Source: Catenuloplanes indicus (GTDB lineage: Bacteria > Actinomycetota > Actinomycetes > Mycobacteriales > Micromonosporaceae). Taken from it: a stretch of 64,000 bases of DNA. The stretch is from positions 3,906,001-3,970,000 of the forward strand of contig NZ_JAUSUZ010000001.1 in assembly GCF_030813715.1 (NCBI RefSeq). Direction: 5' to 3'. Below, in pieces: positions 1 to 64,000 of this stretch. The notes beneath the pieces were generated by a model, which was not told the origin of the DNA, did not search any database, and was given only the letters and a program-made list of their open reading frames with translations. The first letter of the stretch is position 1; each line of letters opens with the position of its first letter. The position numbers and the translations under genes were made by a program.

Positions 1-111
1 AATGCCGCCAACCCACTCCTTGAAGCCAAACGTGAAGAATGCGCGTACCATATAGGTACCAATACCTTGCGGTCGTCCCAATTCATCTAGAGAAAAACTT
101 TCGTCGGCCAT
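1..111 (-). CDS. Partial unknown CDS running off the left edge
   Basis: An ATG at 111 on the minus strand opens a frame of 37 codons that is still open at base 1. It begins MADESFSLDELGRPQG and continues with an aromatic stretch (GTYMVRAFFTFGFKEW). There is no stop in the visible part. Base composition is clearly lower in GC than the rest of the window, and no good Shine-Dalgarno sequence precedes the ATG, so it could be leaderless. I do not recognise the family. The frame is short and may be chance; the flank 112-287 shows no gene. Confidence 0.33.
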   Translation of the reverse strand, partial: MADESFSLDELGRPQGIGTYMVRAFFTFGFKEWVGGI

Positions 112-287
112 AGCGCGCAAGCATAGGGCATCTAAGCGGAACGGTATTTCCGGGAGCAGCATCTATGCGCGCATGTGGCCGCAGACAACGCGCGCTGCCA
201 ACCAAGGGAGCAAGACGCCGCGTCATGACGCGGCGATCGCAGTGACCTCGGCCACCTAAGGTCGTCAGGCGAGGCCACGTCGGGCCG

Positions 288-524
288 TCAAAACCACTTG
301 TCCCGGACCTGGAGGCCGAGCGCTTCGTTCTCGGCGACCATGGATAGGGCGGAGACCTATTCGGCCGTCTCCTGGCGCAAAAGCAGGTCATGCAAGAGCC
401 GCCGGAGGTGCGGCTCATACGCGCCGCCGGCGCCCGTTGCGACCAGCCGGAACACCGACCGCCCGCCGGGTCCGTCGTCGTGCGGGTCCATCACGAACTT
501 CAGCATGCTCGCGCTTCCCGTCAT
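288..524 (-). pseudogene. Small unknown gene with an in-frame amber codon
   Basis: From ATG 524 the minus strand reads 55 codons (starts MTGSASMLKFVMDPHDD, ends LLHDLLLRQETAE), meets TAG at 357-359, and continues in the same frame for 22 codons (VSALSMVAENEALGLQ, then VRDKWF) to TGA at 288. Codons on both sides of the TAG have the strong G/C third-position bias of real genes here. The helix-like segment reads straight across it (RRLLHDLLLRQETAE-x-VSALSM). A single CAG-to-TAG change would explain this. The product is unknown: 77 residues if the amber is suppressed or repaired, 55 if it is the true stop. Confidence 0.42.
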
Positions 525-882
525 CCCGCACCCGCCGTCGTAATGCGCAGAATGCGCGGACACGGCGGGACCCGGACCGATCTTTCCTTGCAGCTGCCGT
601 TGGCAGCATGGCGTCAGCGTCGCGAGCAGGTGGAAGTGAAAGTAGCGGGACGGCAGGGCGGATCGGGGCGGGTGCTTGGCCCGTGATCCTGGCCGACCGC
701 GGCGCGGCCGGGCAAGGCCACGCCAGTCGGCCCGGCCGCGAGAGGTCCGCCGCGAGCTCGGGTTGCAGGGGGCCTTGCCGGCCGTCGCCGATCGGCCGGC
801 CCTTGACGGATCGGCCAGCACCGCCTGATCCGCGCCGCACGCAGGACAGGCGGTTCTCCCTCTCGGGAAGGACCTGTAAATC
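525..882. other. Upstream region of the parB-like gene, no gene seen
   Basis: This 358-base stretch separates the small minus-strand gene from the plus-strand parB-like gene. It has GC-rich inverted segments around 690-780 but no frame with convincing codon bias. It should hold the promoters for both divergent units; I cannot assign clear -35/-10 boxes. Confidence 0.4.
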
Positions 883-2538
883 GTGACCATCGACGTGCTG
901 CCCCCGCCGTCTGCTGCTCTCGTGGCCGACGAGGCGATCGAGGGCGAGATCGTCACCGACGCCCCGCCGCACTCCGGCCCGGACACGCTGTTCGCCCCGC
1001 TCGCCTACGACGGGGCCGTCCAGCCGCGGGCCGTGTATCTGGACCCAAAGCTGTTGGAGGACAACAGCAGCAACGTGCGCAAGAACCTCCACGACCTCGA
1101 CGACCTGAAGGCGTCGATGAAGGTCGTCGGAATCCTGTGCCCGCTGGTCGTCGTGCCGCGCGCACCGGAACTCTCCGAGCCCGACGACCTCGAGCGGTAC
1201 ACGATCGTGATCGGGCACCGGCGGAAGTACGCCGCGATCGCCCTCGACATGGCGCAGGTGCCCTGCTGGGTGGCGACCAACCCGGGCGAGGCCGCGTGGC
1301 TGGTGGCGCAGCTGGCCGAGAACGGCGACCGGATCGGCCTCACCCCCACCGAGGAAGCCGACGCGTACCACCAGCTGACGCTGCTGGACTGGACGCCGGA
1401 GCAGATCGCGGACGTGCGCGCGATCCCGGTGGCCCGGGTGCGGCAGAGCCTGCAGCTGCGCGCGCTGCCGCAGCAGGCCCAGGACGCGGCGGACGCCGGC
1501 ACCCTGAACCTGGAACACCTCGCCGCCCTGAACGAGTTCGCGGGCGAGCCCGCGGTGATGACCAAGCTGCTGGCGAAGTCCGGCAGTGAGTGGGGCTTCC
1601 AGCACGCGATCTCCACCGAGCGGCAGAAGCGCGCCTACACAGCCGCGAAGGAGAAGGCGCGCGCGGAGCTGGTCCTTGCCGGGGTGAAGATCACCGGCAA
1701 GCCGAAGGGATTCGGCTACCACAGCGTCGATGCCGACATCGCCCACCTGACCACCACCGACGGCGAGCCGCTGGTCGCCGATCAGGTGCGGACGCTGCCG
1801 GGGTTCGCGGCGTTCATCGAGAAGGTCGGCTCCAGCGCGAAGACGACCGTGTACTGCACGGACCCGGAGAAGCTCGGCTACGTGCGGCGGGTCGGCCGGC
1901 GCCCGGCGGATGCGAAGACCGAGGCGCAGGAGGCCGCCGAGCGCACCCACGCCGAGTTCGTCGCCGCGCTCGGCGCCGCCACGGAGGTCCGGCGCGCGTT
2001 CTACACCCGCGCCTACGGCACCGCGAAGGCGGCAAAGTCGCAGTTCCCGGAGGCGCTGCGGCAGGCGGTGGCCTCCCGGTTCACGCTGCGCCCGGTCCCG
2101 GACGACGACGCCGTCTACACCGCGCTCGGCGGCGCCGACGACGACACACTCGCCACGGCCGGAGAGGAGCGGTTGCGGCGCAGCCTGGTCGCGCGGTGGA
2201 TCGCCGCGCACGAGCGCAACCTCGGCCACACCATCACGCAGACGTGGGCCCTGGACCGGACGGCGGCGCTGTGGTGGCTGGACCGGCTCGTCGCCGACGG
2301 CTACACCCTCTCCGACGCCGAAACCCAGCTGCACCAGCAGCTCACCCCCACCCCACCCGCCGTCGACGGTGCCGATGAGGACGACTTCGACGACGAGGAC
2401 TACCCGGACGACGACATCGAGGACGAGGAGCCCGACGAGCTGGAGGCCGACGACGAACTCGCCGGCGCGGACGCGGGCTCCGATCTCGATCTGGAGCTGA
2501 CGACCGTGCTGGCCGAGCCCGACCTCGTCGCCGTCTGA
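883..2538 (+). CDS. ParB/RepB-like nuclease-fold DNA-binding protein
   Basis: The 551-residue protein has a ParB N-terminal domain (about 45-140) with the diagnostic box GHRRKYAA near residue 110. A KorB/Spo0J-type helix-turn-helix region follows (TPTEEADAYHQL, then DVRAIPVARVRQSLQLR, about 145-200). The last 60 residues are extremely acidic (runs of DD, DE, EDEE). ParB-family proteins bind centromere-like sites for plasmid partition or act as plasmid regulators. No ParA is seen next to it, so a regulatory or maintenance role other than classical partition is possible. The GTG start follows GGAAGGA at good spacing. It is the first gene of the plus-strand backbone and ends in a strong terminator. 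Confidence 0.8.
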   Translation: MTIDVLPPPSAALVADEAIEGEIVTDAPPHSGPDTLFAPLAYDGAVQPRAVYLDPKLLEDNSSNVRKNLHDLDDLKASMKVVGILCPLVVVPRAPELSEPDDLERYTIVIGHRRKYAAIALDMAQVPCWVATNPGEAAWLVAQLAENGDRIGLTPTEEADAYHQLTLLDWTPEQIADVRAIPVARVRQSLQLRALPQQAQDAADAGTLNLEHLAALNEFAGEPAVMTKLLAKSGSEWGFQHAISTERQKRAYTAAKEKARAELVLAGVKITGKPKGFGYHSVDADIAHLTTTDGEPLVADQVRTLPGFAAFIEKVGSSAKTTVYCTDPEKLGYVRRVGRRPADAKTEAQEAAERTHAEFVAALGAATEVRRAFYTRAYGTAKAAKSQFPEALRQAVASRFTLRPVPDDDAVYTALGGADDDTLATAGEERLRRSLVARWIAAHERNLGHTITQTWALDRTAALWWLDRLVADGYTLSDAETQLHQQLTPTPPAVDGADEDDFDDEDYPDDDIEDEEPDELEADDELAGADAGSDLDLELTTVLAEPDLVAV

Positions 2539-2576
2539 CCTGCTTTCCCCCTTTCTCGTCTGCTCTTTCACCAGGA

Positions 2577-2622
2577 GGCGGCGGGAGCCCGCGCACACGC
2601 GTGCGGGTTCCCGCCGCCTTTT
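2577..2622 (+). terminator. Intrinsic terminator after the parB-like gene
   Basis: A long GC stem (GGCGGCGGGA paired with TCCCGCCGCC, with an inner CCCGC/GCGGG stem) is followed directly by TTTT. It lies between the parB-like stop (2538) and the methyltransferase start (2645), so it should insulate the two genes or act as an attenuator for the second. Confidence 0.8.
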
Positions 2623-2644
2623 GTCGTTTCCGGGAGGACTTCGG

Positions 2645-4222
2645 GTGACCTACACCCTCACCGATCTGTTCTGCGGCGCCGGCGGCTCATCGTCCGGCGC
2701 CGAACTCGTTCATGGTGTGAAGACCGTGATGGCCGCGAACCACTGGGCCAAGGCGATCGCCACGCACAACCACAACCTTCCACACGCCGCGCACGACTGC
2801 GCCGACATATCCCAGGTCGACCCGCGCCGCTACCCGCCGACCGACCTGCTCTGGGCCTCCCCCGAATGCACCAACCACTCCCAGGCCAAGGGTGTCCGGG
2901 ACGCGGACAAGATCCCGGACCTGTTCGACGAGACCCTCGAAGACTCCGCCGCGGAACGCTCGCGGGCGACGATGTGGGACGTCATCCGGTTCCTGGAGGC
3001 CGGTGTCCTGCGCGGGCGCCCGTATCTGGGGTTCGTGGTCGAGAACGTCGTCGAGGTCAACAAGTGGCTGCCCTACCGGGCGTGGCGGGTCGCGATCGAG
3101 TCGCTCGACTACTGCTTCCACCCCGTCTACCTCAACTCCATGTACGCCCAGGCCGGCGGGCCCGGCGCAGCCCAGTCCCGCAACCGCTGGTTCGGGGTCG
3201 GGCACCGCAAGTCGCTGGGCCGGTGCCCGGACCTGCGCCGCTGGACGCGACCCGACGCGACCTGTGAGCGGTGCGGGCGGACGGGAAAGCCGGTGCAGGC
3301 GTGGAAGCGCCTCGACCGGCAGTGGGGCGTCTACGGCACCCACGGCCAGTACGTGTGGGCGTGCCCGACCCCGGCCTGCCGCGGCCAGCGCCTCTACCCG
3401 CGCGTGCTGCCCGCGGCCACGGTCATCGACTTCACCCGCGAAGGCGTCCGGATCCGCGACCGCGCCCAGCCGCTGGCGGACAAGACCATGGCGCGCATCC
3501 GCGCCGGGATCGCCGCGAACGCCCGGCCGATGCTCGTACCGACCGGCGGGACGTGGCGGACCCAGCCGACGCCGGTCGATGAGCCGATGCCCACCCGCAC
3601 CACCCGGGAGAACGACGGCCTCGCCGTCCCACCCCTCCCTGCCGAGCTGGTGGTGCCGCCGATGGTCGTCGCGCTGGAAGGCCGGGCCACCGTCGCGCAC
3701 GTGCGCCCGGTCGATCAGCCGCTGCGCACGCAGACCGGCCGGCACCAGGACGGGCTCCTCGTGCCGATGCGCAACCACGGCATCGCCCGCCCCATCGCCA
3801 CCCATCCGCTGCCGACCGTCACGGCGGCCGGGAACCATCACGGGCTGCTGACCTGGCCGCAGCTACTCGTCCCGTACTACCGCACCGGCACCGCCCGCCC
3901 CGTCGACCAGCCGACGGGCACCCTGTCCACCATCGACCGATACGGGATCCTCGACCCCGAGACCGGGCCGGTCATCGACGCGCTCGACTGCACCTTCCGG
4001 ATGCTGGAACCGGACGAGATCGCCGGCGGCATGGCCTTCGCTCCCAGCTACGAGATTCTCGGCACCCGCCGTGAGCGGGTCCGGCAGGCCGGCAACGCGG
4101 TCACCCCACCGGCCGCCCGCGATTTGATCGCGGCGCTGGTCGAGGCCATCTCCGGGCAGGAACCGACGTTCCGGCCGCAGCCGCACCGGGCCGAGTTCGA
4201 GCTCGCCGCAGGCGCCGCATGA
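2645..4222 (+). CDS. C5-cytosine DNA methyltransferase with zinc-ribbon insert
   Basis: The 525-residue protein has the ordered C5-methyltransferase motifs. Motif I is FCGAGGSSSGAEL (about 10-22). The catalytic-loop cysteine is in SPECTNHS (about 75). ENV lies near 132 and the QSRNRW box near 176, with the C-terminal motif QAGNAVTPP near 480. It transfers methyl from S-adenosylmethionine to cytosine in DNA. Between the catalytic half and the C-terminus, CERCG (about 206) and CPTPAC (about 239) form a likely zinc ribbon in the target-recognition region, which then has internal repeats of the type PVDxP.PTxT. GTG 2645 is chosen because GGGAGGA precedes it; a TTG at 2621 lies inside the terminator T-run. 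No restriction enzyme partner is adjacent, so it is probably an orphan, perhaps protecting the element from host restriction. Confidence 0.88.
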   Translation: MTYTLTDLFCGAGGSSSGAELVHGVKTVMAANHWAKAIATHNHNLPHAAHDCADISQVDPRRYPPTDLLWASPECTNHSQAKGVRDADKIPDLFDETLEDSAAERSRATMWDVIRFLEAGVLRGRPYLGFVVENVVEVNKWLPYRAWRVAIESLDYCFHPVYLNSMYAQAGGPGAAQSRNRWFGVGHRKSLGRCPDLRRWTRPDATCERCGRTGKPVQAWKRLDRQWGVYGTHGQYVWACPTPACRGQRLYPRVLPAATVIDFTREGVRIRDRAQPLADKTMARIRAGIAANARPMLVPTGGTWRTQPTPVDEPMPTRTTRENDGLAVPPLPAELVVPPMVVALEGRATVAHVRPVDQPLRTQTGRHQDGLLVPMRNHGIARPIATHPLPTVTAAGNHHGLLTWPQLLVPYYRTGTARPVDQPTGTLSTIDRYGILDPETGPVIDALDCTFRMLEPDEIAGGMAFAPSYEILGTRRERVRQAGNAVTPPAARDLIAALVEAISGQEPTFRPQPHRAEFELAAGAA

Positions 4223-4635
4223 GCACCCCGCTGCCGCCGCAGGAGCGGCATCCGGACACGGTGCTGCTGGACCGGCTCACCGCGTTCATCAACAGCAGCA
4301 ACCCACCGTCTGGCGCCGACGTCGTCCAGCTGCTGTGCGAACTCCTTGACGGCAGTGGCCGGCCGGTGGTCAGCGAGCCGTGGGAGATGACCGCCGAGGT
4401 CGTCGAGGACGCCTACGGCATCCCGGCCGCCGTGGTCACCGCAGGCGGGTACACGGTGCGGCTGTTCCAGCACCCCATCGACCAGCCGGACCTGCGCATC
4501 GAGGTGCACAACGACACCCCGATCACCGGGCAGGCCACCGGCCCGGTCGGGATCACCGTCGGCGACCGGCCGGTGCTCACACCGCGGTCGGCGTCTCAGT
4601 CGCTGCGCATCGACATCGGGGAGGTCCCGTCGTGA
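4219..4635 (+). CDS. Unknown 138-residue protein
   Basis: The ATG overlaps the methyltransferase stop (ATGA), so the two are translationally coupled. The protein is soluble with no signal peptide. Its N-terminal half is helical (LLDRLTAFINSSNPP, VVQLLCELLDG) and its C-terminal half is beta-rich and ends in SLRIDIGEVPS. I do not recognise the family. Its position in a four-gene overlapping set with the methyltransferase suggests it belongs to the maintenance functions of the conjugative element. Confidence 0.72.
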   Translation: MSTPLPPQERHPDTVLLDRLTAFINSSNPPSGADVVQLLCELLDGSGRPVVSEPWEMTAEVVEDAYGIPAAVVTAGGYTVRLFQHPIDQPDLRIEVHNDTPITGQATGPVGITVGDRPVLTPRSASQSLRIDIGEVPS

Positions 4636-5606
4636 GCCGCTGCACCCAGACCGAGGCGTTGCGCCTCTTCTCCGCGCTGGCCGACGCTGATGCTGGCCGG
4701 CTGACCGGCGCGAGCCTGCTCGGCCCGGTCCTACCCGCGATCCGGCCCGGGCAGCTCACCGCGGAGTCGGCCGGGCTGCTCGCGAAGAGCCTGTACCGGC
4801 CGCGGGACACCCCGGCCGGCGCGGAAATGATCTGTTACGTCGTGTCCAGCGACGGCACGCCGGTGGCGTGGCTGACCTACGACGCCCACGTGCACGCCCC
4901 GCCGTCCGGCGCTCTCACCGGCTATCAGCGCGCGCATCAGCAGCGGGCCGTGACCGCGCTGTCCGGGCTGACGCGGCGGGCGGTCGCCGCGCTGGCCCGG
5001 CTGCGCGACCACCGCGACGGCCGGATCCCCGGCGATCCGCCGGATCCGCTGGACACCTCGACCCGGCTGCTGGTCGCACACGCAACCGATCCGACGCTCA
5101 CCTGGTGGGTGAAGCCCTCCGGCGACCTCGGCGCCCTCCGCAACCATCTGACCGTGCTGACCGGTCAGGACGTGGCCGAGGACGGGCAGGTGCGGGTGCT
5201 GGAGGTGGACGGGTTCGGTGACTACGGCCGCCACCGCGAACACCTGGAACTGTCGGTGCTGTGCGCGATCGACGCGCTGTCCGCCACGCACGAGGTGCCG
5301 ACGTCGGTGATCGGGGACTGGCTGGACGCCGAAGGCGCCACCCGCACCGACGTGACCGCCGCGCAGATCACTCGCGCGTTCACCGAGGCGTTCGCCGGGA
5401 TCCATCCGGGACGCCGGTCCTTCGCCGAGGCCGAACGTGACCGGCTCGGCTGGACCGCCGCGATGGCCGCCGCCGGGATCCCGCTGCGCTACTTCGACAC
5501 CCCGCTCTACACCGCCAGCGTCTTCGACCACACGGCTCGCGCGATCCGGATGCCGTCCCCGCTGGCAGGTATCGCGGTATTCCGGCGCGGAAAGCAGCCC
5601 GCATGA
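4632..5606 (+). CDS. Unknown 324-residue protein
   Basis: GTG 4632 overlaps the previous stop (GTGA), which fixes the start better than the longer open frame upstream. The soluble protein starts VSRCTQTEALRLFSALADAD and contains several aromatic/acidic segments (MICYVVSSDGTPVAWLTYD; VLEVDGFGDYGRHREHLEL). No catalytic motif or membrane segment is visible. It is co-transcribed with the methyltransferase and its two neighbours. Function unknown. Confidence 0.75.
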   Translation: MSRCTQTEALRLFSALADADAGRLTGASLLGPVLPAIRPGQLTAESAGLLAKSLYRPRDTPAGAEMICYVVSSDGTPVAWLTYDAHVHAPPSGALTGYQRAHQQRAVTALSGLTRRAVAALARLRDHRDGRIPGDPPDPLDTSTRLLVAHATDPTLTWWVKPSGDLGALRNHLTVLTGQDVAEDGQVRVLEVDGFGDYGRHREHLELSVLCAIDALSATHEVPTSVIGDWLDAEGATRTDVTAAQITRAFTEAFAGIHPGRRSFAEAERDRLGWTAAMAAAGIPLRYFDTPLYTASVFDHTARAIRMPSPLAGIAVFRRGKQPA

Positions 5607-6262
5607 ACAACCTGCTCACCCTGCCGGGCAGACACGGCACGCTCGACATCCACATCGCGGTACGGCCGGCCGGCGAGGTCGCCTTTCAGATCGCGAGCGC
5701 GCGGATGGCGGGCACGGTCGTGTTCCGGCCGTGCCCACTGCCCGGCCAAGCCGTTCCGGACGCCGTGGTCGTACGGTTCGGCGACGGAGACAGCGTGCTC
5801 GCCGACCAGCTCACCGACCGGCCCGTCCTCGATGGCCTCCGGCTGCTCGGCGGCGGCGTCACCATGCTCGAACGCATGGACTGGCTCGCCACGATCGACC
5901 CCGTCCACCGACACGGTGGCCGGCTGACCGCGATACCACGCCGCTCGGCCCGCTACCTCGACGCGGTCCTGAGCGTGCTCGCTGATCAGTACCGGGCCAT
6001 GAACCCTCACCAGCTCGCCCTGGCCGCCGCCCGGGCGACCGCGAACGACCGGCTCGGCACGCTGGTCCATACCCAGCTCCTGCCGACCGCCCGGCTGGCC
6101 GCCACAGCCCGCGGCGAGCTCACCGAGCTGCACAACCTCGCCGGGCGGCTCCAGCAGCTCTCCCCGCTGCGCCTCGCCGGAGTTCCGGCACAGTGCGAGC
6201 CGGCATGGCCGCAGGTGCACCCGGACACGGTGATCACCGCCGTGACGACGGTGACTGGCTGA
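5603..6262 (+). CDS. Unknown 219-residue protein
   Basis: The ATG overlaps the preceding stop (ATGA). The start MNNLLTLPGRHGTLDIHIAV suggests a beta-rich N-terminal domain; the C-terminal third is helical (TARLAATARGELTELHNLA). There is no signal peptide or recognisable motif. It is the last of the three unknown genes coupled to the methyltransferase, and its 3' end overlaps the small zinc-finger-like gene that starts at 6193. Confidence 0.72.
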   Translation: MNNLLTLPGRHGTLDIHIAVRPAGEVAFQIASARMAGTVVFRPCPLPGQAVPDAVVVRFGDGDSVLADQLTDRPVLDGLRLLGGGVTMLERMDWLATIDPVHRHGGRLTAIPRRSARYLDAVLSVLADQYRAMNPHQLALAAARATANDRLGTLVHTQLLPTARLAATARGELTELHNLAGRLQQLSPLRLAGVPAQCEPAWPQVHPDTVITAVTTVTG

Positions 6263-6357
6263 CCTGCCACTGCTGCGGGCAGGGCACCGTCATGCTCGCC
6301 GCCGGCGACAGCCTCGGCGGGCTGCTGGCCGCCCACGCCGCGCACCGCTGCCCCTGA
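6193..6357 (+). CDS. Small zinc-finger-like protein (54 aa)
   Basis: This frame overlaps the end of the preceding gene by 70 nt in another phase and closes the operon. It encodes CHCCGQGT around residue 29 and ends HAAHRCP, a CxxC plus H/C arrangement that could hold one zinc ion. GTG 6193 is taken as start because GGAG lies 10 nt upstream; ATG 6205 is the alternative (50 aa). Codon third positions are strongly G/C. Small single-finger proteins of this type are common on actinobacterial plasmids, with unknown roles. Confidence 0.55.
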   Translation: MRAGMAAGAPGHGDHRRDDGDWLTCHCCGQGTVMLAAGDSLGGLLAAHAAHRCP

Positions 6358-6388
6358 CCCATCCGTTCCCTGCTCGCCCCGGCCACCC

Positions 6389-6426
6389 GGCGCCCGGTCC
6401 GCCTCAGCGGGCCGGGCGCCTTTTTT
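6389..6426 (+). terminator. Intrinsic terminator ahead of the DUF3560 gene
   Basis: GGCGCCCGG pairs with CCGGGCGCC across a 14-nt loop and is followed by six Ts. It ends the methyltransferase operon 31 nt before the next start codon, like the terminator at 2577-2622. Confidence 0.85.
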
Positions 6427-6456
6427 CATGTCCGCACCACGGAAGAGCACACCCCT

Positions 6457-7950
6457 TTGATCACGATCACGCACACCCACGAAGACGGCACCATCCTCAC
6501 CGGCTCTCACCGCGGCGACGGCGTCTACGACATCGTCAAGCAGCACGGCTTCCGCTACTCACGCCAGGTCGGCATCTACATCCGCGGCAGCCGCGACCGC
6601 GACGCGCCCACCGCCCGCATCGAGGCCGCCGCAGCCGCGCTGCGCGCCTGCGGGCACCAGGTGTCCATCGAGATCGACGACACGTGGCGGCCTGCCGCCC
6701 ATCGTGAGGCCGCCCGCAGCGACCGCGCTGCCGAGCGCGCCGATCTGTTCGACGAACGGGCCAGCGCCGCGGCCGGACGGCGTGACCGCCAGCATGACGC
6801 CGCCCACGCGATCCTGGACGGGATTCCCGCTGGGCAGCCGATGCTGCCCGGCCACCACTCCTACCCCGCCGACCGCAATCGCCGCGACCGCGCGCTCACC
6901 CACCTCGACCAAGCTCGCGACGAGGACCGCACCGCCACCCACTACGCCGACCGGGCCGACGCGGTCCGCGCCCACAACGCGCATCTCGACGATCCGCGGG
7001 TGATCATGCGTCGTATCGAGCGCATCGACGCTGATCTGCGCCGGGCGCGCCGGATCCTCGACGACCCGGCCACCACCGGCGCCTACCGCGAGCGGGTGCA
7101 GCGCGACGGCGACCGGCTCGCGGAAGACCTCGCGCACCAGCGCGCCACCCTCGCTCAGTTCGCCGCTGACGGCACGTTCGTGGCCTGGGGCCGGGACAAC
7201 CTCGCCAAGGGCGACCTGGTCAGCGTCAACGGCCACGGCTGGTACCCGGTCACCCGGGTCAACACCAAAACCGTCAGCCTCGACAACGACGGCTGGCCGC
7301 ACAAGGCCCCGTTCGACAAGATCACTGGCCGGCGCCGCGACGGCCTCCAGCTCGACTCCCCGACCGGCGAGCCGTGGCCGGTCGCGCTCGCCGTCGCCGT
7401 CGCCCGCTGGCGGAGGCTCCTGCACGCGGTCGGCCGCGGCGGGTACGACGAGGACGCGCGGCGCCGTGACCGGCACGTGCGCTGGGCGCAACGCCTCGTC
7501 CACGGTCTGGACCTGTCCGCGGCCGTCGGCGAGGTCGCCGCGTTCACCCCACCGCCGGATGCGCCGGACGCCGAGGCGGAGCAGCGGCGGCTCGCCGCCG
7601 CGTACCTCGCCGTCTACCAGCGCCTCGATGCCGGTGATGCCGTCCCGGACATCGTCGCTGACCTCCCGCCGGACGGCCGCGAACCCGCGTGGCGGATGCC
7701 CGACGGCCAGCCCGTCGACCGGCATCCCGACGCCATCCACGAAGGCGACATCCTCGCCGGCATCTATGACCACCATGGCGGCGGTCTCGTCCTCATCTCG
7801 CAGGTGGTCGGCCCGGTCACAGCCGTGTCCGGCATCCGCCACCGCGACCACCGGGACTGGATCACTCTCGCCCTCCACGACGGCAGCACCCATGAACTCG
7901 CCACCAGCCGCTGGCTCGCCGTCCACTGCCCCCACCCGCAGCAGCCGTGA
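6457..7950 (+). CDS. DUF3560 domain protein
   Basis: The 497-residue protein starts at TTG 6457 (ITITHTHEDGTILTGSHRGD), which matches the start of the DUF3560 family as I know it. Residues about 70-240 are strongly helical and charged (many DR/AR/ER repeats), suggesting coiled coil. The C-terminal half contains a beta-rich domain (GDLVSVNGHGWYPVTRV). DUF3560 proteins are found on actinobacterial plasmids and ICEs beside replication and SSB genes; their biochemical role is not known to me. It begins a new transcription unit directly behind a terminator. Confidence 0.75.
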   Translation: MITITHTHEDGTILTGSHRGDGVYDIVKQHGFRYSRQVGIYIRGSRDRDAPTARIEAAAAALRACGHQVSIEIDDTWRPAAHREAARSDRAAERADLFDERASAAAGRRDRQHDAAHAILDGIPAGQPMLPGHHSYPADRNRRDRALTHLDQARDEDRTATHYADRADAVRAHNAHLDDPRVIMRRIERIDADLRRARRILDDPATTGAYRERVQRDGDRLAEDLAHQRATLAQFAADGTFVAWGRDNLAKGDLVSVNGHGWYPVTRVNTKTVSLDNDGWPHKAPFDKITGRRRDGLQLDSPTGEPWPVALAVAVARWRRLLHAVGRGGYDEDARRRDRHVRWAQRLVHGLDLSAAVGEVAAFTPPPDAPDAEAEQRRLAAAYLAVYQRLDAGDAVPDIVADLPPDGREPAWRMPDGQPVDRHPDAIHEGDILAGIYDHHGGGLVLISQVVGPVTAVSGIRHRDHRDWITLALHDGSTHELATSRWLAVHCPHPQQP

Positions 7951-8019
7951 CCACCACACGTGCGGCCAGGGCGCGGCGTTGTCGTGCGCCCCCGGGTTCA
8001 GGCTCTCGCGCTATGAGGC

Positions 8020-8040
8020 ACGGGCCCTCCGTGGGCCCGT
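8020..8040. other. Perfect 8-bp-stem hairpin between genes
   Basis: ACGGGCCC, loop TCCGT, GGGCCCGT. It lies between the DUF3560 gene and the next start, with no T-run, so it is more likely an mRNA stability or processing element than a terminator. Confidence 0.45.
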
Positions 8041-8079
8041 AACGATCCGATATCGCTGAAGAAGGGGTCCTTCCTGCCC

Positions 8080-8526
8080 ATGTCAGAGCATCAGTTCCAG
8101 CGCGGTGACCGCGTCATCTGCAACCCGGACCACGTCGCCGCCAGGTACCACGGCATCGTGTGGACCATCGACCGGATCGGCCCCGTCAACGCCTTCCTCA
8201 CCCACCCGCACGGCGGCGTCGGCCTCAAGGTCCCGCCCGCCCTGCTCCTGCCCGCCCCGGACGACACGGACACCACTGCGGCCGCAGCTGAGGTGGTGCC
8301 GCTGCCGCTCGAGCTCGGTGCCGTCGTCACCGTCGCCTCCCCGACCTGGCGCGGCGGCACCGATCCGCACGTGGTCCTCAAGGACAACGGCGACACCCTG
8401 CGCATCGTCCGGCTCGGCGGCGCCGGCAACCGCTACTGGCCCAAGATCCCCCGCGCCTGGCTGACCGAGGTCAACCCCGACAGAGTCCGCGCCTCCGTCG
8501 CCGCCATCGCCCGCGAGTCCCGGTGA
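8080..8526 (+). CDS. Unknown 148-residue protein, possible tandem SH3-like folds
   Basis: ATG 8080 follows an AGAAGGGG ribosome-binding site. Two beta-rich segments resemble small barrel domains: one starts FQRGDRVICNPDHVAARYHG and the other LGAVVTVASPTWRGG. An alanine/aspartate linker separates them. There is no membrane segment. It lies 6 nt before the primase-polymerase start and is likely co-transcribed with it. A nucleic-acid-binding role is only a guess from the predicted fold. Confidence 0.7.
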   Translation: MSEHQFQRGDRVICNPDHVAARYHGIVWTIDRIGPVNAFLTHPHGGVGLKVPPALLLPAPDDTDTTAAAAEVVPLPLELGAVVTVASPTWRGGTDPHVVLKDNGDTLRIVRLGGAGNRYWPKIPRAWLTEVNPDRVRASVAAIARESR

Positions 8527-8532
8527 ACGCCC

Positions 8533-9486
8533 ATGGACGCTCCCACCGACGCCGCGCCGCCGCCGGCACGCTTGCCGACGCTCGCCACGGCCGCGCGCTG
8601 GTACGCGGCCGCAGGCATCCCGGTCATGCCGCTGCACACCCCGACCGCCTGCGGGTGCTCCTGCACCGCCGGGCCGGAATGCGGCTCACCCGGCAAACAC
8701 CCGCGGCTTCAGCACGGCCTGCACGAGGCCTCCGCCGATCTGCGCCGGGTCCGGGAGTGGTGGCGGCGCTGGCCGCAGGCGAACATCGGCCTGGCCACCG
8801 GCGGCAGCCTCGACGTCTGCGACATCGACACCACCACCGGCCTCACCCGCGTCCTCGACGTCCTCGACGTCGTACGCCCCGCTGGGCCGCTGGTACGGAC
8901 CGGGTACGGCTGGCACCTGTGGTTCGCCGCCAACGGACTTCCGTCCCGGATCGGACTGCTGCCCGGCGTCGACTGGCGCGGACGCGGCGGCTACGTCGTC
9001 GCGCCACCATCCGTGCACGCCACCGGCAGCCGGTACGCCTTCCAGCAGCCGTGGAGACCGGGCACGCCGCTGCCGGTATGCCCGCCCGCGCTACGGCGGC
9101 TCGTACAGCCCGCACCGCCGCCGGCTCCGGCCGGGACGACGGCAGGTGAGGTCGCGGACCTGGACCGATACACGCAGGCCGCGCTCGACGGCGAGGTGGC
9201 CCGGATCCGTGCCGCGCCACGGCCGGTGTATACGGGCGGGCGGCGGGTGTCCGGGGGCGGACGAAACAACGCGGTGCATCTGGCTGCGTTCCGCCTCGGG
9301 CAGCTCGCCGCCCGCGGCACCCTCGACCAGGCTGAAATCTGGTCGCGGCTGATCACCGTGGCGACGGACGTCGGCCTCGCCACGCGCGAAGCCGAACGCA
9401 CCATCGCGTCGGGGTGGCGTGCGGGTCTGCGCCGCCCCCGGGCCGTTGTCTCCCGTGCACGGCGGGGACGCGCGTTTATGAGGTAG
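8533..9486 (+). CDS. Primase-polymerase (prim-pol) domain protein
   Basis: The 317-residue protein is an archaeo-eukaryotic-type primase-polymerase of the bifunctional primase/polymerase family. After a short helix it has a cysteine cluster and GSPGKHPR (about 36-56), then NIGLATGG (about 82), the metal-binding CDID (about 95-98), TGYGWHLWF (about 120) and GVDWRGRGGYVVAPPS (about 145-160). It lacks the helicase domain seen in long phage/plasmid versions, so it would prime replication or transfer together with separate helicases. It is the last plus-strand gene before the variable cargo. Confidence 0.85.
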   Translation: MDAPTDAAPPPARLPTLATAARWYAAAGIPVMPLHTPTACGCSCTAGPECGSPGKHPRLQHGLHEASADLRRVREWWRRWPQANIGLATGGSLDVCDIDTTTGLTRVLDVLDVVRPAGPLVRTGYGWHLWFAANGLPSRIGLLPGVDWRGRGGYVVAPPSVHATGSRYAFQQPWRPGTPLPVCPPALRRLVQPAPPPAPAGTTAGEVADLDRYTQAALDGEVARIRAAPRPVYTGGRRVSGGGRNNAVHLAAFRLGQLAARGTLDQAEIWSRLITVATDVGLATREAERTIASGWRAGLRRPRAVVSRARRGRAFMR

Positions 9487-9507
9487 CACGAGCGGCACAT
9501 ACCGCGA

Positions 9508-9563
9508 GGTCGGGGCGGCACCGCAGAGTCTTGCGGGGATCATTCCCCGGAGCCGCCCCGACC
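9508..9563. repeat. Palindromic repeat, left copy
   Basis: GGTCGGGGCGGC and GCCGCCCCGACC form a perfect 12-bp stem around a core containing TCTTGCGGGGATCA and a small inner hairpin (GGGGATCATTCCCC). A related element in the same orientation is at 12121-12182. It starts 22 nt after the prim-pol stop and could serve as terminator or as a recombination boundary. Confidence 0.6.
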
Positions 9564-9621
9564 CGGAATCTACTCGCCAGCGAGGCCGGGCGAGTCGGTC
9601 CCGGCTATCCACGGCACCTCG

Positions 9622-10512
9622 TCAAGCAGGCAGGCGGAACCGCGTGGAGCATTTCGCTCCTCGCGTGTCTGTCCATGCGAGCTCGATCCACTCGGGGTAG
9701 TTACCCGTCCGGGGAATCCACGCGTCCGGCGTGGACTCGCCGGGATGCACAAGCTCTTGATGTGTCCCTTCAAGCATAAGTTCACCGCCGTTGCTCTGCG
9801 AGAACGTCATGTCCTTGGCCGGGGCATCGCCGCCATTTGTCCACGTTAGGACGAAGGTACCGTGAGACTTCGGCGTGACGTGACAGTCGAATGCCGCTTG
9901 CGGCTGTGGCACCTCCTGAAGAAGGTGCCATGAACCGCTGCCAGACCGCACGCACTCGATCTCCAACCGGATCGGTGTCTCGTCGTACCGTGCGGCCCAT
10001 TCGGCGGAGTTGATCCATCCCGCGGGCACGCTGGGCTCCATTACGAGCGTGCGACGATCGCCGCAGCGCAGGGCAGAGAGGTGCACGCTCCGGCCCTCGC
10101 TGTCTGCGCCGTCGACTCCAGGAACGAGCCGGTACGGGGCCCAGACCACGGACCGCAGCTCCTCCTCGCTCGGGTCTCCGGCGAGATGCCGCTGTGGCTG
10201 ATCACTGCGGATGCGCACCAGAACTTCATCCAGATGCTGCAACCCGGACGGGCCGGACAGCCCCAGCGTAAGCGACACGCGGTCGCTGCCGTGGCCGACG
10301 GCCGCAGCAGCGACGGTGACCTGCGGGGTGAGTTCACCGTGACGTCGGTCGGCTTCTACCTCGGCCGTCATGCGCGCCGACTCCGCTGCGTCTTCGGCGG
10401 CTTTCGTCGCTCGCCGGGTGAAGTGCACGCTGACGATCAGGGCGATGATGCCCGTGACCGCGCCGATGCCACCACCGATCCAGGAAAACTGTTCGAGGTT
10501 CACTAGCAACAC
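9622..10512 (-). CDS. Unknown membrane-anchored protein (296 aa)
   Basis: Residues about 10-30 form one hydrophobic helix (IGAVTGIIALIVSVHF) followed by an alanine/glutamate-rich coiled segment (RRATKAAEDAAESARMTAEV). About 230 residues of beta-rich soluble domain follow, with no known motif. The design, one N-terminal helix plus a cytoplasmic domain, recurs in two other unknown genes of this cargo (12935, 14371). It is a single minus-strand gene between the left palindromic repeat and a long palindrome. Start GTG 10512 is uncertain. Function unknown; a sensor or effector in defence is speculation. Confidence 0.65.
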   Translation of the reverse strand: MLLVNLEQFSWIGGGIGAVTGIIALIVSVHFTRRATKAAEDAAESARMTAEVEADRRHGELTPQVTVAAAAVGHGSDRVSLTLGLSGPSGLQHLDEVLVRIRSDQPQRHLAGDPSEEELRSVVWAPYRLVPGVDGADSEGRSVHLSALRCGDRRTLVMEPSVPAGWINSAEWAARYDETPIRLEIECVRSGSGSWHLLQEVPQPQAAFDCHVTPKSHGTFVLTWTNGGDAPAKDMTFSQSNGGELMLEGTHQELVHPGESTPDAWIPRTGNYPEWIELAWTDTRGAKCSTRFRLPA

Positions 10513-10574
10513 CGTAATGTCGGCACCGCGGGGAGCGCCACGCCCACAGGAGATGCAGCGAGCCGGAGACCCGG

Positions 10575-10602
10575 CGGACCGTCATCTCGAGATGACGGTC
10601 CG
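10575..10602. repeat. 28-bp perfect palindrome
   Basis: Each arm is CGGACCGTCATCTC or its exact complement, with no loop, centred between 10588 and 10589. It lies 62 nt upstream of the 9622-10512 gene and just before the MITE-like element. It could be an operator, a cruciform or a terminator; there is no T-run. Confidence 0.7.
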
Positions 10603-10615
10603 GCGTGCGCCGATC

Positions 10616-10777
10616 TAGGGCGTGTTGGTGGATCTCGTCGAGCCGAGGTCCAGGTGTCGTTTGGGTGTGCAGCGCGCGAGTCCGCATACCGGTGTTGCAT
10701 GTGGGCTTTTGCGACGTACGGCCAGGCGGCGCCTAGGCCATGCCCCAGGTCGGCGAATATCCGCCAAGCACGCCCTA
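10616..10777. mobile_element. MITE-like element, 162 bp
   Basis: The ends are inverted repeats: left TAGGGCGTGTTGGTGGAT, right (reverse complement) TAGGGCGTGCTTGGCGGAT, matching at about 16 of 18 positions. The interior has no open frame with coding bias. TA at each end may be the target duplication. Ends of this kind are typical of IS5/IS630-type elements, so this is probably a non-autonomous derivative. Its right edge supplies the TAG stop of the neighbouring AbiTii-like gene. Confidence 0.6.
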
Positions 10778-11758
10778 AGGCGAGCTCGGCTCCTTCGTCG
10801 TCGATTGCCCGAGAGAAAGCAGCTCTCCGGCGATCAGATAGGTGTGGATGGCGCAGAGCTCAGCTTCCGGTACACCTACCTCGGCGTGCACGCCCTTATT
10901 CGCAAGCTTGTCGACAGCGTTGAAACGCTCGATCAAGCCGCCTACCGCTGCATTCACCGTCTCAGCCGTGGTCCCGCTGGGCGTGTTGGTCTTCACGTAC
11001 TCATACACACGGTTGCGATACGCAGCGTCATTGAGCGCATGCCCAGCGTCGGTCTTGGCGTTCGGAACGCCAGGTAGCACGTGGTCCGCGACCGCCTTGA
11101 GGATACGTCGGCACGTGGTAATCGCCTGCGAGAGTTCCTCTGCGACCGGCGAAGACGGGTCGTTGGTCGCCGTCCTCAGCCGACGATATACAGCAGAGAA
11201 CTGGTCCAGCAGACTCGGTGCACCCTCCGCAAGCAGGGCGTCGACATGCGAACGAAAGCGCTCGAAGATCCGCTCATTTACATTGGCGTAAGTCAGTTGA
11301 CGTTCCCATGCGCACAGTGCCGCAAATACAGAGTGCCTGACCCTTTCTTTAATATCTCGCATGTGGCTCTGCATGAGAGCGGAGTCATAGTTCGATGGGG
11401 TATCCGAGTGCATCCGGATGATGTTCTCCACCGCAGCCAGCCCATGAACAGAACTCTTCCCCTGATCTGGACCCCATGCGATGGAACGCGAGGCCATATA
11501 GCGCGTGATGGCGGCTTCGGCTGGCCCCTCAGGATCGCCCCACAACGACGGGTCCGCCATCAAGCGCCGGGTATCCTCAGCATTCGCAGTGGGATGCCCA
11601 CCAACGGGCTTGAGTTCCAGGCCGAGATAGACAGCGAATTCGGTCTCACCCAGAAGCGAGGCGATTCGGGCAGCCCGCCGAGCCGATACGTCGACCGGCC
11701 GGTCATCAAGCTCGTCCAGCGCGCGCTGGACGAGCGTCAGCACATAATCATTGCTCAT
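10775..11758 (-). CDS. AbiTii-like abortive-infection protein
   Basis: From ATG 11758 (preceded by GGCGGA) the protein has 327 residues. Its start resembles the AbiTii N-terminal domain: a short helix, then RRAARIASLLGETEFAVYLG with the GLELKP turn that usually precedes that family's next segment. The rest is all-helical and ends with an HTYLIAGELLSL-like helix and a short tail. An upstream GTG would add residues. The stop codon lies inside the terminal repeat of the adjacent MITE-like element, so the natural C-terminus may have been altered. AbiTii proteins are linked to phage defence; assignment here is by resemblance only. Confidence 0.55.
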   Translation of the reverse strand: MSNDYVLTLVQRALDELDDRPVDVSARRAARIASLLGETEFAVYLGLELKPVGGHPTANAEDTRRLMADPSLWGDPEGPAEAAITRYMASRSIAWGPDQGKSSVHGLAAVENIIRMHSDTPSNYDSALMQSHMRDIKERVRHSVFAALCAWERQLTYANVNERIFERFRSHVDALLAEGAPSLLDQFSAVYRRLRTATNDPSSPVAEELSQAITTCRRILKAVADHVLPGVPNAKTDAGHALNDAAYRNRVYEYVKTNTPSGTTAETVNAAVGGLIERFNAVDKLANKGVHAEVGVPEAELCAIHTYLIAGELLSLGQSTTKEPSSP

Positions 11759-11890
11759 GTCCGCCACGAAAGGACCATAGCGGTGCCGCACGAAGCCGCA
11801 GCGGCCTGACACGGCCGCTCGCAGTTGGAGTCCAAGAACTTCAACTGGCGAGACAGATCCCTCACGGAGGACGACGAGGCGCTCCCTTGA

Positions 11891-12037
11891 ATGGACCGTC
11901 TGTGCTGGTGTGGTTATGCAACCACCCGAGTGCTCGTGAGCCCGGCGCCCGGCACCGATCTTCGCTTGCCGAGTGACCGCGCTGAGGTGGTCGTGCAGCT
12001 CTGCACCACGGCCGGGCGTGAGGCTCGCGCCGTCTGA
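11891..12037 (+). CDS. Possible small protein (48 aa)
   Basis: ATG 11891 opens MDRLCWCGYATTRVLVSPAP and runs to TGA 12037. Third positions are G/C-biased and there are three cysteines. A weak GAGG lies 14 nt upstream. I see no homologue; it could be chance in this otherwise gene-free stretch (11,813-12,120). Confidence 0.28.
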   Translation: MDRLCWCGYATTRVLVSPAPGTDLRLPSDRAEVVVQLCTTAGREARAV

Positions 12038-12120
12038 GGTGGTCTCAAATGCAGGCGTCGTCCGCAGTCAGCGCGCCGTGCGCGCGTGACCTGGTAGGGG
12101 TACGACAAGTGTGAGTGAAA

Positions 12121-12182
12121 GTCGAGGCGGCGCCGTTGATTCTTGCGGGAGATCAACAATGCCTGGGCGCGCCGCCCCGACC
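12121..12182. repeat. Palindromic repeat, right copy
   Basis: GTCGAGGCGGCGC pairs with GCGCCGCCCCGAC around an inner hairpin (GTTGAT/ATCAAC) that contains TTCTTGCGGGAGATCA. The outer stem, and the TCTTGCGGG(G/A)GATCA core allowing one inserted base, match the copy at 9508-9563. The two bracket the 2.6-kb segment holding the 9622 and AbiTii-like genes. Confidence 0.58.
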
Positions 12183-12227
12183 GCCCACCCTACCGCCGCC
12201 CGGCACGGACGAAACGCGGTACCGGCA

Positions 12228-12853
12228 TCAGCTAGCAGCGGATACACGGTATGTGTGCCAGGCCGCGGAAGCCTGCACGAGTTTCCGGGTCCACGGGTCA
12301 GGATCGTCGCCGCCGATTCCGGCCCACATCGCGGCCTTGCCTGTGGCAAACGCATCGGCGCCGTCGCGGGTAGCGGTGCGCCAGACGGCGACGCCGCCGG
12401 CCAGTTGCTCAGCCGCGCGCGGATGATGCCCCGCGGCGATGAGCCAGTACCCGCAGTCCAGCCACGGCGCACCCCGGGTGGCCCACCCCCCCCAGTCGAC
12501 GATCCGGGCGTGCTGGGCGTGCACGAGGACATTGGCGGATTCAGGTCGGTGTGCAGCAGCGCGGTCCCGGCGAAGTGGTGCAGGTCCTCCGGCGCGGCAA
12601 AGGCACGCAGCCGCTGGACGGCATCGCGGACCTTCACGCCTGCCGGACACCGCACGGCACTCATCCGCGACAGCAGCCCGGCCACCGTCGACAGGTCCGG
12701 TGACCCGGCCCGGTAGTCGGCGGTCCGGCCCGGCAACGCGTCGAAGACCAGCACAGCCCAGCCGCAGGTGGTCACGCGCGCCCGGAACCTCTCCACAACC
12801 AGAGCCACGCAGCGAACTATGCTGCTGACCGAGCGTTCACAGATAAGAGACAC
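12228..12853 (-). pseudogene. Aminoglycoside-phosphotransferase-like gene, frameshifted
   Basis: One frame encodes GWAVLVFDALPGRTADYR and then LHHFAGTALLHTDLNP, the approach to the APH-family catalytic loop (H-x-D-x-N-P). The next frame continues ESANVLVHAQHARIVDWGGW, then WLDCGYWLIAAGHHP. Joining them near 12,535-12,545 restores the usual APH/choline-kinase fold order, so a small indel has broken the gene. The N-terminal ATP-binding lobe is also largely missing. The intact relatives phosphorylate small molecules or are annotated only as phosphotransferase-family proteins. Not expected to be functional. Confidence 0.6.
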
Positions 12854-12934
12854 CGTCGATGGGTTAGGCTTTCATATGCAAGGCAGAGCTCAACAAACCC
12901 GGTTCGGGGTTCATCATTCCGGTATGGCCCAATA

Positions 12935-13585
12935 GTGAGCGAAGAGTCAATCATCGCCATCGTTGCGGCAGCGGTGTCGGCACTCGCGGCCCTATTAGCG
13001 CTCTGGCAGGCGCGCTCGGCACGAGCTCAGGCAGTCTGGGCGGGACGGCAAGCGCGGGCTGCCGAGGAAGCAAACCGGTTGCTGTTAGAGCAGCTTACGC
13101 GACAGGACCTCGAGGCCGGCTCGACGGCCAGGGAGCGGGAACGACAAGCGGTCATGCGCCTGGCTCAGAGCGCGAACCTCGTGATGCACGACGAGATCAC
13201 GTGGGTACAGGATTGGACAGCCGACACGCTGACCGACGCGACCTTGCACGTATTTAGATTACGTTTTGACCGATACCTCGGCGACCTTATGGAAGGGCGG
13301 GCGAACGCGACAAGCGATACATCCGTCTCAGCGGTCGATGTTATCGAGGCAGCCGTCGATGAGGTTCAGAGATTACGGAAGTCCGTCACCTCTTCGCACC
13401 GCGCCATGCAAACGGGTAGCGACGTGCAGGACAGAGCGCGAATGGTGGCGTCTCAGATCCGCGAACGGCTCGGACATGTGGAACAGATGCAGTGGCTAAC
13501 CGCACAGCTGGCGGCACCGCACCGCGGCATTCTCGCCGAGGCGATAAGAGAACATCTAAGAAAGAACGATCCGTCTTCGCAGTAG
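12935..13585 (+). CDS. Unknown membrane-anchored protein (216 aa)
   Basis: One N-terminal helix (IIAIVAAAVSALAALLALW, about 5-25) is followed by a long charged helix rich in Ala/Arg/Glu (ARAQAVWAGRQARAAEEANR), likely coiled coil. A helical domain of 140 residues with no known motif follows. GTG start at 12935. It lies 84 nt upstream of the Mrr-like nuclease in the same direction, so the two may work together. Function unknown. Confidence 0.68.
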   Translation: MSEESIIAIVAAAVSALAALLALWQARSARAQAVWAGRQARAAEEANRLLLEQLTRQDLEAGSTARERERQAVMRLAQSANLVMHDEITWVQDWTADTLTDATLHVFRLRFDRYLGDLMEGRANATSDTSVSAVDVIEAAVDEVQRLRKSVTSSHRAMQTGSDVQDRARMVASQIRERLGHVEQMQWLTAQLAAPHRGILAEAIREHLRKNDPSSQ

Positions 13586-13669
13586 GCAGGCCGGGCCTCG
13601 GCTTGATCAGGCGCTCGACTTCACTTCGTTGCATCCCTACGCGCGAGCCCATTTGTCATACTTGTCGTC

Positions 13670-14203
13670 ATGGCCGAGCCGCTGTGGAAAAGCTACGAAC
13701 GTCAGATTTGCGCCGTACTGCGCAAGTTGGGTGGCGAGGATGCCACGGTGTTGTTCGACCAGCAGATCCCAGGCAGGTTCTCAGGCGTCAACCGGCAGAT
13801 TGACATCCTAGTCAGAGGAACATTCGCGGGACAGCCCCATGTTCACGACATGGTCGTGGACTGCAAGATGTTCTCGCGTAAGCTCGACGTGACGCATGTG
13901 GAGAACTTCGTGGGTCTACTGGAAGACGTGAACTGCGCCCTCGGCCTTCTCGTGACCACGGAAGGATTCACGCCAGCAGCAAAGCGGCGCGCCGAAAGCG
14001 TAAGGGGCGTGAACACTGAAGTGATCCGACTCGACGAGATGACGAAATGGCTCCCCCGCTCGGTCATCGTCGCGACGACCACTGGGTCCTCGGCGGCGAC
14101 CCTGTCATTTCGAGATGACGACGGAGAGCCACAGACCCAGTGGGTGTCGCTCGACTTCGCGCGCCAACTCCTGATCGCCCAGGGCCGTACCGAATTGCCG
14201 TGA
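13670..14203 (+). CDS. Mrr-like restriction endonuclease-fold protein
   Basis: The 177-residue protein has the core of a PD-(D/E)xK nuclease. NRQIDILVRG (about 43-52) supplies the metal-binding Asp and MVVDCKMFSRK (about 61-71) is the D-x-K half. VENFVGLLEDVNCALGLLVT, then FTPAAKRRA, matches the helix-strand-helix that follows in Mrr/type IV enzymes. It should cleave DNA, perhaps modified DNA, but it lacks an extra recognition domain. It lies between two membrane-anchored unknown genes on the same strand. Assignment of the fold is good; the substrate is unknown. Confidence 0.72.
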   Translation: MAEPLWKSYERQICAVLRKLGGEDATVLFDQQIPGRFSGVNRQIDILVRGTFAGQPHVHDMVVDCKMFSRKLDVTHVENFVGLLEDVNCALGLLVTTEGFTPAAKRRAESVRGVNTEVIRLDEMTKWLPRSVIVATTTGSSAATLSFRDDDGEPQTQWVSLDFARQLLIAQGRTELP

Positions 14204-14370
14204 CCGACGCGACAGTGCTCACCGATACCACCGACACAGTGGCGCGGCATACCGAGCTCAGGCGATGATCCAGGATACGAACTGCATCCATCATCTCTTT
14301 CGGATGATTCCGGCGCAACACCCAGCGCGCTGACGCAAACGACAGACGATCGGCCTGCAATCGTCTAACC

Positions 14371-14982
14371 ATGGACGGTGCACAGATTGCCACAGTTAGC
14401 GCAGCCTCGATCGCAGCACTAGCGGCCATGGCGACATTGGGCGTGAATGTTGAAACAGCGTATCGGAAAGAACGTAGAGAAGCACACCGAAAGTCCTTGG
14501 AGCCGATGCTCTATGACATCCAAGACGCATTACATGAAGTAATTGCTACATCACGCACTCAACATAACCGTCTGGTTGACGGGAAGGCGTCGGCATCGTG
14601 GCGGGACAAGGGAGACAAAGCGTCCAAGGATCTCGACCGCCTTCGTCGCCGTGTCCGCTATCAGCTACCCGGACTCGAGCGGGGCTTCTACGTGCTGGTA
14701 CGTGTGCCAAATTGGACCGCCCACCGGCGAGGAAGTCAGGAGGGCCTGCACCTGCTAGACCTCGCTGACGAGCTCGTGCAGCTGCTGCATGATGCGGTAG
14801 GGAGTTCTTGGCGAACGGGAAAGACTCCGTCGCGCAGGCAGATCGACCGCATCGATCAGGTTGTCAACGAAATCCTCGCACTGTCACCGACCGGGCCCCG
14901 CCCCGCGAAGGACCTGTTCGACATCGATGACAGCGTGCTTTCTGACGCAGATACCGACCCTGCACCCATCGCGGCCTCGTGA
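14371..14982 (+). CDS. Unknown membrane-anchored protein (203 aa)
   Basis: An N-terminal hydrophobic helix (IATVSAASIAALAAMATLGV) leads into a basic coiled segment (TAYRKERREAHRKSLEP). A helical domain ends with an acidic tail (DLFDIDDSVLSDADTD). The layout matches the 12935 product, and the two flank the nuclease gene. There is no catalytic motif. It lies 167 nt after the nuclease stop. Function unknown. Confidence 0.68.
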   Translation: MDGAQIATVSAASIAALAAMATLGVNVETAYRKERREAHRKSLEPMLYDIQDALHEVIATSRTQHNRLVDGKASASWRDKGDKASKDLDRLRRRVRYQLPGLERGFYVLVRVPNWTAHRRGSQEGLHLLDLADELVQLLHDAVGSSWRTGKTPSRRQIDRIDQVVNEILALSPTGPRPAKDLFDIDDSVLSDADTDPAPIAAS

Positions 14983-15256
14983 GCGGTGCGGCCCGAGGAC
15001 CGGCACCGCCGGACCGTGCGTGCACTCATCCGGTCAGAGGGATGTCGGCCCAAACGACTTTGCCGTGTGTGCCGACCGCAACCATCTTCGCGCTCAGCAC
15101 GACGCTCTGGTCCCGTCGACCCTTCAAGTCGCCGAAGGTGCAGGATAGCCCAGACCCCGACGGGATGCTGGTAGCGCCTCCGTCGACTGCACAGGACCGA
15201 CTCGGCATAGGGAATCCGGGTCAGGGCTATCCATCGGACGGGCGGGCTCGTCACCG

Positions 15257-15793
15257 TCAGGTGATGCCGTGTCCACGCGGCGCGTACGCAGCCTCGGAAA
15301 AACCATCGCGCAGCAGCGGCGCACAGCGCATGAAGTCTTCCAGCAGCCCTTCTCCGTAAGCTGGCCACAGCGTTCGGTCGGCTAAGGGAACGCCGAAGTA
15401 CGCGATGGTGCCGCCGTCAGCGTCCCAGGTCGGGTCGACCGCGGTGCCGTCGCGGGTAACACACCACGCGTGCGGCAGATGGACCGCCACACCGGGCCGG
15501 TGGTAGGCGGCCATACCCCCGGCATAGACCAGGTCGTGCTCGCCGTAGGTGCGTGCGGCGTGGGCGGCGTTGACGCGGCAGGCGCCGTCCGGCATCTTGT
15601 CCAGCCCAGGCGGGCGGGGTGCGGGGGTGAAGACGCGGCCGTGGGCGAGCAGGAAGTGGAACACGCTCGGATACCGCCAGCCGGGCGGGCGCGGCCCGCC
15701 CGTGTCGATGAGCCGGACGTGGTCGCGGACCACGTCGACAAGCCGCCGTACAGCCGCGTCGTGCGCGGTGCCGGACCGATCGCTGGTGATCAC
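15257..15793 (-). CDS. Unknown protein with a possible Cys-His-Asp triad
   Basis: GTG 15793 follows a GGAGG site and gives 178 residues. Spaced motifs CRVNAAHAA (about 105), LPHAWCV (about 138) and VDPTWD (about 148) look like the Cys, His and Asp of a papain/transglutaminase-type fold, but the enzyme class is not proven. The N-terminal half contains WRYPSVFHFLLAHGRVF. No signal peptide is seen. It is a single minus-strand gene at the right border of the cargo region; in actinomycete genomes such proteins are usually left as hypothetical. Confidence 0.62.
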   Translation of the reverse strand: MITSDRSGTAHDAAVRRLVDVVRDHVRLIDTGGPRPPGWRYPSVFHFLLAHGRVFTPAPRPPGLDKMPDGACRVNAAHAARTYGEHDLVYAGGMAAYHRPGVAVHLPHAWCVTRDGTAVDPTWDADGGTIAYFGVPLADRTLWPAYGEGLLEDFMRCAPLLRDGFSEAAYAPRGHGIT

Positions 15794-16410
15794 CTGGCCC
15801 GCACCCTCCTCATCGACGCCCGCTGAGCTTACGACCCACGCCCGGCCGCCGGTCAAGACCGATCCGCCGGCCCTTTGTGCGACCGAGCACTCCACCGCGG
15901 CACCATGCGAGCCGCGACCGCAGGACGGCAGGCGCCCCAGGCGCGGTGATCCGGCAAGGCTCGGGTCACGGCCCCGCCGCGCGAGCCCTTCTGCGCGCCC
16001 GTGCGCACTCAAGCGCTGCCCGGATCCGGTGCCCTCGGCGAGCTGAACGCTGGCCAGCCGCCGTGCGCCAGCCGCTCGCGGCGGTACCCGTGCTGGAGAG
16101 GTTATTTGTTGTTCCACCGGCGGCCGGTGGCGCCTCTGCTGAACAGGACTCAGGTCAGCCCACCCCAGGCCGGAGCCGCTAAGCCACCGCCAGCAGACGA
16201 TCTTGGCCATCGGGTCTCGCTGCGCTCGACACCGAGCCCCACGGTCTCGCTGCGCTCGACGCCGAAGATCGTCCGCGCGGGCGGCTTGCACCCCGGCCCC
16301 AGGCGGGCTCTGACCGGCCCCGTCAGCGCGGCACACCCGGCGCGGCGGATCACCCGATCCCCTTCGCCGCACGGGATGCCGCACCCGAGCACCACCATTG
16401 GGAGCCAGCC
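15794..16410. other. Gene-free stretch with short direct repeats
   Basis: No frame here has credible coding bias. GGTCTCGCTGCGCTCGAC occurs twice, at 16213-16230 and 16243-16260. A segment at 16317-16341 beginning GCCCCGTCAGCGCGGCAC recurs nearly unchanged at 21037-21059, in both cases within 100 nt upstream of a plus-strand gene, so it may be a shared promoter-region element. Confidence 0.5.
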
Positions 16411-16848
16411 ATGCTGTTCAACTTCACCTTCGAGGGCAACCTCGCCGACGCGCCCGAGCTGCGCATCACCCCGTCCGGCAAGGCCCTGTGCCGGATGCGG
16501 GTCGGGCACAACACCCGCCGCCGCACCACCAGCGGCGAGTGGGTCAACGGGCCGACTATGTGGGTCACCGTCACCGCCTGGGAAACCCTCGCCGAGCGCT
16601 GCGCCGACCTGCGCAAGGGCGACACCATCGTCGTCGACGCCCGCGACGACCTGACCGCCTGGCCCTTCCTCGCCCAGGGCAGCGATAAGCCCGGCGCGCA
16701 GCTGCAGGTCACCGCCGCCAACATCTCCCTCTCCCTCCGCTTCAACCCCGCCGCGTCCAGCCGGCCCGCCCGCACCAACGAGGCCGGCGACTTCGCCGAC
16801 GCGTGGGCGCACGCCGAGCCCGCCGACGACCTCCAGCCCGCCCTCTAA
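16411..16848 (+). CDS. ssb: Single-stranded DNA-binding protein (first copy)
   Basis: The 145-residue protein has an OB-fold SSB core: FEGNLADAPELRITPSGKA, WVTVTAWETLAERCADL, then ANISLSLRF. It lacks the long Gly-rich linker and the acidic DDDIPF tip of the host SSB, ending instead PADDLQPAL. It would coat single strands during conjugation or plasmid replication. SD GGGAG precedes ATG 16411. A paralogue follows 81 nt downstream. Confidence 0.85.
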   Translation: MLFNFTFEGNLADAPELRITPSGKALCRMRVGHNTRRRTTSGEWVNGPTMWVTVTAWETLAERCADLRKGDTIVVDARDDLTAWPFLAQGSDKPGAQLQVTAANISLSLRFNPAASSRPARTNEAGDFADAWAHAEPADDLQPAL

Positions 16849-16929
16849 CCGGCCACCGCGGGGCCGGGCACACCGCCGCCCGGCCCCGCACCACCCACCG
16901 CCCATCACCCTTTGCCGCTGGAGACGAAC

Positions 16930-17379
16930 ATGCTGTTCACCGTCGTCATCGAAGGCCGCCTCACCTCCACCCCCGAAACCGGCACCACCAGCGCAGGCCG
17001 CGACTTCACCCAGTTCACCCTCATCCACCGCGACCGCTACCGCGACCACACCGGCCGCTGGGTCGACGCGAAGGCGATGTTCTTCGACGTCCTCTGCTGG
17101 GGCGAACTCGCCACCCGCGTGCGCAACCTCTCCCGCGGCGACCTCGTCATCGTCGAGGCCGGCCAGCTCATGCCGTACCTCAACGACTCCGACCTGCCCA
17201 CCCTCAAACTCGGCGCCCGCAACGTGTCCGTCTCCATGCGGTTCACCGACGCGCACGCCGGCCCGCCGGTCCGGCAGCGCCACGGTGACGTCGTCACCAC
17301 CCCGGACGGCGAGCAGTACGCCGCCGACGTCTACCCCGACATCGCCACCGACCGCGAACTCGTCCACCACGCACGCTGA
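16930..17379 (+). CDS. ssb: Single-stranded DNA-binding protein (second copy)
   Basis: ATG 16930 is chosen over an upstream in-frame ATG because GGAGA precedes it (149 aa). The OB-fold pattern is clear: VVIEGRLTSTPETGTTSAGR, DVLCWGELATRVRNLSRGD, then ARNVSVSMRF. The C-terminus is not the usual SSB interaction tip. The two ssb genes share layout but differ in sequence, so they are old duplicates that may have divided roles, for instance in donor and recipient. Confidence 0.83.
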   Translation: MLFTVVIEGRLTSTPETGTTSAGRDFTQFTLIHRDRYRDHTGRWVDAKAMFFDVLCWGELATRVRNLSRGDLVIVEAGQLMPYLNDSDLPTLKLGARNVSVSMRFTDAHAGPPVRQRHGDVVTTPDGEQYAADVYPDIATDRELVHHAR

Positions 17380-17464
17380 CACCCCGCTCCAGGACCGGGT
17401 TCGTGCGCCTCGCACGGGCCGGTCCGGGAGCCGCCCGACCGCACGCCGCCCAGGAGATTCCGCG

Positions 17465-17737
17465 ATGCACCGTCACGCCCCGGTCTCGATCGTCGTTCCG
17501 CGCATGATCGCCGACGACCTGCTCTACGCCCTCAGTTTTACCGTCGACGCCTACGACCACGACGCCGCCCGGTGCCGCTGCCCCGACAGCACTCCGGCCA
17601 GCCCGTGCCCGGACCACCAGCACGACCAAGCCCGCGCCGACCTGCTGCGCCTCGCCCGCTCCTACGTCGCCGCCGCCCTCGACGCCGGCGACACCCTCAC
17701 CGGCTGCCGCACCAGCAGTAGCTTCGCCGCGAGCTGA
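17465..17737 (+). CDS. Small unknown protein with cysteine cluster (90 aa)
   Basis: CAGGAGA precedes ATG 17465. The protein reads VVPRMIADDLLYALSFTVDA, then CRCPDSTPASPCPDHQ, a CxC...C...H cluster that could bind metal, then a helix LLRLARSYVAAALDAG. Unknown family, but a common layout of plasmid small genes. It lies 86 nt after ssb and 5 nt before the next gene. Confidence 0.6.
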   Translation: MHRHAPVSIVVPRMIADDLLYALSFTVDAYDHDAARCRCPDSTPASPCPDHQHDQARADLLRLARSYVAAALDAGDTLTGCRTSSSFAAS

Positions 17738-17742
17738 CGCCG

Positions 17743-17979
17743 ATGGATACGCTCCCCACCGAGGTGCAGCCCAGACCTATCCGCTTCCGCGACGAGCCCG
17801 CGATGCACCACGGCGGCGCCTACGTCGCACCCGGGCGCCGCGCCACCGCCGGCGCATGGCTCTACCCGTGCCCGGAGCAGTGCCGCGACGACGGCCCGCT
17901 CGGCATCTGGATCGGCCCGGCCGACGAGCCTGGACGCCAGGTGCTGATCTGCCCGTCGTGCGGGCTCGACTGCACCTGA
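17743..17979 (+). CDS. Small zinc-ribbon-like protein (78 aa)
   Basis: It starts 5 nt after the previous stop. Cysteine pairs CPEQC (about 43-47) and CPSCGLDC (near the end) suggest a zinc ribbon. No other domain is present. Probably co-transcribed with the ssb genes. Function unknown. Confidence 0.55.
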   Translation: MDTLPTEVQPRPIRFRDEPAMHHGGAYVAPGRRATAGAWLYPCPEQCRDDGPLGIWIGPADEPGRQVLICPSCGLDCT

Positions 17980-18036
17980 GCCTGATCGGAGGCAGCCACG
18001 GCCGGCGAGGCCGTGGCCGCCTCCGTCACGTGCCGG

Positions 18037-18387
18037 TTACGCGGCGCCGGTTGTCGCGCGGTCGATCAGCGCGCGCAGCTCATTGAGCTTCGGGTCGAGG
18101 TGGGACGGGTCGGCCTCGTTGATCGTGCGCAGCAGCGCCGGCCAGGTGAGGATGTTCTCGTCGCGGCGGGTACGCCACCCGGACGGGCCGGGGTTCTCCG
18201 CCTGGCTGTTGCCCGAGCGGACCACGATGGACATGTCGTCGCCGCCCATGTTCCGGAGCTCGATCTGGCTCCCGAGGCCGGGGATCCGCTCCACCGTCGT
18301 CGCGCCCTCGCGGTGGACGGAGAGCCGGACGTCCCCGGCGAGGTGGCGCGGGCTGAGGGGCTGCTGATCGGACACGAGAAACTCCAT
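18037..18387 (-). CDS. Unknown 116-residue protein
   Basis: Minus-strand gene starting MEFLVSDQQPLSPRHLAGDV. The N-terminal half is beta-rich (VRLSVHREGATTVERI), followed by an Asp/Asn-rich turn and a C-terminal helix (LNELRALIDRATTG). No motif is recognised. It is separate from the convergent small plus-strand gene at 17979. Confidence 0.62.
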   Translation of the reverse strand: MEFLVSDQQPLSPRHLAGDVRLSVHREGATTVERIPGLGSQIELRNMGGDDMSIVVRSGNSQAENPGPSGWRTRRDENILTWPALLRTINEADPSHLDPKLNELRALIDRATTGAA

Positions 18388-18504
18388 TCGGTACGAGACC
18401 GAACCCCCGGTCGGGGGCTCAACCTTGCTACCGATTGGCCAGGCTTCGTATTCGCCCGCGTGCTCGAACGGGTGACGGCTCTACAGCCGGTCCGGAGCAC
18501 GGTC

Positions 18505-19518
18505 CTATTTTACCGCGGAGGCGACGGTCAGCGTGCCGGCGGTGGTGTCGATCGTCGCGGGCGGGCCGAGGGGGATCGTCGGCGGGTGGAAGCCGTGCCC
18601 GGCCGGGATGCCGCCGAGGACGGGCACGTCGAGCCGGGTGAGCCGGTCGCGGAGGATGTCGGTGATGTGCCAGCCGCCCTGGGTCGGGTCGTCGGCGATG
18701 TCCTCGAAGCCGAGGAACTGGCCGAGGACCACCCCGTGCAGGCCGTCGAGCTGGCCGGAGCCCATCATCTGGGTCAGGGCCCGGTCGACCTCGCCCAGGC
18801 CGGTGCCTTTCTGGTGTTCCAGGAACAGGATCGCCCCGGCCAGGCTCGGCAGTCCGGCGCCGACGGTGGTGCGGATCGCGTCGAGGTTCCCGCCGACCAG
18901 CGGCCCCTCCGCGACCCCGTCCACCTGCACGGCCGCGGTCGCCTCGTGTGGATCGCGGTGCAGCACGACCGGGTCGGTCGTCATCAGCGCCCGGCGGAGT
19001 GCCTCGGCGCTGTCGGGCCCGGACCAGTCGTCGCTCCAGTTCGCGAACGGCCCGTGCACTCCGGTGACCCGGCACCGCGCCCACAGGGCGAGGTGCAGGT
19101 GGGTGACGTCGCTGAACCCGACGACCGGCTTCGGATCGGCCGCGATCGCGTCGAAGTCCAGCCCGCCGATGATCCGATAGGTGCCCTTCCCGCCGCGGCT
19201 GGTCACGATCGCCCTCACCTGCGGGTCGCGGAACGCCTCGTTGAGGTCGGCCAGCCGGTCGGCGTCCGTGCCGGCCATGTACCCCCAGGAGTCGAACACG
19301 TGCACGCCGACCTCGACCCGAAGCCCCCACGAACGCATCACCTCCACACCACGGTCGATGCCGTCACGGCTCGGCGGGCAGGCCGGGCTGACGATCTTCA
19401 CCAGATCCCCCGGCCGTAGGCGGGGCGGGTACACCGTCTGCGCGCCGGAGGTCTCCACGCAGCGGATTGTTCCACCGCCGTCGCGCCCGTACTGACCCCG
19501 CGACCGCGCCTGCGCCAC
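18505..19518 (-). CDS. S66 family LD-carboxypeptidase / MccF-like peptidase
   Basis: The 337-residue protein has PPRLRPGDLVKIVSPACPPS at its start, the nucleophile elbow VGFSDVTHLHLALW (Ser near 137), GPLVGGNLDAI, FLEHQKG (acid) and IPAGHGFHPPTIPLG (His). This matches the LdcA/MccF S66 family, whose members trim the terminal D-residue of murein tetrapeptides or destroy microcin C-type acyl-sulfamoyl adenylates. No signal peptide is seen, so it acts in the cytoplasm. GTG 19518 has GGAG six bases upstream; the conserved domain starts about 30 residues later, so GTG 19458 is an alternative. On a conjugative element an antibiotic-immunity role is plausible but unproven. Confidence 0.85.
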   Translation of the reverse strand: MAQARSRGQYGRDGGGTIRCVETSGAQTVYPPRLRPGDLVKIVSPACPPSRDGIDRGVEVMRSWGLRVEVGVHVFDSWGYMAGTDADRLADLNEAFRDPQVRAIVTSRGGKGTYRIIGGLDFDAIAADPKPVVGFSDVTHLHLALWARCRVTGVHGPFANWSDDWSGPDSAEALRRALMTTDPVVLHRDPHEATAAVQVDGVAEGPLVGGNLDAIRTTVGAGLPSLAGAILFLEHQKGTGLGEVDRALTQMMGSGQLDGLHGVVLGQFLGFEDIADDPTQGGWHITDILRDRLTRLDVPVLGGIPAGHGFHPPTIPLGPPATIDTTAGTLTVASAVK

Positions 19519-19805
19519 CGTGTGCTCCAGAGGCTGAGGTCAGCAGGTCTCTCTTCGCGGTGTCGCCCCGGCGATTCACTCTTCGGGTGGAACGGCGACG
19601 AGTCGTTCCCGATACGCACGCATCGTCCGGGCGTCGTGTGTCATCGTGTGCGTGGCGCAGCGGGCGCCACGTTGGAGCTGCATCACCCGGTATGCGGTAC
19701 GTCCGGCCGAAGGCATAGCCACCGACGCGTTCCACCGCACGACACCCAGACACTCGACGTCGTCTTCTGTATTTCGCTGACCGGGAGCGAGACCAGGAGA
19801 TCGTC

Positions 19806-20801
19806 ATGTCGAAGACTCTCAGTCCGACCGTCCTCGCCCGCCGGTGCCGTCGGCTGACCGGCGAGTCCCACGAGCGGATCATGCGCCGCCTCACCGACGG
19901 GTCGCGTCCGGTGATTCCGCACGGGTCCCCGGCGCAGGCCAACCTGGAGCACGAGGTGCTGATGCTCCTCGGGCACCGCGGGGAGACCACGGCACACGGC
20001 TGGAAACCCGGCGACGACCCGTTCGGCATCTCCTGGCTCACGCCGTACCTGGACGCCCTGGACATCGGCGTGAAGCAGACCGCGCTGCCCGACGTCCTCG
20101 GTGCGCTGATGCCGACCTACCGGCCCGGTGGCGAGCCGCACGGACTCTGGGGGCTGCGGGCCGAGGTATCCGCCGACGGAGTCCAGCTACGGCGGCTCGG
20201 GCTGCCCGGCGTCGTCCGCATCCCGGGGATCCGTCGCGCGCAATGGTGGCGCGCCGCAGCCGCCTACCTGGAAACCCGGTGCGACAGCCACGAAATGCAA
20301 CTGCTCTGGCGCACCCATCCGCACCGGATGCATCCGGAGGAAGAGTCCTTCGCGCACAAGTACGGGGCCGGCTACACCACCGACGCCCGATTCCGGGAAG
20401 TCCCACCACTGACATCGGCGCTGCTACGCCGGCACATGATCTTCCGCCACCCCTCGATCGCCGCGGTCGACCTGTGGCGGAACTGGGAACGCATCGAGCT
20501 CGAATGGGCTGACGGCCCCGACCACACCACCGTCATCGAGGCCCTTCTCGACGCGGAACTCGGCGCCTCCGGGGCAGTCAGTGCTCGCTGCCGTTGCGCA
20601 TCCGGTGACGACTGCTTCGCGATCGAGTTGACCATGCAGGCCGCGCCGAACGCGGTACTGCGTCTTCGGCGATGCCGCTACGGCTGGGCCGAAGTCCGTG
20701 AGCAGTTCAGCGACGAGGCCCGCGCCAAGCGCTACGCCGCCTTACGCCGCTACACCGGCTGCGGACCCGAGTTCCTGGTCACCGCAACTGCGCCGCGCTG
20801 A
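19806..20801 (+). CDS. Unknown 331-residue protein
   Basis: AGGAGA stands 6 nt before ATG 19806. The protein begins MSKTLSPTVLARRCRRLTGE and has a cysteine pair SARCRCASGDDCFAIEL (about 258-274) near the C-terminus. The middle part has many aromatic and arginine residues (GIRRAQWWRAAAAYLETRC). There is no membrane segment or known motif. The 287-bp gap upstream, shared with the divergent S66 peptidase gene, should hold both promoters. Confidence 0.68.
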   Translation: MSKTLSPTVLARRCRRLTGESHERIMRRLTDGSRPVIPHGSPAQANLEHEVLMLLGHRGETTAHGWKPGDDPFGISWLTPYLDALDIGVKQTALPDVLGALMPTYRPGGEPHGLWGLRAEVSADGVQLRRLGLPGVVRIPGIRRAQWWRAAAAYLETRCDSHEMQLLWRTHPHRMHPEEESFAHKYGAGYTTDARFREVPPLTSALLRRHMIFRHPSIAAVDLWRNWERIELEWADGPDHTTVIEALLDAELGASGAVSARCRCASGDDCFAIELTMQAAPNAVLRLRRCRYGWAEVREQFSDEARAKRYAALRRYTGCGPEFLVTATAPR

Positions 20802-21114
20802 AAGAGCGCCCGCCGCGTTCTCGCGGCGGCAGACTGCCCGCCGCGCCCCGTGGTGACCGGGATGGCCGGCTGCCGGGCTTCAGTGGAGACCGGCCGCCCG
20901 GTGGCCGGCAAGCACCGCCCGGAACCTGCCGTGTCCCGGCTCGCTTCGCGTCGCCGTCGCTGCGCTGACCCGGCAGCTCCCGGGTCTGGCCTACGGCCTG
21001 CTTGACCTGCCCCTGGCGACGGGCCGGTCTCTCACCGCCCCGTCAGCACGGCACCCGGCCCCCGTCCGGGGAGCCACCGGGTCGCCGTGCCCGCCACCCG
21101 GGAGGGCTTCCGTC
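20802..21114. other. Gene-free stretch with hairpin and shared upstream element
   Basis: CGCCGCG-TTCT-CGCGGCG just after 20,805 forms a hairpin that may end the 19806 transcript. The segment 21037-21059 (GCCCCGTCAGCACGGCAC...) repeats the one upstream of the first ssb gene. No coding frame is credible. Confidence 0.45.
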
Positions 21115-21276
21115 ATGTTCCACGCGCTCGAGATCGCTGAGGACCACCGCGACCGTAATCGCCGCGGCCGACCCGGCACCCCCGTCACTGTCGGAGAAAG
21201 GGACGTCTACGACATCACCAACCCGCACGACCTCGCCGAGTACCACCTCGTCCTGTCCTACACCCGCACCGCATAA
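21115..21276 (+). CDS. Small unknown protein (53 aa)
   Basis: GGGAGGG stands 8 nt before ATG 21115. The product starts MFHALEIAEDHRDRNRRGRP and ends LVLSYTRTA. Codon bias fits a real gene, and it is closed by a bidirectional terminator. No homologue recognised. Confidence 0.55.
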   Translation: MFHALEIAEDHRDRNRRGRPGTPVTVGERDVYDITNPHDLAEYHLVLSYTRTA

Positions 21277-21293
21277 CCCCCGCCCACCACCGC

Positions 21294-21327
21294 AAGGGCC
21301 AGCCCACACCTTCGCGGGCTGGCCCTT
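21294..21327. terminator. Bidirectional terminator between convergent genes
   Basis: AAGGGCCAGCCC pairs perfectly with GGGCTGGCCCTT (12 bp, 10-nt loop). It lies between the plus-strand gene ending at 21276 and the minus-strand gene ending at 21337 and can serve both. Confidence 0.8.
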
Positions 21328-21336
21328 CACCATGAT

Positions 21337-21825
21337 TCATTCCCCGGCCAGCGCGCCGTCCGGCTCCCAATCGCGCAGCTCACCCACATCGGCAGGCCCG
21401 GCGCCGAGCCCGGCCACCGGTTCCTGCTCCTCCACGACCTCCACATCCGGTCTCTCGCCTCCCGGCGCCGCCGGCGTGGTCTTCGCGCGGGCGATCGCGG
21501 CCTTCACCTCGCTCACCGGAATGTCGACCATCCCGGCTATCTCCACCACCAGCTCCCCGAGCGCGCGCAACTCACGCAGCGCCCCGTCCGCCTCCCCGGC
21601 CAACTTCGCCGCGACCGCCTGCGCGTCGTGCACGATCCGCAGCGCCCGCTCGCCAGCGTCCTGCATCACCTGCGACGCCTTCCCGGACCGGTCGAAGTAG
21701 ATACCGACCTGCGCGGTCACCGCCGCCTCATGCGCCGCCCGACGCGCCTGCCGCAACGCCGCGACCTCCGACGCCCGACGCGCCGCCGAACGATTAACAC
21801 CAGCACCACTCACACGCTTCGCCAT
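21337..21825 (-). CDS. Helical protein divergent to relaxase, possible mobilisation accessory
   Basis: The 162-residue protein begins MAKRVSGAGVNRSAARRASE, is basic at the N-terminus and then mostly one long helix (GERALRIVHDAQAVAAKLAG), ending in an acidic/proline tail. Size, charge pattern and position, divergent from the relaxase across an AT-rich gap, resemble MobC-type oriT-binding accessory proteins, but I see no diagnostic motif. Start ATG 21825 is chosen by composition; a ribosome-binding site is not evident. Confidence 0.55.
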   Translation of the reverse strand: MAKRVSGAGVNRSAARRASEVAALRQARRAAHEAAVTAQVGIYFDRSGKASQVMQDAGERALRIVHDAQAVAAKLAGEADGALRELRALGELVVEIAGMVDIPVSEVKAAIARAKTTPAAPGGERPDVEVVEEQEPVAGLGAGPADVGELRDWEPDGALAGE

Positions 21826-22138
21826 AGCCACAAAAACTAGCCACCAATACGCCTTTCTCTCAAGGTCATGCCGCAAATTCAAGCCACATCAAGCCAACCC
21901 CAAACAACCGAATACAACCACAAGTCAAATCATCATAGGAACACCATCTAGCTGCACAAACACCAGACCCAGAGGCCAGCAAGAATTAGCCGACACACCT
22001 CTTGCAGATGCTCTTGTCATGGATAAAACCCGGCCGGTAAGCTGGTCCCAAAGATGACACGAATAGCCGACTAACAGGGCCCGCGAATGCACGTCATTCG
22101 CGGGCATTGTCGTGCGCGGGGTGAGGGGGTGAGCCGGG
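21826..22138. other. oriT: Candidate origin of transfer (oriT)
   Basis: This 313-bp gap is the most AT-rich in the backbone and lies between the accessory-like gene and the MobF relaxase, the usual place for oriT. It has short direct repeats (TCAAGCC at about 21,889 and 21,896) and a perfect inverted repeat, GCCCGCGAATG at 22079-22089 with CATTCGCGGGC at 22095-22105, five bases apart. The nick site cannot be read from sequence alone. The hairpin could instead be a regulator of relaxase mRNA. Confidence 0.5.
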
Positions 22139-25100
22139 ATGATGACGTTGCACAAGCTGTCCGTCGGGGACGGCTACACCTACCTGACCCGTCACGTCGC
22201 CGGCGGCGACACCACCCGCACCGCCGAGCAGACCGCGGCCGACTACTACACCGCGCGCGGGAACCCGCCCGGCCGATGGGGCGGCCGCGGTCTGGACGCG
22301 CTGGGTCTGTCCGGGGCGGTGACCGAGACACAGATGAAGCATCTGTTCGGGCAGGGGATGCACCCGGACGCCGACCGGATCATCGCCGACCACCTGCGCG
22401 AGCACGTCCGCGACGGGATGGACGACGACGCGCTGGCGAAGCTGTCGGAGGACGCGATCCGGGCGGCGACGCTCGGGCGTCGCTTCCCGGTCTACACCAC
22501 CCTCGAACACTTCGACCTCCGCGTGGCGGCGCGGCTGGGTGTGATCCGGGACGAGACCGGGCGGGAGCCGACGCAGGCGGAGATCGGCACGATCCGGGCT
22601 GAGGAAGCGCGCCGGGCGCGCGGCGGAGTCGCCGGCTACGACCTGGTCTTCACCCCGGTCAAATCCCTGGTGCTGCTGTGGGCGCTCGATGATCGGGAGT
22701 GGGTCCGGGACGCGATCGTCGAGATCCACGCGCAGGCGCGGGACTCCGCGCTCGCCCTCCTCGAAGAGCACGCAGCGTTCACCCGCACCGGCGACGTCGG
22801 GCAGGCGCAGCTGGCCACGCGCGGGCTGATCTACGCGGTTTTCGACCACTTCGACTCCCGCGACGGGGATCCAAACCTGCACACGCACGTGCCGATCAGT
22901 AACAAGATCCAAGGCGCGGACGGCGTGTGGCGCAGCCTAGACGGGCGCGCGCTGCACCGGATCGCGGTCGCCGCGTCCGAGCACTACAACTCCCAGATCG
23001 AAACCCTCGCCACCGCCCGGCTCGGCCTGGAATTCACGGTCCGGCCGGACACCGCCCGGAAACGCCAGCCGGTCCGGGAGGTGGCCGGGGTGCCGGTGGA
23101 GTTCATCCCGACGTTCTCCAGCCGGCGCGGGCAGATCGAGGACCGGTACGAGCAGTTGGTCGTGGACTTCCGGCGTTTGCACGGCCGGGACCCGGACAAC
23201 CAGACCGCATTCCGGCTCGCCGAACGCGCGAACCTCGACACCCGGCGCGGCAAAACCCCGCCACGATCGCTGGCCGAGCAGCGCACGGAATGGCAGGAGC
23301 GTCTCGTCGCCGCGCACGGCCGCCCGGCGCTTCGACAGCTGGCCGGTGTGGTCGCTGTCAACAGCCGTGAGCAGCCCGTCACCGCCTCATCCACAGAGTT
23401 GTCCACAGCAGACATCGCCACGTTGGCGCAGTTGACCGTCGGCCGGGCGGAACAGTCCCGCTCCACCTGGACGGTCTGGAACCTGCGCGCCGAAGCCGAC
23501 CGGTTGCTGCGCGAACCACCCGAGTCACTGTTCCCGGACGGGCTGCGTTTCGTCGGCGTGGACGAGCGGACGCGGGTGCTGGAAGCGGTCGTCGCCCGGG
23601 CGATCTCCGACGAGTGCGTACCGGTGACCGTCCCGCCGCTGCTGGACGAGCCGGACGCGCTGCGGCGCCCGGACGGGACGTCGGTGTTCGTCGAGCACGG
23701 CGCCGCGCGGCACACCAGCCGCACGATCCTCGACGCCGAACAACGCCTCCTCAACGCGGCCCGGACCATCACCGGCCCACCCGGAACGGTCGCCCAGGTG
23801 CAGGCGATTCTCGACGGATACGAGGCCGCCGAGGGCAAGACATTGGACGCGGGTCAGCGGGCGATGGTGGCCGCGTTCGCCTGCGACCCACGCCAGATCG
23901 TCGTCGGCCTCGGCCCAGCCGGGGCCGGGAAGACGACCACGATGCACGCCTACCAGCACGTCCTCGCCGCCCAACACCGCCGGCTGATACCCCTCGCCAC
24001 GTCCGCGGCAGCCGCCGCCGTCCTCGGCGAGGACCTCGGTGTCCCGGCCGAGAACGTGCACAAGTTCGTCCTGCACCACCTCGTCCACGGCCAGCCGCAG
24101 CCCCGCCGGGACGGCACGCTCTCACCGAAAACCGCGTTCTTCCACGTCCGGGCCGGGGACGTGATCCTGGTCGACGAGGCAGGGCTGGCCGGCACCCGCA
24201 ACCTCGACACCCTCCGCCAGATCGCCGAACGGCACGGGGCGACGATCCGGCTGCTCGGCGACTACCGGCAACTGTCCGCCGTCGAGTCCGGCGGCGCACT
24301 CCGGCTCCTCGCCACCGAGGCCGGCGCCGTCGAACTGAACACCCTGCACCGCTTCACCCACCCGGCCGAGGCCGACACCACCCGCCGGCTGCGCGACGGC
24401 GACACGACCGCCCTGGACTACTACCAGCAGCACGATCGGATCCGGGCCGGGTCCGCGGAGGCGATGATCGAACAGGCCTACACCGCCTGGCACACCGACA
24501 TGACCGCCGGGCTGCACACCCTGATGACCGCCTCCACCACCACCGGCGTCACCGCCCTGTCCGCCCGCGCCCGCGCCGACCGAATCGCCGAAGGACAAGT
24601 CGAAACCGACGGCGTAACCCTCCATGACGGGAACCGGGCCGGGCGCGGGGACTGGATCGTCACCCGGGTCAACGACCGCACCATGACCTGCAACCGCGGC
24701 AAGGACTGGGTCCGTAACGGCGACGCCTGGACCGTCACCGACCGCCGCCCGGACGGGTCACTGAAGGTCCAGCACATGCGGCACGGCGGCACGATTACCC
24801 TGCCCGCAGGGTATGTGGCCGGGAACGTCGAGCTGCTCTACGCCACCACCGTCCACCGCGCCCAAGGCGCCACCGTCGACACCGCACACGCACTGGTCAG
24901 CGACGACATGACCCGCGAGACGCTCTACGTCGCCGCCACCCGCGCCCGGCAAAAGACCACCCTCTACGCCATCACCCACCACGTCCTCCCGGTCGATGAG
25001 GACGCGCGGCTCGACCGCACCGTGTACGACCGGCACGCCCGCGCCGGCCGGGAAATCCTCGAAACCGTCCTCGCCCGCGAAGGCGCCGAACCCTCCGCCA

Positions 25101-25351
25101 CCGAAGCCATCGCCCGCGCCCACGACGGCGCCCGCTCCCTGGCCACGCTCGCCCCCAGGCTGCGGTTCGCCGTCGAGAAGGCCGACGCGGACCGGCTGCA
25201 GACCCTGGTTACCGGGATGCTCGGCGACGACGCCACAGGGGTCACGAAGGATCCGGCGTGGCCGGCGGTCATGCGCGCCCTTCACCGGGCAGAGGCCGAC
25301 GGGGGGACCTTCCGCAGGTTCTCGCCGGAACCGCACGGCGCGGCCCGCTGA
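22139..25351 (+). CDS. MobF (TrwC/TraA-type) relaxase-helicase, N-terminal 1070 aa
   Basis: The start MMTLHKLSVGDGYTYL carries the TrwC-type catalytic tyrosines (13, 15). The metal-binding histidines are in GDPNLHTHVPISN (about 242-254). The RecD-like helicase follows with Walker A GPAGAGKTTT (about 591-600), Walker B VILVDEAGL (about 676) and the late motif TVHRAQGATVD. The protein nicks oriT, stays bound to the 5' end and unwinds the strand for transfer. The frame ends at TGA 25351, but family members continue for several hundred residues; the next frame carries exactly that continuation. A run of six Gs at about 25,302-25,307 is the point where the two frames join by a -1 shift. Confidence 0.88.
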   Translation: MMTLHKLSVGDGYTYLTRHVAGGDTTRTAEQTAADYYTARGNPPGRWGGRGLDALGLSGAVTETQMKHLFGQGMHPDADRIIADHLREHVRDGMDDDALAKLSEDAIRAATLGRRFPVYTTLEHFDLRVAARLGVIRDETGREPTQAEIGTIRAEEARRARGGVAGYDLVFTPVKSLVLLWALDDREWVRDAIVEIHAQARDSALALLEEHAAFTRTGDVGQAQLATRGLIYAVFDHFDSRDGDPNLHTHVPISNKIQGADGVWRSLDGRALHRIAVAASEHYNSQIETLATARLGLEFTVRPDTARKRQPVREVAGVPVEFIPTFSSRRGQIEDRYEQLVVDFRRLHGRDPDNQTAFRLAERANLDTRRGKTPPRSLAEQRTEWQERLVAAHGRPALRQLAGVVAVNSREQPVTASSTELSTADIATLAQLTVGRAEQSRSTWTVWNLRAEADRLLREPPESLFPDGLRFVGVDERTRVLEAVVARAISDECVPVTVPPLLDEPDALRRPDGTSVFVEHGAARHTSRTILDAEQRLLNAARTITGPPGTVAQVQAILDGYEAAEGKTLDAGQRAMVAAFACDPRQIVVGLGPAGAGKTTTMHAYQHVLAAQHRRLIPLATSAAAAAVLGEDLGVPAENVHKFVLHHLVHGQPQPRRDGTLSPKTAFFHVRAGDVILVDEAGLAGTRNLDTLRQIAERHGATIRLLGDYRQLSAVESGGALRLLATEAGAVELNTLHRFTHPAEADTTRRLRDGDTTALDYYQQHDRIRAGSAEAMIEQAYTAWHTDMTAGLHTLMTASTTTGVTALSARARADRIAEGQVETDGVTLHDGNRAGRGDWIVTRVNDRTMTCNRGKDWVRNGDAWTVTDRRPDGSLKVQHMRHGGTITLPAGYVAGNVELLYATTVHRAQGATVDTAHALVSDDMTRETLYVAATRARQKTTLYAITHHVLPVDEDARLDRTVYDRHARAGREILETVLAREGAEPSATEAIARAHDGARSLATLAPRLRFAVEKADADRLQTLVTGMLGDDATGVTKDPAWPAVMRALHRAEADGGTFRRFSPEPHGAAR

Positions 25352-26679
25352 CCCGCGGCGAATCCCCGGCCCAACTGCTGGCCTGGCGCATCGACGACCA
25401 CATCGAAGGCCGCACACCCACCCCGGCGCTCGCCGCGCCGACCGAAGCCGACACCGCCCGGTACGCGGCGCTCATCGGCCTGCACACCCAGCGCGCCGGC
25501 AACCTCGACCCCGTGGAGGGGGCTAGAACGCCGTCGGCGCTGCTGACCGATCCGGCCATCGGCCGCACTGATCATCAGCAGTTGCTGGGTCTGGTCCTCG
25601 ACGAGCCCACCGTCGCGCGGACGCTGGCGGAGCCGTCGTGGCCGGCGCTGCGCACGGCGCTGACCCGGGCCGAGTACGCCGGGTACCAGCCCGCCGACGT
25701 CCTCGCCGCCGCTGTGCTGGCCCGGCCGCTGGACACCGCAAGGTCGGTATCGGACGTGCTGGCCTGGCGCGTCGCCCGCCACCTCCACGACAACGCCGCA
25801 CCCGCCACACCGGGTGGTGAGGACGGCTGGCGGCAGCTGGCCTGGACGCTCAAGGCCGCCGAGCAGGACGGTAAGACCGCCGCGCAGTTGCTGGCCGGCA
25901 CCCGCCCGGACAGCGGACTCGACGATGTCCGCCGTCTCGTCCACCAGCGCACCCAGCCAGCGCCCGCGCACGGCCCGCTGCCCTGGATGGCCCCGATCCC
26001 GCACCAGGTCGCCGATGACTGGAAGCCCTACCTCGACGCCTCGCATCGGCTGGTCAGCGATCGTGCGCAGGTGCTCGCGGCGGCCGCGATCGCCGACCGG
26101 CCGGCCTGGCTGGCTGGGCTCGGCGAGCAGCCGATCGACCCGCAGGCAGCCCGCCAGTGGCAGCGTCATGTCGAGATGGTCGCCGCGTTCCGCGACGAGT
26201 TCCAGGTCCGTACCGACGACCCGCTCCAGCCACTCGGCGCGTACCCGGCCGCCGACAGCGCCGCCCACCGCGCGTTCCTGCACGCCGCCGACGCCGTCCT
26301 AGCCACCCGCCACCCGCACGCCTCCACACCCGACGTCATCGACGTGCGGGTCACCGCCGACACCTATCTGGCGCTGCCGGACCTCGAACGCGAAGACGTC
26401 ACCCACGCCGTCGCCGGACGGCTCGGACCCGACTGGCTCGGACCACGGAACGGCACCGCGGACACCCTCATCACCACACCCACCTACGCCGCGCACCTAC
26501 GCGTCGAACTCACCCACCGCGGCCACCTAGACCCGGCGGCCGCACACGAACCGGCATCCGCCGAGGCCATCACGACCAGCCAGCCGCCGGCACACACGCA
26601 CGTCGGTCGTGGCCGGAACGGGCCAGCCCTGCCGATGGATCAGACCGCCGCGCAGCCCGGCATCCAGGTCACCTGGTAG
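25308..26679 (+). CDS. Relaxase C-terminal region in the -1 frame
   Basis: From the six-G run this frame reads DLPQVLAGTARRGPLTRGES, then PAQLLAWRIDDHI, which continues the relaxase segment ALHRAEADGG without a gap. The unit AE.DG...VL....R.L...S...LAWRI recurs a second time, around 25,670-25,780 (AEYAGYQPADVLAAAVLARP, then VLAWRVARHL). This is a typical repeated C-terminal module of actinobacterial MobF relaxases. There is no ribosome-binding site or good start codon, so it is not a separate gene. Joined, the protein has about 1513 residues. It ends PAQPGIQVTW-type at 26679. Either programmed -1 frameshifting or a one-base deletion explains the break. Confidence 0.7.
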
Positions 26680-26775
26680 CCCCAGCCCGCGGCCGTTTCC
26701 AGGTCGCCACCGCCGACCGGCGCGGCATCGGCACCCGCACCTCTCGTTCAGAACCCTGCGCATGAAAGGATTCCT

Positions 26776-27339
26776 ATGCCTCCGATCAGCAGCTCACCGC
26801 CACCTGGCCGGCCGGCTCCGGCTCACGCGGTCCGGCACGTGATCCAGTTCTCCGGCGGGATCGGCTCGTGGGCCGCCGCCATGCGCGTCGCCGCACAACA
26901 CGGCACCGACAACCTCGTCCTTCTCGCCGCCGACACCAAGGCGGAAGACCCTGGCCTGTGGCGCTTCGTCGACGACGCCGCCGCGCTCCTCGATGTCCAG
27001 CCCGTGATCGTCGCGGACGGTCGCACACCCTGGCAGGTCTTCGCCGACCAGCGTTTTCTCGGAAACAGCCGTATCGCCCCGTGCTCGACCTTCTTGAAAC
27101 AACGGCCCTGTCGAGCCTGGCTGACCACGCACGCCGACCCCGCCGACACGATCCTCTACGTCGGGATCGACTGGAGCAAACAGCACCGCACCCCGGGTAT
27201 CACCCGCGGCTGGGCGCCGTAGACGGTGCGGTTCCCGATGTGCGAACCACCGTTCCTGACCACGACCGACATGCTCGACTGGGCACGCACGGAAGGACTC
27301 CGCCCGCCCCGCGCCTACGCCGAAGGGTTCTCGCACAAC
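26776..27339 (+). pseudogene. PP-loop (PAPS-reductase-like) gene, 5' fragment
   Basis: AAAGGA precedes ATG 26776. The protein has the PP-loop IQFSGGIGSWAAAMR (about 22-36), then LAADTKAEDPGLWRF and the conserved region ILYVGIDWSKQHR. A TAG at 27220-27222 interrupts WAP-x-TVRFPMCEPPFL in frame, where relatives have tyrosine, so a TAC-to-TAG change is likely. At 27334-27339 (CACAAC, encoding HN of FSHN) family similarity stops abruptly. The missing C-terminal third, starting HNNCFGMCV, is found at 50,689-51,012. The gene was therefore split by the 23.4-kb insertion. Intact relatives are ATP-pyrophosphatases near phage/plasmid transfer genes. Confidence 0.75.
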
Positions 27340-27549
27340 TTCTCTCCAGGGTTTGCCGATGTCTCATCTCCATCGATGGCCGTATCCCGCTCCGCACCAC
27401 ACGTCCAAGATCATCCCGCTCGCCTGATAGATCCGAAGACCCCGTCTCGCAGGTCGCGTGCCTCGGATCACCAGCTCATACCCCGCATCCGGCGCCGGCC
27501 CCGGCCGTCGTCGTCGCTGTGACGCCGGGAACCCCACCACCCCTTGCCC

Positions 27550-27568
27550 TATACCCCCGGGGGGTATA
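27550..27568. promoter_or_regulatory. CsoR-type copper operator
   Basis: TATACCCCC-G-GGGGGTATA is a near-perfect match to the operator bound by the Cu(I)-sensing repressor CsoR. It lies 26 bp before the start codon of the copper ATPase, over the expected promoter. No csoR gene is in the window, so a host or distant CsoR must act on it. Confidence 0.85.
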
Positions 27569-27594
27569 CCTTCGGCGCATTGGAGGTGGTCGAC

Positions 27595-29766
27595 ATGACG
27601 ACCGGAGACCACGAAGGTCACGCAGCACCCGGGGCCGTGACCACACGCACGCACGCCACGGCGGGCATCGCGAGCACGCACGATCATCACGGGCATCCGG
27701 CGGCGCACGCCGGTCACGGTGGCGGACATGACGCGTCCGCGCATGGGGGTGCGGGTCATGGCGGGCACGACAAGCACGCCGGTCACGATCCGGATGCGTT
27801 CCGGCGGAAGTTCTGGCTCAGTTTGGTGCTGACGGTCCCGATCGTCGCAACGAGCCACATGATCATGGACTGGTTCGGCTACACCCTCGACTTCCCCGGT
27901 ATGGCGTGGGTCGGCCCGGTACTCGGTACCGCGGTGTTCCTCTACGGCGGGTGGCCGTTCCTGGCCGGTGCGGTCGCCGAGGTGCGGGACCAGGCACCGG
28001 GAATGATGCTGCTGATTGCGATGGCGATCACCGTGGCGTACGTGGCGTCGCTGGCGACCAGTGTCGGGGTGTTCGGACTGGACTTCTGGTGGGAGCTGGC
28101 GGCTTTGGTGACGATCATGCTGCTCGGGCACTGGCAGGAGATGAAAGCCATCGGGCAGGCGCAGGGCGCGCTCGCGGCGCTGGCCGCGCTGCTGCCCGAC
28201 GACGCCGAACGGCTTGCCGCCAACGGTGACACCGAGCGGGTGCCGGTGGCCGCGCTTGCGGTCGGGGATCTGGTGCTGGTGCGCTCGGGTGCGCGGGTGC
28301 CGGCTGATGGACGGATCGTCGAGGGCACGGCGGCTCTGGACGAGTCGATGATCACCGGTGAGTCCCGTCCGGTGTCCCGGGGTGCCGGAAATCGGGTGGT
28401 GGCCGGGACGGTCGCGACCGACTCGGCGATCCGGGTCCGGGTGGAGGCGGTGGGTGAGGACACGGCGCTGGCGGGGATCGGCCGGCTGGTCGCGCAGGCG
28501 CAGGCGGCCAGTGGCCGGGCACAGGTGCTGGCGGACCGGTTCGCGGCGCTGCTGTTCTACATCGCGACCGCCGCCGCGGTCCTGACCTTCGTCGTCTGGT
28601 GGCTGCTCGGTGACCTGGATCAGGCGGTGGTGCGGACCGTGACGGTGCTGGTGATCGCGTGCCCGCACGCGCTGGGCCTGGCGATCCCGCTGGTGATCGC
28701 GTTGTCGACGGCGCTGTCGGCGCGGGCCGGGATCCTGGTCAAGGACCGGCTGGCGCTGGAGCGGATGCGCACGGTCGAGGCGGTGCTGTTCGACAAGACC
28801 GGCACCCTGACCAAGGGTGCGCACACCGTGACCGGCATCGCTGCCACGACCGGGTTCACCGAGGCGCGGGTGCTGGATGTCGCCGGCGCGGTCGAGGCCG
28901 ACAGCGAGCACCCGCTGGCGCGGGCGCTGACCACGGCCGCCCACGAGCGGGGTCTGCGCGGGCGGGCGACGGGTTTCCGGTCGCTGACCGGCCGGGGCGT
29001 GCAGGCGGTCGTGGACGGGCGCACCTACGCCGTCGGCGGGCCCGCTCTGCTGCGGGAGCTCGGCGCGACGGTGCCGGCCGACCTGGAGGCGGCGGCGGGG
29101 CAGTGGTCGCGGCGTGGAGCGGCGGTGCTGCACCTGCTGCGCTTGGACGACGCCGGGACACCGGCGGTGATCGGGGCGTTCGGTCTGGAGGACGAGGTGC
29201 GGCCGGAAGCGCGCGAGGCGATCGCGCAGTTGCGTCAGGCCGGGATCGGCAAGATCGTGATGATCACCGGTGACGCGCGGCCGGTCGCCGAGGCCGTCGC
29301 GGCCGACCTCGGCTTCACCGCCGAGGATGAGGTGTTCGCCGAGGTCCTGCCGGCCGACAAGGACCGGACGGTGGCCGGGTTGCAGGAGCGCGGGCTGCGG
29401 GTGGCGATGGTCGGTGACGGGGTCAACGACGCGCCCGCGCTGGCCCGCGCGGATGTCGGCCTGGCGATCGGCGCGGGTACGGACGTGGCGATCGAGTCGG
29501 CCGGTGTCGTGCTGGCCTCCTCCGACCCCCGGGCGGTGACCGGCGTGATCCGCCTGTCGCAAGCCTCCTACCGGAAGATGATCCAGAACCTGGCGTGGGC
29601 GGCCGGCTACAACGTCGTGGCGATCCCGCTCGCCGCGGGCGTGCTGGCCTGGGCCGGGATCACGCTGAGCCCGGCGGTCGGAGCGGTGCTGATGAGCGCC
29701 TCGACGATCGTGGTCGCGCTCAACGCCCAACTGCTGCGCCGGGTGCGTCTGGCGCCCCGGCCGTGA
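27595..29766 (+). CDS. copB: Copper-exporting P1B-type ATPase (CopB-like, CPH motif)
   Basis: GGAGGTGG precedes ATG 27595 (723 aa); a longer frame from upstream would read through the CsoR operator and is rejected. Residues about 5-62 are very rich in His/Gly (HDHHGHPAAHAGHGGGHD), a metal-binding tail. Six or more transmembrane helices follow. The transport motif is CPHALG (about 356), typical of the CopB/P1B-3 group rather than CPC. The phosphorylation motif DKTGTLT is near 399 and the hinge GDGVNDAPAL near 606. It exports copper across the cytoplasmic membrane. The operator places it under copper induction. Confidence 0.92.
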   Translation: MTTGDHEGHAAPGAVTTRTHATAGIASTHDHHGHPAAHAGHGGGHDASAHGGAGHGGHDKHAGHDPDAFRRKFWLSLVLTVPIVATSHMIMDWFGYTLDFPGMAWVGPVLGTAVFLYGGWPFLAGAVAEVRDQAPGMMLLIAMAITVAYVASLATSVGVFGLDFWWELAALVTIMLLGHWQEMKAIGQAQGALAALAALLPDDAERLAANGDTERVPVAALAVGDLVLVRSGARVPADGRIVEGTAALDESMITGESRPVSRGAGNRVVAGTVATDSAIRVRVEAVGEDTALAGIGRLVAQAQAASGRAQVLADRFAALLFYIATAAAVLTFVVWWLLGDLDQAVVRTVTVLVIACPHALGLAIPLVIALSTALSARAGILVKDRLALERMRTVEAVLFDKTGTLTKGAHTVTGIAATTGFTEARVLDVAGAVEADSEHPLARALTTAAHERGLRGRATGFRSLTGRGVQAVVDGRTYAVGGPALLRELGATVPADLEAAAGQWSRRGAAVLHLLRLDDAGTPAVIGAFGLEDEVRPEAREAIAQLRQAGIGKIVMITGDARPVAEAVAADLGFTAEDEVFAEVLPADKDRTVAGLQERGLRVAMVGDGVNDAPALARADVGLAIGAGTDVAIESAGVVLASSDPRAVTGVIRLSQASYRKMIQNLAWAAGYNVVAIPLAAGVLAWAGITLSPAVGAVLMSASTIVVALNAQLLRRVRLAPRP

Positions 29767-29802
29767 CCCGGTCCCGGCCGAACACCCACCAGGCCGCGTG
29801 AT

Positions 29803-29836
29803 CGCAGCCCGAGGCAGACCACCGCCCGGGGCTGCG
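29803..29836 (+). terminator. Hairpin after the copper ATPase gene
   Basis: CGCAGCCC pairs with GGGCTGCG across an 18-nt loop, 36 nt after the stop. There is no T-run, so it is a probable but weak terminator. Confidence 0.5.
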
Positions 29837-29940
29837 AACGCGTGCCGAGGTGTGTTGCACCATGGCTGCTCCCGGCCGGGACCGCGATCCGGGCGCCGTG
29901 GCGGCGATCGTGGTGAGCGTCGGTGGTGGTGCGGTGAAGG

Positions 29941-30855
29941 GTGGTTGCCCGGGTGGCGGGTTCGCAAGCGGTGACGTATCTGTTGAGCGCGGCCGTGGTG
30001 CTCGGGCTGGCGGCCTCGGCCGCCGCCGGTGACGTGCTGGACCTGATGAATACGGCCCCGCCGCCCGCACAGGCCGCGACCGCACAGGCCGCGGCGGACC
30101 TCAGCGCGCCGGGCGTGCGGGTGCTGCGCCAGGACCCCGCACCCGCCCGGACCGCACGCGGTGATGCTGCCGTCTCCCGTCCGCCCGCTTCCCGCCCGCA
30201 GGCCTCCCGCCCTTCCGCGGCCGCCTCTGCCCCGGCCGCCGCGGCTGCGGTGGCGTGTGCGGGTGGCCGGTGGCAGCGCGACATCGAAGCCGCTCTCGCC
30301 CGTCTGGGCGGTTACGGTCCGGTCAGCGTCAACGGCCGGTCCTCGCCGGCCGACTGCGCCGCGATCCGGGCGTTTCAGCAGCGGTTCGGTGTCGAGCCCG
30401 CCGTCGGGCAGGCGGACGCCACCACGGCGGATGTCGCCCGGCGCCTCGCGGCCAGCACCGACCCGAAGCGGGTCCGGCAGTGCAAGGCCGGCGCCGGGGT
30501 GACCGCCTGCGTCGACTTGACCCTGCAGACGGTGTGGGTGATGCGTGACGGGGACGTGGTGTTCGGGCCGACCGTGGTTCGGACCGGGTTCCGCGGTCAC
30601 GCCACCCCGGCCGGGACGTACCGGATCAACAAGCGCGCGGTCCGGGAGTGGTCGAACCCGTACGAGGTGTGGCTGCCGTACTGGCAGCGGTTCAACGGCG
30701 GGATCGGTTTCCACGAGACGACCACGTACCTGCACGACGCGGCCCGCGGTTCGCACGGCTGCGTCAACCTCCTGCACCGCGACGCGGTGGCGATGTGGAA
30801 GCAGCTGAAGACCGGCACCAAGGTCCGCACCTTCGGCCGCCGGCCCGGCACCTGA
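29941..30855 (+). CDS. L,D-transpeptidase (YkuD) with peptidoglycan-binding domain
   Basis: The 304-residue protein has an N-terminal hydrophobic segment (TYLLSAAVVLGLAASAAAG, signal or anchor), then an Ala/Pro/Ser linker. A peptidoglycan-binding-like domain follows (about 108-160, including CAAIRAFQQRFGV), then a YkuD catalytic domain with HDAARGSHGCVNLL (Cys near 275). It should cross-link or modify murein outside the membrane. It follows the copper ATPase by 174 nt; periplasmic or cell-wall proteins with this domain often accompany actinobacterial copper modules. GTG 29941 is a best guess among several GTGs. Confidence 0.82.
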   Translation: MVARVAGSQAVTYLLSAAVVLGLAASAAAGDVLDLMNTAPPPAQAATAQAAADLSAPGVRVLRQDPAPARTARGDAAVSRPPASRPQASRPSAAASAPAAAAAVACAGGRWQRDIEAALARLGGYGPVSVNGRSSPADCAAIRAFQQRFGVEPAVGQADATTADVARRLAASTDPKRVRQCKAGAGVTACVDLTLQTVWVMRDGDVVFGPTVVRTGFRGHATPAGTYRINKRAVREWSNPYEVWLPYWQRFNGGIGFHETTTYLHDAARGSHGCVNLLHRDAVAMWKQLKTGTKVRTFGRRPGT

Positions 30856-31006
30856 CCCGAGGGGGGTCCTTCACCCGGGCGGGTGACAGGCGGGCATCCG
30901 CCCCGGGCGGCACAGGTCCGGGGCGGAGCCGGGCACGGCCCGGGGCCAGGGTCTGTGTCCGGGTGGTGTCGTCATCGGCGGAGGCCGCAGACGCTACGGT
31001 GGGGCG

Positions 31007-31459
31007 GTGAGCGGGGCAGCAGCGATCGTGCCGGGCCGTACGGCCCGGCTGATGCTGCTTTTGGCGACCGTCCTCGGCCTGGCGCTGATGCACACCCTCG
31101 GCCATACCGGTGTCCGCACCGACACCCACCACCCGGCGAGTACCGGCACGCACGAGTCGGCGGCCGGCACGCACGCACAGGTCACCGTGGGCGTGACGAT
31201 GGCGGCGTGGACGGCGTCGACGGTGTGCCCGGACGACCGCTGCGGCGGGCACGGTGGCCACGGCGCGGGTGTCTGGAGCGTGTGTCTGGCGATCCTGACC
31301 GGCCTGGTCGTGCTGGTGATGTTGCTGTGGCTGGCTGCCGCCGGCTACGACCGGCAGCGCCTGATGGCGGCGGGGGTGCTGCGGGCGTTGATGCCGCGCG
31401 CACCGCCGGACCGGCCTGCAGGTCTGACGCTGGCCTCGGTAGCGGTACTGCGCATATAG
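31007..31459 (+). CDS. DUF6153-like small His-rich membrane protein
   Basis: The 150-residue protein has a first helix (LMLLLATVLGLALMHTLGH), then a His-rich outer loop (HTGVRTDTHHPASTGTHESA; later CGGHGGHG). A second helix (LAILTGLVVLVMLLWLAA) follows, and the C-terminus ends VAVLRI. This resembles DUF6153 proteins that accompany DUF305 and copper genes in actinomycetes. TACGGT ends 6 nt before GTG 31007, so the mRNA is probably leaderless. A metal-handling role is inferred from histidines and neighbours. Confidence 0.72.
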   Translation: MSGAAAIVPGRTARLMLLLATVLGLALMHTLGHTGVRTDTHHPASTGTHESAAGTHAQVTVGVTMAAWTASTVCPDDRCGGHGGHGAGVWSVCLAILTGLVVLVMLLWLAAAGYDRQRLMAAGVLRALMPRAPPDRPAGLTLASVAVLRI

Positions 31460-31546
31460 GCGACCCACCTCGACGGCGACCGCGATCGGTCGTGGCCGAG
31501 GCGCCCGCACGCGTACCCGAATCCTGCCGAAAGGTCACATTCCATC

Positions 31547-32203
31547 ATGATGCGTATTTCCCTGCCCCCGACCACGATGCGGGGCCGTACCCTCCTCGCC
31601 GGTGCTGCAGTTACCGCCACGCTGCTGCTGTCGGCCTGCGGCGGTGATCACTCCGCCGACCCGGACGCCGGGGGCATGAACCACATGCCGGCGAGCGCGT
31701 CGGCGGCCGCACCGGCGGCGTCGGTGTCGGCTGGATCGTTCAACGACGCCGACGTCAGCTTCGCCGAGGCGATGATCCCGCACCACCAGCAGGCGGTGCA
31801 GATGGCCGCCCTCGCCGACGGCCGGGCCGCCGACAGCGAGGTCAAGACTCTCGCCGGCAAGATCGCGCAGGCCCAGCAGCCGGAGATCGACACCATGACC
31901 GGCTGGCTGGCCGCCTGGGGCCGGCCAGCACCGGACATGAGCATGGACGCGGGCATGCACCACGGGTCGATGCCCGGCATGATGTCCGACGCCGACATGA
32001 GCATGCTCACCGAGGCCACCGGCGCCGCGTTCGACACGCACTTCCTCACCATGATGATCAGCCACCACGAAGGCGCCATCGACATGGCGCAGCAGGAAGT
32101 CCAGCAAGGTACTAACGCCGACGCGAAGGCCCTGGCCCAGAAAATCATCACCGATCAGCAGGCCGAGATCACCACGATGAAGGGCATCCTCGCCCGCCTC
32201 TGA
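31547..32203 (+). CDS. DUF305 lipoprotein
   Basis: The 218-residue protein carries a lipoprotein signal (LLAGAAVTATLLLSACGG, lipobox LSAC). Two DUF305 repeats follow, each with the HH motif: MIPHHQQAVQMA and MISHHEGAIDMA, separated by a Met/His-rich segment (DMSMDAGMHHGSMPGMM). DUF305 proteins bind metals, often copper, on the outer face of the membrane. GAAAGG precedes the double ATG at 31547/31550. It sits with the copper ATPase and DUF6153-like gene and probably acts with them. Confidence 0.88.
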   Translation: MMRISLPPTTMRGRTLLAGAAVTATLLLSACGGDHSADPDAGGMNHMPASASAAAPAASVSAGSFNDADVSFAEAMIPHHQQAVQMAALADGRAADSEVKTLAGKIAQAQQPEIDTMTGWLAAWGRPAPDMSMDAGMHHGSMPGMMSDADMSMLTEATGAAFDTHFLTMMISHHEGAIDMAQQEVQQGTNADAKALAQKIITDQQAEITTMKGILARL

Positions 32204-32366
32204 CCGGTGCCCTCGACCGGGTGGGCGGGCGCTGATCGCGTCCCGCCCACCGGGCCTTGCACCTCCGGCCGACCGGGATTCGCGAAGCGCGTTTCGCACA
32301 CGCCGCCAAAGGTATTTTTGGTACATTTGCCATTCGGTGTGTCAGGGATGCGGGACGGAAAGGTTC

Positions 32367-32741
32367 ATGTTCGGGCTGGTCATGCGGATGACGACCGTGG
32401 CGCTGATCGTGTTCTGCGCCGCGATGGCCGATCATGCGCTGCCGCACCCCCACCATGCGCACGTCGCGCACGCCGCGGTCGTCGCGCCACCGGACCCGGC
32501 CGGGCCTGGCGCCGGTGATGCCGTCCCGGCGACCGGCGAACGGCCGCACGACGCGCATCCGTGCATCACCGCCGCGCTCCTGCCGCCGGTCAGTACGGGC
32601 GTCGTCGATCTGGCCGAGGTCGTTCCGGACGTTCCGGTCCGGGCCGGTGCGGTGCCCGTGACGGTCACCGCCGATGCCGCGCACCCGCCCGGCAGATCCG
32701 CGGCCGGCGTGCTCTCGACGACCTGCGTCCACCGCATCTGA
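32367..32741 (+). CDS. Small His-rich exported or membrane protein (124 aa)
   Basis: One hydrophobic helix (VALIVFCAAMADHALP) is followed by a His stretch (HPHHAHVAHAAVV) and an Ala/Pro/Val-rich tail ending TTCVHRI. ATG 32367 has GGAAAGG close upstream; ATG 32382 is the alternative. An AT-rich segment at 32,310-32,340 may be its promoter. The layout copies the other two His-rich proteins of the module (31007, 35512), including the C-terminal R-I. Function unknown, probably metal binding. Confidence 0.58.
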   Translation: MFGLVMRMTTVALIVFCAAMADHALPHPHHAHVAHAAVVAPPDPAGPGAGDAVPATGERPHDAHPCITAALLPPVSTGVVDLAEVVPDVPVRAGAVPVTVTADAAHPPGRSAAGVLSTTCVHRI

Positions 32742-32929
32742 CAGGCCCCGGCCTGCCGCCTGCCGCCACCCGCTTCGCCCCTCTTCCGCGATGACCGATG
32801 CCGCGGGCCCGGGCCGGTGTGACGGCGGCATGCCTTCCGCGACCCTGTTGACCCTGTGCCACCCTTGCTGGCGCCCCTGTTCGTTGGGTGCGCGGGCCGG
32901 TGGCGCATGTCCTGAAAGCGGCTTCGCAC

Positions 32930-34039
32930 ATGATCGACCTGATGGGGTCCCGGCTCGACCGGCGGCCTTCACCCAGCCAGCTCATCTCCAGCTCCACCTG
33001 CCACCACCTCGACCAGCTCGTCGGGAACACGCCGGTGCTGTGGACCCCGGACATCACCGACGCGACCGACCGTGGGTTCTGGGCCAAACTCGAAGGCCAC
33101 AACCCCGGCGGGATCAAAGACCGGCCCGGTCTGCACCTCATCCAGCGCGCCCGGGAACGCGGCGACCTGCCCGACGGGGCCCCGATCGTGGAGTCGACCT
33201 CCGGCACCCTCGGTCTCGGTCTCGCCCTGGCCGGCCTGATTCACGGCCACCCGGTCACCCTGGTCACCGACCCGGGCATGGAAACGTCGATGCGGAACCT
33301 GCTGGCCGCCTACGGCGCCCGTATCGACCTGGTCGAGACACCGCACCCGGACGGCGGCTGGCAGCAGGCCCGCCGCGACCGGGTCACCGCGCTGCGCGAG
33401 GCGCACGGCGGTTTCTGCCCGGACCAGTACCACAACCCCGACAACGCCGACGCCTACCAGCCCTTGGCCCTGGAACTCGCCGCGCAGCTGGGCCGCGTCG
33501 ACGTGCTGGTCTGCTCCGTCGGCACCGGCGGGCACTCCGCCGGGACCGCGCGGGTGCTGCGCGAGTTCTTCCCCGGTCTGAAGCTGGTCGGCGTCGACGC
33601 GTGCGGGTCCACGATCTTCGGCCAGCCGGCCCGGACTCGGCTTATGCGCGGGCTCGGCAGCAGCATCCTGCCGCGCAACGTCGACTACCCCGCCTTCGAC
33701 GAGGTCCACTGGGTCGCCGCCGCCGAAGCGGTATGGGCGTGCCGGCGCCTGGCCGCCGGGCACTACATCAGCGGCGGCTGGAGCGTCGGCGCGGTCGCGC
33801 TGGTCGCCTCCTGGCTGGCCCGGACCCTGCCCGGCGACACCCGCATCGCCGCGGTCTTCCCCGACGGCCCGCACCGCTACGCAGAAACCGTCTACAGCGA
33901 CGACTACTGCCACCGCCACGACCTGCTCGGCCACCCGCCCGCACTCGGTCCGCAGCAGCTGGACCATCCCGGCGAGGCCGAGGCGACCCGCTGGACGCGC
34001 TGCACCCGCGTCATCGACCCGGCCGGGAACACGCCGTGA
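32930..34039 (+). CDS. PLP-dependent cysteine-synthase-like enzyme
   Basis: From ATG 32930 the protein has 369 residues. LVGNTPVLW and [14 protein letters not shown] (PLP lysine near 62), [15 protein letters not shown] and [14 protein letters not shown] are the landmarks of the O-acetylserine sulfhydrylase/cystathionine-synthase fold. Canonical enzymes have GGSxKDR; here GGIKDR keeps the lysine. The family adds nucleophiles such as sulfide to an activated serine. It overlaps the MFS exporter start (GTGA), so the product or a thiol is probably exported by that partner. A role in metal-thiol chemistry is inference. Confidence 0.82.
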
Positions 34040-35334
34040 CCGGCACCCTGACCGCGCTGCGATCCTTCGACCGGCCCGTGCAACTGTTGATGGTCAACCA
34101 GCTGACCATCAACATCGGCTTCTACATGCTCATGCCGTACCTCGCCGGGCATCTCGCCGGTGACCTGGCCATGGCCGCCTGGGCGATCGGCCTGATCCTC
34201 GGCGTGCGCAACCTCTCCCAGCAGGGCATGTTCCTGCTCGGCGGCGTCCTGGCCGACAGGATCGGCTACAAACCGCTGATCCTGGCCGGCCTCGGCCTGC
34301 GCGTCGCCGGGTTCGGCCTGCTCGGCGCCGCCGACACCCTCACCGCGCTGCTCGTCGCCTCGGCGGCGACCGGGCTGGCCGGGGCGTTGTTCAACCCAGC
34401 TGTGCGCGCCTACCTCGCCGCCGACGCCGGCGACCGGCACACCGAAGCGTTCGCCCTGTTCAACGTCTTCTACCAGGCCGGAATCCTGACCGGCCCACTG
34501 ATCGGCCTGGCCCTGCTCACCGCCTCGTTCCAGTGGGTGTGCACCGTGGCCGCGCTGCTGTTCGCGGTGCTGCTGCTCGCGCAGGCGCGGGCTCTGCCGG
34601 CCCGCCACGCCCCACCGGCATCACCGGATGAGTCGCATGCCGGGCCCGGGTGGCGGCAGCCGCTGCGCCACCGCGGCTTCCTGCTGTTCGCCACCGCGAT
34701 GATCACCTCCTACGTACTGAACTTCCAGATCTACCTCGGCCTGCCCATCGAAGTGCGCCGCATCACCGGTACCGACACCGCCGTCGCGGCCCTGTTCGCA
34801 GTCTCCGGGCTGCTCACCGTCGCCGGGCAGGTCCGCCTCACCGCCTGGGCGAAAGCCCGCTGGAGCGCCCCGCAGGCCATCACCCGCGGGCTGGCGCTGA
34901 TGGCCGCCGCGTTCCTGCCGCTCGCCGCCACCGCCACGCTCAGCCCCGCACCCGGCGCCGGCCCCTGGGCGGCCGCGCTCGCCCTGGGGCCGGTCCTGGC
35001 CGGCACGGTGCTGCTGACCATCGCCACGATGTTGGTGTACCCATTCGAGATGGCCGCGATCGTCACGTTCGCCGGGCCACGCCTGGTCGGCACGTACTAC
35101 GGGCTGTACAACACCCTCGCCGGGATCGGCATCGCCGCCGGGAACCTGCTCACCGGCGCCGCGATCGACACCGCCACCCGCCACGGCTGGCCCGCCCTGC
35201 CCTGGCTGGCGCTGACTGCCACCGGCCTGCTCGGCGCCGCCGCACTCACCGGCCTGTCCCGCGCCGGGCACCTGCACCCACCGCCGCCGGCGCCCGCAGG
35301 CACACCGCATACCGCCCGCAGCCGCGGCGGCTGA
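34036..35334 (+). CDS. MFS exporter
   Basis: GTG 34036 overlaps the previous stop; much longer frames upstream are excluded by that. The 432-residue protein has about 12 hydrophobic helices and the MFS loop [14 protein letters not shown] between helices 2 and 3. It belongs to the drug/amino-acid exporter type of the family (YdhP/YdeE-like by feel). Coupled translation with the cysteine-synthase-like enzyme suggests it exports that enzyme's product. The C-terminal tail is proline-rich ([11 protein letters not shown]). Confidence 0.82.
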
Positions 35335-35389
35335 CCCGCACACCCCGCCGGCGCGCCCGGCGACCGGCGGCGTTCCGCGCGACCACACC

Positions 35390-35423
35390 GGGTGCCGGGG
35401 CGCCTGCGCGTGTCCCGGCACCC
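35390..35423 (+). terminator. Hairpin after the MFS gene
   Basis: GGGTGCCGGG pairs with CCCGGCACCC (10 bp) across a 14-nt loop, 55 nt after the MFS stop. No T-run follows. Confidence 0.6.
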
Positions 35424-35511
35424 GCAAGGCCGAAGACCAGCGGAAAAGACGCCGACAACCATCCGACCGGTCGGTGCCGCCCACGCCCCGCGCGTCGTTA
35501 CGCTGCCGACC

Positions 35512-35970
35512 ATGACGGCGGCATCGGCCCGGCACGGGATCACACGCGCCCGCGACGGCGCGCGGATGCGCGCCGCCGGACGCCTGTTCATCCTGCTGCT
35601 GCTGTGCGCGCTCGCCGGGCAGACACACGCCCTGATCACCTGCTGCGCGCCCGCCCACACCCACACCGCCGCGCCGGCCGCGGACGGGCACGCCCACACC
35701 ACCGCGCAGCCGGTCGCCGGGCACGCCCACACCGGCGCCGGCACGGCCGTGCCCCATCAGGTGTTCTGTTTCGAGCATCTGTCAGGGGCGCACGAGTGCG
35801 CCCCGGCAGCCGAGCTGATACCGGACGCCGCGCTGCCGCAGCCGGACACCGTCGCCCTCCCCGCACCTGCGGTCCAGCACGTCCCGGCACCCGCACGGCG
35901 CCCAGCCCTCCCGGCCACGGCCGGCGGGCCAGGGCGTACGCGTACGGAACTGATCTCGCTTCGCATATAG
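35512..35970 (+). CDS. Small His-rich membrane/exported protein (152 aa)
   Basis: A basic N-terminus and one hydrophobic helix (LFILLLLCALAGQTHALI) are followed by CC and three His clusters (AHTHTAAPAADGHAHTTAQP; GHAHTGAG). A Pro/Ala region follows and the C-terminus ends ELISLRI. TACGCT ends 7 nt before ATG 35512 with no Shine-Dalgarno, so the mRNA is probably leaderless. It is the third member of the small His-rich set in this module. Function unknown, likely metal binding outside the membrane. Confidence 0.62.
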   Translation: MTAASARHGITRARDGARMRAAGRLFILLLLCALAGQTHALITCCAPAHTHTAAPAADGHAHTTAQPVAGHAHTGAGTAVPHQVFCFEHLSGAHECAPAAELIPDAALPQPDTVALPAPAVQHVPAPARRPALPATAGGPGRTRTELISLRI

Positions 35971-36110
35971 GACGACGGCGCTACACCACGCCCGACCGGC
36001 GCACACCTCTCCCACGCCGGCATCGTCCTCGCGGCCCCGCACACCGCGGGTCGGCCTCCGGCCACCCGGTGATGCGCCGCCGCCCCGCGACCTCCGTAAG
36101 GCGAACAACG

Positions 36111-36893
36111 ATGACCTCACCCACCACTGCTGGTTCCGTCGTCCTCACGGGCGCCGCTTACGGCCAGACCTGGGCCGCCGACTATGACACCCTCTACGAC
36201 GACCGCGACGACATCCCCGCCGTCGTAGAGTTCCTGCGCCGTCACGCCCGCCCGGCGTCCGTGCTCGAGCTCGGCGTCGGCACCGGCCGTCTCGCGGTGC
36301 CCCTGGCCGCGGCCGGCATGCGTGTCGTCGGCGTCGACAACTCACCCGCCATGCTCGACCGGCTACGCGCCAAGCCCGGCGCCGGCCGCGTCGACGCCCG
36401 TCTCGGCGACATGCTCCACCCGCCCGCCGAGGAGATGTTCGGCTGCGTGCTGATCGCGTTCTCGACCCTGTACCTGCTCACCGACCAGGCCGACCAGCGC
36501 GCCTGCATCACCGCCGCCGCGGCCCGGCTCGCCCCCGGCGGCAGCCTGGTCGTCGAAGGCTTCATCCCCGACCCGGATCGCTGGCATCACGGCCACTCCC
36601 TGCAGGTCGACCGGTGGGATCCCGAACGCCCCGCCGTGTCCGTCGGCCGCCTCGACACCACCGCCCAGACCATCGAGACGCTGCGCATCACTCACACCGA
36701 CGGACAGCCCCGCGTCATCGCCAACCGGCTGCGCTACGTCCTGCCCGCCGAACTGGACCTGCTCGCCGAATCCGCCGGCCTCACCCTCACCGGCCGCCAC
36801 CGCGACCTGACCGGCCGGCCCTTCGACCCGCGGGCGCACACCCACGTATCCGTCTACACCAATCCCGCGCCACACTCCGCATCGCCGGCCTGA
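36111..36893 (+). CDS. Class I SAM-dependent methyltransferase
   Basis: ATG 36111 follows TAAGGCG. The 260-residue protein has motif I VLELGVGTGRLAVPLA (about 49-64), then VVGVDNSPAMLDRLR, RLGDM and GCVLIAFSTLYLLT, and a C-terminal beta region. This is the small-molecule methyltransferase fold (UbiE/Tehb-like). Substrate unknown; detoxification of a metalloid or an antibiotic are both possible from context. The gene closes the copper half of the insertion. Confidence 0.82.
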   Translation: MTSPTTAGSVVLTGAAYGQTWAADYDTLYDDRDDIPAVVEFLRRHARPASVLELGVGTGRLAVPLAAAGMRVVGVDNSPAMLDRLRAKPGAGRVDARLGDMLHPPAEEMFGCVLIAFSTLYLLTDQADQRACITAAAARLAPGGSLVVEGFIPDPDRWHHGHSLQVDRWDPERPAVSVGRLDTTAQTIETLRITHTDGQPRVIANRLRYVLPAELDLLAESAGLTLTGRHRDLTGRPFDPRAHTHVSVYTNPAPHSASPA

Positions 36894-37369
36894 TCGCCAC
36901 CGGCCGCAGCAGCACGGCACCGTCGCGGCCGAAGGAGGCGGGCCCGCACGACACCCGCGCGCCCGCCTGCCCCAGTACCACCGACGCCCCTGCCGATCTG
37001 CTCGCCCGGCTTCGTCACCGCACCGGATCCAGCCGCCCCGGAGCCGGTGCTGGCCGCGACATTCGCCGGATACAGCCCCGGGTGGATCGGTTCAGCGTCA
37101 GCGGCTGCGGGCGCGGGACAGCATCGGCTTGGTCGAGACGGGAGTCCGCCGATGACGCGGACCTCGACGGTCACCCTGTTCGCGGCGGGCCGCCGGGACG
37201 CGTAGGTCTCGGGGTGAGTGATCGCGATGACGTACCAGGTCAGCCACCTGCTTATCAGCGAACCGATGGCGGGGGCCGCGGGCGCGCAGTCCGTTGCCAC
37301 CGCGTGGGCTGCGCGGGTGGGTTCACGTCGGTGACGGCCGCGCCGCGTCGACCCCGTGCTGCGCGGCGG
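36894..37369. other. Low-coding stretch, possible gene remnant
   Basis: On the minus strand 37,140-37,300 reads LISRWLTWYVIAITHPETYA with fair codon bias, continuing from the arsR fragment side. It may be the relic of a membrane or metal-export gene once downstream of arsR. Nothing intact is seen. Confidence 0.3.
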
Positions 37370-37592
37370 TCAGGCCGGCTGACCGGCTACGCGCGGTGCG
37401 ACGGTGGGTGCCGTGGTGTCCTCGGCGGTTTGCGGATCGATGTGGTCGACGTGATGCAGCGCTTGGGCCAGCAGCCGCCGCACGTGGTCGTCGGCGGCCG
37501 AGTAGAACATGAACGTTCCCTGCCTACGTGCGGTGACCAGCCGGGACATGCGCAGTTTCGCCAGGTGCTGGCTGACCGCGCGGTCGGCGAGG
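37370..37592 (-). pseudogene. arsR: ArsR-family repressor, 3' fragment
   Basis: The frame encodes VSQHLAKLRMSRLVTARRQG, then TFMFYSAADDHVRRLLAQAL and HHVDHI, the recognition helix, wing and C-terminal helix of an ArsR/SmtB metal-responsive repressor. The N-terminal half is absent: at about 37,592 the sequence switches to the recombinase remnant on the other strand. The fragment has no start of its own and should be inactive. Confidence 0.7.
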
Positions 37593-37593
37593 C

Positions 37594-38155
37594 CCCACCC
37601 CGACCTGGTCTTCGGCAACGTCAACGACCGCGCCGGCCGGCTCGCGCACCAGCCGCGCACCTCCGGGTTTAGCAGCGGCGCCATCGTCAACAGCTTCATC
37701 ACCCACGAGCTCTACGACAACCACCACACCGGCCCCACCATCGGCTCAGGCCCGGCCGCCGAACGCCTCGCCAGCACCTTCCGGGAGATCCGCCAGACCG
37801 CGCTCGCCCGCCACGGCGACGCCCGCACCGCACACGACCTGCTCCGCAAGGCGCGCATCCCGCTACGGTTCGGCACCCTCAACCACTGCCTGTTCGACGA
37901 CGCCGACCCCGCCGGCGCGAAATGCCTGGAAAACGCGATCGTGCCACCTGGCCACCGCGGCCCGCTCATCGACCGATGCAGCCCGGCCGCTGCGCCAACA
38001 GCCTCATCACCGGCACACACACCGCCATCTGGCGAACCGAGCGCCGCAGCCTGCTCACGCTGCTGGACAACCCCCGCCTCGCACCCGGCCACCACGCCGC
38101 ACTACAACGGCAACTCGACGACGTCGACCAGGTCATCGCCAAGGCCACCCGATGA
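37594..38155 (+). pseudogene. Tn554-like tyrosine recombinase, C-terminal remnant
   Basis: The frame reads TIGSGPAAERLASTFREIRQ, RFGTLNHCLFDDADPAGAKC, LENAIVPPGHRGPLIDRC, then shifts near 37,980 to PGRCANSLITGTHTAIWRTE, ending DDVDQVIAKATR. Loss of one C restores the cysteine-rich C-terminal region known from long TnpA/TnpB-like integrases of actinomycetes. The catalytic domain is missing. The remnant abuts and truncates arsR. Its stop overlaps the start of the next gene (ATGA), as in intact operons. Confidence 0.6.
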
Positions 38156-38553
38156 CCGTGTCCCCTGCCACCGAGCAAGCCCTGCGCGAGGCGATGACCC
38201 GCCTGCTACGAGGCCGTGCCCGCCATACCGACGGCAAACTCACCAAGGAAAACGTCTACCGTGAGGCCGGGGTCAGCCGGGCCACCATGAACCGCGCACG
38301 CGACCTGCTCACCGCATGGGACCGCGCCGTCGCCGCACACCACGACACTGCGCCGTCCAGCACCAGCGCGGAGGAACTCGACCAGCTACGCGCGCAGCTT
38401 GGCCGTAAGACCCGCGAATGCGCTGCCCTTCAGCAGCGCCTCGCCGCCGCAGCGACCACGATCGCCGCACTCCACCACGACAACATCGCGCTCCGCGACG
38501 AACTCGCCCAGCACCACTCCTCCATCGTCATCCCGCTTGCCGCACGGCCATAG
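38152..38553 (+). CDS. TnpC-like/DUF6262-type small recombinase accessory
   Basis: The 133-residue protein has an HTH-like N-terminus (KLTKENVYREAGVSRATMNR) followed by coiled coil (AEELDQLRAQLGRKTRECAA). Proteins of this design follow Tn554-type TnpA/TnpB recombinases and modulate their action. It starts on the stop of the broken recombinase, so translation now depends on a remnant. Probably no longer functional as part of a transposon. Confidence 0.6.
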   Translation: MTVSPATEQALREAMTRLLRGRARHTDGKLTKENVYREAGVSRATMNRARDLLTAWDRAVAAHHDTAPSSTSAEELDQLRAQLGRKTRECAALQQRLAAAATTIAALHHDNIALRDELAQHHSSIVIPLAARP

Positions 38554-38602
38554 GCCACGAGGGTGACGCCGACTCGGAGCCTGCGGGCCGGGTATGGCCG
38601 CG

Positions 38603-40216
38603 TTAGCTGCGCAGGTCACGGCGGTGGTAGGCGAGCGTTCCGGCAACGGCCAGCGCGACCGCGATGCTTGTCATCGTCACGGCAGCTGGCCAGGCGACCC
38701 CGGTGAGGGGTACCGGTGCCAGATGCGGGAACGGCGACAGTTCTCTCACCCACGTGGGTGCGCCGGTGGCGTCGGCGAGGACCTGGAGCAGGAAGCCACC
38801 GGTGGCTGGCAGCGTGCCGGCGAGGACGGTCACGCGTGGTGCCCCGCCGAGAGCCAGGACGGCGGCACCGAGGCTGAGCGCGACGATCGGCAGCGTGTTG
38901 AACGTGCCGGCCAGCGCCGCCGGTAACGTCAGCCCGCCTCCGACCGCGGTCACGCCCGCCCAGGTCGCCAGCGCCGCGACGGTGAGCAGGATCAGCGCGC
39001 CGCCGGTGGTCGCGGCGGTCTCGGCCGCGAGCAGGCGGGTCCTGGTCAGTGGCGCGGCGGCGAGCGGGGTCAGGCGCCGGTCGGTCTCGGCGGCGGCGAA
39101 CGCGCCGATCCGGACCGCGGTGAACGCGCCGGCCGGGAGGGCGAGCAGCGCGAAGAGGCTGGCGGTGAAGCCCTCCACGGTGTGCATGCCGGCGAATCCG
39201 GCCTGCGCGGCCGCGTCTGCGAAGACCGCGTTGCCGGTCAGGAACTCGGTGACGGAACGGGCGGTCAGTCCGATGAGCAGGAAGTAGGCGCCGATCCCGG
39301 CGGTCCAGGCGAGCACCGGCCCGATCGCTCGGCGCACCGCGAACGCCGCCGGGCCGCCCAGCAGCCACCGCCGCGGTGCGCGGCCGGCTGCCGGTGCGGT
39401 CAGGCCACCGCCGAGGTCACGCCGGCCAACGGCGGCAAGCGCGGCCGCAGCGATCGCGAGGGCGGCGGCGGTCAGGAGCAGCAGCGGTAGCGGATCGTCG
39501 CGGCCGTACGGGGAGCTGAGGGCGAGCAGCCCGAACGGCGACAGCCAGTGCAGCCAGCCGAGCGCGGTGAGCCCGTCGCCGATCATGCGCAGCAGCAGGC
39601 CTGCGCCGAGCACGGCGATCGCCGTGCCGGTGGCCGGGGCCCGGGCCGGGAAGATCTGCGCGGAGAGGGCGGCGACCGCGACCGCGAAGAGCCCTGCAGC
39701 GGTGACTCCCGCGCCGTGCACGATCGCCCCGGCCAGGTCTGGCCCGGCGGTCCATAGCGCGGCCGTGACCGCGATGCCGGCCGTAACCGGGACGGCCGCG
39801 ATGACGGCGAGGTGCTGCAGGAAGACGGCACGCGGCGTAGATCGGCCGGCCAGCAGCAGGCTCCAGCGGCCGGCTTCCTCCTCGCCGCGCAGGACGCGGG
39901 TGGTGGTGAGCGTGGCCCAGACGGTGAGGATGACGGTCAGGACGGTGCCGATGCGCCAGACGGTGAAGCCGCCGGCGTGGTCGAGCGCGATCGGGGTGCC
40001 GAACAGGGTGCGGATGGCCGGGTTCGCCGCGATCCGCGTCAGCCCGGCCGCGGCGGCCGGATCGGCGGTCAGCCCGTCGTAGGTGGCCGTGACCAGGGCC
40101 GGCATGCCGGCGGCGAGCAGGAGAACGATCGCGCCGCCACGGCGGATCTGCCGGACGGCGAGCCCGGTGACCGCCGCGCCCGGCCGGGCCGGGAGGGTGA
40201 GCGCCGGGGCGGTCAT
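38603..40216 (-). CDS. ABC exporter permease (polyketide/ionophore exporter type)
   Basis: ATG 40216 overlaps the ATPase stop (ATGA). The 537-residue protein has about 12 hydrophobic helices in two halves, with VLRGEEEAGRWSLLLAGRST after the second helix, a segment I know from permeases of tetronasin/polyketide-type ABC exporters. It forms the membrane channel for the ATPase encoded just upstream. Substrate unknown; antibiotic or lipid-like compounds are the usual cargo of the family. Confidence 0.82.
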   Translation of the reverse strand: MTAPALTLPARPGAAVTGLAVRQIRRGGAIVLLLAAGMPALVTATYDGLTADPAAAAGLTRIAANPAIRTLFGTPIALDHAGGFTVWRIGTVLTVILTVWATLTTTRVLRGEEEAGRWSLLLAGRSTPRAVFLQHLAVIAAVPVTAGIAVTAALWTAGPDLAGAIVHGAGVTAAGLFAVAVAALSAQIFPARAPATGTAIAVLGAGLLLRMIGDGLTALGWLHWLSPFGLLALSSPYGRDDPLPLLLLTAAALAIAAAALAAVGRRDLGGGLTAPAAGRAPRRWLLGGPAAFAVRRAIGPVLAWTAGIGAYFLLIGLTARSVTEFLTGNAVFADAAAQAGFAGMHTVEGFTASLFALLALPAGAFTAVRIGAFAAAETDRRLTPLAAAPLTRTRLLAAETAATTGGALILLTVAALATWAGVTAVGGGLTLPAALAGTFNTLPIVALSLGAAVLALGGAPRVTVLAGTLPATGGFLLQVLADATGAPTWVRELSPFPHLAPVPLTGVAWPAAVTMTSIAVALAVAGTLAYHRRDLRS

Positions 40217-41106
40217 CGTCCGTTCTCCGTGCCGTAGTAGTCGAGGAACATCTCCTCGAGGCTGGGTTCGCGGACAGCGAGCGCGGTCACGTCGGCGGCG
40301 GCGAGCACCCTCAGTGCGGGCGCGGGTGGACCGGTGAGCGCGAACCGCAGCCGGCCCTCGCCCGTGGTCTGCACACCATCGACGCCGGGCACCGCGGTCA
40401 GCGCGGGCTGCTCGCCGGTGTAGCTGACCGTGACCTCGGCCCGGTGCAGCGCCCGCAGCGCCGGCACGGACGCCACCTCGACGAGCCGGCCGGCGCGCAG
40501 GATCCCCACTCGGTCGCAGACCGCCTCGACCTCGGCGAGCTGGTGCGAGCTGAGAAAGACGCTCTGCCCGCGCTCGCGCGCCTCGGCGACCGCGGCCCGG
40601 AACTGCTGCTCCATCAGCGGGTCCAGGCCGCTGGTCGGCTCGTCCAGCACGAGCAGCGGAGCGCGGGTGGCGAACGCCGCGATCAGCGCGACCTTCTGCC
40701 GGTTGCCGGTGGAGTAGGTACGCGCCGGTCGCGACGGGTCCAGGTCGAACCGCTCGACCAGGGCGTCGCGGTAGGCGATGTCGGTGCCCGGGCCGGTGGA
40801 GGCGAGCAGGTGCAGGATCTCCGCGCCGGTCAGCTGCGGCCACAGCGCCACGTCAGCCGGCACGTACGCCAGGTGCCGGTGCGCGTGGGCCACGTCGGCC
40901 GCGTCGACGCCGGCGATCAGTGCCCGCCCGGCGGTCGGGCGGGCCAGGCCGAGGATCATGCGGATCGTGGTGGATTTCCCGGCGCCGTTCGGGCCGAGGA
41001 AGCCGAAGACCTCACCGGCGCCGACGTCCAGGGTCAGGTCGTCGACGGCGGTCAGCCGGCCGTACCGTTTGGTGAGGTGGATGGTGCGCAGCACGGACTC
41101 GTCCAT
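40213..41106 (-). CDS. ABC exporter ATPase
   Basis: The 297-residue protein shows Walker A GPNGAGKSTT (about 39-48), the signature YSTGNRQKVALI (about 133), Walker B LLVLDEPTSGLDP (about 156-168) and SSHQLAEVEAVC. Members of this DrrA-like group power drug exporters. ATG 41106 is supported by the short SD region; longer frames run back through the conserved leader and are rejected. It forms an operon with the permease downstream and is controlled by the leader at 41107-41166. Confidence 0.88.
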   Translation of the reverse strand: MDESVLRTIHLTKRYGRLTAVDDLTLDVGAGEVFGFLGPNGAGKSTTIRMILGLARPTAGRALIAGVDAADVAHAHRHLAYVPADVALWPQLTGAEILHLLASTGPGTDIAYRDALVERFDLDPSRPARTYSTGNRQKVALIAAFATRAPLLVLDEPTSGLDPLMEQQFRAAVAEARERGQSVFLSSHQLAEVEAVCDRVGILRAGRLVEVASVPALRALHRAEVTVSYTGEQPALTAVPGVDGVQTTGEGRLRFALTGPPAPALRVLAAADVTALAVREPSLEEMFLDYYGTENGR

Positions 41107-41166
41107 CGGAGGAAGCCCTTCGGTCGCAAACGGATCATGACCGCCGACCAGACTTCCCGGCACACC
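41107..41166 (-). promoter_or_regulatory. Conserved 5' leader, copy A (ABC exporter)
   Basis: The RNA would start GGTGTGCCGGGAAG, T, CTGGTCGGCG, eight bases after a TACGGT -10 box (41175-41180). The next part can form CGGTC/GACCG, and GGAAGTC can pair with GGCTTCC just before the start codon. One of five copies in 4 kb. Confidence 0.75.
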
Positions 41167-41206
41167 TATCGGCCACCGTACTCCCGCCCACACCGGCGGA
41201 GAAGTG

Positions 41207-42514
41207 TCAGGACCGCGACTCGCCCTGATACACGTCCGGCACACCGTCCGCGTCGGCGTCGCGCTCCTCGATCTCGCGCAGTCGCCGGTAATGCCGGTTG
41301 CGCACACGCAGCACCACGGTTGCCAGCAGCGCCGAGAGGAACGAGCCGGCCAGGATGCCGATCCGGGCGTGCTCGTCCTTCACACTGCCGGCGCCGAACG
41401 CCAACTCGCCGATCAGCAGCGACACCGTGAACCCGATCCCGGCCAGCAGCGACAGGCCCAGCACGTCCCACCAGCCGAGCTGGTCGCCGAGCGTGGAGCG
41501 GGTGAACCGCTGCACCAGCCAGGTCGCGCCGAGCACGCCCACCGCCTTGCCGGCCACCAGCCCCACGACGATGCCGATAGTGACCGGGTCGGCCATGGTC
41601 GCGCCGAGTCCGCCCGCGCCGGCGACCGAGACGCCGGCGGCGAAGAACGCGAAGACCGGCACCGCCACGCCGGCCGAGAGCGGCCGCCAGCGGTGCTCGA
41701 AGTGCTCGGCCAGGCCCGGTCCGTCGCCGCCGGCCCGGCGGATGACCGGGACGAGGAAGCCCAGCAGGACGCCGGCGACGGTGGCGTGGACGCCGGAGGC
41801 GTGCACCAGCGCCCACGCGGCGGCGGCCAGCGGCAGCAGCAGCCACCAGGAGCGGACCCGGCGCTGCACCAGGAACCCGAACAGCCCCAGCGGAATCAGC
41901 GCCGCCGCCAGCGGCAGCAGCTGCAGCGAGCTGGTGTAGAACACCGCGATGATCAGGATGGCGAGCAGGTCGTCGACGACCGCGAGGGTGAGCAGGAACG
42001 TGCGCAGCGCGGCTGGCAGATGCGAACCGACGACGGCGAGGACGGCGAGTGCGAAGGCGATGTCGGTTGCGGTCGGCACCGCCCAGCCGGACAGCGCGCC
42101 ACCATCGGCGGTGGCGTTGATCGCGGTGTAGATGATGGCGGGTACGGCCATGCCGCCGACCGCGGCTGCGATCGGCATGACGGCGCGGCGCGGGTCGCGC
42201 AGGTCACCGGCGATGAACTCGCGTTTGAGTTCCAGCCCGGCGACGAAGAAGAAGATCGCCAGCAGACCGTCCGCGGCCCACTGCGCCAGCGTGAGGTCCA
42301 GGTGCAGCGCGTGCGGGCCGACTGTCACCTCGCTCAGCGTCCGGTACGCCTCCGACCAGGGCGAGTTCGCCCACAGCAGCGCCAGCACGGCCGCGCCCAG
42401 CAGCAGCGCGCCGCCGACGGTCTCCGCGCGCAGGATCTCGGCGATCCGCCGGGCCTCGGGCCAGCTGCGGCGGCCGAACAGGTGACGGGCGGGACGTGGC
42501 GGCACACCGGACAT
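41207..42514 (-). CDS. nhaA: Na+/H+ antiporter NhaA
   Basis: The 435-residue protein has about 12 hydrophobic helices. NhaA landmarks are [32 protein letters not shown] and [13 protein letters not shown], the last holding the paired aspartates of the ion-binding site. It exchanges sodium (or lithium) for protons across the membrane. AAGGAG precedes ATG 42514. The C-terminal tail is acidic ([11 protein letters not shown]). It carries its own leader, copy B, and promoter. Confidence 0.93.
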
Positions 42515-42570
42515 GAGACTCCTTAGGAAGGCACGACGAAACCATCGCCGACCAGCCTTCCCGGCACACC
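42515..42570 (-). promoter_or_regulatory. Conserved 5' leader, copy B (nhaA)
   Basis: GGTGTGCCGGGAAG, G, CTGGTCGGCG starts seven bases after TAGGTT (42578-42583). A small hairpin CGATG-GTTT-CGTCG follows. GGAAGGC pairs with GCCTTCC next to the AAGGAG ribosome-binding site; the base that differs from the other copies (G) is matched on the pairing side. Confidence 0.78.
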
Positions 42571-42615
42571 TGCACCCAACCTACCGTGACCGGCCGGCCG
42601 GTGCAGCGGCACAGA

Positions 42616-43902
42616 TCACCGACGCACGCCCACGACCCGCTCCAATGCGTCGACAGCGTCCGCGGCACCGTTCTCCGCGCGGATCCGCTCGCCGAGCAGC
42701 CGCGCCGCCTCCGCCATCCCCGCGTCGCGGGCGGCCTGCCGGATCGCGGCGCCGAGCGCGGCCGCGTCCAGGCGGGTCTGCGGCACCGGTGGCGGGGCGA
42801 CACCGAGCCGGTGCATGCGCCGGCCCCAGAACGGCTGGTCGGCCACGAACGGGCAGATCACCTGCGGGACACCGGCACGCGCGGCGGCCGCGGTGGTCCC
42901 GGCACCGCCGTGATGGACGATCACCGCGCACCGCGGGAACACCACCTCGTGCGGCACATCACCGGCGACGAACGCATGCCGGTCGGAGACGAACCGTTGC
43001 AGGCCACCCCAGCCACCGGCCACGACCCCCGGCAGGCCCGCCAGATCGAGGGCCTGCAGCACGGTACGGGTGGCGGCGGCCGGGGCCGGGCCGGCCATGC
43101 TGCCGAACCCGACGAACACCGGCGGCTGCCGGCCGTCCAGCAGCGCCCGCACATGCGGTTCGACAGCCCCGCCGGCGGTGGTGGTGGCCGGTGGGGTGAA
43201 CCAGTAGCCGGTGACCTGCGCCGTGGGGGGCCAGTCCGCCGGGCGCGGCAGGACCGCCGGGCTGATCGCGTGCAGCACCGGCGCCGGCCCGCCGTCGGGG
43301 CGCCGCGCCGGATCGTGCCGGCCGCGCCGCCGTGGCAGGCCCAGCCCGGAACGCCACCGGTCGACGGTGCGGCCGAACATCAGCGCCGGCGCCTGCATCC
43401 CGGCGTAGGTGGCCCGGTTCAGCCGGCCCGGCAGCCGGTCGGAGACGTCCTGGCCCGGCCACGGGAACTCCCGGGTCGGCACGTACATCGGCAGAGGCAG
43501 GCCCAGCACGGCGGGCACGCCGAGTTTCTCGGCCACGTGCTGCCCGGCGATCACCTGACCGTTGTGCACGATCACGTCCGCGCCGGCACCCTCGCCGGTC
43601 GAGGCGACCTGCCAGCAGTCGTCGAGGACCCGGCCGAACATCGCCGGCATCCGCCGCATGAGCGCCGCCTTCCCCCGGATCCCGCCCTTGGCGACGTCCT
43701 CGACGCCCGAACCGTCGTCTAGCACCCGCAGCGGCCCGTCGTCGAGCACAGCGAAGGGCACGGCGTGGACGGCGGCCAGTGCGGCGAACCGCGCAGGTGC
43801 CGCGATGAGCGCTTCGTGACCGCGGTGCCGCAGGTGGTGGGCGAGGGCGATGAACGGCTGCACGTCGCCGCGGGTGCCCAGCGTCAGCATCAGAACCTTC
43901 AT
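42616..43902 (-). CDS. GT1-family glycosyltransferase (macrolide/sterol type)
   Basis: From ATG 43902 the 428-residue protein starts MKVLMLTLGTRGDVQPFIAL, the N-terminal nucleotide-sugar fold start of GT1/GT28 enzymes. It has VFVGFGSMAG and the donor-binding HHGGAGTTAAAARAGVPQVI, then PFVADQPFWGRRM near the C-terminus. It moves a sugar from a nucleotide donor to a lipid, polyketide or antibiotic. In an exporter/antiporter cluster, antibiotic inactivation is plausible but unproven. It has its own leader, copy C. Confidence 0.88.
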   Translation of the reverse strand: MKVLMLTLGTRGDVQPFIALAHHLRHRGHEALIAAPARFAALAAVHAVPFAVLDDGPLRVLDDGSGVEDVAKGGIRGKAALMRRMPAMFGRVLDDCWQVASTGEGAGADVIVHNGQVIAGQHVAEKLGVPAVLGLPLPMYVPTREFPWPGQDVSDRLPGRLNRATYAGMQAPALMFGRTVDRWRSGLGLPRRRGRHDPARRPDGGPAPVLHAISPAVLPRPADWPPTAQVTGYWFTPPATTTAGGAVEPHVRALLDGRQPPVFVGFGSMAGPAPAAATRTVLQALDLAGLPGVVAGGWGGLQRFVSDRHAFVAGDVPHEVVFPRCAVIVHHGGAGTTAAAARAGVPQVICPFVADQPFWGRRMHRLGVAPPPVPQTRLDAAALGAAIRQAARDAGMAEAARLLGERIRAENGAADAVDALERVVGVRR

Positions 43903-43959
43903 GGGTGAGCCCTTTCGTCGCACGAAAAAGGTCGCGCCGACCAGACTTCCCGGCTCACC
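43903..43959 (-). promoter_or_regulatory. Conserved 5' leader, copy C (glycosyltransferase)
   Basis: GGTGAGCCGGGAAG, T, CTGGTCGGCG starts seven bases after TACGCT (43967-43972). Here GTG is GAG, and the region before the start codon reads GGGCTCACC, exactly complementary to GGTGAGCC. Confidence 0.76.
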
Positions 43960-44617
43960 GGCCGTCAGCGTACGCCCACGACGACCTGTCGCGCAGCATG
44001 GCGGCGCTGACCCAGCACAGTCCGCACGCCATCGACAGCAGTTCCAGCAGCCCGGCCGGCCCGGTGCCGATGATGTCGCGCTGTACCAGCCGGAACACGA
44101 TCCCCGCCGCGACCGCCAGCCCCGCCACCGCCCAAGCCACGGCCACACACACGGCCGCCCACCGGAACCGGCCGCGCCGCCGGGCATCTCGACCGGCCAC
44201 GACGGCTGCGGCGATCATCCCGGCGAACAGCATCGTGCCGCCGACCTGATGCACCGCCCCGGTCGCGGTGATCGCTTCTGGGGCGGCGGGCGGATATCCC
44301 AGGGCCGGATCCGTCGGGAACACCCCCGCGACGATCAGCCCCGCCGCCACCACACCCAGCAGGCGCCACTGCCACACCGGCCCCGGCATCGGGCGGCGGC
44401 CAGCGATCAGTACCGCCACCAGCAGCAACACCCCACAGACCGCGAACAGCAGCCGGATCAGAACGTTGCCGTCGCCCGAGGTCAGCTGGCTGACGCCGTG
44501 ACGCACCTGGTCATAGCCGTCCCGCGTCGCACCGCCCCACAGCAGACCGACGAGCAGCAGCACGGGGCAGACCGCACCGCACAAGAAAGTCCATCGCAGC
44601 ACTCGAGTGGCGCGCAT
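43955..44617 (-). CDS. DUF998 membrane protein
   Basis: From ATG 44617 the 220-residue protein has about six hydrophobic helices: FLCGAVCPVLLLVGLLWGG, then RPMPGPVWQWRLLGVVAAGL and further pairs. DGYDQVRHGVSQLTSGDG in the first loop is typical of DUF998. Function is unknown for the family. The leader, copy D, lies directly upstream; the 3' end overlaps the start of leader C by 5 nt. Confidence 0.78.
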   Translation of the reverse strand: MRATRVLRWTFLCGAVCPVLLLVGLLWGGATRDGYDQVRHGVSQLTSGDGNVLIRLLFAVCGVLLLVAVLIAGRRPMPGPVWQWRLLGVVAAGLIVAGVFPTDPALGYPPAAPEAITATGAVHQVGGTMLFAGMIAAAVVAGRDARRRGRFRWAAVCVAVAWAVAGLAVAAGIVFRLVQRDIIGTGPAGLLELLSMACGLCWVSAAMLRDRSSWAYADGR

Positions 44618-44653
44618 GATGACTCCGACGCCGACCAGACTTCCCGGCACACC
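44618..44653 (-). promoter_or_regulatory. Conserved 5' leader, copy D (DUF998 gene)
   Basis: GGTGTGCCGGGAAG, T, CTGGTCGGCG followed at once by CGGAGTC and the start codon; it is the shortest copy and lacks the second hairpin. A likely promoter (GTGACA, 17 nt, TACAGT) ends 24 nt upstream rather than 7. Confidence 0.7.
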
Positions 44654-44665
44654 ATCAGACGACAT

Positions 44666-45006
44666 CGATTGCCGTGCACTGTAGACCGCCTGCCGCTCCT
44701 TGTCACGCTGCTGATCGTCGCGCCGGCTGGCCTGCCGCCATGGCGCACGAGCGCCGGCAATTCGACGGGTGAATGAGTGTCCTCGCCAAGGGCCAGCAGA
44801 GTTGCGACTGAGAAACCGACTCGACTCCTCGCGGTCGGCCCGACGACGGCGTCATCACGCACGCGGGGCTGACGTCCGGGCAGCCTGTCACTGAGCTGTG
44901 TGACAGCGCGGCCGACCGGATTCGTGTCGGGCGGTTCACCGCGCGGCGTCCCCGAGGCCGGTCCCGCCGGCATGCCATGCTGCCCGTCTCGGAGGCGTCC
45001 CGCTGA
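44666..45006. other. Divergent promoter region, no gene seen
   Basis: This stretch separates the minus-strand DUF998 gene from the plus-strand Trk genes. It holds the promoters of leaders D and E at its two ends. The middle shows no credible coding frame. Confidence 0.5.
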
Positions 45007-45019
45007 TACGCTGCGCGCA

Positions 45020-45078
45020 GGTGTGCCGGGAAGCCTGGTCGGCGATGTTCGATTCATCGTGCCCACAGGAAGCCCCGC
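45020..45078 (+). promoter_or_regulatory. Conserved 5' leader, copy E (trkH)
   Basis: GGTGTGCCGGGAAG, C, CTGGTCGGCG starts seven bases after TACGCT (45007-45012). The following hairpin is CGATG-TTCGATT-CATCG. An AGGA site near 45,068-45,071 precedes the small leader reading frame at 45083. Confidence 0.75.
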
Positions 45079-45082
45079 CACC

Positions 45083-45220
45083 ATGTCTCTGCTGCCACCG
45101 TGTACGCCGATATCACCGGCACCGGTCTACCGTGACCCCGCCTCGGGCCGACTTGAGCCGCGGTGCGTGCCGGGGCGGGCGAGGCTGCCGTTGCGATCAC
45201 CACGCCGCACCGGATGCTGA
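45083..45220 (+). CDS. Possible leader peptide upstream of trkH (45 aa)
   Basis: ATG 45083, behind AGGAAG, encodes MSLLPPCTPISPAPVYRDPA and ends TGA at 45218-45220, which overlaps the trkH ATG at 45214. Such overlap is typical of translational coupling. It is proline-rich at the start, which could stall ribosomes. It may equally be a chance frame. Confidence 0.35.
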   Translation: MSLLPPCTPISPAPVYRDPASGRLEPRCVPGRARLPLRSPRRTGC

Positions 45221-46602
45221 CCCGGCGCGGACGCGAGATCCTAGCCGGGCCAGCACGCGCGTGGCGGCGGCGAGCCGACCGGTTCCGGCATCCCGCCCAG
45301 GTGATCACGGTCGGGTTCGGTGCGGCGGTCGCGGCCGGCACCGGGTTGCTGAGCCTGCCGTGGGCGACCGCGTCGGATGAACCTGCGTCGCTGGTCGACG
45401 CGTTGTTCACGGCGACGTCCGCGGTCTGTGTGACGGGCCTGGCCACGGTCGACACCGGCACCCACTGGTCGCCGTTCGGGCAGGCGGTCATCCTGCTGCT
45501 GATCCAGGCCGGGGGCTTGGGGATCATGACGCTGGCTACGATGCTGACCCTGCTGCTGTCCCGCCGGCTCGGGCTGCGTGCGAGGTTTCTGGCGCAGGCG
45601 GAGACGAAGAGTCTCAGCCTGCACGACGTGCGTGGGCTGGTGCGCCGCATCGTGCTGTTCAGCCTCGGCACCGAAGCGCTCGTCGCCGCTGTACTGACCA
45701 TCAGACTGATCACCGGCTACGGGCTCGCACCGGCGGATGCGCTCTACAGCGGTGTGTTCCATGCGATCTCCGCGTTCAACAACGCCGGGTTCTCTCTCCA
45801 CGCCGACGGCCTGGTCCGCTACGCCGGCGATGCGTGGATCTGCCTGACCGTGGCCGCGGCGGTCATCGTCGGCGGTCTGGGCTTCCCGGTCGTCTTCGAG
45901 CTCGCCCGCGGATGGCGGCGCCCGGGCCGCTGGTCGGTGATGACCCGCATCACCGTCACCCTGACTGCGGTCCTGCTCGCCGCGGGCACGGCCGTGTTCA
46001 CGGCGGCGGAATGGACGAACGCCCGTACCCTCGGCGCCCTTGCCCCGGGTGACCGGCTGCTGGCCGGGTTCTTCGCCTCCGCGATGGCGCGGACCGCCGG
46101 GTTCAACAGCGTCGACATCGGCGCGCTGCGGCCGGAGAGCCTGCTCGCCACGGACGTGCTGATGTTCATAGGTGGCGGCAGCGCCGGCACCGCGGGCGGG
46201 ATCAAGGTCACCACGTTCGGGGTGCTGGCGTTCATGCTCTGGTCGGAGATCCGCGGCCGGGCTCACGTCAACGCCGGGCGCCGCCGTATCCCCGCCACCA
46301 ACCAGCGCCAGGCTCTCGCGATCGTCCTGCTCAGCGTCGGCACGGTCATCGCCGCCACCTTCACGCTGCTGGCCGTGACCACGCACGCCCTCGACGCGGT
46401 GCTGTTCGAGACGATCTCGGCGTTCGCGACCGTCGGCCTGTCCACCGGCATCACCGCGGACCTGCCCGCGCAGGCGCAGCTGCTGCTGGTGGCGCTGATG
46501 TTCGCCGGGCGGATCGGCCCGCTGACCCTGGCCTCCGCGCTGGCGCTCCGCGACCGTGACCAGCGCTACGAACTGCCCGAGGAGAGAACCATCGTTGGCT
46601 GA
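45214..46602 (+). CDS. trkH: TrkH/KtrB-type potassium transporter membrane subunit
   Basis: From ATG 45214 the protein has 462 residues (an in-frame GTG 45163 would add 17). About eight to ten hydrophobic helices and repeated P-loops are visible: LFTATSAVCVTGLATVDTGT, SGVFHAISAFNNAGFSLHAD, AMARTAGFNSVDIGAL, SAFATVGLSTGI. The glycine-containing loops form the K+ selectivity filter. It takes up potassium together with the cytoplasmic RCK subunit encoded next. Confidence 0.9.
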   Translation: MLTRRGREILAGPARAWRRRADRFRHPAQVITVGFGAAVAAGTGLLSLPWATASDEPASLVDALFTATSAVCVTGLATVDTGTHWSPFGQAVILLLIQAGGLGIMTLATMLTLLLSRRLGLRARFLAQAETKSLSLHDVRGLVRRIVLFSLGTEALVAAVLTIRLITGYGLAPADALYSGVFHAISAFNNAGFSLHADGLVRYAGDAWICLTVAAAVIVGGLGFPVVFELARGWRRPGRWSVMTRITVTLTAVLLAAGTAVFTAAEWTNARTLGALAPGDRLLAGFFASAMARTAGFNSVDIGALRPESLLATDVLMFIGGGSAGTAGGIKVTTFGVLAFMLWSEIRGRAHVNAGRRRIPATNQRQALAIVLLSVGTVIAATFTLLAVTTHALDAVLFETISAFATVGLSTGITADLPAQAQLLLVALMFAGRIGPLTLASALALRDRDQRYELPEERTIVG

Positions 46603-47275
46603 CACACCCACCGCACCCGTCGTCGTCATCGGACTCGGCCGGTTCGGCACCGCCCTCGCCGTCGAACTCGACCGGCGCGGCACCGAAGTCCTCGCTATCG
46701 ACGGCAACCCCGCCGTCGTGCAGAAACTCGCCGGACGGCTCCCACATGTGGTCACCGCCGACAGCACCGACGCCGAGGCCCTGCACCAGCTCGACATCAC
46801 CGCCTTCCACCGCGCGGTCGTCGCGATCGGCACCGACATCCAGGCCAGCATCCTCACCACCGCGCTGCTGTCCGACCTCGGTATCCGCGACATCTGGGCC
46901 AAGGCCGTCAACGCCCAGCACGCCGGCATCCTCTCCCGGGTCGGCGCTCACCACGTCGTCTTCCCGGAGAACGACATGGGCGAACGCGTCGCCCACCTGC
47001 TCTCCGGCCGGATCCTCGACTACGTCGAAGTCGACGCCGACTTCGCCGTCATCAAGACCACGCCACCCCGTGACGTCGTCGGCGTCCCGCTGCGCGAATC
47101 GAAGCTGCGCAGCCGCTGGGGCGTCACCGTCGTCGCCGTCAAACCCCAGGCACCGGCCCCCGGTGCACCACGCGGCTTCACCTACGCCACCCCGGACACT
47201 GTGCTCGCCTACGGCGACATCGTCCTGGTCGTCGGCGCCATCGACAAAGTCGAACGCTTCGCCGAAACCGACTGA
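46595..47275 (+). CDS. trkA: TrkA/KtrA-type RCK subunit
   Basis: TTG 46595 follows GAGGAGAG and overlaps the trkH end by 8 nt; an upstream frame extension is not supported. The 226-residue protein has the nucleotide-binding VVVIGLGRFGTALAVELDRR and an acidic residue after strand 2 (VLAIDGNP). An RCK-C domain follows (about 130-220). It gates the TrkH channel in response to nucleotides; in other bacteria RCK-C domains may bind cyclic di-AMP. Confidence 0.9.
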   Translation: MADTPTAPVVVIGLGRFGTALAVELDRRGTEVLAIDGNPAVVQKLAGRLPHVVTADSTDAEALHQLDITAFHRAVVAIGTDIQASILTTALLSDLGIRDIWAKAVNAQHAGILSRVGAHHVVFPENDMGERVAHLLSGRILDYVEVDADFAVIKTTPPRDVVGVPLRESKLRSRWGVTVVAVKPQAPAPGAPRGFTYATPDTVLAYGDIVLVVGAIDKVERFAETD

Positions 47276-47314
47276 CCCGCACCTCCTCACCCCGCACCGT
47301 GAAGGAGCGCATCC

Positions 47315-48217
47315 ATGGCGCCACGCAATACCGCCGCGCAGACCGCGTACGGCCCGATGGTCATCGCCGCCGCCGAACACGCGCGGCCGCCTGGTCAGCG
47401 CCTGTACGACGATCCGCTCGCGGTCCGCATGCTGCCCACCGCTCAGCGCTGGATCGCCCGAAGCTGCCGGTGGGAGTCGGTCTACCGGATGCTGGTCGCC
47501 GCCACCGACGCCCGCGCACACGGGCTGTGGGCCGGTGTGCTGTGCCGCAAACGGTATGCCACCGACCAGATCAAAGCGGCGCTCGACGCCGGCATCGGGC
47601 AGTACGTCATCCTCGGTGCCGGTCTCGACAGCAGCCCGTACCGGCTCATCGCCCCGGCCGGCGCCCACGCCTGGGAACTCGACCTGCCCGCGAACATCGC
47701 CGTCAAACGCCGGCGGACCCGGTCTCTGCCGGCTGGGCTGGTCGCCGGCACCACGCTCGTGCCGATCGACTTCGCCACCGACGACCTGACCGGCACGCTG
47801 CGTGCGGCCGGATTCGCGCCCGCGGAGCCGGCGATGTTCGTCTGGGAGGCGGTGACTCAGTACCTCACCGAGGACGCCGTTCTCGGGACGCTGGCCTTCC
47901 TCGGTACCGCCGCACCCGGCAGCCGGCTGATCTTCACCTATCTGCGCGCCGACTACCTCGACGGCACCAGCGACTACGACGCCGCACCCGCCCGGCGCGA
48001 CTTCGTCGACCGGCAGCACATCTGGCGGTTCGGTCTCGACCCCGTCGAGATCACCACACTTCTGCGACCCTACGGATGGATCGTGCGTGAGCACGTCGGC
48101 GCGCAGGAGTACACGAGCCGGTATCTCGCACCGATCGGGCGTGACCTGCCGGTCTCCGGCATCGAACGCTTCGTCCTCGCCGAGCGCCAGGACGCGACCG
48201 CCGGGGACTCCCGATGA
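47315..48217 (+). CDS. SAM-dependent methyltransferase (leucine carboxyl-type family)
   Basis: GAAGGAG precedes ATG 47315. The 300-residue protein reads RLYDDPLAVRML near the start, then YVILGAGLDSSPYRL (about 99-113), WELDLPANIAVKRRR and FVWEAVTQYLTEDAV. These are marks of the TIGR00027/PPM-like methyltransferase family common in mycobacteria and actinomycetes. Substrate unknown. It overlaps the next gene (ATGA) and lies 39 nt after trkA, so it may be co-transcribed with the Trk genes. Confidence 0.82.
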   Translation: MAPRNTAAQTAYGPMVIAAAEHARPPGQRLYDDPLAVRMLPTAQRWIARSCRWESVYRMLVAATDARAHGLWAGVLCRKRYATDQIKAALDAGIGQYVILGAGLDSSPYRLIAPAGAHAWELDLPANIAVKRRRTRSLPAGLVAGTTLVPIDFATDDLTGTLRAAGFAPAEPAMFVWEAVTQYLTEDAVLGTLAFLGTAAPGSRLIFTYLRADYLDGTSDYDAAPARRDFVDRQHIWRFGLDPVEITTLLRPYGWIVREHVGAQEYTSRYLAPIGRDLPVSGIERFVLAERQDATAGDSR

Positions 48218-49356
48218 TCGGGCCGGGCCGGTTGTCGCCGTCGGCGGTCGTGCGGATGGACCGGGCGGCGCGCCCTCGGCCCTACCTGGATCATGTGATC
48301 GCCGCGGTCGCCGCGTCGATCTTTCTGATCACCGTGTTCACCGTGCCCGAGCAGCCGTGCACCGCGGCCGACCCGTGCGGGCCGGAACCCGTGACGGCGA
48401 CCGCGGTCGGTGCGTTGTGCGCTGCCGCGGTGATGGTCTACCTTCACCGGCCGGCCGCGGTCTGGGTTGCAGCGGCCAGCGCCGTCCTGTGGCCGCTCAG
48501 CATCATCACCGACGACAGCGGCCTCGGCTGGCGGGCCGCGCTGCCGCTCGCGCTGGTCGCCATCACCGCGGGCGTCGCCCGGCTGCGCCCGGCACCGGCA
48601 ACCGGCACTGCGCTCCGGCACCGCACACCACCACGGCCGGCACAGCTGCCCCAGCTACACGCGCTGACGGCGCTGGCCGGAACCCTGCTCCTCATCGCGG
48701 GCGTCGCCCTCGGAGGCTGGACCTTCTGGCGGCAGCACGCGGCCACCGCCCGGGAAAACAGCGCCGAGACCGTCACCGCCGTGGTGCGCGCCCAGGTGGC
48801 GGAGGACGCCATTGAAGTAGAGCTGCCTGGTGGCCAGCTGTGGAACGCCGAGGTCCTGGCCGCTACCGATTATCCGGTCGGCGCTACGGTGCCGGTCCTC
48901 GTCGATGCGGCCGGGCTGCGGCAGCTTCGCACCGAGCCGTACGACATCACGCTCCTGTTCGTCGTCGCGACCGTAGCGGCCGGTGCCGGAGCTGCGTTGC
49001 TGTCACTGGCCCGTGCATGGGACCGCGGCCTGCACGCACTGTTCACCACGGCCCAGCCGGTCCGCGAAGCCCGCCTCGTCGACGACGGCGACTGCCTCAC
49101 CATCCTCGTTCCAGGACCGGCCCGCACCGCCGACGAACTCATCCTTCCCCTCACCGAAACGGAGGACACCGCGCACGACTGCAACCGGGTACCCAGCAGC
49201 ACCCGGGCAACCCTCTACGGCGAGCCCCGGCCCGGCGCCTGGTGCACGGTGCAGATCGACGAGACGATTCGTACGCCGTTGGGCCCTGTACTCGCCGTGG
49301 AAACGATCCCCTACGACCCGATCCGAGCCCTGCCGGCTGATCTCTACCCGGGCTGA
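48214..49356 (+). CDS. Unknown membrane protein (380 aa)
   Basis: It starts on the methyltransferase stop. About six hydrophobic segments are visible in two groups (about 28-125 and about 150-275, the last TLLFVVATVAAGAGAALLSL). A basic loop lies between them and a beta-rich soluble region of 100 residues forms the C-terminus. No motif recognised. Close coupling suggests it belongs to the same unit as the methyltransferase. Confidence 0.68.
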   Translation: MIGPGRLSPSAVVRMDRAARPRPYLDHVIAAVAASIFLITVFTVPEQPCTAADPCGPEPVTATAVGALCAAAVMVYLHRPAAVWVAAASAVLWPLSIITDDSGLGWRAALPLALVAITAGVARLRPAPATGTALRHRTPPRPAQLPQLHALTALAGTLLLIAGVALGGWTFWRQHAATARENSAETVTAVVRAQVAEDAIEVELPGGQLWNAEVLAATDYPVGATVPVLVDAAGLRQLRTEPYDITLLFVVATVAAGAGAALLSLARAWDRGLHALFTTAQPVREARLVDDGDCLTILVPGPARTADELILPLTETEDTAHDCNRVPSSTRATLYGEPRPGAWCTVQIDETIRTPLGPVLAVETIPYDPIRALPADLYPG

Positions 49357-49599
49357 TCCACGGTCCCGGGCAGGGATGTCGTCACGGCAGGCACCCCGGC
49401 CCAGCGGTACCCGGACCAGCTGCGGTGGGGCTCACGGTGGGCCGCACCGCCGTCTCCCTAGCTCCACCACCTGCCCGGCCTGCATCGCCGCCGCAGCCGA
49501 AGTGGCTACTGACGCGATCCACCACGGTGTTCGCGTCAGCTCTGCCGTGAATCGGCGCCGGTCTGCACGGCAACGCATGCGGGCCGGCATCCACCCGCG

Positions 49600-49920
49600 T
49601 CACCCCGGCGCATCGGATGCCGCCGCGTTCGCACGAGCCAGCAGGCCCTGCAGAGCGGCGATGTGACTCCGGATCGCAGTCCGGCCGGCATCGGTCAGCG
49701 ACAGCCAAGTCCGCGGACGCCGCCCGATACTGCCCTTACGCACCTTCAGATATCCCGCCCTCTCCAGGGCGGTAGCCTGCTTGGACAGCACCGAGTCACT
49801 AATACCGGCCGCCTGCCGGGCGACGCCGAACTCTATCTCCTCCGCACCCGCCAGCACGGCCATGATGGCGAGCCGGGTGGTGGTGTTGATGACCGGATTC
49901 AGCTCCCACTCATTGCTCAT
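49600..49920 (-). CDS. Winged-helix transcriptional regulator (106 aa)
   Basis: The protein begins MSNEWELNPVINTTTRLAIM and reads VARQAAGISDSVLSKQATAL (recognition helix region), then RAGYLKVRKGSIGRRPRTWL (wing), LSLTDAGRTAI. This is the MarR/HTH_27-like fold found in small regulators encoded with a membrane partner. It overlaps the upstream membrane gene (ATGA). Signal and targets unknown; autoregulation is likely. Confidence 0.78.
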   Translation of the reverse strand: MSNEWELNPVINTTTRLAIMAVLAGAEEIEFGVARQAAGISDSVLSKQATALERAGYLKVRKGSIGRRPRTWLSLTDAGRTAIRSHIAALQGLLARANAAASDAPG

Positions 49921-50405
49921 CGAGGCTCCCTGGCCAGGCGATCGGCATAGCGGCCCGCGAGACGGCGCGCGGCGAAACCCACGATCGTCATCATCAGCAC
50001 GGCATAGATCAGTCCCGCGATCGCGAACGGCACCGGGACGCCCGCATCACGCAACGCCATGCCGACAACGCCCGCAACGGCGAAAACCGCCACGTGCAAG
50101 ACGATGAGCGCGACGACGACCGCACTCCCATAACCCGCCCACCGAGGCCGGGCCAGCCACTCCCACCGGGTGTACACCGTCCAGACCGCACAGACCACCA
50201 GAGGCAGCGGGAAACGCAGGATCGCACCCACTCCCCACAGCGAGGCCGGGATATCGAAGCACGCCCCCAACGCAGCTGCCAGCAATCCGGTTATCAGGAC
50301 ATAGCGGGTCGGACTACGAGGACCGACGACAGCGGCCCCCGTTCGCACACCCCGGCCTACCACCTGCAGGGCCTCCGCAGCTTCTCCACTCGTCATTCCG
50401 CTCAT
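49917..50405 (-). CDS. Small membrane protein paired with the regulator (162 aa)
   Basis: GGGGAGG precedes ATG 50405. The protein has four hydrophobic helices (YVLITGLLAAALGACFDIPA; LPLVVCAVWTVYTRW; VVVALIVLHVAVFAVAGVVG; AGLIYAVLMMTIVGFAA). Pairs of four-helix membrane protein plus small winged-helix regulator occur widely in actinomycetes with unknown role. It is the last intact gene before the right end of the insertion. Confidence 0.7.
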   Translation of the reverse strand: MSGMTSGEAAEALQVVGRGVRTGAAVVGPRSPTRYVLITGLLAAALGACFDIPASLWGVGAILRFPLPLVVCAVWTVYTRWEWLARPRWAGYGSAVVVALIVLHVAVFAVAGVVGMALRDAGVPVPFAIAGLIYAVLMMTIVGFAARRLAGRYADRLAREPR

Positions 50406-50694
50406 GTGGCAGCCTCCCCAATGTTTTCCACATGGAAAGTACATGCGAAGCGGCAAGTGCTGCAAGCGCCGACGCGCACAGGTGCTGGCATACCTATCGC
50501 GAGCCACCTAGGCCGAGGGGGAACAGCGCGAGGTGATCCGCGCCCGGTCGACGCGAGGATGCACGCAGATGGTCGTAGAAGCGACACCAACCGCGTCGAT
50601 CGCCGACTGTTGATCGTGAACGGCGGCGCAAATCGCACGCGCAGACTGCAAGCTCAACCGGCTCATGAGACAGCTGGATTCTGGAGAACACAAC
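50406..50694. other. Right end of the insertion, no gene seen
   Basis: An AT-richer start (TTTTCCACATGGAAAG, a short inverted repeat around 50,423-50,440) probably holds the promoter of the minus-strand membrane gene. The rest shows no coding bias. The insertion ends at CACAAC 50689-50694; CTGGAGAA just inside is the inverse of TTCTCTCCAG at the left end. Confidence 0.5.
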
Positions 50695-51012
50695 AACTGC
50701 TTCGGCATGTGCGTGCGCGCCGGCCAGAAGCAGTGGAAGCATCTGCTGGCTGTCGCCCCGGAGCGCTTCGCCGCCGCGGAAGCCCACGAAGAGCAGCTTC
50801 GCGCGGTCCTCGGAGACGTCGCGATCCTGCGCGAACGACGCGCCGGCACCAGCTACCCCTTACCCCTGCGGGAACTCCGCCGACGCGCCACCTCCAGCAG
50901 CAACCGGTCAGCTTCCGGCACCGGAGAGGCCGGTGCAGGTTGTGGCGGGAGTCCTGCGCAGGTGCCCCCACCGGACCGCGACCGTGTGGCAATCTCGGCG
51001 ATCGATGTCTGA
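50695..51012 (+). pseudogene. PP-loop (PAPS-reductase-like) gene, 3' fragment
   Basis: Starting HNNCFGMCVRAGQKQWKHLL, this frame carries the C-terminal part of the PP-loop family seen at 26,776-27,339: the HNNC...C motif, VAPERFAAAEAHEEQLRAVL, GDVAILRERR. It has no start codon in the right place before the junction. An ATG at 50665 lies inside the insertion. Its 3' end overlaps the next gene by 8 nt. Together the two fragments cover one whole family member. Confidence 0.75.
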
Positions 51013-51463
51013 TTCACTCCGAGACGACGCGGGCGCGGTGCTGTACGCGCTGCTGTGCCTGTTGCCTCCCGCACTGGCGCTTCTGGCCGCGATCCTCTCC
51101 ACGCGCGGATCGCGGCGCCGACGCCGCGAGCAGGCCGCAGCGGCCTGGCAACAGCTGCTGACCATCGAGGCTCAGTCGCCCAGCGCGCACCGTTGCCATG
51201 TCGCGCACGTCTACCAGCGGGCACGCCGCGGCGCGAAAGTCGTCATCGTCTGGACCGCCACCGGCGCCCGACAAGACACCTGGTTCTGGGGCTTCTGGCC
51301 CGCACCCGGCAGCACCCTGCTCATCCACGGCAGCAACGGGTACGGGCCGCACAATAAAAATCCGAACGTCTTCTACGTTCAGCCCGGCGGAGTGATTGCG
51401 GATGCACCGCCCGGTGCTTACCAGGCGTGGGCCGAACCCCGGTCCCGCCCCGGCACCGCCTGA
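51005..51463 (+). CDS. Unknown membrane-anchored protein (152 aa)
   Basis: From ATG 51005 an N-terminal helix (VLYALLCLLPPALALLAAIL) is followed by a basic stretch (STRGSRRRRREQ). A cytoplasmic domain of 100 residues follows with many aromatic residues (ARQDTWFWGFWPAPGSTLLI). No known motif. It overlaps the end of the PP-loop gene, so before the insertion the two formed one unit downstream of the relaxase. Confidence 0.6.
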   Translation: MSDSLRDDAGAVLYALLCLLPPALALLAAILSTRGSRRRRREQAAAAWQQLLTIEAQSPSAHRCHVAHVYQRARRGAKVVIVWTATGARQDTWFWGFWPAPGSTLLIHGSNGYGPHNKNPNVFYVQPGGVIADAPPGAYQAWAEPRSRPGTA

Positions 51464-51510
51464 AGCGCCACGGCGCAGGGTAGGCGACGTCGTTTCTAAA
51501 CTGCCATATC

Positions 51511-53448
51511 TCACCCACGGTCGAACTCCGGGACGGCCGCCTCGTCGAGCAGCTCGAAGAACGTGGCGATACGGCCGGTCCGTGCATGTGGGCTTGTGGT
51601 CGTGAGGATAACCCGTTGGGCCGCTCGGGACACTCCGACGAAGAAAGTCGACGTCGACTCGACGGGATCGCGTCCATGCGCCCACCATTGGTCATCGTCA
51701 AGGCCCATGAAAAACACTGTGTGGTATTCCAGGCCCTTGCTGCGGTGGGCGGTGAGAAGTACGACCGCATCAGCGCACTCGAACTTCTCCAGTACATCTG
51801 CCCAGCTCGCACTGTTCGGCAGGACCTTGTCCAGTCGCGCCCAAAATGCACGTATAACGGTGCGAAGCGCTTCGTCGGGCATCGTCGTTCGGACGTACCG
51901 GTGCAACGCGCCAACGTCGAGGAGGCTGAGGAGTTGTTCCAGGATTTCCCGGGCTGAGGTGGAGGTGGACGGGTTCGACGCGAGCCAGGATCGCATAGCG
52001 GTGGTCACCGCAGTCAGGTCGTCACCGACTCGCCGCTGTGCTACCTCATCGCCGGCAGCACCGTGCACACGGTAGAGGGTGTTCAAGACTTCTTGCCACA
52101 CAGTCGGCAGGCCCCGCGGCTGGTCCGCCAGTCGCAAGAGTCCCAGGATGAGACGCGCGACCTCGTGTTTGAGTAGATCCTGCAAGCGGATGGTGTCAAC
52201 GAGTTCGTCGTCGTTGCGCACCTGGATGCCGTAGCGTGCGAGTTCGATCCGGAAGCGGGCTTCGAACGTGGCGATCTTCTGCCGCGCCAATAGGGCGAAG
52301 TCGGCTGGCCTACGGCCGGACTTGGCGATGTCCGTGGCGATCCATTCAGCGATGAAGGCGGCTTCCCGATTCACGCTGGAGAACGTCCACACCTCGGCGG
52401 GGTTGCCATCGAGGTCCGCGTCGGTCTTCGAGATTGCCGGCGCCGTGCTGGGTTCGAGGTGGGTTGCGATGACGTGCTGCATCTGAACCAGCCCGGCACT
52501 GGAGCGGAAGTTCCACATCAGCGGAAAGGACGTCGCGTCGAACTTTTGGGCGAACCGTTTGAGTGCATGGGGTAGGGCCCCGGCCCAGCCCATGATTCTC
52601 TGCTTGCTGTCACCGACGGCCGTGACCATCGGCCCGTCAGCGAAAACGGAGGCGAGAAAGGAGAATTGAGCGCTTGTTGTGTCCTGAAACTCGTCAACAA
52701 AGATATACGGGTATGTGATCCGGAGAGCGCGCCGCAGCTGCGGTGCGGAGCGGACCAGCAGCTCAGCCAGCCTGTTGATCATCACGAAGTCCAGCTCCGC
52801 TGGAGCGCGGCCAAGATAACGAGCGCGCCACCACTGCAACGCCGCATATTCGGTGGCATCGCCCGCTTCGCTGTCCGGCATCTCGATCGGCAGGTCCCAC
52901 CCGCCGACGGTGCTGGCGATGAACTTCGTCGCCCGGATCCGCATGACGTCCGCACGGATGTCCAGCGGTGCGGCTGGTCCGATGTTGGCGAGGAAGCCCT
53001 CGACGTTTCGTTCAGTCGGAAAGTCAATCTTGTAGCCGTCGTGCATCGCCCAGCTCGCGGGTAGGGCCGACGCGAATCGGTCGACCAAGCTCTTCGTGAA
53101 CGCGTCGAACGTCATCGAGACGAACCGGCTGGCGTGCTCCGGGACGCGACTGGTGACGCGTCGCCCGAGGTTCGCAGCAGCATCTCGCTTGAACGAGATC
53201 GCCAGAATGCGTTGTGGCCACGGGCAGATGCCGGTTTGCAGGAGGTAGGCGGCTCTCTGGGCGAGGAGTTCGGTCTTGCCAGCCCCGGGGCCGGCAACGA
53301 CTGCGGCGTTCCCCTCGTGCATGAGAGCAGCCGAGGCGTTCGGCTCGAGACCGTCGATGCCGACCGGCTGCCAGCTCTCAGGCATGATCAACGTGACCAA
53401 CGGCCGCCTGCGCTCGCCCAGCTCGCCGAAGGTGTCGAGCTGACTCAC
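51511..53448 (-). CDS. gajB: UvrD-like helicase, GajB-type partner
   Basis: The 645-residue protein shows superfamily-1 motifs: VAGPGAGKTELLAQRAAYLL (Walker A), ILAISFKRDAAANL, YIFVDEFQDTTSAQF (motif II), VGDSKQRIMGWAGA, FPLMWNFRSS, LLTAHRSKGLEYHTVFFMG and FFVGVSRAAQRVIL. GTG 53448 overlaps the stop of the OLD-type nuclease gene upstream (GTGA). A helicase of this kind following an OLD-family nuclease is the Gabija arrangement, where the pair blocks phages. It is longer than the GajB proteins I know (about 500 aa). Confidence 0.82.
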   Translation of the reverse strand: MSQLDTFGELGERRRPLVTLIMPESWQPVGIDGLEPNASAALMHEGNAAVVAGPGAGKTELLAQRAAYLLQTGICPWPQRILAISFKRDAAANLGRRVTSRVPEHASRFVSMTFDAFTKSLVDRFASALPASWAMHDGYKIDFPTERNVEGFLANIGPAAPLDIRADVMRIRATKFIASTVGGWDLPIEMPDSEAGDATEYAALQWWRARYLGRAPAELDFVMINRLAELLVRSAPQLRRALRITYPYIFVDEFQDTTSAQFSFLASVFADGPMVTAVGDSKQRIMGWAGALPHALKRFAQKFDATSFPLMWNFRSSAGLVQMQHVIATHLEPSTAPAISKTDADLDGNPAEVWTFSSVNREAAFIAEWIATDIAKSGRRPADFALLARQKIATFEARFRIELARYGIQVRNDDELVDTIRLQDLLKHEVARLILGLLRLADQPRGLPTVWQEVLNTLYRVHGAAGDEVAQRRVGDDLTAVTTAMRSWLASNPSTSTSAREILEQLLSLLDVGALHRYVRTTMPDEALRTVIRAFWARLDKVLPNSASWADVLEKFECADAVVLLTAHRSKGLEYHTVFFMGLDDDQWWAHGRDPVESTSTFFVGVSRAAQRVILTTTSPHARTGRIATFFELLDEAAVPEFDRG

Positions 53449-55516
53449 GATCCGACCTTCTGACTGATGTGCTTGATCAGCGCGACGAGCACCTTCGGTG
53501 CCCCTTCTCGCAATTCGTCATCAGTGAGCCGACTTAGGGCCCGCAGGTGACTGCTCGGCTTGGAACGGCCCAGAAACAAGTAGCGGTACCACCGAAGGCG
53601 CCTGGCGCGCCCCGGAGTCGTCCAGAAATCCTCGTCGCTGCTCTCATCCCCGATTACAGCAGCCAAAGCATCTGTCTTGCGCGGCCCGATCTCCCCCTTC
53701 TTCCGTCTCGTGTACGCCGCGGTGAAGCGAGACAACATGATGTAGTCAAGATCGAGCGGCGCGGCGAAGAAGATCCGAACGATCGCAGGTGCCGGATGAT
53801 CGGCCACAGCTCGTCGAGCTTCAGCTCGTCGTGGATGTCGTCAGGTCCGGCGTAGCCGTGCAGGCCGTCGAAAGGATCTACACCGTTGTCGAGGAGTCGC
53901 TTGCACGCATCGCGCAGGCGGGCAGGACCAGCTCCCGCGCGCCCGTAGTCGAGGTCCAGCAAGGTCGCGTGTGGGATGCCCAGGTCGTTTAGCAGCTTCC
54001 ACATATGGTTGGTGTGCCGGCCCCCGAGCGGTACCACGGCGACGAATGACGGGTCGAGGTCAACACCTCGGGCCTGAGCGATTCGGGGGATGACGAGTTG
54101 TTCGGTGTCGCCTTCGCCAAGGACGACGAACTTGGCGAAGTACAGCTCGGGGTGTGCACGTACAGCCTCACGGATGTACTTGCCCGCATCAGTGCGGTTC
54201 GCAGGCAGGGTGATCGCGTGCACCGAAGCGGTTGCCGGTGCCGGGTCGAGGCGGAAGTAGCGCAGGTCCTCGGGTGCGATGCGGTTCAGCACGCTGGCAG
54301 AGTGGCTGGACAGTACGGCCTGCGTCGCACGGGTGACCGCGAGGTTCTGGAGCTGGGTGACGATGCGGGACAGGAAGAATGGTGACAGGTTGTTCTCCGG
54401 CTCCTCGACCGCGATAAGGGTCAGGTTCGGCAGTTGGGCGGCGTCCAACGCGAAGTCCGTGGTGTGTCGTCGGTCGCGAACAGCTCCTTCCACGTCCAGC
54501 ACCGCTGCGGTCAGGGCGAGATGCAGCAGGGATCTCTGCCCGTCGCTGAGCAGCCGGGCCGGTCGCGCCTTCCCGGTCGGGTCGGGCTCGAAGACCAGCT
54601 CTGTGTTACGGACCAGCTGATCGAAGTCGCCGTCAAGGAGCCGGAACTTCGGCGCTGCGTGGGTACCCGCGTCGTGGAGTTCCTGCCAGCGTTGCCCTAA
54701 TGCACCTTCGACTGCGTCGACGACCGGCTCCTCGTCGAATTGCTCGGCCACCTTGCCCGCGTGCTCGCCCACCATGTCGCGAAGGTCTGCCGACCACTGC
54801 GCGGCTCGCCATAGCCGACCACGCAGGAAGGCGTTCACCTGGCGGGCGCCGTCTCGCGATGCCGGAATGTAGATCATCTGGATCCGGCTACGTTCCGATG
54901 CCGGCAGCGGTGCATAGTCCTGCTCGCCATACTCTTCCGCCATCGTGCTCACCACGATCCGGTTTTCCGTGACCGTGCCGTCCACGGTTCCGTCGTCTTC
55001 CCATCTCGCCTCTAGGACGATGCGGACCTTGAAGTCGCCGTCGTCGTTGGCCACCATCCGCGAGAAAAAGTCCGGGACTGCCTGGTGGCTCTCTACTCGC
55101 TGCCCAGAAGGGTGGTCTACGCCGTCTTGGTCGAGGTCGTCCTCATCGAGCTCTTCCTCGTCGCCAGCGTCCGCGCCCTCGGTGTCGTCGTCAATGTCGT
55201 CGGTGTCCTCTCCGCCGTCGTCATCACCGCCCGAATCATGGTCATCGCCAAGCTCCGGGAAGGCGAGCACTGCCTCGATCGTCAGCTCGCGTACGTCCGG
55301 GGTGCCCTCTTCGTTGACCGGGACGTGGAAGTCGTCGATACGAACATCGCGGTCTTGACTGGTGATGCCGAAGAGCCGCAGCAGCGCCTCGCAGGCAGCG
55401 GTCTTGCCCGTTCCGTTCGTGCCGATGAACGCGGTGAGGTCGGCACCGAGGTCAATCGTATTCCGGGTCGGCCCGAAGCATTGGAAATTCTTCAGTACCA
55501 ACGTCTCGATGAACAT
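53445..55516 (-). CDS. gajA: OLD-family ATPase-TOPRIM nuclease, GajA-like, frameshifted
   Basis: GAGGAG precedes ATG 55516. The ATPase half has FIGTNGTGKTAACEALLRLF (Walker A), LSDGQRSLLHLALT (signature) and IAVEEPENNLSP (Walker B). The TOPRIM half has VVLGEGDTEQLVIPRI and LLDLDYGRAG. At about 53,771-53,776 the frame leaves the conserved path. RIFFAAPLDLDYIMLSRFTA, the normal continuation, is in the -1 frame and runs to 53445, where it overlaps gajB. One missing base, or a -1 shift, joins them to 690 residues. Residues about 95-145 are a very acidic insert (DDGGEDTDDIDDDTEG). If truly frameshifted the nuclease is probably damaged. Confidence 0.75.
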
Positions 55517-55733
55517 CTCTCCTCTTTCCAATATCGCATTAGTATGAGGGCGTTGTGCGTCGCGTCGTGTGTAAAAACCCCCGTTCCAGGCAGACGTGAG
55601 CTGGGGCAGACACACCGGAGCCAGAAAACCGTCCAGGAAACATTTCCGCGCGATGGCGACCATCGCACGGCGATGCAGATAAGCGGGAACCGCTCGATTC
55701 GAACGCTCGCGCCAGCTTCGGCTAAGGAAGGCG

Positions 55734-57686
55734 CTAGACCGCCTTACGATGGTGGTCCGCAGACGACCTTGGCGTCTCAGTTTGACGGCGAGGTGACTGT
55801 TCAGCGGTCTCACCGGTCGGCACGCTGACGACCTGGAGGCTTAGGTCTACATACGGGTTTCGGTGTCGGCGCGTAGCCACAGGCTGCGGTCGTCCGATGT
55901 GGTACCCCTGGGCGAAGTCGACGCCGTACTGACGCAGCAACGTGAGGGCGGCGTCGTCTTGGACGTACTCGGCGGCGGTCCGAATACCGAGGGTGCGGCA
56001 GAGGTCGACGATGGTGCGAACGATCTCTTGGTCAGCGGCCGAGTTCGGTAGGTCTCGGATGAAGTCTCCATCGATCTTGAGCAGGTCGACGGGAAGGTAT
56101 TTGAGGTAGGCCAGCGAGGTATACCCGGTGCCGAAGTCGTCGAGGGCGATCTGGCATCCGAGTTCTCGAAGTCCGTTGACGAGTTTGCGGGCTTCAGTGA
56201 GGTTAGCGGCGAGCGCGGTCTCTGTTATCTCGAAGGTGATCTGCTCAGGGTTGACGCTGTGACGGGCGATGGCGTCGCGGATGTGGCCGAGCATGCCCGG
56301 GTCGGCGAGAGATCGGCCTGACAGATTGAGCTGGTAATGGGTAGTTTGAGGCGTCTGACCGATGAGCCTCATCGCATTGGCGACGACCCACCTGTCCACA
56401 GCGATGATTTCGTCGACGTGTTCGGCGAGACTCAGCAGTGCCGTCGGCGGGTGAGGGTCGCCGGCGTTGTCCAGGGTCCGGAGCAGGATCTCGTGGCGTA
56501 CGACCTGGTTGAGGTTGAGGTCGAGAATCGGCTGGGCATGCAGAGTGAACCGGTCTCCAGCGACGGCGGCTCGCACCCGAGCGCGGACGGTTTCGTGGCG
56601 CTGTTCGGCCGAAGGCGTGTCGGTGAGCACGTACAGGGGCTGGTCAGTACGAGTGGCCTGGCGCCACGCGGTCTCTGCGTCGATGAGCAGGTCGGTGGTG
56701 GTGATGGGTACGCGGTGGTCGTAGCGAACGAGCCCGCCGTAGGCGTCGAGGCGGACGGCGCCGGCCATGAACCAGCGGTTGCGGAGCCCGTCCAGGATTT
56801 CATCGGCGACCGGTCGCGCGACATCGAGAGGGGCATAGGGCATGACGACGCCGTATTCGTGTGGGCCGAGGCGGCCGCAGATGTCTGCGGGGCGAGCGAT
56901 CTTGGTGATCGTGGCCGCGATGGCTGCAGCCACGTCGCGGTCATGGCCGTCGTGCTCGCCGGAGTTCTGAGTTCGGGTGAGCGGTGGCGCGGTGATGACA
57001 AGTAGTGCGCCAGTGCCGGCACGGTGGGCGCGGTCGAGTTCGTCGGCGAACGGCGACGCATCAAGTAAGCCGGTTTCGGCGTCGTGCGAGATGTGACTAA
57101 CTTCAATGGTGCGGTTACGCCTGGTGATCCGGTCGCGTTCCTGGCGGGCGAGTTCGAGGCGGGTGGCGTCGCGGGTGGTGGCGATGAGCCCATACGGGCT
57201 GCCGTCAGCTGTGGTGAGAATTTCTACGAGGCTGTGGGCGTAGATGGTGTTGTTGGCGCGGACTATGCGGAAGGTAAGTTCTACCGCGGTGCCTTGCCGC
57301 CACGCGTCGATGACCTGCTTCAGGGTCGCGTCGCGGTCGTCTTCGTGCAGGTGGGAGAGTAGCCGCCATCCAGACGGCTGCCTCTCTCCGGGGGCGTAGC
57401 CGAGCAGGATCGACATTTCACCGGACCAGTCCAGATGATGGCGTCGGGCGTCCCAGACGACCACGCCGGTCTTGGCGAGTTGCGCGGCTCGGGAGATCCG
57501 TACCACGTCGTCGACCTCTGTGGCGTACGGATCGCGCAGGTCGACATCAGTGGTGATCTCCGGACCTTCGGCAAGACGCCGGGCGTACTCCCGCTGAATT
57601 TCATGAACGGCGCGGCGGGCCCGCACCTGCTCCAGCTGGGGCGGGGGCATCTGCGCCGCGCGGCGGATCAGGGCGTCGAGGTTCAT
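55734..57686 (-). CDS. PAS-GGDEF-EAL cyclic-di-GMP phosphodiesterase
   Basis: The 650-residue protein has an N-terminal coiled segment and a PAS domain (about 65-185; DWSGEMSILLGYAPGE, LHEDDRDATLKQVI). A degenerate GGDEF domain follows (GRLGPHEYGVVMP in place of GGDEF). The EAL domain (about 370-620) has RHEILLR, FEITETAL, ALDDFGTGYTSLAYLKYLPV and LLKIDGDFI. The metal and catalytic residues of EAL look present, so it should hydrolyse c-di-GMP, while the GGDEF part is probably a regulator. There is no membrane segment. It is coupled (ATGA) to the ECF sigma gene. Confidence 0.87.
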   Translation of the reverse strand: MNLDALIRRAAQMPPPQLEQVRARRAVHEIQREYARRLAEGPEITTDVDLRDPYATEVDDVVRISRAAQLAKTGVVVWDARRHHLDWSGEMSILLGYAPGERQPSGWRLLSHLHEDDRDATLKQVIDAWRQGTAVELTFRIVRANNTIYAHSLVEILTTADGSPYGLIATTRDATRLELARQERDRITRRNRTIEVSHISHDAETGLLDASPFADELDRAHRAGTGALLVITAPPLTRTQNSGEHDGHDRDVAAAIAATITKIARPADICGRLGPHEYGVVMPYAPLDVARPVADEILDGLRNRWFMAGAVRLDAYGGLVRYDHRVPITTTDLLIDAETAWRQATRTDQPLYVLTDTPSAEQRHETVRARVRAAVAGDRFTLHAQPILDLNLNQVVRHEILLRTLDNAGDPHPPTALLSLAEHVDEIIAVDRWVVANAMRLIGQTPQTTHYQLNLSGRSLADPGMLGHIRDAIARHSVNPEQITFEITETALAANLTEARKLVNGLRELGCQIALDDFGTGYTSLAYLKYLPVDLLKIDGDFIRDLPNSAADQEIVRTIVDLCRTLGIRTAAEYVQDDAALTLLRQYGVDFAQGYHIGRPQPVATRRHRNPYVDLSLQVVSVPTGETAEQSPRRQTETPRSSADHHRKAV

Positions 57687-58249
57687 GACTTTTCTCCACG
57701 GTCCGACCGGGATCCGTCGTCGAGCCCCATCTCTCGCAGAGTGCTGTGGGCCTTGCTCTTGTACTGCTGGACAGTGCTCACTTGCAGGTCCAGTTCCAGG
57801 GCGATCTCACGATCGGTGTACTGGTCGAAAACGAGCGCCATCACCTCTCGCTGCCGGAGAGGCAACCGCTGAAGCGCCTGGATGATCAGCTCCTCGACCT
57901 CAAGGTCAGTCGACGGTTCGACGCGCAGTTGCTCGTGCGCCTCCTCGAGATCCACCTCGATCCGATTACCGCGTTGCTCGATTACCGTGTTGAGGTGGCG
58001 GCGGGCGACCTTGCGGACCCAGGCCATCGGCACGTCGTACTCGCGGACCTGCGCCCATTTACGGAGCGCGACGATGAACGCCTCGTGCACGGCGTCCTCG
58101 ATCAGCCCGCGATCGGGATGAACTCTCAGCAGGTGCCTGATGATGACCGGACAAGCTTCCCGATAGAAGACCTCATAAGACGTCGAGAGCTCGGCCTCCC
58201 ATGCTGCGCCGCCGTCGTCGGAGACGACGGCGAGTCCCATGCGGCTCAC
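57683..58249 (-). CDS. ECF-type RNA polymerase sigma factor
   Basis: The 188-residue protein has region 2 (VFYREACPVIIRHLLRVH, EDAVHEAFIVALRKW, then PMAWVRKVARRHLNTVI) and region 4 (ALQRLPLRQREVMALVFDQY, TDREIALELDLQVSTVQQYK). This is the SigE/SigM-like ECF group. No anti-sigma factor is recognisable, but a small membrane protein is coupled upstream and could play that part. GTG 58249 overlaps its stop (GTGA). Confidence 0.85.
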   Translation of the reverse strand: MSRMGLAVVSDDGGAAWEAELSTSYEVFYREACPVIIRHLLRVHPDRGLIEDAVHEAFIVALRKWAQVREYDVPMAWVRKVARRHLNTVIEQRGNRIEVDLEEAHEQLRVEPSTDLEVEELIIQALQRLPLRQREVMALVFDQYTDREIALELDLQVSTVQQYKSKAHSTLREMGLDDGSRSDRGEKS

Positions 58250-58527
58250 GCGGGCTCTCCGCCCTGCGCTTCGTAGGCGCCGACCTCGATCACACGCTCA
58301 CCGTCGAAGTCACGTACATGCGCGCGCACCGGCTGGTTGCTGCCCGCGTGCGCGAGCCGGACCATATCGGTAGACCAGGCAGCGGCGCGGGCTGAGCGCT
58401 GCCGCTCCACCCGCAACCGCGTGCGGTGGCCGATGAAGGCACGCAACAGCCGCCCACCGTGCGCCATGGCGAGTGCGGCCAGCACCAGACCACCCGTGGT
58501 GGCCGGCCACCCTCCAAGTTCGATCAT
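58246..58527 (-). CDS. Small membrane protein (93 aa)
   Basis: GGGGGA precedes ATG 58527. One hydrophobic helix (TTGGLVLAALAMAHGGRLLR) is followed by a basic segment (HRTRLRVERQRSARAAAW) and a beta-rich end (VRAHVRDFDGERVIEVG). It heads the operon with the sigma factor and the EAL protein. It may sense or anchor the sigma factor, but no anti-sigma motif is visible. Confidence 0.62.
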   Translation of the reverse strand: MIELGGWPATTGGLVLAALAMAHGGRLLRAFIGHRTRLRVERQRSARAAAWSTDMVRLAHAGSNQPVRAHVRDFDGERVIEVGAYEAQGGEPA

Positions 58528-58903
58528 TCCCCCAGCCCTTCCTGATTCGGTCTCATATAAGACTGGGCTGGCGAGCACTATCCGTGAGTGCCCTCCTCAA
58601 CACGAATTTTTGCCATGATCAGCTACGAGCCGACCACCAGCAGATATCGGCGAAATTTTGTTCGAAAACTGTTCGAAGACTCAGCCATCCCGACAAACAA
58701 AAACTACCTAGAGTTATCATTTGGCGACCCCGTGTCTTGCTCTGCATCGCTGATCTCCGAAGTCAACGAAGGCAAGAGCCTGCCGGGCGTATCCGAGCCC
58801 GCGAACAACCCGGTGGAAAGCCGAAACCGACGGCTCAGTCGAAGTCGCCGAGCCGTCGGACTCCAGCCCTGCAAGACATTCCGTCTGCCTGCAAGGCCCA
58901 TTA
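58528..58903. other. Promoter region and hairpin, no firm gene
   Basis: An AT-rich part (58,600-58,710) probably holds the promoter of the minus-strand sigma operon and contains TTCGAA-AACTG-TTCGAA (58661-58677). A strong hairpin (CCGACGGCTC, 58827-58836, with GAGCCGTCGG, 58850-58859) may end the transfer operon that arrives from the right. A plus-strand frame from ATG 58618 lacks coding bias. Confidence 0.5.
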
Positions 58904-59161
58904 GGTCCAGAGTGCACCCTCCGTGAGCCGTACGTGCCAGCGGTCGAGCTTCGTGTTCTGCGCGCTGCTGGTGATCTCGTGGTATCCGTCGCGGTCGCGG
59001 ACCCACCAGCTGCCGTCATGCCGGACGAAGCCGCGTTCCCGTAGTGACGGCAGGGGCTCTGCGGTGTTGCTCTCGATGTCACGCATCTGGTCGTGGGTGA
59101 TGAATCGTGGGGTGGTGGTCGGGCCGTCGCCGCTGGTGTGTTCGGGGGTTGTGGCGTTCAT
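58901..59161 (-). CDS. Small unknown protein of the transfer operon (86 aa)
   Basis: GGGGGAA precedes ATG 59161. The product starts MNATTPEHTSGDGPTTTPRF and has GFVRHDGSWWVRDRDGYHEI, a short beta segment similar to one in the DUF4913 protein of the same operon (VKHDGGWWIRQFDPGLWLRA). It lies 14 nt downstream of the DnaB-N-like gene. Role in transfer unknown. Confidence 0.65.
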   Translation of the reverse strand: MNATTPEHTSGDGPTTTPRFITHDQMRDIESNTAEPLPSLRERGFVRHDGSWWVRDRDGYHEITSSAQNTKLDRWHVRLTEGALWT

Positions 59162-59175
59162 GATGGTTCCCCCGT

Positions 59176-60186
59176 TCAGCGTTCGATCTGCGGCTGGTCG
59201 ACGGTCGGCGCGATCGGCATCGGTGGCTCGACACCGACCTGCTGTGCGGTCGGCACGACCCGGGCCTGGGCGCTGATCGTGGTGGTGCTCGCGTGAATTT
59301 CCGTCTGGACATGGGCGATGAGCAGTTCCCGGCCGACCACGACGGCGGTGCCGCGGGTGACGGTGGTGCGTTCCAGGCGGGTCACGTACGCGAAGTCCGC
59401 CTCGACGTCGGGCCCGTCCACCGCCCAGCCGGCACCGGGATCACGTTCCTGGGTGCGTTCGCCCCACAGGTGGGCGGTCTGCCGTTCGCGGTCGACTTGC
59501 CAGGCGATGATGACCGCGTCGATCGGGTCGCCGTCGTAGCCGGTACTGGCGGTGATCTCGAAGACGAGCCGACGCTGCTCGCTGGTGAAAACCGCGCTGT
59601 CGAGCCATGCGGCGACCTCGCGTGCCTGGTCGGGGTGCTGGAGCAGGTCCGCGATCACGAGGTCTTCGCGGCCGAGCTCGGACGTGATCTCCACGGTGGC
59701 CCGGCCGCTGGTGGTGAGGTCGACCGTGCGCTCGTGATCGATCGCGGCGGTCGGCAGAAACACTTCGGTCTGGGCGTCGAGCGCGTCGCTGACCCGCAGC
59801 AGGTGCTCGCGGCCGACCGGATCGGTGGTCGTGGCCGCGGCGTCGCGATACGGCGCGGCCCAGTCCGCGGTCTCGCGGGTGAACGCCGCGTCGATGACGA
59901 TGCGGGTGTAGGTCTGGGCCCGGTAGTGGTCGGGTGCACGCTCGGCGAGTTCGGTCAGCCACTGTTCGCTGACCTCCGGCAGCTCCAGCGTGCTCGCGAC
60001 GACGGCACGCAGGCGCTCCGGTGGGAGGTCGGCGCCTTCGAGGTCGCGCAGCGCGCTGTAAACGGCGGCGTGGACAGGGTGGCCGAAGTCGCTGCTGGTG
60101 AGGTGGTCGCGGATCGAGGGTTGGTCGCCGCCGGCGAGCATGACGCCGAGGACGCCTTGTTCAGCCCGCATGATCAGCTCGGACAT
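59176..60186 (-). CDS. DnaB N-terminal-like domain protein
   Basis: The 336-residue protein contains two helical domains like the N-terminal (primase-interacting) domain of DnaB. The first begins SELIMRAEQGVLGVMLAGGD and the second REDLVIADLLQHPDQAREVA. The ATPase half of DnaB is absent. It may recruit or block host replication proteins during transfer. TGATG overlap with the DUF4913 gene shows coupled translation. Confidence 0.7.
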   Translation of the reverse strand: MSELIMRAEQGVLGVMLAGGDQPSIRDHLTSSDFGHPVHAAVYSALRDLEGADLPPERLRAVVASTLELPEVSEQWLTELAERAPDHYRAQTYTRIVIDAAFTRETADWAAPYRDAAATTTDPVGREHLLRVSDALDAQTEVFLPTAAIDHERTVDLTTSGRATVEITSELGREDLVIADLLQHPDQAREVAAWLDSAVFTSEQRRLVFEITASTGYDGDPIDAVIIAWQVDRERQTAHLWGERTQERDPGAGWAVDGPDVEADFAYVTRLERTTVTRGTAVVVGRELLIAHVQTEIHASTTTISAQARVVPTAQQVGVEPPMPIAPTVDQPQIER

Positions 60187-60965
60187 CAGGCATTCCCCTT
60201 CTTCTGCTCAGCACCTGCGGTACGCACGCCATCGGTCTCTTCCTTGGCGCGGTGTCGGCCGACGGCGGCGTCCGCCAGGCGCATCCTCACGCTGGACTCG
60301 TCGAGGCGGGCGTGCTGGACCGGGTCGGTGGCGCGGAGCCAGAGGCCGGGGTCGAACTGCCGGATCCACCAGCCTCCGTCGTGCTTCACGAACTGCGGCA
60401 GCCCGTCGCTGTGCGGGACCGCGCGGCCGTCGGCGAGCGCGGCGTCCATGTCCGCCAGGCTCATCTGCAGCCCAGCGACCACGCTCGCGCCGGCGGCTTT
60501 CGGCGCCGGTGCGGGGGCCGTGCCGGGTTGTGGTGGTCCGGTCTCGAGCCACCGCTGGCGCAGGCCGGGGTCGGTGTCGGTGAGCTGGCTGGTGGGTTTG
60601 TGGCCTACCCGGCAGCCGGGTGCCCAGAAGCTGATCGCGGCCGCGATCGTCTGCCGCAGCTCCCCGTGCCACGACCGGGCAGAGTGCGCAGCACCGTTGT
60701 CCGGGGCGTCGTAGACGTGCTCGCGCCACACCTTCAGCGACCGCAGCTCTTCGACGAGCCCGGGGTGCTGCGGCCAGCACAGCGGCAGACGTTCCTCACG
60801 GGACAGTTCGTACTGGTCGTACAGCCAGGCGACCCAGGCGACGAGCGCGGCCCATTCGGTGGCCTGGTCGTCGGCGGTCATGTTGTGCCACTCTCGGATC
60901 AGCGGCGGCATCTCATCCGTTCCGGGTGGCGTGCTGGTGGAAGCGGGTAGTGCGGGAAGGGTCAT
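60186..60965 (-). CDS. DUF4913 domain protein
   Basis: The 259-residue protein has the DUF4913 pattern, including LVAWVAWLYDQYELSREERL, then CWPQHPGLVEELRSLKVW. The C-terminal part has the VKHDGGWWIRQFDPGLWLRA segment shared in style with the small gene at 58901. DUF4913 genes sit in conjugation operons of actinobacterial ICEs and plasmids; function not known. It overlaps the coupling-protein gene by 4 nt. Confidence 0.75.
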   Translation of the reverse strand: MTLPALPASTSTPPGTDEMPPLIREWHNMTADDQATEWAALVAWVAWLYDQYELSREERLPLCWPQHPGLVEELRSLKVWREHVYDAPDNGAAHSARSWHGELRQTIAAAISFWAPGCRVGHKPTSQLTDTDPGLRQRWLETGPPQPGTAPAPAPKAAGASVVAGLQMSLADMDAALADGRAVPHSDGLPQFVKHDGGWWIRQFDPGLWLRATDPVQHARLDESSVRMRLADAAVGRHRAKEETDGVRTAGAEQKKGNA

Positions 60966-62758
60966 CGGGGATCTCCGTCGGTCAAGCCGCCCATCAAATG
61001 GCGGGCATCACGGCTGGCTTGGGCATATTCCTTGCGGTGCGGGCTTTCGTAGTGGCGGACCATGCGGGTGCGCACCGGCGGTGTGGTCGCGTGGATGATC
61101 AGCGCTTCGCGGCGGGCTTCGTCGAGGGTCCGGATCGCCTCGGGGGGCATGGCTTTGCGGTCGGTGACGGTGGCTTGGACGCTGTGGCCTTGCCGGTTGT
61201 GCTGCGGGATGAGCAGGGTTTCGCGGTAGGTGCCGGCGAGGTCGGAGAACGCGGTGAGGTCTTCGCCGGCGAGGCCGCCGAGGGCGATCTTGATGGTGGA
61301 GTTCGCCCAGAGCATGCGGCGCCCGACCTGGCCCCAGCGTTCTTCGGCGGCGGCGAGGTTCTGCAGCACGCCGGCGACGAAGATCCCGAACCCGGCCGCG
61401 GTCGAGGCGAGTTTCGGCATCCGCGGCAGCGGCACCACGTTGGTCAGCTCGTCGAGGATCAGCCCGAGCGGCGGGTCGAGGCGCCCGTTCGGCGACCGCA
61501 ACGCGATCCGGCGGGCGGTGGTGATGAGGTGGTCGACGAACGCGGTCACCAGCGGGGCCAGGGATTCGGCTTGGTCTTCGTCGACGAGCAGGTAGATGGT
61601 GTCGGTCCCGGAGGCCAGGAATCCCTCCACGTCGAAGGACGTGTGGGCGGGTCCGCAGAACACCGCGCGCGCTGCCTCGCCGAGCAGGCAGCTGGTGCCG
61701 GTCTGCACCGTCGTCCACAGGTTCTTCCTGGTCACGTCCGGCTGCCGGTAGAAGCTGTCGAGCATCTCCAGCACCCCAGCTCGCGTCCCCGATGCGTCGC
61801 GGAGAAGCTTCAGCGGCTGGTCGTTGGTGTCGTCCAGCGACCAGGCGAGCACGTCGGCCATCGTGCGGCCGGTCAGCGCGGCGGTGTGCAGCCAGGCGGC
61901 CATGAGGTTGGTGGCGGTGAGGCCGAAGAATCCGGCGTTGGAGCTGTCGGAGCCGTCGCTGGTCTTTCCGACCTGGATCATGACGTCGGCGCGTTTACGG
62001 GCGAGGTCGTAGGAGTCGCAGCCGGCGACCGGTGACCAGGTGAGACGGTGCGGCCATGCGAGTTCTCCGGTCAGCTCCATCACCCACGACCGCCCTCTGC
62101 GCAGTGTCGCGGTCGCTTCTAGAACGTCGTGGCGCACGGACGTGACCAGCGCGCAGCCGGGGAACGTGCGCAGCCACGGGATGATCACCTGCGACGTTTT
62201 TCCCTGCCGGGGTGCGGCCAGCAGCAGCACCGACGTCTCCAGGCTGGCGAACAACTCCATCCCGCCGTCGGCGCGGCCGAGTTCGACGGCGACGTCCGGC
62301 CAGCGCGGTGTGCCGGCCAGGCCGGGCCGCAGCCGGGACGCCCGGCCGAGGACCGCGTTACGGGACATCGTCTTGTCCAGCTGGGCGCGGGAGGCCATCC
62401 CGCGCCGCTGCTGCCCGCCCGCGAACATCCGCCACCCGACCGCAGCCAGCACGCCGAGGACGGCGAAGACCATCACGGCGGTGGCGTAGAGACCGGCTGG
62501 GCCGGGGAGGAGGTTCCGCGCCGGTGCCGGCCAGGCCTGGCGCGGGTCCTGCCAGGTGCCGGGGATCGCGAAGGCAATGTCGACCGCATCACCGACCGTC
62601 ACCGCCGGCCACACCCCGGCGAAGACCAGCCCGGCGACCTGGCCGGACAGCCAGGTTCCCACGACCAGCACTCCGATGGCCGCGGCGGCGATGCCGAGGG
62701 CGCGGTCGGTGCCGCTGGTCCAGCCGGCGCCGGACATGCGGGTGGTGTTGCCGCTCAC
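60962..62758 (-). CDS. TraG/VirD4-type coupling ATPase
   Basis: The 598-residue protein has two N-terminal hydrophobic helices (about 22-50, about 88-110), then Walker A LLAAPRQGKTSQVIIPWLRT and Walker B LGLILDELTNVVPLP. The region around ETSVLLLAAPRQ is typical of VirD4/TraG proteins. It links the relaxase-DNA complex to the type IV secretion channel at the membrane. It stands 4 nt downstream of the VirB4-like gene. Confidence 0.86.
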   Translation of the reverse strand: MSGNTTRMSGAGWTSGTDRALGIAAAAIGVLVVGTWLSGQVAGLVFAGVWPAVTVGDAVDIAFAIPGTWQDPRQAWPAPARNLLPGPAGLYATAVMVFAVLGVLAAVGWRMFAGGQQRRGMASRAQLDKTMSRNAVLGRASRLRPGLAGTPRWPDVAVELGRADGGMELFASLETSVLLLAAPRQGKTSQVIIPWLRTFPGCALVTSVRHDVLEATATLRRGRSWVMELTGELAWPHRLTWSPVAGCDSYDLARKRADVMIQVGKTSDGSDSSNAGFFGLTATNLMAAWLHTAALTGRTMADVLAWSLDDTNDQPLKLLRDASGTRAGVLEMLDSFYRQPDVTRKNLWTTVQTGTSCLLGEAARAVFCGPAHTSFDVEGFLASGTDTIYLLVDEDQAESLAPLVTAFVDHLITTARRIALRSPNGRLDPPLGLILDELTNVVPLPRMPKLASTAAGFGIFVAGVLQNLAAAEERWGQVGRRMLWANSTIKIALGGLAGEDLTAFSDLAGTYRETLLIPQHNRQGHSVQATVTDRKAMPPEAIRTLDEARREALIIHATTPPVRTRMVRHYESPHRKEYAQASRDARHLMGGLTDGDPR

Positions 62759-62762
62759 CGGC

Positions 62763-64000
62763 CTACACCGCCATGCGTTCGTTGGTGTAGTACAGCTGCC
62801 GCTCGGTCGGGTGGAGGACGACTTGGACGATGCGGGAGTCGGCGCGGCCGATCTTCCACACCGCCCGGCCGATCTGCTCTCCGGACCAGGAGGCGATGTG
62901 CGCGCATTCGGTGTCGGTCAGCCCGATCGCGTCCCGGGTCATCGCGAGGGGTGCGGTGTCTTGGGCGAGGCAGATCCGCACGTCGCAGGAGCCGATGAGG
63001 TTGCGGGCGATGGCGACTTCGGCGGAGCCTTCGGCGCCGACGGCCTCGAAGTCCGCGAGCCGGTGTGAGGCGAGGAGCTGGATCGTGCCCTGTGCCCGCG
63101 ACAACCGCAGATCCGAGTCGATCTTCCGGACCATCGCCGGGATCCGCATCGCCCGCCACAGCTCATCCCGGATGACGAGCCGGACGGGGCCGCCGGGGGC
63201 GTCGATCGCGGCTTGGCCCCAGGAGGAGACGCAGGCGAGGGTCATGGCCACGGTGTCGTCGCCGCGGTTGTCCAGCCGGGACAGGTCGACGGTCTGGATG
63301 TAGGCGTCGAAGTCCATCCGCACCGTCGTGGCCCGGTCGAACAGTCCGGCGAGGGAGCCCTGGACCATGTTCCCGAGCGCGTCGGCGGCCGGGCGGATCA
63401 TCTCCCGCAGCTCCGCCACGTCCCCCTCCCGGACACGGAGTTCGCCGGCCATCTCGGGGGTGGGGTCGCGCAGCAGCGCCCACACCTGCGGAATGGTCGG
63501 GTCGGTGAGGTGGGTGTTGCCCGTGGCCTGCCCGGAGGCGTACTGGATCGCCAGAGACAGCGCGGCCTCTTCCGTGGGGTCGAGGGCGCGGCCGAGCCGC
63601 ACCACCAGCAGCGACCCGAGCAGGGTCAGGCGCCGGCGGTGGATTTCGGCGAGGCGCTCGCGCAGCTCGTCACCGCCTGCCGGGAGGTTCTGGCCGAGCG
63701 GTCCGGCATCGAGGGGGTTGAGCCGGGCCGGGAGGCCAGGGCCGAGTTCGACCGGCTCGACGCCGAGCGCCCGCGCGAGGGGCGCGTATTCGTTCTTCAG
63801 GTCGCCGACGACGAACGCTTTGACGCCGTAGCGCATCAGCCGGTGCGCGATCGCCTTGATCGTCGCGGACTTCCCGGAGCCGGGGACGCCGGTGATGAGC
63901 ATGTTCGGGTTGGAGATCAGGCCGCGGCGCAGCCACTCGATCGGATGCACACTGAACGCCCCACCGGACAGGCAGTCGACCCCGAGGTACGCGCCGACCG
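62763..64000 (-). CDS. VirB4-like type IV secretion ATPase (5' end beyond the window)
   Basis: The frame is open to base 64000; the visible 412 residues are the C-terminal ATPase domain. VGAYLGVDCLSGGAF leads to Walker A MLITGVPGSGKSATIKAIAH. VRLVIRDELWRAMRIPAM is the Walker B region (RDE in place of DE). IQLLASHRLADFEAVG and LYYTNERMAV follow. VirB4/TraE proteins energise assembly of the mating channel. A GTG at 63950 is internal. The rest of the secretion genes should lie to the right. Confidence 0.85.
   Translation of the reverse strand, partial: VGAYLGVDCLSGGAFSVHPIEWLRRGLISNPNMLITGVPGSGKSATIKAIAHRLMRYGVKAFVVGDLKNEYAPLARALGVEPVELGPGLPARLNPLDAGPLGQNLPAGGDELRERLAEIHRRRLTLLGSLLVVRLGRALDPTEEAALSLAIQYASGQATGNTHLTDPTIPQVWALLRDPTPEMAGELRVREGDVAELREMIRPAADALGNMVQGSLAGLFDRATTVRMDFDAYIQTVDLSRLDNRGDDTVAMTLACVSSWGQAAIDAPGGPVRLVIRDELWRAMRIPAMVRKIDSDLRLSRAQGTIQLLASHRLADFEAVGAEGSAEVAIARNLIGSCDVRICLAQDTAPLAMTRDAIGLTDTECAHIASWSGEQIGRAVWKIGRADSRIVQVVLHPTERQLYYTNERMAV

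What the first reader, a model, noticed from the sequence alone, without database searches (positions are those of the whole stretch)
41107..45078. Five transcription units share a 25-nt leader at the presumed transcription start
Copies at 41166 and 42570, 43959 and 44653 (minus) and 45020 (plus) share GGTGTGCCGGGAAG-N-CTGGTCGGCG with two variable positions. In four of five the block starts 7-8 nt after a TAnnnT -10 box, so it is the 5' end of the mRNA. In three copies a changed base in the block is matched by a complementary change beside the ribosome-binding site (GGAAGGC/GCCTTCC; GGTGAGCC/GGGCTCACC), which suggests a switch that masks translation starts. Target genes are an exporter, NhaA, a glycosyltransferase, a DUF998 protein and TrkH. 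It may be an uncharacterised riboswitch or protein-binding leader; I cannot exclude that it is already a described RNA family.
Basis: partly seen in the sequence, partly recalled or inferred. Interest (0 to 1): 0.9.

Follow-up and report, generated by a model that had tools for sequence, protein, structure and literature searches.

The report
5'-terminal RNA hairpin before antiporter genes
Many Actinobacteria begin the messenger RNAs of their sodium/proton antiporters and related cation-transport genes with the same tiny RNA hairpin, found in no RNA library searched here, which looks like a control switch for salt or pH balance whose trigger is still unknown.

Summary
All five copies are where stated (0 expected). 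The window's genome carries 11 copies, and 73 of 118 sampled class genomes have one. In 189 filtered sites the consensus GGuGyGCCGGGAAGNCUGGUCGGCR starts 7-8 nt after a TAnnnT box in most cases (128 of 189), so it is the presumed mRNA 5' end. It is an RNA element. Of 12 stem variants, all 7 with a -10 box carry the compensating change; the 5 without a box do not. At the stem base U.G and C.A swap together. The next gene is NhaA in 100 and another Na+/H+ or Na/Ca exchanger in 26 of 186 sites. No Rfam match lies at a copy, and the Li+-II riboswitch model does not hit the copies. A downstream GCCGACC that would undo the hairpin is enriched but missing in many leaders. Masking of ribosome sites is not supported as a general rule. 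Ligand or protein, and direction of control, are unknown. This is a new cis-regulatory RNA family candidate, probably tied to Na+, Li+ or pH.

The parts
41142..41166 (-). copy 1 of the leader element, presumed 5' end of the ABC-exporter mRNA
41175..41180 (-). -10 box TACGGT of copy 1, 8 nt before the block
   Evidence: read; position matches the family
40213..41106 (-). ABC transporter ATPase (DrrA-like) gene behind copy 1
   Evidence: Pfam PF00005, (searched without its first codon)
42546..42570 (-). copy 2, presumed 5' end of the nhaA mRNA
42578..42583 (-). -10 box TAGGTT of copy 2
41207..42514 (-). NhaA Na+/H+ antiporter
   Evidence: PF06965 E 2.9e-132
43935..43959 (-). copy 3, presumed 5' end of the glycosyltransferase mRNA; an 8-nt complement GGCTCACC lies just before its ATG
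43967..43972 (-). -10 box TACGCT of copy 3
42616..43902 (-). glycosyltransferase (GT28 N-terminal / EryCIII-like C-terminal)
44629..44653 (-). copy 4, before DUF998; no TAnnnT box, only 11 nt from the 25-nt block to the ATG
43955..44617 (-). DUF998 membrane protein
   Evidence: PF06197
45020..45044 (+). copy 5, presumed 5' end of the trkH mRNA; stem GCC 45025-45027 with GGC 45041-45043
45007..45012 (+). -10 box TACGCT of copy 5
45083..45220 (+). 45-codon ORF between copy 5 and trkH, its stop overlapping the trkH start (ATGCTGA)
   Evidence: the second own-genome copy L004 has the same ORF with one residue changed
45214..46602 (+). TrkH cation transporter
   Evidence: PF02386 E 4.4e-54, (searched as 45163-46602)

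Best explanation
Shown: a 24-25-nt RNA element lies at the presumed extreme 5' end of mRNAs for cation/proton antiporters and other genes in many Actinomycetota. It is a hairpin, P1 = GCC/GGC, closed below mostly by a non-Watson-Crick U.G or C.A step and carrying a nearly invariant 13-nt loop GGGAAGNCUGGUC. Inferred: the hairpin is a sensor. P1 with its loop forms first as RNA leaves the polymerase. If the signal (most likely a monovalent cation such as Na+ or Li+, or pH; possibly a protein reporting it) holds P1, the leader stays in one state. If not, the 3' arm GGUCGGC is taken by a downstream GCCGACC (P2) in those leaders that have it, and the leader refolds. The outcome is read at translation start or mRNA life time of a leader of about 60 nt. 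My preferred form is direct sensing, that is a very small riboswitch; direction of control not determined.
For: RNA, not DNA or peptide: 7 of 12 stem variants have a -10 box and all 7 are compensated (GTC/GAC 5, GCT/AGC 2), 0 of 5 without a box; three of the seven had been seen and suggested the test, four are new. On an alignment chosen to hold the variants, 7 double-changed cells, 0 of 500 shuffles as high, and slid controls fall away. Stem-base coupling T/G 91, C/A 51, T/A 11, C/G 1 of 200 sites; on a 95-protein NhaA tree the two change together in about 8 and oppositely in 0 of 10 independent pairs, median p 0.008. Promoter distance: TAnnnT within -22 to -11 in 148 of 189 sites, 98 of them starting at -19. 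Gene set: 122 of 186 next genes scanned one by one as NhaA (100) or Na_H_Exchanger (22), 4 more by cluster representative (Na/Ca exchanger 3, Mrp-type 1), plus 4 CitMHS-like. The element precedes 31 of 61 near full-length NhaA genes plus 3 with a one-base loop variant. P2: complement of GGUCGG in 41 of 189 sites vs 12.9 expected, 5' arm complement avoided; 3' half x downstream p 3e-5. Similar gene classes sit behind Li+ and Na+ riboswitches (PMC9646797, PMC9337991; passages read).
Against: A 24-nt single hairpin is smaller than the ion aptamers I know of (recalled), which favours a protein. P2 is missing in many leaders: 106 of 189 have no GACC in the stretch searched, among them copies 2 to 5 of the window; and a reversed-sequence control also reached p 0.04. 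Holding P1 does not change predicted access to the Shine-Dalgarno site. The isolated 26-mer is predicted to fold as GCCGG/CUGGU instead of P1, though that pairing shows no covariation. In one search two of five measures do not beat their shuffles (pairs with change on both sides 35 of 500; pair types 500 of 500). Stem-base A.A (14) and T-A (11) do not fit a strict wobble rule. Some targets (ABC exporter, glycosyltransferase, DUF998, PPDK_N) are not obvious cation genes. No expression data.
Confidence: 0.42

Rival explanations
1. The hairpin is the binding site of an unidentified actinobacterial RNA-binding protein that controls translation or decay of a cation-homeostasis regulon.
For: Small hairpin with a near-invariant loop and a stem that varies only with compensation is what protein sites look like; little beyond 25 nt is conserved; up to 12 copies per genome (G001).
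Against: No candidate protein known; none was searched for. None of the ten window proteins scanned looks like one.
Confidence: 0.33
2. The 5' hairpin is a constitutive mRNA stabiliser or translation enhancer for membrane transporters and senses nothing.
For: Presumed 5'-terminal place and short leader; no masking signal.
Against: Gene set is narrow, and within one genome one NhaA type carries it while another does not; the loop is far more conserved than a stabiliser should need (judgement).
Confidence: 0.15
3. The block is a DNA operator for a transcription factor just downstream of the start.
For: Strong conservation, position at +1; GCC-N13-GGC is formally an inverted repeat, so compensated arms alone would not exclude it.
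Against: The 13-nt centre is asymmetric; the stem-base coupling is U.G/C.A, not palindromic T-A/C-G; complementarity with downstream RNA is above shuffles.
Confidence: 0.05
4. It encodes a leader peptide (GTG TGC CGG GAA GTC TGG TCG GCG).
For: A GTG opens the block in most copies.
Against: T of the GTG is replaced by A, C or G in 21% of sites, destroying the start; the free base N is a second codon position while third positions are fixed.
Confidence: 0.02
5. It is a member of a described cation riboswitch (Li+-I, Li+-II, Na+-I).
For: Similar target genes.
Against: No Rfam hit at the copies in the window or in 20 further loci; nhaA-II model best score 23.0 vs cut-off 70.4, none at a copy.
Confidence: 0.02

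Closest known systems
Li+-I (nhaA-I) and Li+-II (nhaA-II) riboswitches
   Same: 5' leader RNAs most often before nhaA, role in cation export (PMC9646797, passages read)
   Different: The nhaA-II model is 84 positions against 24-25 here; no covariance match at the copies; the word actinobacteria does not occur in that paper's main text
Na+-I riboswitch (DUF1646)
   Same: Before Na+/H+ antiporters and other sodium genes (PMC9337991, passages read)
   Different: Studied there as a 66-nt construct with P1 and P2 stems that controls termination; no Rfam match here; most leaders here are too short for a terminator (inference from the median 57 nt between core and gene)
Small protein-binding leader hairpins (for example PyrR sites; recalled)
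   Same: Single hairpin with an invariant loop in a 5' UTR
   Different: No cognate protein known; sits at the presumed first transcribed base

Membership tests
Li+-II riboswitch (RF03038) | match to the covariance model above 70.4 bits | tested here: not met
   best 23.0 bits, none of 9 weak places is a copy
Li+-I / Na+-I riboswitches | match to the Rfam model | tested here: not met
   no match at gathering score at a copy in the window or 20 loci; (4.2 kb, E up to 5): one unrelated weak sRNA hit
Riboswitch (general) | conserved structured RNA in 5' leaders of functionally related genes | tested here: met
Riboswitch (general) | expression platform that masks or frees the RBS or a terminator | tested here: inconclusive
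   P2 enriched but not universal; no RBS masking signal
Riboswitch (general) | direct, selective ligand binding | not testable with these tools
   needs in-line probing
Protein-binding leader | cognate RNA-binding protein | not tested
   no co-occurrence search was made
Two-tier G-quadruplex ion sensor | four GG tracts kept | tested here: not met
   7 compensated variants break the fourth GG tract (L257, L258, L259, L261, L262, L265, L267), L303 breaks the third

The most novel reading that the evidence does not exclude
A phylum-wide, unusually small riboswitch: a 24-nt hairpin at the first transcribed base that senses Na+, Li+ or protons (the U.G/C.A base step hints at a wobble geometry that a protonated C.A pair can take) and sets cation/proton antiport in most Actinobacteria.
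Probability: 0.3. Interest if true: 0.92.

Novelty: new variant of a known kind. Interest (0 to 1): 0.82.

Why it matters
It would be a shared control signal for salt and pH homeostasis in a large bacterial phylum that includes antibiotic producers. It gives a ready test of what these bacteria sense, marks which of two NhaA types is under that control, and draws genes of unknown role (DUF998, DUF2254, a CBS protein) into one regulon. If it binds an ion by itself it would be among the smallest natural aptamers (recalled comparison).

Tried and rejected
Leader peptide: rejected by the pattern of variable bases. DNA operator: disfavoured by the stem-base coupling and downstream complementarity. 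Known Rfam family: none at a copy. Alternative hairpin GCCGG/CUGGU, predicted by ViennaRNA: no covariation, some variants unpaired. H-type pseudoknot GGUC/GACC: considered; the bases before GACC also fit the full GCCGACC (of 52 sites with GACC at offset 9-16: C 40 at -1, C 27 at -2, G 25 at -3), so a competing stem P2 fits better. G-quadruplex: broken by variants. RBS masking: no general signal. Viral carriage: the 8 virus-contig hits (two of them share the same surroundings) all lack the flanking G pattern and look like chance.

Literature: nine full-text searches gave no listing that describes this element; only open-licence PMC papers are held. I read passages of PMC9646797 and PMC9337991; other papers were seen as listings with abstract starts only.

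Rows dropped: sites nearer than 50 nt to a locus start or 400 nt to its end, and duplicates, leaving 200; 11 of 200 without the GG-N-G-N-G flank, leaving 189; 3 of 189 without an assigned gene. The tests used only sites whose assigned start lies 44-80 or 44-90 nt from the core (123 and 130 of 189; the first part used 122). From one search's list 11 fragment or weak matches were left out before counting, leaving 61.
Full report
CHECK. The five blocks are real and not chance. Four of five have a TAnnnT box 7-8 nt upstream. The window's genome holds ten exact copies of the 18-base core and an eleventh with one changed base before a Na_H_Exchanger gene. Part of the cassette is repeated in the same genome: ABC, NhaA and glycosyltransferase copies near 212 kb and a TrkH copy near 1.98 Mb.

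SPREAD. The core CCGGGAAGNCTGGTNNGC was found in 49 of 61 genomes, own genome included (reversed control hit once, in one of 61). A looser pattern (one more free base) was found in 160 of 246 class genomes; some of those hits look like chance and the reversed control also hit in about a dozen genomes. A covariance model from 66 distinct copies hits 73 of 118 class genomes at E 0.001 or better. In a phylum sample (3 mismatches allowed) exact copies also occur outside the class; the list was truncated, and the loose count of 152 of 296 includes chance hits, as its control columns show. The Pseudomonadota site has no assigned gene and may be chance. Eight virus-contig matches lack the flank.

ANATOMY. 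Before filtering, the four flank Gs were present in 96-98% of 200 sites. In 189 filtered sites TAnnnT lies between -22 and -11 in 148, 98 at -19 and 30 at -20, and no -35 element stands out. The assigned gene starts a median of 57 nt from the core start, 95 of 186 at 47-60 nt.

RNA STRUCTURE. One search showed three blocks with matched changes in both arms. I then searched 394 class genomes for blocks in which one stem base differs: 12 places in all, those three included. Seven have a -10 box and all seven have the matching change in the other arm; the five without a box have none. On an alignment of 37 sequences, chosen to include the variants, all cells of P1 pair, two pairs change on both sides, and sliding the partner destroys this; two of the five summary measures do not beat shuffles. 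The thermodynamically preferred alternative shows no covariation. At the next position outward, T goes with G and C with A (91 and 51 of 200), while C-G occurs once, T-A 11 and A-A 14 times. On an NhaA tree the two go together in about 8 of 10 independent contrasts and never in opposite ways. This suggests either a wobble-shaped pair or selection against a longer stem.

DOWNSTREAM. Complements of GGUCGG are enriched (41 of 189 sites against 12.9) and complements of the 5' arm are avoided. Energy tests on 130 sites agree: 3' half p 3e-5; 5' half weaker than shuffles, p 2e-5; a reversed 3' half as control gave p 0.04. ViennaRNA puts P1 at a mean probability of 0.002 in natural leaders and 0.063 with shuffled downstream (123 sites). 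But 106 of 189 sites have no GACC in the tested stretch, copies 2 to 5 of the window among them, so this competing stem P2 is optional. No test found that the P1 state changes access to the ribosome site.

GENES. Clusters of the 186 assigned next genes: 100 NhaA and 22 Na_H_Exchanger, every member scanned; 10 ABC ATPases, 10 CBS proteins, 5 permease-like proteins without a Pfam match in their representative, 3 each of TrkH, CitMHS/ArsB-like, Na/Ca exchanger, alpha/beta hydrolase and PPDK_N, and smaller ones including Mrp-type, CitMHS_2, TrkA_N, universal stress protein, LCM methyltransferase, DUF2254 and DUF998. Outside the first two clusters one representative each was scanned, for 20 of 31 clusters in all. 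In 59 genomes searched for NhaA, 31 of 61 near full-length genes carry the element within 500 nt; by length of the domain match, 30 of 44 under 1190 nt and 1 of 17 from 1197 nt up. Three more of the short type, all in one genus, carry a loop variant.

MECHANISM. Shown: hairpin, promoter distance, regulon-like gene set. Inferred: transcription start, sensing and switching. I prefer direct sensing of a monovalent cation or pH because the gene set resembles that of the known Li+ and Na+ riboswitches, and because no partner protein is apparent (none was searched for); but the small size makes a protein-binding site nearly as likely.

NOVELTY. Rfam 15 has no match at copies in the window or in 20 further loci holding copies, whose only hits are three tRNAs. 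The nhaA-II model gives only sub-threshold places in the own genome, none at a copy. Nine full-text searches listed no description of it. It works like a cation riboswitch leader by context, but it is not a member of the described ones tested.

Noticed in passing
window 45083-45220: A 45-codon ORF lies between copy 5 and trkH; its stop overlaps the trkH start, suggesting translational coupling. The second own-genome trkH copy (L004) has it too.
   Followed up: partly
L284, L286, L288, L305, L306: A loop variant CGGGUC in place of CUGGUC: before NhaA in one genus (L284, L286, L288) and in two more distant genomes (L305, L306).
   Followed up: partly
G000 211.5-214.3 kb and 1.98 Mb: The window's cassette of element-led genes is partly duplicated elsewhere in the same genome, and genome G001 carries copies at similar spacings in more than one place.
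   Followed up: partly
/ NhaA list: NhaA genes fall into two length types, and the long type almost never carries the element (1 of 17) even in genomes that have it.
   Followed up: partly
L091 3653/3808, L141 7300/7427, L151 1278/1417, L184 512/664: Pairs of copies pointing away from each other, 109-137 nt apart, suggest divergently transcribed genes that both bear the element.
   Followed up: partly
L102, L159, L177: Some Streptomyces copies lack TAnnnT at the usual place and have a GTCAAG stretch upstream, perhaps another promoter type.
   Followed up: no
window 47315-48217: An LCM-type methyltransferase lies downstream of trkH and the TrkA-like gene; another LCM gene has its own copy of the element in L141.
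   Followed up: no
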